The notes beneath the pieces were generated by a model. The model was not told the DNA's origin and ran no database searches. It saw only the letters and a program-made list of their open reading frames with translations. A stretch of 16,915 bases of DNA from Elusimicrobiota bacterium. Its GTDB lineage: Bacteria; CG03; SLGR01; PWQF01. The stretch is taken from assembly GCA_003557485.1 (NCBI GenBank), contig PWOI01000002.1, positions 1 through 16,915 of the forward strand, written 5' to 3'. The position numbers and the translations under genes are program-made. Shown one piece after another: positions 1 to 16,915 of the stretch. Position 1 is the first letter of the stretch; every line of letters begins with the position of its first letter.

Positions 1-3000
1 AAAATCCTCTTAGAATAAATTATATGGTAGCTAAATTCAGCGGAAGCAAAGATGAAGTGGGTTTTGCAATACCTTATATTGAACAATCACTTGAAGCTAT
101 GAGGCCTACACTGGATTTGCTGGGTGATAGAGTTGAGTTGATTATAACTTTTAATTCGGGAACAGCCAAGGAAAATGTTATAGAGTATGAAGTAGAAAGA
201 GTAAAGAAGCTCGCCAGAAGATATCCAAAAAATGTTGTGTTTTTATACACGAACAAAAAAATAGCAGAATGGACGGATAATGTAAAAGGAAAAGCAGGAC
301 GCACCGGTGCTTTCGGCCAGAAAGCCGGCACAGTTGAAAATGGTGTCCAGCTGTTAGTAACCGGTGAATCCTTTCCTGTTACACATGTTGACCAGGGTCT
401 GGAGGCCTCACAGGTTCCGGATTCCCGCCTGTTCAGCGAAGTCTGGTCGTCAGACCTTTCCAGAGCCCTGGGTGTAGATGGAGATAATGAAACAATCAGA
501 GAGGACATACTTGCAGGAAGGAAAGTTGATATAACAAATGTGCCGGAGTTTATGATAGTAATGGACGACAAGAACGAGCTTCTTTTCGGGAGTGATTTGG
601 AAAATGCTCTTGCAATAATGCTGCATCCGGAAAACAGGCATATAGTGATGGCTACTCCAAATATCGCGATTACCCCTCCTTTTGAGCCTGGTAAGTATCC
701 AAAAGAGAGTGCTCTGTGGCGCATTATGCGCTCGGCAAGGGACATTCACAATGAATTTAACGCAAAAATTCTTGCGGGTATGTATAGAAACCAGATGGCG
801 TTTTTCGGTAAGGGTATGGTCCGTCTTCCGGAGTATTATGACAGGGTGTACGGCCGTGATGTGCAGCCCCATCCGCATGCTACTTCTCACGACTGGCAGG
901 AATCTGTGGCAGTCACATATGCAGACGGATTCTACGGTTCCACGGATTTCTCAATAGAAGTGCTGCAAGAGTCTGGAGACGGTTTGGAAAAAACGATTAA
1001 AGTAAGGCTTAACGAAGAAGTTTCTTTTGTCAGGATTAAAATTTGCCCCGATACTGCGGATGTAACTATAAGTCACATTACCCCTGAAACAGGTGCTTTT
1101 GAAGAGTACAGGGAATTTAAAGGTGTTTTTAATCTGCCCTCTACTAAAGAAAAGTGGGAGAATACCTTGCATACAACTTCAGAGCAGGCAGAAAAAATTG
1201 TAACCCTGCAGGAAGAGCTTGAAAAACGGGGAGAAAAACTTACTGCATATAATTTTGAGGAAAAAATAAGAGAAAACAAACCGGATTTGGCCAATGAGAT
1301 TAATATCAAAAAAGCTGGCAACTGGCTGCGCAGTGAAGGGAGGAAATACCTTTTGGAATATATTACCAGTTTTTACAGCAATACAGTCAATTATGGAGAG
1401 AGAGATATGATGAATTTCGTATCTTACCTTATCAGGGATTCCAGGTGGCTTAAAGGAGATTTTCAGATGTACAGGACGTTGGGGCCCTACTCTGATCTTC
1501 TTCCCCCCTATCATAGCTGGCACCTTAGCGGTATTGGAAGAAGATTTTTCGGGGATCCTTCCTTTGCAACATTACTTCTGCTGCTGAACTCCCTGTGGCT
1601 TGTTCCTACCCTGGTGTCAATTCCTTATTTTCCGGTTATTGCCGGAATTACTTTTGGGGTGACCATGTTTGGAATAATATTTATTGACCGCGTTATAGAT
1701 CCCATAAGGTACGAAAGGGTAAAAGCAGAGAAACAGGGTGTGCGTTTCAATCTTTTTGAAAGCGTTGCAAGAGGAGCGTTTCAGCTTTTAAAGGGCGTTT
1801 TGGATACTGTCAGGACAACAGTCATATCACTCCCCCTTGTTTTAGTAAGGCCGTTCATGGTTTATATACAATATATGCTTGAATCTGGAAAAAAAGATAA
1901 AGAACCCGATTGGCCTTCGGCAACATTTCTTGTTACAAAGGAGTTTGCAGAAAGTATAGGTTTTGGGGACGAGTTTGATATGTATATATATGATGCTGTA
2001 TTTGTAGCGTTTCTTTTTTCCGCAGGTGTAGGCGCTCTATTTATGCTTGGGTGGGTTCCATTTACCATGTTCGGTGTTTTTGGGCTTATGCCGGTGCTGG
2101 GTGCATTTACAACAGGTTGGATCGGTATAAAACTTACCGGGAAATCACGGGATCTTTCTGAACCGGGGGATTCTCTGTGGCGGAAGGGGGCAGTAGCGGG
2201 TTTGTTTGTGCTGGGCGTGGGCGGGTACGCTGCGTTATACTTTGCGGCAGGCATAACGGTTCCGTTTATGCTGGCCGGCCCCGCGCTGGTTCTTTTCTCG
2301 TTTCTTGGGGTGCGCTGGGCCGAGCAGCCGGTAACTTTTGAAAGGGCACCTCCCGGAGGCAAAATTTTCGGATGGTTAGGCAGCAGGATAGCAAGGGCAT
2401 CCGTATCGCTTCTCCTTATTGTCAGTTCTATTGCAGTTCCGTTAGCTGGGGAGTTATTTAAAAATATGCCGGCAAATGTTCCGGATGCTATATTACAAGT
2501 AACAAATGTTCTTTTCCCGGATGAAGAAAGTAGATATGCATTCGGTGACCAACACAGATATCTTTTCCGGGGAATAGACGAAGAATACAAGAGTATGGAC
2601 TTTTACCTGCCCGAAGATCCGGTCTCCGGTCTTCCTTCCACCCTCAAACCCCGTGAAGATGCGGTCGTTCTTGATGAGACACAAGCGCGTCCCGCAACTC
2701 TTGGTCGGGCTATTCCTCCTCTTATAGGAGACCCAAGCGTTTTTGAGGAAGTAAAAGGGGATCCGCGTTCTGTGCTCAGAGAGGTTCCTGTCCGGCAAGA
2801 TCTTGCCGTAGTGCCCCAGGCACGGCCCTTTAGGGAAATGCCTTTAAGGCAGCCCCGTTTACGGGATACTCGACAATTGAGAGAATTCTTTGAGGCTGCC
2901 GAGGCCCTGGGAACGCCGAGAACTTTAGGTTCTACTATTGTAGGGGCAGTAAAAACAGGTGTCGGGATTGTTTTTCCGCCGGCCGGGATAGTTCTTGGAG

Positions 3001-6000
3001 TTGTTGACAGGGCAACTGCAGTTAATGAAATAAGAAAATACGGCGACAGGTGGCCCTGGTTTACTTTGGCTGATCCTGTTGTTGCCCAGTTCTGGTTTGA
3101 GGCAAACTTGCTCACAAAGGAAAAGGATATGGAAGAGATAGCAGAGATATTCAGATGGGATGATATTGCAAAATTCTGGAGAACAGGTATCAGTGAGCAG
3201 AGGCGGAACTGGAAACACTACGAGGAACTTCAGGCAGCAGTTCTTTCACTCTATTATTCCGGGCAGGAAGTAAACGAAACTAATGTCAGGGCTTTTCTTG
3301 ATGAATACAGGAAAGTAGAAAGCCTGGCTGAAAAATATCCGAGAATATCTCTTACTCCTTTCAGACTGGTGCCTGACGGAGGCAGAACGCTTCTTAAGGC
3401 TTTTGGTAATATAAGTTTCTATATACCTGTTCTTCCGGGTATTCCCGGAACCCAGGGTGTGGTTCTGGCTGATGCTTTTTTCTCGGGGGATTCAGGAACT
3501 TTTGAATCTCTGACCGCTTTAGCGGTTGCAAACGGCATTTCTGTTGAAGAAATTATGGAAATTCTCGGGTTTGATTATGTAAACGAAAGATGGGCTGAAT
3601 TAGACTTTAATAATATTGACCCGATAATAAGAAGGGCCTACTACAACCAGCTCCGCAGGGAATATGACCGCAACGGAATGGAAAATGTGGAAATTACAGA
3701 TGATGACGTAAAACTTCAAATACTTCAGGCAGAGTATTCAATGGCGCTTGATGCCTGGGAATCCACCGGAGGAGAGGGTTATCCTGCACACGAAGATATA
3801 AGAAAGATATCTTCAGAGCTACAGAGAATCATGGCTGCCGTTGGCCCTCAAACTTTGTTCCCGTTCAGGGATATACACGGCAACATAACAGACCTGGGTA
3901 TATCCGGAATTATTGCAGTGGAAGCCTATGCTGCGCGGGAGATTAAAGGATGGACGCTTGATCAATATATGGACTCCTTAATTCCGCGGCTCGAACTTAT
4001 ACAGGAATATAAACGATCAGATGTGAAAATCCCGGAAGATGTTTCTGACGAACTGCTGTTTCAGAACGAGATGCGCCGCCGCGGCCTTGAAACCGACCCC
4101 AGGATTGATGACCCGGCAGTGGCCGATGCAATTGACGAGTCAATTCGTAATATGTCTTCCGAGGCCAGGGAGTTTACTTCTTATATGTGGCTGGCATTGC
4201 TGGGTATGGAAGCCCCGGAAGGTGTAGAGTCCGAAGTTATAATAAAGACATTTAAAGATATCCTTGAATCCGCCCGTAACATCGGTTTTGATTCTGTTTA
4301 CGCGTGGGCGGCTGCAAGTTATCTTACAGTACCGTCTCTTTATAACCCTGATATGGATTTAACCGCATATATGAAGGGAGAACTTGAACAGGTCCGGGAA
4401 TGGGTGTCGGAAGAAGCTGACCGCGAAGACCGCGAAATTGACAATTTCAGAAAGTTCTCCGATACGATTCTCAGAATCAATTGCCGCAAACAGGGTTACA
4501 CGGAAAGTCAGATTGATCTTCTGCTGGAGCAGTCCGCGGACTCGGAAAGAAAGTATACCGCATTTATGTTCCTGGCTGATTTGAAAGGAGTTGCTGAAAA
4601 AAACAACCTTGACCCGGCGCCGTCGGAGCTTGCAGGCAGGTGGCTGGAAATTTACAGCCACGGACTGGGACAATACGAATCCATACCCTGGGAGGAAGTA
4701 GCAGGGTACTGGACAATTAAATCTTTTGTTACAGGAATGGATGCAGGGCAGATACTTGCTGAGTTTGAAGGTGATTTAAGAAAGGCGGATGAGTGGCTGC
4801 GTGTGGGAATAGATTTGGATGAAAAATTTATAGAGATAACATTACGGAACAACTATAGAGAGCAGGGGTTCAGCGAATCCGATATTGAACGTTTGCTTGA
4901 ACAGACCGGGGAAGAAGAGAAGAAATATACAGCATTTATGGCGCTTGCCGGAATGGCCAGGCTTGCCGAAGAAAACAACCTGGAACTGGCCCCCTCGGAG
5001 CTTGCAGGCAGGTGGCTGGAAATTTACAGCCACGGACTGGAACGATATGAATCCATACCCTGGGCGGATGTGTCGGGGTACTGGACGGTGCTCTCCTACA
5101 GAGCGGAATTTACTTCTGTTGACAGTATGTTTGCCCGTTTTTCGGAAGAGTTTGAAATTGTCAGCGGATGGCTCAGTGACAGAAAATTCTCTCCGGGAGA
5201 GAGATTTGTTGAGACAGTCAACAGAAACTTATTCTCGGAGCAGGGGTTTAGCCCTGAAAATATAGATATGCTGATGGAGCAGACTCCTTCAGATGTCCTT
5301 CTTTTTAACTCATATATGTTTCTGGCGGGGCTGCACCTGGATGCCGTCCATAACCAGGTTAGTATATCCCCCGGTGTGCTTTCCCGAACCTGGCTGGGTA
5401 TGTACAGTGCCGGAATAAACGGGGAGCATAGAAGTATTCCCTGGATGGATGCCGCCGGCGCGTTTATGATGGAATACCTCATAAACAGGGAAACTCAGGA
5501 ATGGGAAAGTGTTGAAGACTACCTGGGTTTTATTGACGGGAAACTTTCGTGGGTTAATTCAATGATATCCGGAGGGAGAGCGCTGCCCTGGGAAGAGTTC
5601 GCAAGAGAGAACGCATTCAGGGGACAGATAATTATGCGCGGCCTTGATTACGATCCAAGGAAAAGGGATTCCGGGATGGAAACACTTATAAATAATTTTA
5701 TTGACAGTGAAAAACCGGGTGTCCTGAATTTTAACGCCTGGATGACTCTTGCAAGTATAAGGCAGGAGTTTAAGGAAAGGTTTGGAGATGAACTGAGTGA
5801 TGAGCAGGTAAGCGAAGCTGCCTCAATTCTTTTGGGATTCTGGAGCCAGCTTCCTGAAATATATCCTAAACTTCCTCTTTTTAAGCCGGGTGTTGTTGAA
5901 AATATGGTTGTTGAAGCTCTTACAATGGAGAACCCCGGTCAGGTTGTGAATATGCAGAACCTTGAAGTTGTAAATGATTTATGGGAAACGGAAATTGATG

Positions 6001-9000
6001 AAGATATCAAAGACGCCCTAAGCGACGAAATATATGAAAGGACCGGAATACGAATTACTGACGGGGATATACTTCATCTTAACGCACTGCAGGCCGGCAT
6101 AGGGTTTCTGAAACAGAGTGGTCTTGAACTTGAAATAAACGGTGAAAATATACAGCGGTCCCTTCGTTTGATAACCCGGATACGCTCTATGGCCGGTGAT
6201 TACCGGGAGCTTAATTTAAAGAAACAGGGGAACTCTGAGATATGGGCCGCTTTTGCAATCAATACCGGTATAGATGCGGACAAGTTAGAAACAGACTATT
6301 TTCAAAAGATTAAAGATCTTTTTGATCCTGTAAAATCGTCATTGTCTGATGGGGAAATACGGATAATGCTTGAACATCAGGAAAAAATAAGCGCGACCGA
6401 AAGAGATACCGCCGCCGGAATGTATGGAGTGGACGCTTCTCGTCTGGCTGAGCCCGATATAGAAAAAAACGACTTTGTCACAGAAATTGCAAGGTTTCAC
6501 CTGCGGCGCGCCTATGAACTGGGGCTTGGGACAGAAGGAGTGGACAGTTTTTTCTCTGTTTTAAAGGGAGTAAAGGATGCTCACGGCGGATTCCGTCAAG
6601 ATATGGAGTACAGCGAGCTTCGTGAATGGCAGAGCCGGATGGAGTCCTACGCTTTTGGCCTGCATCAAATCAACCTCCTGGTTTTCGGGGAGGCCGCGGA
6701 TGAGAGCTTAAGGGAAGCGGTCGGTGATTTCAGCAATTTTGAAGTTTTAAAGGAAGCGTTTCTGGAAAACCTGTCGGCGGTCCGGGGCAGCGATGAGGTG
6801 TTAGGACAGCTTAAAAGTATCGAAAGAGATAGGGATGCAGATCTGGCTTCGGCGTTTGAATTTAACTGGACATTATGGATGACGCTGCGGGAAGTAGATA
6901 TTGAGGAAATGGAGAGCATAGTCTCTAATCTTGATTTTGTAAGAGAAGCCCGCGCAGGTTTGATCGGGCTTGAACTTCCGGAAGAAACAGGTGTAGCCTT
7001 TGACGATGCCCTGCATATTCACCGTAGAGGGGACAGCTGGCTGAGCAGGATGCTTTTTGAACTCGAAACCAAGGTGCAGAGGACTGAAGAGAGACTCTGG
7101 GCCAACCGCGTTGTCAAGCATGCCTATTCGGAGTTTTTTGATATAAACCTTGATGAAGATATTCCGGAGCATAAGAGGCTTCTTGAGAGCATATATCACT
7201 GGTATCTTAGACTGGAATCCCGGAATCCCGGCGGGAACAACTTTGAATATATTGTTGAGACACTTGCCGGGGTCGGGGAAATTGAAGAATTTGAACCTCT
7301 AATTACTGCTCTCGGCCGGCTCTCGCCCAGATCCCATACTCCTTCCTTTACAGAAGAAAACGCATATATGGAGAATTTGATATCGGAGATAAATTATGTT
7401 GAAAGGCTGAGGGAAAATCTTCTCCGTCTGCAGAGGGAAAGCAAAGATACTGCAGATCTGGAAAGAGATTTACAGCAGGCCGAAGAACGTCTTGAGCGGC
7501 TTAAAAATCAGGCGGGGGCGGAGAATACGGTTAATATGGTCAGGGACTATCTAAATGAAATGGATAGTTTTGACGATAATGTCAGGCGCAGGGTGCAGGA
7601 AAGGCTTGACAGTATTGATCCGGCGGAAAGGTTGCCTCATAGGGAATCTGTAATAAGTCAGGCCAGGCTTGCAGATCGGCATCTTAATGAACTAAGAGCA
7701 GATAAGCGTAGAAATGAAATGGATGTTTTGCTGGGATCAATTGGAGTTTTTCTCTCTTATTTTTTTATTAGTAAAAAGAGTCATGAATCGCGAGAAAAAA
7801 GAAAGGCGGCAGCCGAGGCAGCGAAAAAAGCGGCTGCGGCAAAGAAAAAGACCTCACCTCCTATGGACCACACGGCAGCCCTTAATCAGATAAACACAGA
7901 CTATACTGAAAAAGAAATAAAAATGAGCAGAACATTGGAAAGAATGAAGCCCGAAACGCTTGTGGAACACGCTAAATCACTTAATTCAGCAAGTCTTCCG
8001 GTGACTCATACTACCCTCAGGTATAATCCTGAAACGCTGATAGAAAGAGCCCGTATTTTAAGGGAAAGAGGAATTGAAGTAACAGCGGCATCTCTTACAA
8101 GAAATTATAATCGCATTACTTCTATTGCTCCTGCATTAGGAGAAAACATTCCGCGGCTCATAGGAGATGCCGCATCCTATTATTTCCGCCTTGAAAACCA
8201 TCTGCGATTTGCCATGGATCTTCATGAAGCGCTAAATAAAGGGACAGCAAACGCTCTGGCAATGCTGCTTAAGGGCGAGAAAGATGAAGCAGTTTTTGTT
8301 GATACTGACGGTTATAGTGATGAATTAAATATTCTTAAAGGAGTTGAAGGTATAGATGAAGTAAGGGTGAGCAATCAGGATCCTGAACTGGTGTTTCAAA
8401 ACGAGGGTGTTTACGGGCTTGCCACAGTTGAAATTGTTGAAGGGAAAAAAGCCCTGATAGTTCACAGGCTTGTCTTAGACGCGCTTAGAGATCGGGGACC
8501 GCCTGCTGTATACGAGTCTGCAAGGCAATACCTGGAAGAACTTGCAAGACATGAACTTGATGAATTTAATTTCCTTCAATCCAACCCCGGAAAAACTTCC
8601 GAAGATTTTCATGAAAAATTAAAAGCTGAAAACTCCCGCCAACTGAATCTTTTTGAATTTAAAAGACATATAAAAGAGCAAATAGTATTTCAGGAATACA
8701 ATCTGGCCCTTGAAGATATAAATAGACATATAGAAGACAAATCTAAGTTTGTGAGTTTAAATGATGCATTAAAACAGCTTGCGCCAGCGGAACTTACACA
8801 GAGGGCCCAAATGCTCCGTTATTTGAATGTTGAAGTAAACTGGCAGACACTTACGGATACGGAATTCTTTAACGATCATTTTTCAGTGACGGAACACCCG
8901 TTTTATCCCGAAGGCGCTGAAATTGAGTATCTGCATATGGATGGGTATTATCTTACTGATCCTGTAAAAAGATATCCAAATAATTCATTTTTTATGGAGC

Positions 9001-12000
9001 GGGAAAATGGGTATATATTTGTAAAGTCTCCGGCCAGCATATTTGCCCGTGATGTTAACGCAGAAGAAGCTATCATTATGAGCCTGCAAGGCAATATTTG
9101 GGTATCAGGAGAGCCGGAACCTGCAGTGGCATTAGTAAGAGTATACCCTGAATACAGAAGGGATACAGCAACCGCTAAAGATACACTTGAGAGAGTATTG
9201 AATACATTGTTTGAGGAGATGGAAAAACAGGGCTTTCATATCATTAATGTTTCACATAACGCTCCAGGCGGTGTTCCTGTCATAAATGTAAACGGGCTTA
9301 ACTACGATCAGATAAGAGATATTATAAGAAACGAGGTGAATCCCATCAGAGGGCCCGGGTGCGCAGTTGATCAATGGGACTTATCTCTTACTTCTGAACG
9401 CGGTCTTCAGAGATGCAACCTGCTGTCTATTGAAACATCTCCTAAAGATACAGAAGGCGAAACCTGGCAGGCTTCCAAAAAGGAATGGTTTGCTCCTAAA
9501 GATTTGATTTTGTCTTCTTTTTACGAAAGCCGTTACTCGTATTACGGGAATAATGTCCCGGTTCTTATTTCAAATGCCATAAAATATCTCAGTCGTATTG
9601 ACCCTAATTCGCGGCTTGTTTCCGAACTTATCAATGCAGCAGGGAATGCCCTTGCGGTTCTCCTTAAGGGAACCGTTGACGAAAACATCCTGACAGAAAG
9701 TCAGCTTTCAGAGAAGGGGTTTACGACTATGAGAGACACCTTGAGAGTTGAAAGCAAAATGAATGTTCAAGTAAGCAACCAGGATATTAACCTGATATTT
9801 CAGGGCGACGATATTTACGGCCTTGCTACAATAGAGGTTGACGAAAGAAGCGGAGAGAAGACATTGATAGTTCACGAATCAGTCCTGAATGCGCTTCAAA
9901 AACGCGGTCCGCCTGCAGGATTTACGGTTGAATCTTTCCTTCAGATGCTTGCCCGCCACGAGATAAATGAGTATGCCTACCTAGAAAATAATAGAGGAAC
10001 AAGTTCCGAAGATTATCATAAATCTTTAGATAAAGACCACGAAGAACAAGCCCTTTTTGAGTTTAAAAATACAATAAAAGATTCTTTTTTTATTGCCTCC
10101 CCTACAGACAGGGAAAAACAGCGAGCCGATCAGGTTCTCATAAAAGTTAGAGACATGGTCAGCCCGATCAGCCGGGATGACAAGAGTGTAAGCAAAGCCG
10201 TAGGAGGCCTGCTTGAATCGCTGGAATCTACTATAGAGGGTTTAAAGAATCATGATCCGTATGATCCGGAGTCGTACCTGGCAACAGCCCAGAGGGCTCA
10301 CTCAAATGCCTCGCCGGGTGACGAAGAAAAATTTCCCGGGTACAATGCTGTTCTGAATGAACTTGAGAAGTTATACAGCCTTTCAATAAAGGAGTGGAAT
10401 AACGTAGCGGAATTAATTAACTCGGGAGAAATAAACCCCGGCGGTACAAGTTATAAAGTCTCCATTGAAGGTGAAGAAGCCGTTGTTCCGGATGATTTAC
10501 AGAGGCCTTCAAGAGCAATCTTTTATGCTACAAAGTTTGAGCCGGCGCAGCTTGCCCATCTTCTGGTTATTCCAAAACTTCTGGCTGAAAAGAAAGCCGA
10601 TAAGGTGGTGTTAATGAATGATAACAGCGATCCGGAGCGCAAACCCGGTCTTATCAGTCTGGCCATACGCGACCCCATAGCCCGGAAAGCTTTAGAGTCT
10701 TTCGGTGATTTCATACAGTTCACAACTTTTCAAAAAGAAGAACTGGATTTATTCCGCGCGGACGGAGAAACGGTATTCGGGGAATTTCTGAAGCAGAATG
10801 CCTCAGTGCCGCTGACTGCGTTTTATGTGGCAGGTTATGACCATCTCCGGTTGAGATACACTGACAGGAAAACCGGTGGTCTCCGCAACGATACTCCGCT
10901 TAAGATTGCAGAACTTAAAACTGAACTTCAAGGGCAAATACATTCAGAAACAGATATAAACCTTATCTTTTTAAAGCGTCCCGGAATTGAATTGCCGGAT
11001 CCTCCTGAAAAAGTTCAGCAAGAATCCAAAGTTCCGCTGTATGTAGTGGACCTCGGGCTTGATGTAAATGTTTCGGCGACAATGGTTCGCGAATTTGGCC
11101 GCTACTGGTTGACATTGTATCAGAACTATCAGTCGGCCGGCGCATTGGGAATCTGGGGGTTTGATAATGATCCTCTCTATCGCATCCGCCAGGATGAAAT
11201 TGCTCAGGGACTGATAGGATCGCTGGGGCTGAGAAAAGATAAAGAAGGTAATTTTTATGATTACAGCGGTTTTGATGAGGGAAAATTTAAAAATCATCTT
11301 CAGGAAGCCGCCGGCAGGGCAATAGAGCAGACAGACAGAGCTCTGATAAAAGTATTTCTTGATGATCAGACAACTGATGAGCGTCGCAGTGAGTTGATGA
11401 GAGTACGCCAGCTTCTTTTTGAGAGGGTTAGGGAAAGTCTTTCACCTTCTTTTAAAAATGAGATAGAAAGTTTTCAAGAGTTTCTCAAAGAAAACCCGAT
11501 AGTGGACGGAAGAATGCTTACCGAAAATGACAGGTTGAAAGCTGTCCCGGGACATAGGCACGGTCTTTTGAACGAGGCCAGAAGCATACTCGAGTCCGAA
11601 ACCAGTTCCAGGGATGAAAAGATACAGGCGGTGCGTTCTCTGTGGAGATGGACAGATTCAGGGGCATTAAAAGTTCTTTCGGATTCTCTTATAAAGTACA
11701 GGCATGATCCTCTTATAACAAGGGAGGTTTTGAAGGCGCTCCATGCGAATAAGCAGGATGGGGTTTTGAGAGGCAGGGAAATAGAGCACTATAGCATTAC
11801 CGGAACAATATGGAGACTGGTTGATGATTATGGATTATCCAGGGATAAATTTACGCTTATTCAAACGGAACCTATGCAGGAGTTTTTGCTAAGGTTCGAT
11901 TTTTCCGGAAAAGGATTTTACGATTTAGAAAATTTTATAGAGCAGTTGAAAAATTACTATGTTAAAAAAGACCCCTCTGTTAATGTCCAAGTGAAACACC

Positions 12001-15000
12001 GCAATGTGGACAGGAATAAAACGTCCGGGGATATTGTTATAAGTTTTGACATTAATACGGCTAATCTTACTGATTTCTGGAGGGCTTTGGGAACGCACGA
12101 TTTCCGTATTTATGAAGACGGGTTCTACCGCTCTTTTACTTACAGGGAACTTGTGCAGAAACTGGAAGAAAAAGCAAAAAGCGTTTTACAGGGGATAACT
12201 GAAGAAGAAGGTTTAAGTCCGGAAGAGATGCGTTCTCTGGCGGAATACATTTATGGGGACGGTACCGTATATAATCCGGGTATAATAGGTATATTGAAAA
12301 ATCCGTCACAGTATAAAGACCTGCAGCATATAATGGTAGAATCTCACAAGGATATCGACCCCGCAACGGGAAAGGCAAGAAAAGATAACAGGGCTTCACT
12401 TGCGGAGTTGGAAAAACTTGCCAGGTACAATCCTTATTTTGCCCATTTTATACCTGAAAGTGAGACTCAAAGATGGATATACCTTGCCCGCGCTGCAGGG
12501 AATATTTTTTCCACTGCATATATGAAGAGCTTGATGAGAGGTTATCCCGAACTTCGTGATTTTATGTTTTTTGTTTCAAAAGACACTATGGGGACTCCAC
12601 TTGCGCAGGCTCTGAATACGGAGATATCAAAACTGACCGGGCTCATTGAAACAAAACGTGACGGTGAAGATGTTTTTGACAGGGTGAAAAATTTCACAGC
12701 GGTTAAATTGTCAATGATGAGATGGCTGAGAAACAAGTTCTATGCATCGGAAAAGGTCCGGATTGCCGGAAAAGAGGGTTATATACTTTATCGGGAAACA
12801 GAAGTTTACCGCGATGAAAGCGGAAGCCGGATAGAATTGTTTAAAGTGCGCGAATTACCCCGTACAGATGCACGTATCATAGGTGAGGTGATGAGAATAA
12901 AACCAGCAGGTAAGCGTACAACTGTTCTTGAAAGTGCCAGAGTGCTTGAAACTGGTACATCTAAGTTAAGGGAATTGTCTGCAGATGAAATAGGTGAGAT
13001 AGTCACTGTGAAGGCTCAAATGGAGTATAAAGGAATAGGTTCTCAGTACGATATGCCGGAACAATATCCTTACACTATAGCATCCTTATATAAACAGTTG
13101 CTTGCTTCCGGTGTTTTAAGAGGTCTTGTGCGTAGGGATGCCGAAGGGAATGTTATTGTCCCTGAAATATGCCTGGTTGACGAAGTAGCAGACGGTTCCT
13201 GGGATTTTCTTGCAATTTTTGCCATAGAGGAGCTTTCGCGTCAGGATATGAGCGAGATAAATGAATCGTCTTTGCGCGAAAAGCTTAAAGAAAGATTTGG
13301 GGAAGACCGCTGGTGGCTTCGTGATGCGGATGTCTATTCTTTAACTGCAGAACAGATAGAAAAATGGGAAGAATTGGAAGAAGCAATAAAAGAAGAAAGA
13401 AATATTGCCGAATCGGTGGATGTTAATGTTTTCATAGGGCAACCCCGCAGTTCCGGTGCTCTGCAAACGCCGGGCTACCCGAGCCTGCAAGTTGAAGAAT
13501 ATATGAGGAGGTACGGGATGACAGAATCCGAAGCCAAGATGGCTATAGAAGCGTCCACTCATGGAGCTGACTTTAATCCTCATCCTTTTATGGTTGACAG
13601 GGAGCATCCTGATGCAAGAGTTCTTCCTATTTACGGAGACAATATCCCGATAAAACTTGAGAATTGGCAGGTTTTCATCGGATTTTATTTAACTCAACTT
13701 CTTATCTATAACGGAGTTGTAAGATATTATAAAGAGGAATATAAGCGTCAGGCTGTAGAACAGATAGGAAAACTTTTAAATGATCCGGAAGTTTCTGTTA
13801 TATCCAAAATCCAGGCGCTGGAAGTGCTTAAGGCTTTTCCTTTTGAGCGGACACTTAATTTAATTTTGGAAAATTATGATGTTTTTAAGGATAATCCTGA
13901 GTTGCTCAGTAAAGCGGAAGATACCAGTCTGGAGATATTTCGCCGCATAATGGATGAAGCGGTTTCTTTTGATAGTCAGGGCCGGATAACTGAAGTCAAT
14001 AATGTGGAAAATTTGTTGCACAGGGCCCCTATAGTTAAAAAGCAACGGGCCAGCAGGTTTAGCAGGCTCAGTCAAGAGGCTAAAAACGTTCAGGGTTACA
14101 TTGAAGAGGAACGTAATCGAATGGTTTTAGTAGGTTTACCTTTTGAAGTTTACAATAGAATCAGCGTAAATGAATTGAATAAACTTCAGTTTCAAAGAGG
14201 TGGAAATTACACTTTTTATGCGGTTCCCGTTATGTCAGAAAAAGAAAGTGATATTAAAGCCGAGCTTGACAGAAGCCGAAGAGCGCTGGGTATAGAAGAT
14301 TTTATGTTTCTCAGTAAGGATATGTTTTCTGCGGATAATCCGGCAGGCGAGGCAAATATTATATCGGCCGTTAATAAGCAGTATCCGGATACGGGTTTGA
14401 AGGAAGAATATACAACCCTTCCGTTTTCATTTTTTCACAACCTGGTCGCTTTCGGGGTAGGTTTAGCATCAGTAGGGACGTTGATAGCGGTTTCTTCTAC
14501 ATTACTTCCGTTTGAGGCGCTTTTGTTTTCTTTCGGTGCAACTCTCGCCGCCGGCTGGATGACAGCCAGGTATACGACGCATTTTCTTATGTCATCATTG
14601 GCGCTGTTATATATGAGCGTACTGAACAGCTTCTCACCCGGAACTGTTAACTTGGGGCAGGTGGACATTGATGTTTATAACTATGCGATTGATGAACTGC
14701 GCGGGTATGGCGCTTATACGGTAGTGAATGATGGTATGGAAGGAGAGTCCCGCCTTCCGCGGCACAGGTTTGCTGAGACAGAAGCTGATACAGGAAAGGT
14801 AAAAATAGCTTCCTGGCTTGTTTCCGATTCAGAATCCCGTGTATTTAACTTTCTCAGAGGGCTTATCCTTCCTGTTGTACTTGAACATGAGGGTCACCGG
14901 CTTATGGGCCGCGGAACTTTAGAAACCTATATTGCCAAACCCTTTACAAGGCCTGTGGCAGAGGAAAGGATTTATGAAGAGGCTGAGGATGAAGATATAG

Positions 15001-15950
15001 CTAAAGCCGATGTGAGGTCAGAGGCCTACCGCTTGGCTGAAGGGTATGGGTTGACGAGAAGAGAAATAGATTATTTAACAGTACTTTTACCAGGTCTTCC
15101 CGAAGACCTCAAAAAATCTTTTATTGTTGCAGAGGACGGGCTTGGTTCTAATCTGTTAGGAGATATTAATAAACTAAGGGACGAAGGCCATCTGCCGGAT
15201 GTTGAAGCCGGGGATGTTCTTGCCCTGGAAAAAAGAGTAGTAGGCCGCCTTGCTCTGCTGGGCCTGAGTTTAGAGGATAAGAGTCTTCTGGGAGATATCG
15301 TCAGGTACGTTGCGGCATATGAGAAGAGCCGCGCAGACTCCACCGACAGGTTTGAGCTCGCTGAATTCTATATGGAAAATCTTGGCATAGACAGCAGCGA
15401 CAGGGAAGCCGTTATAGAGGCTACAGCGGCTCTTGTTTTCTTCAGTCATATACTTTTTACCGGTGATACGGGAGTTCTGGGAAGGCACAGCAGTATAGAG
15501 GAGAAGCTTGAAGTTATACTAAGCGGTCCCGGGTACAGAAATATGTCGCAGTCGGATCTTTCTGATGTTAAGGCAAGGGTTCTGGATTTTGAGAGGGAGT
15601 TTCGCGGCAGCGCGCTGGATATAGCGCCTGTATCGCATCCCGGAGCCATAGGGGTTGAAGAGAGTTCTTTTATGGAGAGAAGAAGCGGAATAGACCATCT
15701 TACCGATGCCGTCAGGCGCCTGGGGTCTGCGATAATTGAGTTGCCGTTTACATTTGTAAGCCTGCCGGGAAGTATTGCTGACAGGCAGTGGGACGGGTTA
15801 ATGGCAACGGACGCTCTCTTTCTGCGTACAGGGTACAGGTCAAGGATAGAAATTCTTATTGAGAGAATGCGGGCTGCGTTCGGGTTTGGCGCTGGCAGTG
15901 GCATACTGCCCGACCTGAACGAAGTTGCGCCGGTGCTTTATGCAAGTTAA
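1..15950 (+). CDS. Giant multidomain membrane protein with GT84-like (NdvB-type) glycosyltransferase head, 5' partial
   Basis: One frame stays open from the first complete codon (3-5) to TAA at 15948-15950, over 5,300 codons. The ATG at 24 is probably not the start. No Shine-Dalgarno precedes it, the frame is open to the window edge, and initiation there would cut the first beta strand of the glycosyltransferase fold. NdvB relatives also carry N-terminal membrane helices before this domain. Order (residue 1 = ATG at 24): GT84-like catalytic domain 1-485, seven or eight membrane helices 514-814, Pro/Arg linker, helical repeats 1000-2450, coiled coil, single membrane helix 2566-2583, duplicated HExxE domains, NadD-like domain 3485-3700, HEAT-like parts, second membrane cluster 4806-4875, helical C-terminus. 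Family knowledge suggests polymerisation of a glucan from a nucleotide sugar at the inner membrane. The product, and the role of the 4,500-residue tail, are unknown. Classical NdvB is roughly 2,800-2,900 residues and ends in a GH94 module, absent here. Confidence 0.93.
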   Translation, partial: NPLRINYMVAKFSGSKDEVGFAIPYIEQSLEAMRPTLDLLGDRVELIITFNSGTAKENVIEYEVERVKKLARRYPKNVVFLYTNKKIAEWTDNVKGKAGRTGAFGQKAGTVENGVQLLVTGESFPVTHVDQGLEASQVPDSRLFSEVWSSDLSRALGVDGDNETIREDILAGRKVDITNVPEFMIVMDDKNELLFGSDLENALAIMLHPENRHIVMATPNIAITPPFEPGKYPKESALWRIMRSARDIHNEFNAKILAGMYRNQMAFFGKGMVRLPEYYDRVYGRDVQPHPHATSHDWQESVAVTYADGFYGSTDFSIEVLQESGDGLEKTIKVRLNEEVSFVRIKICPDTADVTISHITPETGAFEEYREFKGVFNLPSTKEKWENTLHTTSEQAEKIVTLQEELEKRGEKLTAYNFEEKIRENKPDLANEINIKKAGNWLRSEGRKYLLEYITSFYSNTVNYGERDMMNFVSYLIRDSRWLKGDFQMYRTLGPYSDLLPPYHSWHLSGIGRRFFGDPSFATLLLLLNSLWLVPTLVSIPYFPVIAGITFGVTMFGIIFIDRVIDPIRYERVKAEKQGVRFNLFESVARGAFQLLKGVLDTVRTTVISLPLVLVRPFMVYIQYMLESGKKDKEPDWPSATFLVTKEFAESIGFGDEFDMYIYDAVFVAFLFSAGVGALFMLGWVPFTMFGVFGLMPVLGAFTTGWIGIKLTGKSRDLSEPGDSLWRKGAVAGLFVLGVGGYAALYFAAGITVPFMLAGPALVLFSFLGVRWAEQPVTFERAPPGGKIFGWLGSRIARASVSLLLIVSSIAVPLAGELFKNMPANVPDAILQVTNVLFPDEESRYAFGDQHRYLFRGIDEEYKSMDFYLPEDPVSGLPSTLKPREDAVVLDETQARPATLGRAIPPLIGDPSVFEEVKGDPRSVLREVPVRQDLAVVPQARPFREMPLRQPRLRDTRQLREFFEAAEALGTPRTLGSTIVGAVKTGVGIVFPPAGIVLGVVDRATAVNEIRKYGDRWPWFTLADPVVAQFWFEANLLTKEKDMEEIAEIFRWDDIAKFWRTGISEQRRNWKHYEELQAAVLSLYYSGQEVNETNVRAFLDEYRKVESLAEKYPRISLTPFRLVPDGGRTLLKAFGNISFYIPVLPGIPGTQGVVLADAFFSGDSGTFESLTALAVANGISVEEIMEILGFDYVNERWAELDFNNIDPIIRRAYYNQLRREYDRNGMENVEITDDDVKLQILQAEYSMALDAWESTGGEGYPAHEDIRKISSELQRIMAAVGPQTLFPFRDIHGNITDLGISGIIAVEAYAAREIKGWTLDQYMDSLIPRLELIQEYKRSDVKIPEDVSDELLFQNEMRRRGLETDPRIDDPAVADAIDESIRNMSSEAREFTSYMWLALLGMEAPEGVESEVIIKTFKDILESARNIGFDSVYAWAAASYLTVPSLYNPDMDLTAYMKGELEQVREWVSEEADREDREIDNFRKFSDTILRINCRKQGYTESQIDLLLEQSADSERKYTAFMFLADLKGVAEKNNLDPAPSELAGRWLEIYSHGLGQYESIPWEEVAGYWTIKSFVTGMDAGQILAEFEGDLRKADEWLRVGIDLDEKFIEITLRNNYREQGFSESDIERLLEQTGEEEKKYTAFMALAGMARLAEENNLELAPSELAGRWLEIYSHGLERYESIPWADVSGYWTVLSYRAEFTSVDSMFARFSEEFEIVSGWLSDRKFSPGERFVETVNRNLFSEQGFSPENIDMLMEQTPSDVLLFNSYMFLAGLHLDAVHNQVSISPGVLSRTWLGMYSAGINGEHRSIPWMDAAGAFMMEYLINRETQEWESVEDYLGFIDGKLSWVNSMISGGRALPWEEFARENAFRGQIIMRGLDYDPRKRDSGMETLINNFIDSEKPGVLNFNAWMTLASIRQEFKERFGDELSDEQVSEAASILLGFWSQLPEIYPKLPLFKPGVVENMVVEALTMENPGQVVNMQNLEVVNDLWETEIDEDIKDALSDEIYERTGIRITDGDILHLNALQAGIGFLKQSGLELEINGENIQRSLRLITRIRSMAGDYRELNLKKQGNSEIWAAFAINTGIDADKLETDYFQKIKDLFDPVKSSLSDGEIRIMLEHQEKISATERDTAAGMYGVDASRLAEPDIEKNDFVTEIARFHLRRAYELGLGTEGVDSFFSVLKGVKDAHGGFRQDMEYSELREWQSRMESYAFGLHQINLLVFGEAADESLREAVGDFSNFEVLKEAFLENLSAVRGSDEVLGQLKSIERDRDADLASAFEFNWTLWMTLREVDIEEMESIVSNLDFVREARAGLIGLELPEETGVAFDDALHIHRRGDSWLSRMLFELETKVQRTEERLWANRVVKHAYSEFFDINLDEDIPEHKRLLESIYHWYLRLESRNPGGNNFEYIVETLAGVGEIEEFEPLITALGRLSPRSHTPSFTEENAYMENLISEINYVERLRENLLRLQRESKDTADLERDLQQAEERLERLKNQAGAENTVNMVRDYLNEMDSFDDNVRRRVQERLDSIDPAERLPHRESVISQARLADRHLNELRADKRRNEMDVLLGSIGVFLSYFFISKKSHESREKRKAAAEAAKKAAAAKKKTSPPMDHTAALNQINTDYTEKEIKMSRTLERMKPETLVEHAKSLNSASLPVTHTTLRYNPETLIERARILRERGIEVTAASLTRNYNRITSIAPALGENIPRLIGDAASYYFRLENHLRFAMDLHEALNKGTANALAMLLKGEKDEAVFVDTDGYSDELNILKGVEGIDEVRVSNQDPELVFQNEGVYGLATVEIVEGKKALIVHRLVLDALRDRGPPAVYESARQYLEELARHELDEFNFLQSNPGKTSEDFHEKLKAENSRQLNLFEFKRHIKEQIVFQEYNLALEDINRHIEDKSKFVSLNDALKQLAPAELTQRAQMLRYLNVEVNWQTLTDTEFFNDHFSVTEHPFYPEGAEIEYLHMDGYYLTDPVKRYPNNSFFMERENGYIFVKSPASIFARDVNAEEAIIMSLQGNIWVSGEPEPAVALVRVYPEYRRDTATAKDTLERVLNTLFEEMEKQGFHIINVSHNAPGGVPVINVNGLNYDQIRDIIRNEVNPIRGPGCAVDQWDLSLTSERGLQRCNLLSIETSPKDTEGETWQASKKEWFAPKDLILSSFYESRYSYYGNNVPVLISNAIKYLSRIDPNSRLVSELINAAGNALAVLLKGTVDENILTESQLSEKGFTTMRDTLRVESKMNVQVSNQDINLIFQGDDIYGLATIEVDERSGEKTLIVHESVLNALQKRGPPAGFTVESFLQMLARHEINEYAYLENNRGTSSEDYHKSLDKDHEEQALFEFKNTIKDSFFIASPTDREKQRADQVLIKVRDMVSPISRDDKSVSKAVGGLLESLESTIEGLKNHDPYDPESYLATAQRAHSNASPGDEEKFPGYNAVLNELEKLYSLSIKEWNNVAELINSGEINPGGTSYKVSIEGEEAVVPDDLQRPSRAIFYATKFEPAQLAHLLVIPKLLAEKKADKVVLMNDNSDPERKPGLISLAIRDPIARKALESFGDFIQFTTFQKEELDLFRADGETVFGEFLKQNASVPLTAFYVAGYDHLRLRYTDRKTGGLRNDTPLKIAELKTELQGQIHSETDINLIFLKRPGIELPDPPEKVQQESKVPLYVVDLGLDVNVSATMVREFGRYWLTLYQNYQSAGALGIWGFDNDPLYRIRQDEIAQGLIGSLGLRKDKEGNFYDYSGFDEGKFKNHLQEAAGRAIEQTDRALIKVFLDDQTTDERRSELMRVRQLLFERVRESLSPSFKNEIESFQEFLKENPIVDGRMLTENDRLKAVPGHRHGLLNEARSILESETSSRDEKIQAVRSLWRWTDSGALKVLSDSLIKYRHDPLITREVLKALHANKQDGVLRGREIEHYSITGTIWRLVDDYGLSRDKFTLIQTEPMQEFLLRFDFSGKGFYDLENFIEQLKNYYVKKDPSVNVQVKHRNVDRNKTSGDIVISFDINTANLTDFWRALGTHDFRIYEDGFYRSFTYRELVQKLEEKAKSVLQGITEEEGLSPEEMRSLAEYIYGDGTVYNPGIIGILKNPSQYKDLQHIMVESHKDIDPATGKARKDNRASLAELEKLARYNPYFAHFIPESETQRWIYLARAAGNIFSTAYMKSLMRGYPELRDFMFFVSKDTMGTPLAQALNTEISKLTGLIETKRDGEDVFDRVKNFTAVKLSMMRWLRNKFYASEKVRIAGKEGYILYRETEVYRDESGSRIELFKVRELPRTDARIIGEVMRIKPAGKRTTVLESARVLETGTSKLRELSADEIGEIVTVKAQMEYKGIGSQYDMPEQYPYTIASLYKQLLASGVLRGLVRRDAEGNVIVPEICLVDEVADGSWDFLAIFAIEELSRQDMSEINESSLREKLKERFGEDRWWLRDADVYSLTAEQIEKWEELEEAIKEERNIAESVDVNVFIGQPRSSGALQTPGYPSLQVEEYMRRYGMTESEAKMAIEASTHGADFNPHPFMVDREHPDARVLPIYGDNIPIKLENWQVFIGFYLTQLLIYNGVVRYYKEEYKRQAVEQIGKLLNDPEVSVISKIQALEVLKAFPFERTLNLILENYDVFKDNPELLSKAEDTSLEIFRRIMDEAVSFDSQGRITEVNNVENLLHRAPIVKKQRASRFSRLSQEAKNVQGYIEEERNRMVLVGLPFEVYNRISVNELNKLQFQRGGNYTFYAVPVMSEKESDIKAELDRSRRALGIEDFMFLSKDMFSADNPAGEANIISAVNKQYPDTGLKEEYTTLPFSFFHNLVAFGVGLASVGTLIAVSSTLLPFEALLFSFGATLAAGWMTARYTTHFLMSSLALLYMSVLNSFSPGTVNLGQVDIDVYNYAIDELRGYGAYTVVNDGMEGESRLPRHRFAETEADTGKVKIASWLVSDSESRVFNFLRGLILPVVLEHEGHRLMGRGTLETYIAKPFTRPVAEERIYEEAEDEDIAKADVRSEAYRLAEGYGLTRREIDYLTVLLPGLPEDLKKSFIVAEDGLGSNLLGDINKLRDEGHLPDVEAGDVLALEKRVVGRLALLGLSLEDKSLLGDIVRYVAAYEKSRADSTDRFELAEFYMENLGIDSSDREAVIEATAALVFFSHILFTGDTGVLGRHSSIEEKLEVILSGPGYRNMSQSDLSDVKARVLDFEREFRGSALDIAPVSHPGAIGVEESSFMERRSGIDHLTDAVRRLGSAIIELPFTFVSLPGSIADRQWDGLMATDALFLRTGYRSRIEILIERMRAAFGFGAGSGILPDLNEVAPVLYAS
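3..1480 (+). other. GT84-like glycosyltransferase catalytic domain
   Basis: Motifs align in order with the GT84 domain of cyclic beta-1,2-glucan synthases (recalled, not searched). A gKxG segment is at residues 98-106 (GQKAGTVEN). The strand-plus-acid motif MDDKNE at 180-185 stands where NdvB has LDADT. HPENR at 201-205 matches the family's HPLNRP. FFGKG at 260-264 matches FTGKG. SHDWQE at 288-293 matches the SHDLLEG catalytic-base motif. RWLKGDFQ at 474-481 matches RWVRGDWQ, the counterpart of QxxRW in processive GT2 synthases. The nucleotide-sugar site and base therefore look intact, so the domain is probably active in the cytoplasm. An extra stretch of about 140 residues sits between SHDWQE and RWLKGDFQ. 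The donor is probably UDP-glucose by family analogy; linkage cannot be read from sequence. Confidence 0.82.
1563..2465 (+). other. Membrane domain of the glucan synthase head (about 7 TM helices)
   Basis: Hydrophobic segments lie at about residues 514-536, 537-557, 658-678, 681-706, 723-744, 745-766 and 793-814. A further hydrophobic helix at 593-617 is followed by a basic stretch (SGKKDKE) and D-W630-PSAT. This resembles the NdvB pattern of an interfacial helix, then SRR, then LLEW and TAA, so I read it as amphipathic rather than spanning. Seven spanning helices would leave the following tail on the periplasmic side. The topology is inferred by eye with the positive-inside rule. Confidence 0.7.
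2466..3020 (+). other. Pro/Arg-rich linker after the membrane domain
   Basis: Residues about 815-960 are low in long hydrophobic runs and rich in Pro, Arg and acidic residues (for example PQARPFREMPLRQPRLR), suggesting an extended or disordered linker. A short Gly/Val/Ile-rich, possibly membrane-associated segment follows at about 967-992 (VGIVFPPAGIVLGVV). No domain is recognised. This is the point where NdvB would lead to its carbohydrate-binding and GH94 modules. Confidence 0.5.
4623..4668 (+). repeat. 46-bp perfect direct DNA repeat, copy 1
   Basis: This stretch (starts TCGGAGCTTGCAGGC, ends CACGGACTGG) is identical base for base to 4995-5040, 372 bases (124 codons) downstream. It encodes the SELAGRWLEIYSHGL core of repeat unit 2. 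The flanks continue with only scattered differences as far as ATCCATACCCTGGG. Confidence 0.95.
4995..5040 (+). repeat. 46-bp perfect direct DNA repeat, copy 2
   Basis: Second copy of the 46-bp identity described at 4623-4668, in repeat unit 3. Third positions are identical as well, which protein-level constraint alone does not explain; it points to recent duplication or gene conversion between adjacent units. Confidence 0.95.
7360..7718 (+). other. Coiled-coil segment
   Basis: Residues about 2447-2565 are rich in Glu, Arg, Leu and Gln with heptad-like Leu/Ile spacing (for example RLRENLLRLQRES and LERDLQQAEERLERLK) and almost no Pro or Gly. A long coiled coil or helical stalk ending at the following membrane helix is likely. 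It may mediate oligomerisation or act as a spacer. Confidence 0.65.
7719..7865 (+). other. Single membrane helix followed by Lys/Ala-rich tether
   Basis: Residues 2566-2583 (MDVLLGSIGVFLSYFFIS) form a short hydrophobic segment. It is followed at once by KK and a run of Lys, Arg, Ala and Glu with AAAEAAKKAAAAKKK. By the positive-inside rule the part after the helix faces the cytoplasm. That fits a periplasmic location for residues 1000-2565 if the head has an odd number of spanning helices. Topology is inferred. Confidence 0.6.
7950..8111 (+). repeat. Two adjacent PETL helical motifs of 26-28 residues
   Basis: PETLVEHAKSL at residue 2643 and PETLIERARIL at residue 2669 each open a short unit. 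Each runs on through a V/I-T-x-x-[ST]-L pattern and closes with a Tyr-Asn. A third diverged copy (PAELTQRAQMLR) starts at residue 2921 (nt 8784). The pattern is P-x-x-L, then an amphipathic helix, then a hydrophobic-V-x-x-x-[ST]-L turn, loosely like short helical repeats such as mTERF or PPR. No family is assigned. Confidence 0.6.
8181..8695 (+). repeat. HExxE domain, copy A
   Basis: Residues about 2720-2890. Landmarks shared with copy B are NALAMLLKG (2743-2751), VSNQDPELVFQ, YGLATVEI, LIVHRLVLDAL, RGPPA, and then LARHELDEF with H2843, E2844 and E2847. Next comes TSEDFH with H2863, and finally LFEFKRHIK. The HExxE-x15-H arrangement is conserved exactly in copy B, so it may be a metal site like that of zincins, though the usual HExxH is absent. 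Function is unknown; a metallopeptidase-like or binding domain is only a guess. Confidence 0.7.
8784..8870 (+). repeat. Third, diverged PETL-type motif
   Basis: Residues 2921-2949 start PAELTQRAQMLR and continue through a V-x-V-N-x-x-T-L turn to FFN, matching the length and hydrophobic pattern of the two PETL motifs near residue 2643. It lies after HExxE domain A, so the two repeat types alternate along the chain. Confidence 0.5.
9570..10091 (+). repeat. HExxE domain, copy B
   Basis: Residues about 3183-3356, a diverged duplicate of copy A. It has GNALAVLLKG at 3207-3216, VSNQDINLIFQ, YGLATIEV, LIVHESVLNAL and RGPPA. Then comes LARHEINEY with H3312, E3313 and E3316, SSEDYH with H3332, and LFEFKNTIK. 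The active-site-like residues are offset from copy A by exactly 469 positions, and the spacing from the first His to the second is 20 in both. The region between the copies (about 2950-3180) is not recognised. Confidence 0.7.
10476..11123 (+). other. Degenerate NadD/cytidylyltransferase-like nucleotidyltransferase domain
   Basis: Residues about 3485-3700. KFEPAQLAHL (3504-3513) lines up with the FDPxHxGHL nucleotide-binding motif of nicotinate-mononucleotide adenylyltransferases. KADKVVLMN and RKPG follow where the family has a D-x-V-x-x-x-P strand and a PHK-type loop. A helix with IRDPIARKAL comes next, and near the end VSATMVRE (3683-3690) matches the ISxTxIR motif. The first motif His is Gln (Q3509) and the Gly is Ala (A3511), while H3512, S3684, T3686 and R3689 remain. 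The fold is plausible; catalytic activity is doubtful. Recognised by motif order, not by search. Confidence 0.5.
11590..11755 (+). other. HEAT-like helical segment
   Basis: Residues about 3856-3910 show paired amphipathic helices of HEAT type (DEKIQAVRSLWRW, then ALKVLSDSLIKY, then ITREVLKALHAN). A similar short stretch recurs at nt 13735-13960 (KLLNDPEVSVISKIQALEV, then NLILENYDVF). Such helices usually form protein-binding solenoids. The assignment is by pattern only. Confidence 0.45.
14439..14646 (+). other. C-terminal membrane cluster
   Basis: Residues about 4806-4875 contain three hydrophobic runs: LVAFGVGLASVGTLIAVSS, LPFEALLFSFGATLAAGW and FLMSSLALLYMSVLNSF. They are interrupted by Pro and by TARYTTH. 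They may be two or three membrane helices, so the protein touches the membrane at its start, middle and end. Confidence 0.65.
14862..15947 (+). other. C-terminal helical domain with HEGH motif
   Basis: Right after the membrane cluster, residues 4947-4961 read LILPVVLEHEGHRLM, giving H4955, E4956 and H4958. The placement resembles membrane-linked metallopeptidases, but the fifth position is Arg, so a canonical HExxH is not present. The rest (to residue 5308) is mainly helical, with acidic and Leu-rich stretches. It ends with a hydrophobic ELPFTFVSLPGS segment and the terminal APVLYAS. No family is recognised. Confidence 0.45.
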
Positions 15951-16043
15951 ACGAAAAGGAAGAATATTGTCAGTAGCAGCCGACTGCTTTCATAGAGCGG
16001 GTTTTTGGCTTATGGGAAATATATGTAAAGAGGTAATATTAAG
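15951..16043 (+). other. Intergenic region between the two genes
   Basis: Only 93 bases separate the genes. A small hairpin, AGCAG-CCGA-CTGCT at 15975-15988, is followed by just three T, too weak for a convincing terminator. No clear -35/-10 pair is seen. With the same strand and short gap, co-transcription of the two genes is likely. Confidence 0.6.
16029..16034 (+). promoter_or_regulatory. Ribosome binding site of the downstream gene
   Basis: AGAGGT ends nine bases before the ATG at 16044. The only in-frame ATG upstream, at 16023, is followed directly by TAA, so 16044 is the start. Confidence 0.75.
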
Positions 16044-16915
16044 ATGGAAAAGCTAATTTGTGATAAAAACAGGGTTTGGTGTATCTTGGTTTTAGTTGCA
16101 TTTTTATTGCTGAATGCTGGCTGGACCTGGAATTATCAGGGGACTAGAGAGAGAGAAAGAGAGAGAGTCGGGCAGTCATATCATAGTACATGGGAAAAAC
16201 CGTCTATTATTCAGTTTGAGGAGCAAATAAACAATAACCCAAAAGTCCAGAATGTGAAAAGAAAGCCAGAAACCGAGGCAGCAAACACTGGAATACTCGG
16301 ACGTATTGTTTCCGGAATAGGCAATTTCATAGGAAATATTTTTCAGGGAATAGGAAAAGCTGTTTTAAGAGTGTTACAGTTTGTAAATACTATATTCAAA
16401 TATCCTGACATAGTCAGCATGGTTAATACAGTGGAGAATTCTAATTTAGATTCAGAAACACGTATGGAGGCGGTTAGCGCGTTATGTAATGTATTAAAGG
16501 AATTTGTGGGAGTGCTGCCGTTCCTGGAAAGAAATATAATAAGCGGTCTTTTGAATGTTGCAGCCAGGCTTGATGAAGATTCTGATTTAAGAGAACAGAT
16601 AATTCAAGAACTTAGTTGGGTGCTCCAACACAGAAATGCAAGCTCTACAACCCGTAGAGAAATACTTTCCGGTTTTTTTGAATTAATTATTGATCCTAAT
16701 TCAGATGCGGAGTTGACCGAATGGATTGTTGGAGAACTTGTTTGGATACTGCAGAGTGATGAAATCGCGCCTGCTATACAGCAGGCCATCTATGACAGCC
16801 TTATGGATATAGTTAGTGACCCGTCTACCGATACGGAAATAGCCGTAGTGATAATAGATACTTTGAGCTGGGTTTTAAGCAGCGAAGATGCCGACGCCGC
16901 CATGCAGGATAGGGT
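16044..16915 (+). CDS. Exported or membrane-anchored ARM/HEAT-like repeat protein, 3' partial
   Basis: The frame opens at ATG 16044 with a good ribosome binding site and is still open after 290 codons at the window edge. Residues 11-27 (VWCILVLVAFLLLNAGW) after a short charged start form a signal peptide or membrane anchor; no lipobox Cys follows. Residues 35-41 are a RERERER run coded by a GA repeat. Residues 83-107 are a glycine-rich amphipathic stretch (GILGRIVSGIGNFIGN, then FQGIGKAVL) that might associate with membrane. From residue 147 there are exact 42-residue helical repeats. This suggests an envelope-located scaffold or binding protein. The catalytic role, if any, is unknown. Its place directly behind the giant glucan-synthase-like gene suggests a shared operon and perhaps a shared complex. 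Confidence 0.85.
   Translation, partial: MEKLICDKNRVWCILVLVAFLLLNAGWTWNYQGTRERERERVGQSYHSTWEKPSIIQFEEQINNNPKVQNVKRKPETEAANTGILGRIVSGIGNFIGNIFQGIGKAVLRVLQFVNTIFKYPDIVSMVNTVENSNLDSETRMEAVSALCNVLKEFVGVLPFLERNIISGLLNVAARLDEDSDLREQIIQELSWVLQHRNASSTTRREILSGFFELIIDPNSDAELTEWIVGELVWILQSDEIAPAIQQAIYDSLMDIVSDPSTDTEIAVVIIDTLSWVLSSEDADAAMQDR
16146..16167 (+). repeat. GA-rich microsatellite inside the downstream gene
   Basis: A 22-base pure purine tract of AG repeats with one internal AAA, encoding RERERER plus the first base of the next Val codon. It lies just after the signal or anchor segment. A change in dinucleotide number would shift the reading frame. Confidence 0.9.
16482..16915 (+). repeat. 42-residue ARM-like protein repeats
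   Basis: Units start at residues 147 (LCNVLKEF), 189 (ELSWVLQH), 231 (ELVWILQS) and 273 (TLSWVLSS, cut by the window edge), each exactly 126 bases apart. Conserved positions are the L-x-W-[VI]-L helix, a second helix ending ISGLLNV, LSGFFEL or YDSLMDI, and an acidic D-x-x-[ST]-D turn. Forty-two residues is the classical armadillo repeat length. DNA identity between units is low, so these are old repeats. Confidence 0.85.

Follow-up and report, generated by a model that had tools for sequence, protein, structure and literature searches.

The locus examined here raises the question of what kind of protein is encoded by a reading frame that takes up nearly all of a contig. The window, which is the entire contig G000:C169 (16,915 bases), contains an ORF at bases 3-15950 of the plus strand that runs for 5,315 codons without a stop. 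This ORF enters from the contig edge and has no start codon inside the contig, which starts within the gene, so that the 5′ part of the gene is missing. From its sequence, we read the window as carrying the C-terminal part, and most, of one giant membrane protein rather than the whole protein. A previous sequence-only reading had placed a GT84-like glucan synthase at the head of this protein, in front of a long uncharacterized tail. Using alignments of relatives, profile searches, and hydropathy, we resolved the window into the following features.

3..1502, +, GT84-like glycosyltransferase module (aa 1-500), from relatives' alignments and hhalign to Cgs GT84; its first strand lies at the contig edge
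564..575, +, DDKN (aa 188-191), aligned to Cgs D624-A-D626, with D188 at D624 and K190 replacing D626
885..905, +, SHDWQES (aa 295-301), aligned to the Cgs SHD motif with D739; invariant in six sequences
1434..1469, +, RDSRWLKGDFQM (aa 478-489), aligned to the Cgs RW..GDWQ motif (R773)
1560..2462, +, transmembrane bundle (aa ~520-820) of about 6-8 helices, from hydropathy
2820..4142, +, helical region conserved in GT84-type giants, with a hydrophobic stretch at aa 979-1001, from HMM matches in three relatives
4443..5519, +, ~3 helical repeats (aa 1481-1839) of ~110-125 aa each, from HMM and shifted self-overlap with the G014 relative
6609..6617, +, insertion point of ~440 extra residues of the G014 relative (alignment break, aa 2203-2205 against G014 4364-4806)
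7341..7787, +, coiled coil (aa ~2447-2570), one membrane helix, and a Lys/Arg-rich stretch, from sequence and hydropathy
8118..8684, +, recurrent "HExxE" module, copy 1 (aa 2706-2894), from HMM; motif not conserved in homologues
9525..10088, +, recurrent "HExxE" module, copy 2 (aa 3175-3362), from HMM
10323..11216, +, degenerate HIGH-type nucleotidyltransferase-like domain (aa 3441-3738), with EPAQLAH for NPxxWGH and SATMVRE for SSTxIRN
11523..14402, +, unassigned tail without homologue among the collected ORFs
14430..14642, +, hydrophobic hairpin preceding the C-terminal domain, from hydropathy
14991..15947, +, C-terminal domain (CTD, aa 4997-5315), from alignment of relatives, with a PxLN....LYA-type end beside the stop codon
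16044..16915, +, downstream gene with a signal sequence and weak HEAT-type matches, running off the contig end

A search for the GT84-like part in 16 genomes of the window's phylum found it in two further genomes, each time within a giant frame. The G014 relative (record PWEK01000140.1, labeled Elusimicrobia) is an ORF that includes its N-terminus and spans at least 5,628 aa, and the G015 relative (SLGR01000058.1, labeled Sumerlaeota) has at least 6,000 aa and terminates in a stop. A scan of the genome-contig collection returned three loci only and added a complete ORF of 8,798 aa on MGVE01000017.1 (Elusimicrobia RIFOXYA2_FULL_47_53); a profile search of 294 genomes of the RIFOXYA2_FULL_47_53 phylum yielded two more complete GT84-like giants of 3,856 and 5,799 aa. 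Residues 1-2503 of the window protein align with the G014 relative at 33-44% identity, with one large break. Where the start is visible (four relatives), GT84 lies at aa 1896, 2341, 1289, and 1826. The ~1,300-2,300 extra N-terminal residues of the full-length relatives comprise a signal peptide and an N-terminal domain (Ndom); two relatives also have LysM between Ndom and GT84, scoring slightly below cut-off in G014 and above it in the 8,798-aa protein. As the contig begins inside the gene and relatives place GT84 at aa 1289-2341, the GT84-like module is not the head of the protein. The earlier estimate that this module and its helices make up less than a sixth of the visible protein held (aa 1-820, 15%).

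The frame itself proved as uninterrupted as had been described. A stop-free run of 5,315 codons would arise by chance with a probability of ~10^-147 at the window's base composition, and codon-position GC bias is uniform across every 500-codon block of the ORF. GT84-like giants from five other assemblies likewise have no internal stop, which makes misassembly of the window's frame very unlikely. A misassembled or chimeric frame fusing unrelated genes might be suspected from the contig starting within the gene and from the source genome, a 2.07-Mb MAG in 212 contigs that is 86.6% complete. However, the G014 relative, from another MAG, has the same order of GT84, helical repeats, coiled coil, membrane helix, and HExxE module, and the CTD terminates giants in four genomes. 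We therefore consider such an artifact highly improbable and largely refuted; the stretch of the window without a homologue is the tail at aa 3,840-4,990.

We compared the GT84-like module with a profile of eight Cgs GT84 domains taken from plasmid records. In hhalign, the full alignment scored 30.7, compared to a maximum of 24.4 among 80 column shuffles. After excision of a lineage-specific insert of ~140 residues that separates the base motif from the RW motif, the score was 47.8 (E 5.7e-5; maximum 27.1 among 60 shuffles). We note that the insert was chosen after viewing the first alignment and that, the excision being post hoc, the full-alignment score is the stricter result. The two halves of the module scored 32.1 and 27.1 separately, and seven other alignments from the giant family scored 13-18. 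Five pairs of motifs fall in register (DDKN/LDADT, HPENR/HPLNR, GKG/GKG, SHDWQES/SHDLFEG, and RW..GDFQ/RW..GDWQ), and K.G, DDKN, HN, GK, SHDWQES, ERD, and RxxRWxxGDxQM are common to six GT84-like giants from six assemblies. The profile comparison, which lies above all shuffles, upholds the predicted match of residues 1-485 to GT84 and supports, at the level of sequence, a relationship of the module to GT84 within the GT2 superfamily.

This relationship emerged from profile-profile comparison. Pfam and NCBIfam returned nothing above cut-off for any slice of the window, and sequence and profile searches of Pfam, NCBIfam, and PDB found no relative of the GT84-like module. The AlphaFold model of the module (pLDDT 48, from too few relatives) has no fold match and is too poor to use.

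The structure of the Agrobacterium tumefaciens Cgs enzyme assigns D624 as the UDP aspartate, D739 as the catalytic base, R773 as the RW arginine, and D527 and D626 as donor/metal-site aspartates (PMC10901819). D624, D739, and R773 are retained in the window as D188, D297, and R481 and are invariant in the six sequences. The position of D626 is occupied by Lys in all six, and that of D527 is variable among them in a region where the alignment is uncertain. As D527 and D626 are not conserved, we name the module GT84-like only, assign it neither donor nor product, and note that its activity may be altered or lost. Of the earlier reading, the GT84 relationship is supported and "glucan synthase" is not.

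Downstream of the module, the elements that had been read from the sequence are all present: helical repeats at aa 1481-1839, a coiled coil at ~2447-2570, and membrane segments at ~979-1001, ~2577-2595, and ~4810-4865. Charge bias at the helix following the coiled coil is clear in two of five proteins, those of the window and G015, and hints weakly at a cytoplasmic tail in these two; it gives no such hint in the other three. The G015 protein has, past the helical region, a domain matching PF10091 (E 2.4e-5; 24.4 bits, below the cut-off of 27), and the match rises to 31 bits with neighboring pieces. The ~440-residue insert of the G014 relative resembles this domain (joint profile comparison, E 7e-7), and one other giant has a weak PF10091 match. 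NCBI names Cgs proteins "glucoamylase family protein" after the PF10091 glucoamylase-type domain, and we equate PF10091 with the CY domain of Cgs, which its authors relate to GH144 (PMC10901819). By Pfam, the PF10091/CY-type domain is absent from the window protein and GH94 from every GT84-like giant.

The tail was partly resolved into recurrent modules common to many giants, with aa ~3841-4990 left without a match among the collected ORFs. The ~180-aa "HExxE" module, present in the window in two copies as had been noticed, recurs in G014, G015, and four other giants of these genomes. The motif is replaced in most of 10 module copies and kept in few; it is not a conserved site, and we reject a zinc metallopeptidase reading. 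The HIGH-type nucleotidyltransferase-like domain of the window has a weak TIGR00482 match and is homologous to intact domains in sister giants, one of which matches PF01467. Sister copies, including one directly after GT84 in the 3,856-aa protein, keep WGH in 5/5 cases and SST..R in 4/5. With both catalytic motifs lost in the window copy (EPAQLAH and SATMVRE), this domain is probably inactive, and we reject an active nucleotidyltransferase here. The degenerate nucleotidyltransferase and the module lacking a zinc site are more likely to have structural or binding roles than catalytic ones.

What the giants share is found at their ends. The CTD, the last ~320 residues, has 11 matches in G014, 11 in G015, five in the window's genome (in four ORFs), and two in G009, and it closes at least 20 ORFs in these four genomes of the window's phylum. 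Where a stop is visible, almost every match extends to within a few residues of that codon. The window protein, the G015 relative, and about 20 further proteins have the domain at their extreme C-terminus. The profile match to the window (E 1e-98) includes the window sequence in its alignment, and independent pairwise matches were also found. AlphaFold predicts an all-helical CTD, its first ~200 residues fairly confident and the remainder not, and there is no PDB match by sequence, profile, or fold. We also observed a 4,035-aa frame on another contig of the window's genome (G000:C20, 1-12109) with tandem repeats at its start (RASADPRMPSSSSAPEATESAPGRD) and a divergent CTD at its end.

At the other end, each of the four GT84-like giants whose start is visible opens with a hydrophobic leader and the ~600-aa Ndom; Ndom also opens other giants in G014, G015, and G009. 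In the related RIFOXYA2_FULL_47_53 phylum, Ndom is present in 55 of 198 sampled genomes. At least 149 Ndom frames occur among the matches listed, with a median of 2,719 aa and 27 exceeding 5,000 aa, and a hydrophobic leader precedes Ndom in most of twenty sampled cases. Residues invariant in 21 sequences include D71-L72-H73, Q79, E101-G102, R427, and G451-G452-F453-H454. No relative of Ndom was found in Pfam, NCBIfam, or PDB. Its two G..H-like motifs and EG recall the TraB/TIKI/ChaN type; Pfam and NCBIfam searches with the 21 members give no support for that identity, and we do not claim it. A 1,098-aa ORF in G014 consists of Ndom and CTD with little else.

Six intact junctions in G014 and G015 read, on one strand, CTD stop, a gene for a membrane protein of ~180-200 aa, and Ndom start, indicating that giants are arranged in tandem arrays. 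One CTD-Ndom junction (L112) has no small gene. The small gene also precedes the G014 GT84-like giant, a giant in G009, and an Ndom start on contig C144 of the window's genome. On the minus strand of a G009 contig (C25, L108-L110), a frame of more than 13,400 aa is followed by the small membrane-protein gene and then by an Ndom giant. C144 may carry the 5′ end of the window gene. This genome, however, has a single Ndom start against four or more CTD ends, and we dropped C144 as a certain 5′ end since Ndom identity does not discriminate paralogues and the small gene precedes other giants too.

Between Ndom and CTD, the giants carry GT84, PF10091, SecA, GH130, adenylate kinase, PPDK, MraZ, and peptidases, and further Pfam payloads are methyltransferase, epimerase, HD, M28, M23, Rce1, CTP-transferase, and a gyrase-type C-terminal domain. 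The adenylate kinase and the gyrase-type domain come from an Ndom ORF whose end is unseen. A near-complete SecA, spanning the DEAD, cross-linking, P-loop, and wing/scaffold domains, is fused into the GT84-like giant of G015 (C226, L008, about 12796-15100), and a normal secA lies on another contig. As judged from these shared ends and the varying middle, the window protein is a member of a modular giant family. Relatives in this family bear out the earlier idea of a chain that carries its own processing or attachment machinery, with LysM, PF10091/CY-type, SecA, GH130, and GT5 domains in the same chain. The window's own tail does not: no intact enzyme was identified there, HExxE is no metalloprotease motif, and the PF10091-type domain is absent.

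Three further giant frames were noticed. One Ndom giant (L042:4147-15042, +) has GH130, adenylate kinase, a gyrase A C-terminal-type propeller, and ASCH behind a signal sequence; another (L052:2-8572, +) has the end of an Ndom, MraZ domains, a CTD, and the HExxE module in two copies. In the window's genome, a 3,736-aa giant frame that is open at both ends (L011, G000:C53, 1-11210) starts with tandem repeats and contains a divergent SecA-like motor in which the Walker A HELRTGAGKT is kept. It has no similarity to the window protein.

We somewhat favor the hypothesis that the window encodes the C-terminal portion of an inner-membrane giant belonging to this modular family, with the GT84-like module acting as a sugar polymerase. 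The module would work at the inner membrane, building a sugar polymer from a donor in the cytoplasm on the underside of its membrane helices, much as Cgs and BcsA-type synthases do. Cgs leaves export to a separate ABC transporter, so passage of the chain through the module's own helices is a guess. The helical scaffold, together with the CY-type domain and LysM in relatives, would serve to retain, trim, or tether the glycan within the envelope. The common ends, Ndom and CTD, would form a chassis by which the giants are positioned in the envelope; docking to the product of the small membrane-protein gene directly upstream may be how this is achieved. More broadly, it is conceivable, if somewhat doubtful, that the giants of these lineages form one modular system: a two-gene cassette of small membrane protein and giant, with a fixed Ndom/CTD chassis for export and assembly into which enzymes, among them cytosolic housekeeping enzymes and a GT84-type polymerase, have been inserted repeatedly and with tandem cassettes yielding an envelope-bound assembly of fused enzymes.

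The loss of two Cgs donor/metal-site aspartates could instead mean that the GT84-like module is a degenerate, scaffold-like relic without polymerase activity, part of a giant structural or surface protein for attachment or predation, a role that has been suggested for giants of Omnitrophota. The degenerate nucleotidyltransferase and the non-conserved HExxE in the same chain point in this direction, and giants in these lineages have been read as adhesins, coats, or weapons (PMC10066038, PMC12057145). We consider a relic unlikely: six divergent proteins, drawn from two phyla, keep the remaining catalytic motifs invariant, an observation consistent with selection for a functional site, and Pfam and NCBIfam find no adhesin, lectin, or lyase domain in the window protein. 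The payloads of sister giants allow another interpretation, in which the giants are polyproteins, translated as one chain and then cleaved into individually working enzymes. SecA, adenylate kinase, PPDK, methyltransferase, epimerase, and MraZ are normally free-standing and cytosolic, and some giants contain the peptidase domains M28, M23, or Rce1. Yet a signal peptide precedes these payloads, as do membrane helices in giants of the GT84 type, and the window protein has no recognizable peptidase; we regard cleavage of this kind as distinctly improbable. A GT84-like polymerase held in a giant inner-membrane protein remains the reading that we prefer.

Cgs combines GT84, CY, and GH94 in one chain (PMC10901819). 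The giants resemble it in their GT84-type motifs in register (LDAD as MDDK, HPLNR as HPENR, GKG, SHD, and RW..GDWQ as RW..GDFQ), in the membrane helices adjoining the module, and, in the G014 and G015 relatives, in a PF10091/CY-type domain in the same chain. Unlike Cgs, they have no GH94, do not conserve D527 and D626, and carry the ~140-residue insert between the base and RW motifs; they also have more membrane helices, a signal peptide, Ndom, a long helical scaffold, and a mosaic tail, and the window member has no CY-type domain. Compared to HIGH-type nucleotidyltransferases (PF01467, NadD-like), the window domain is homologous to intact sister copies, but its GH and SST motifs are missing.

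Giant ORFs are known from Omnitrophota, Elusimicrobiota, and other PVC-related lineages, where they have been described as poorly conserved and as having few domains (PMC10066038, PMC11573180, PMC12057145). The proteins described here are similar in their thousands of residues, membrane helices, few annotated domains, and lineages, but differ in the common Ndom, the common CTD, and the recurrent upstream gene. Within the literature covered, to which bioRxiv 10.1101/2023.11.21.568195 and the Velamenicoccus paper did not belong, we found no report of common N- or C-terminal domains, two-gene arrays, or a GT84-like module in giants. In line with the sequence-only reading, no described protein with this domain order was found there, the most relevant giant-gene preprint lying outside that coverage.

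PVC-related giants have been called poorly conserved, with an obscure role (PMC10066038). A family of giants with common ends and a differing middle gives a first handle on their composition. Ndom, found in more than a quarter of the genomes sampled from the related phylum, CTD, and the upstream gene provide profiles with which giants can be recognized, counted, classified by payload, and tested. If the proposed function is true, the placing of a GT84-type polymerase in a chain of this kind would set it far apart from the architecture of Cgs.
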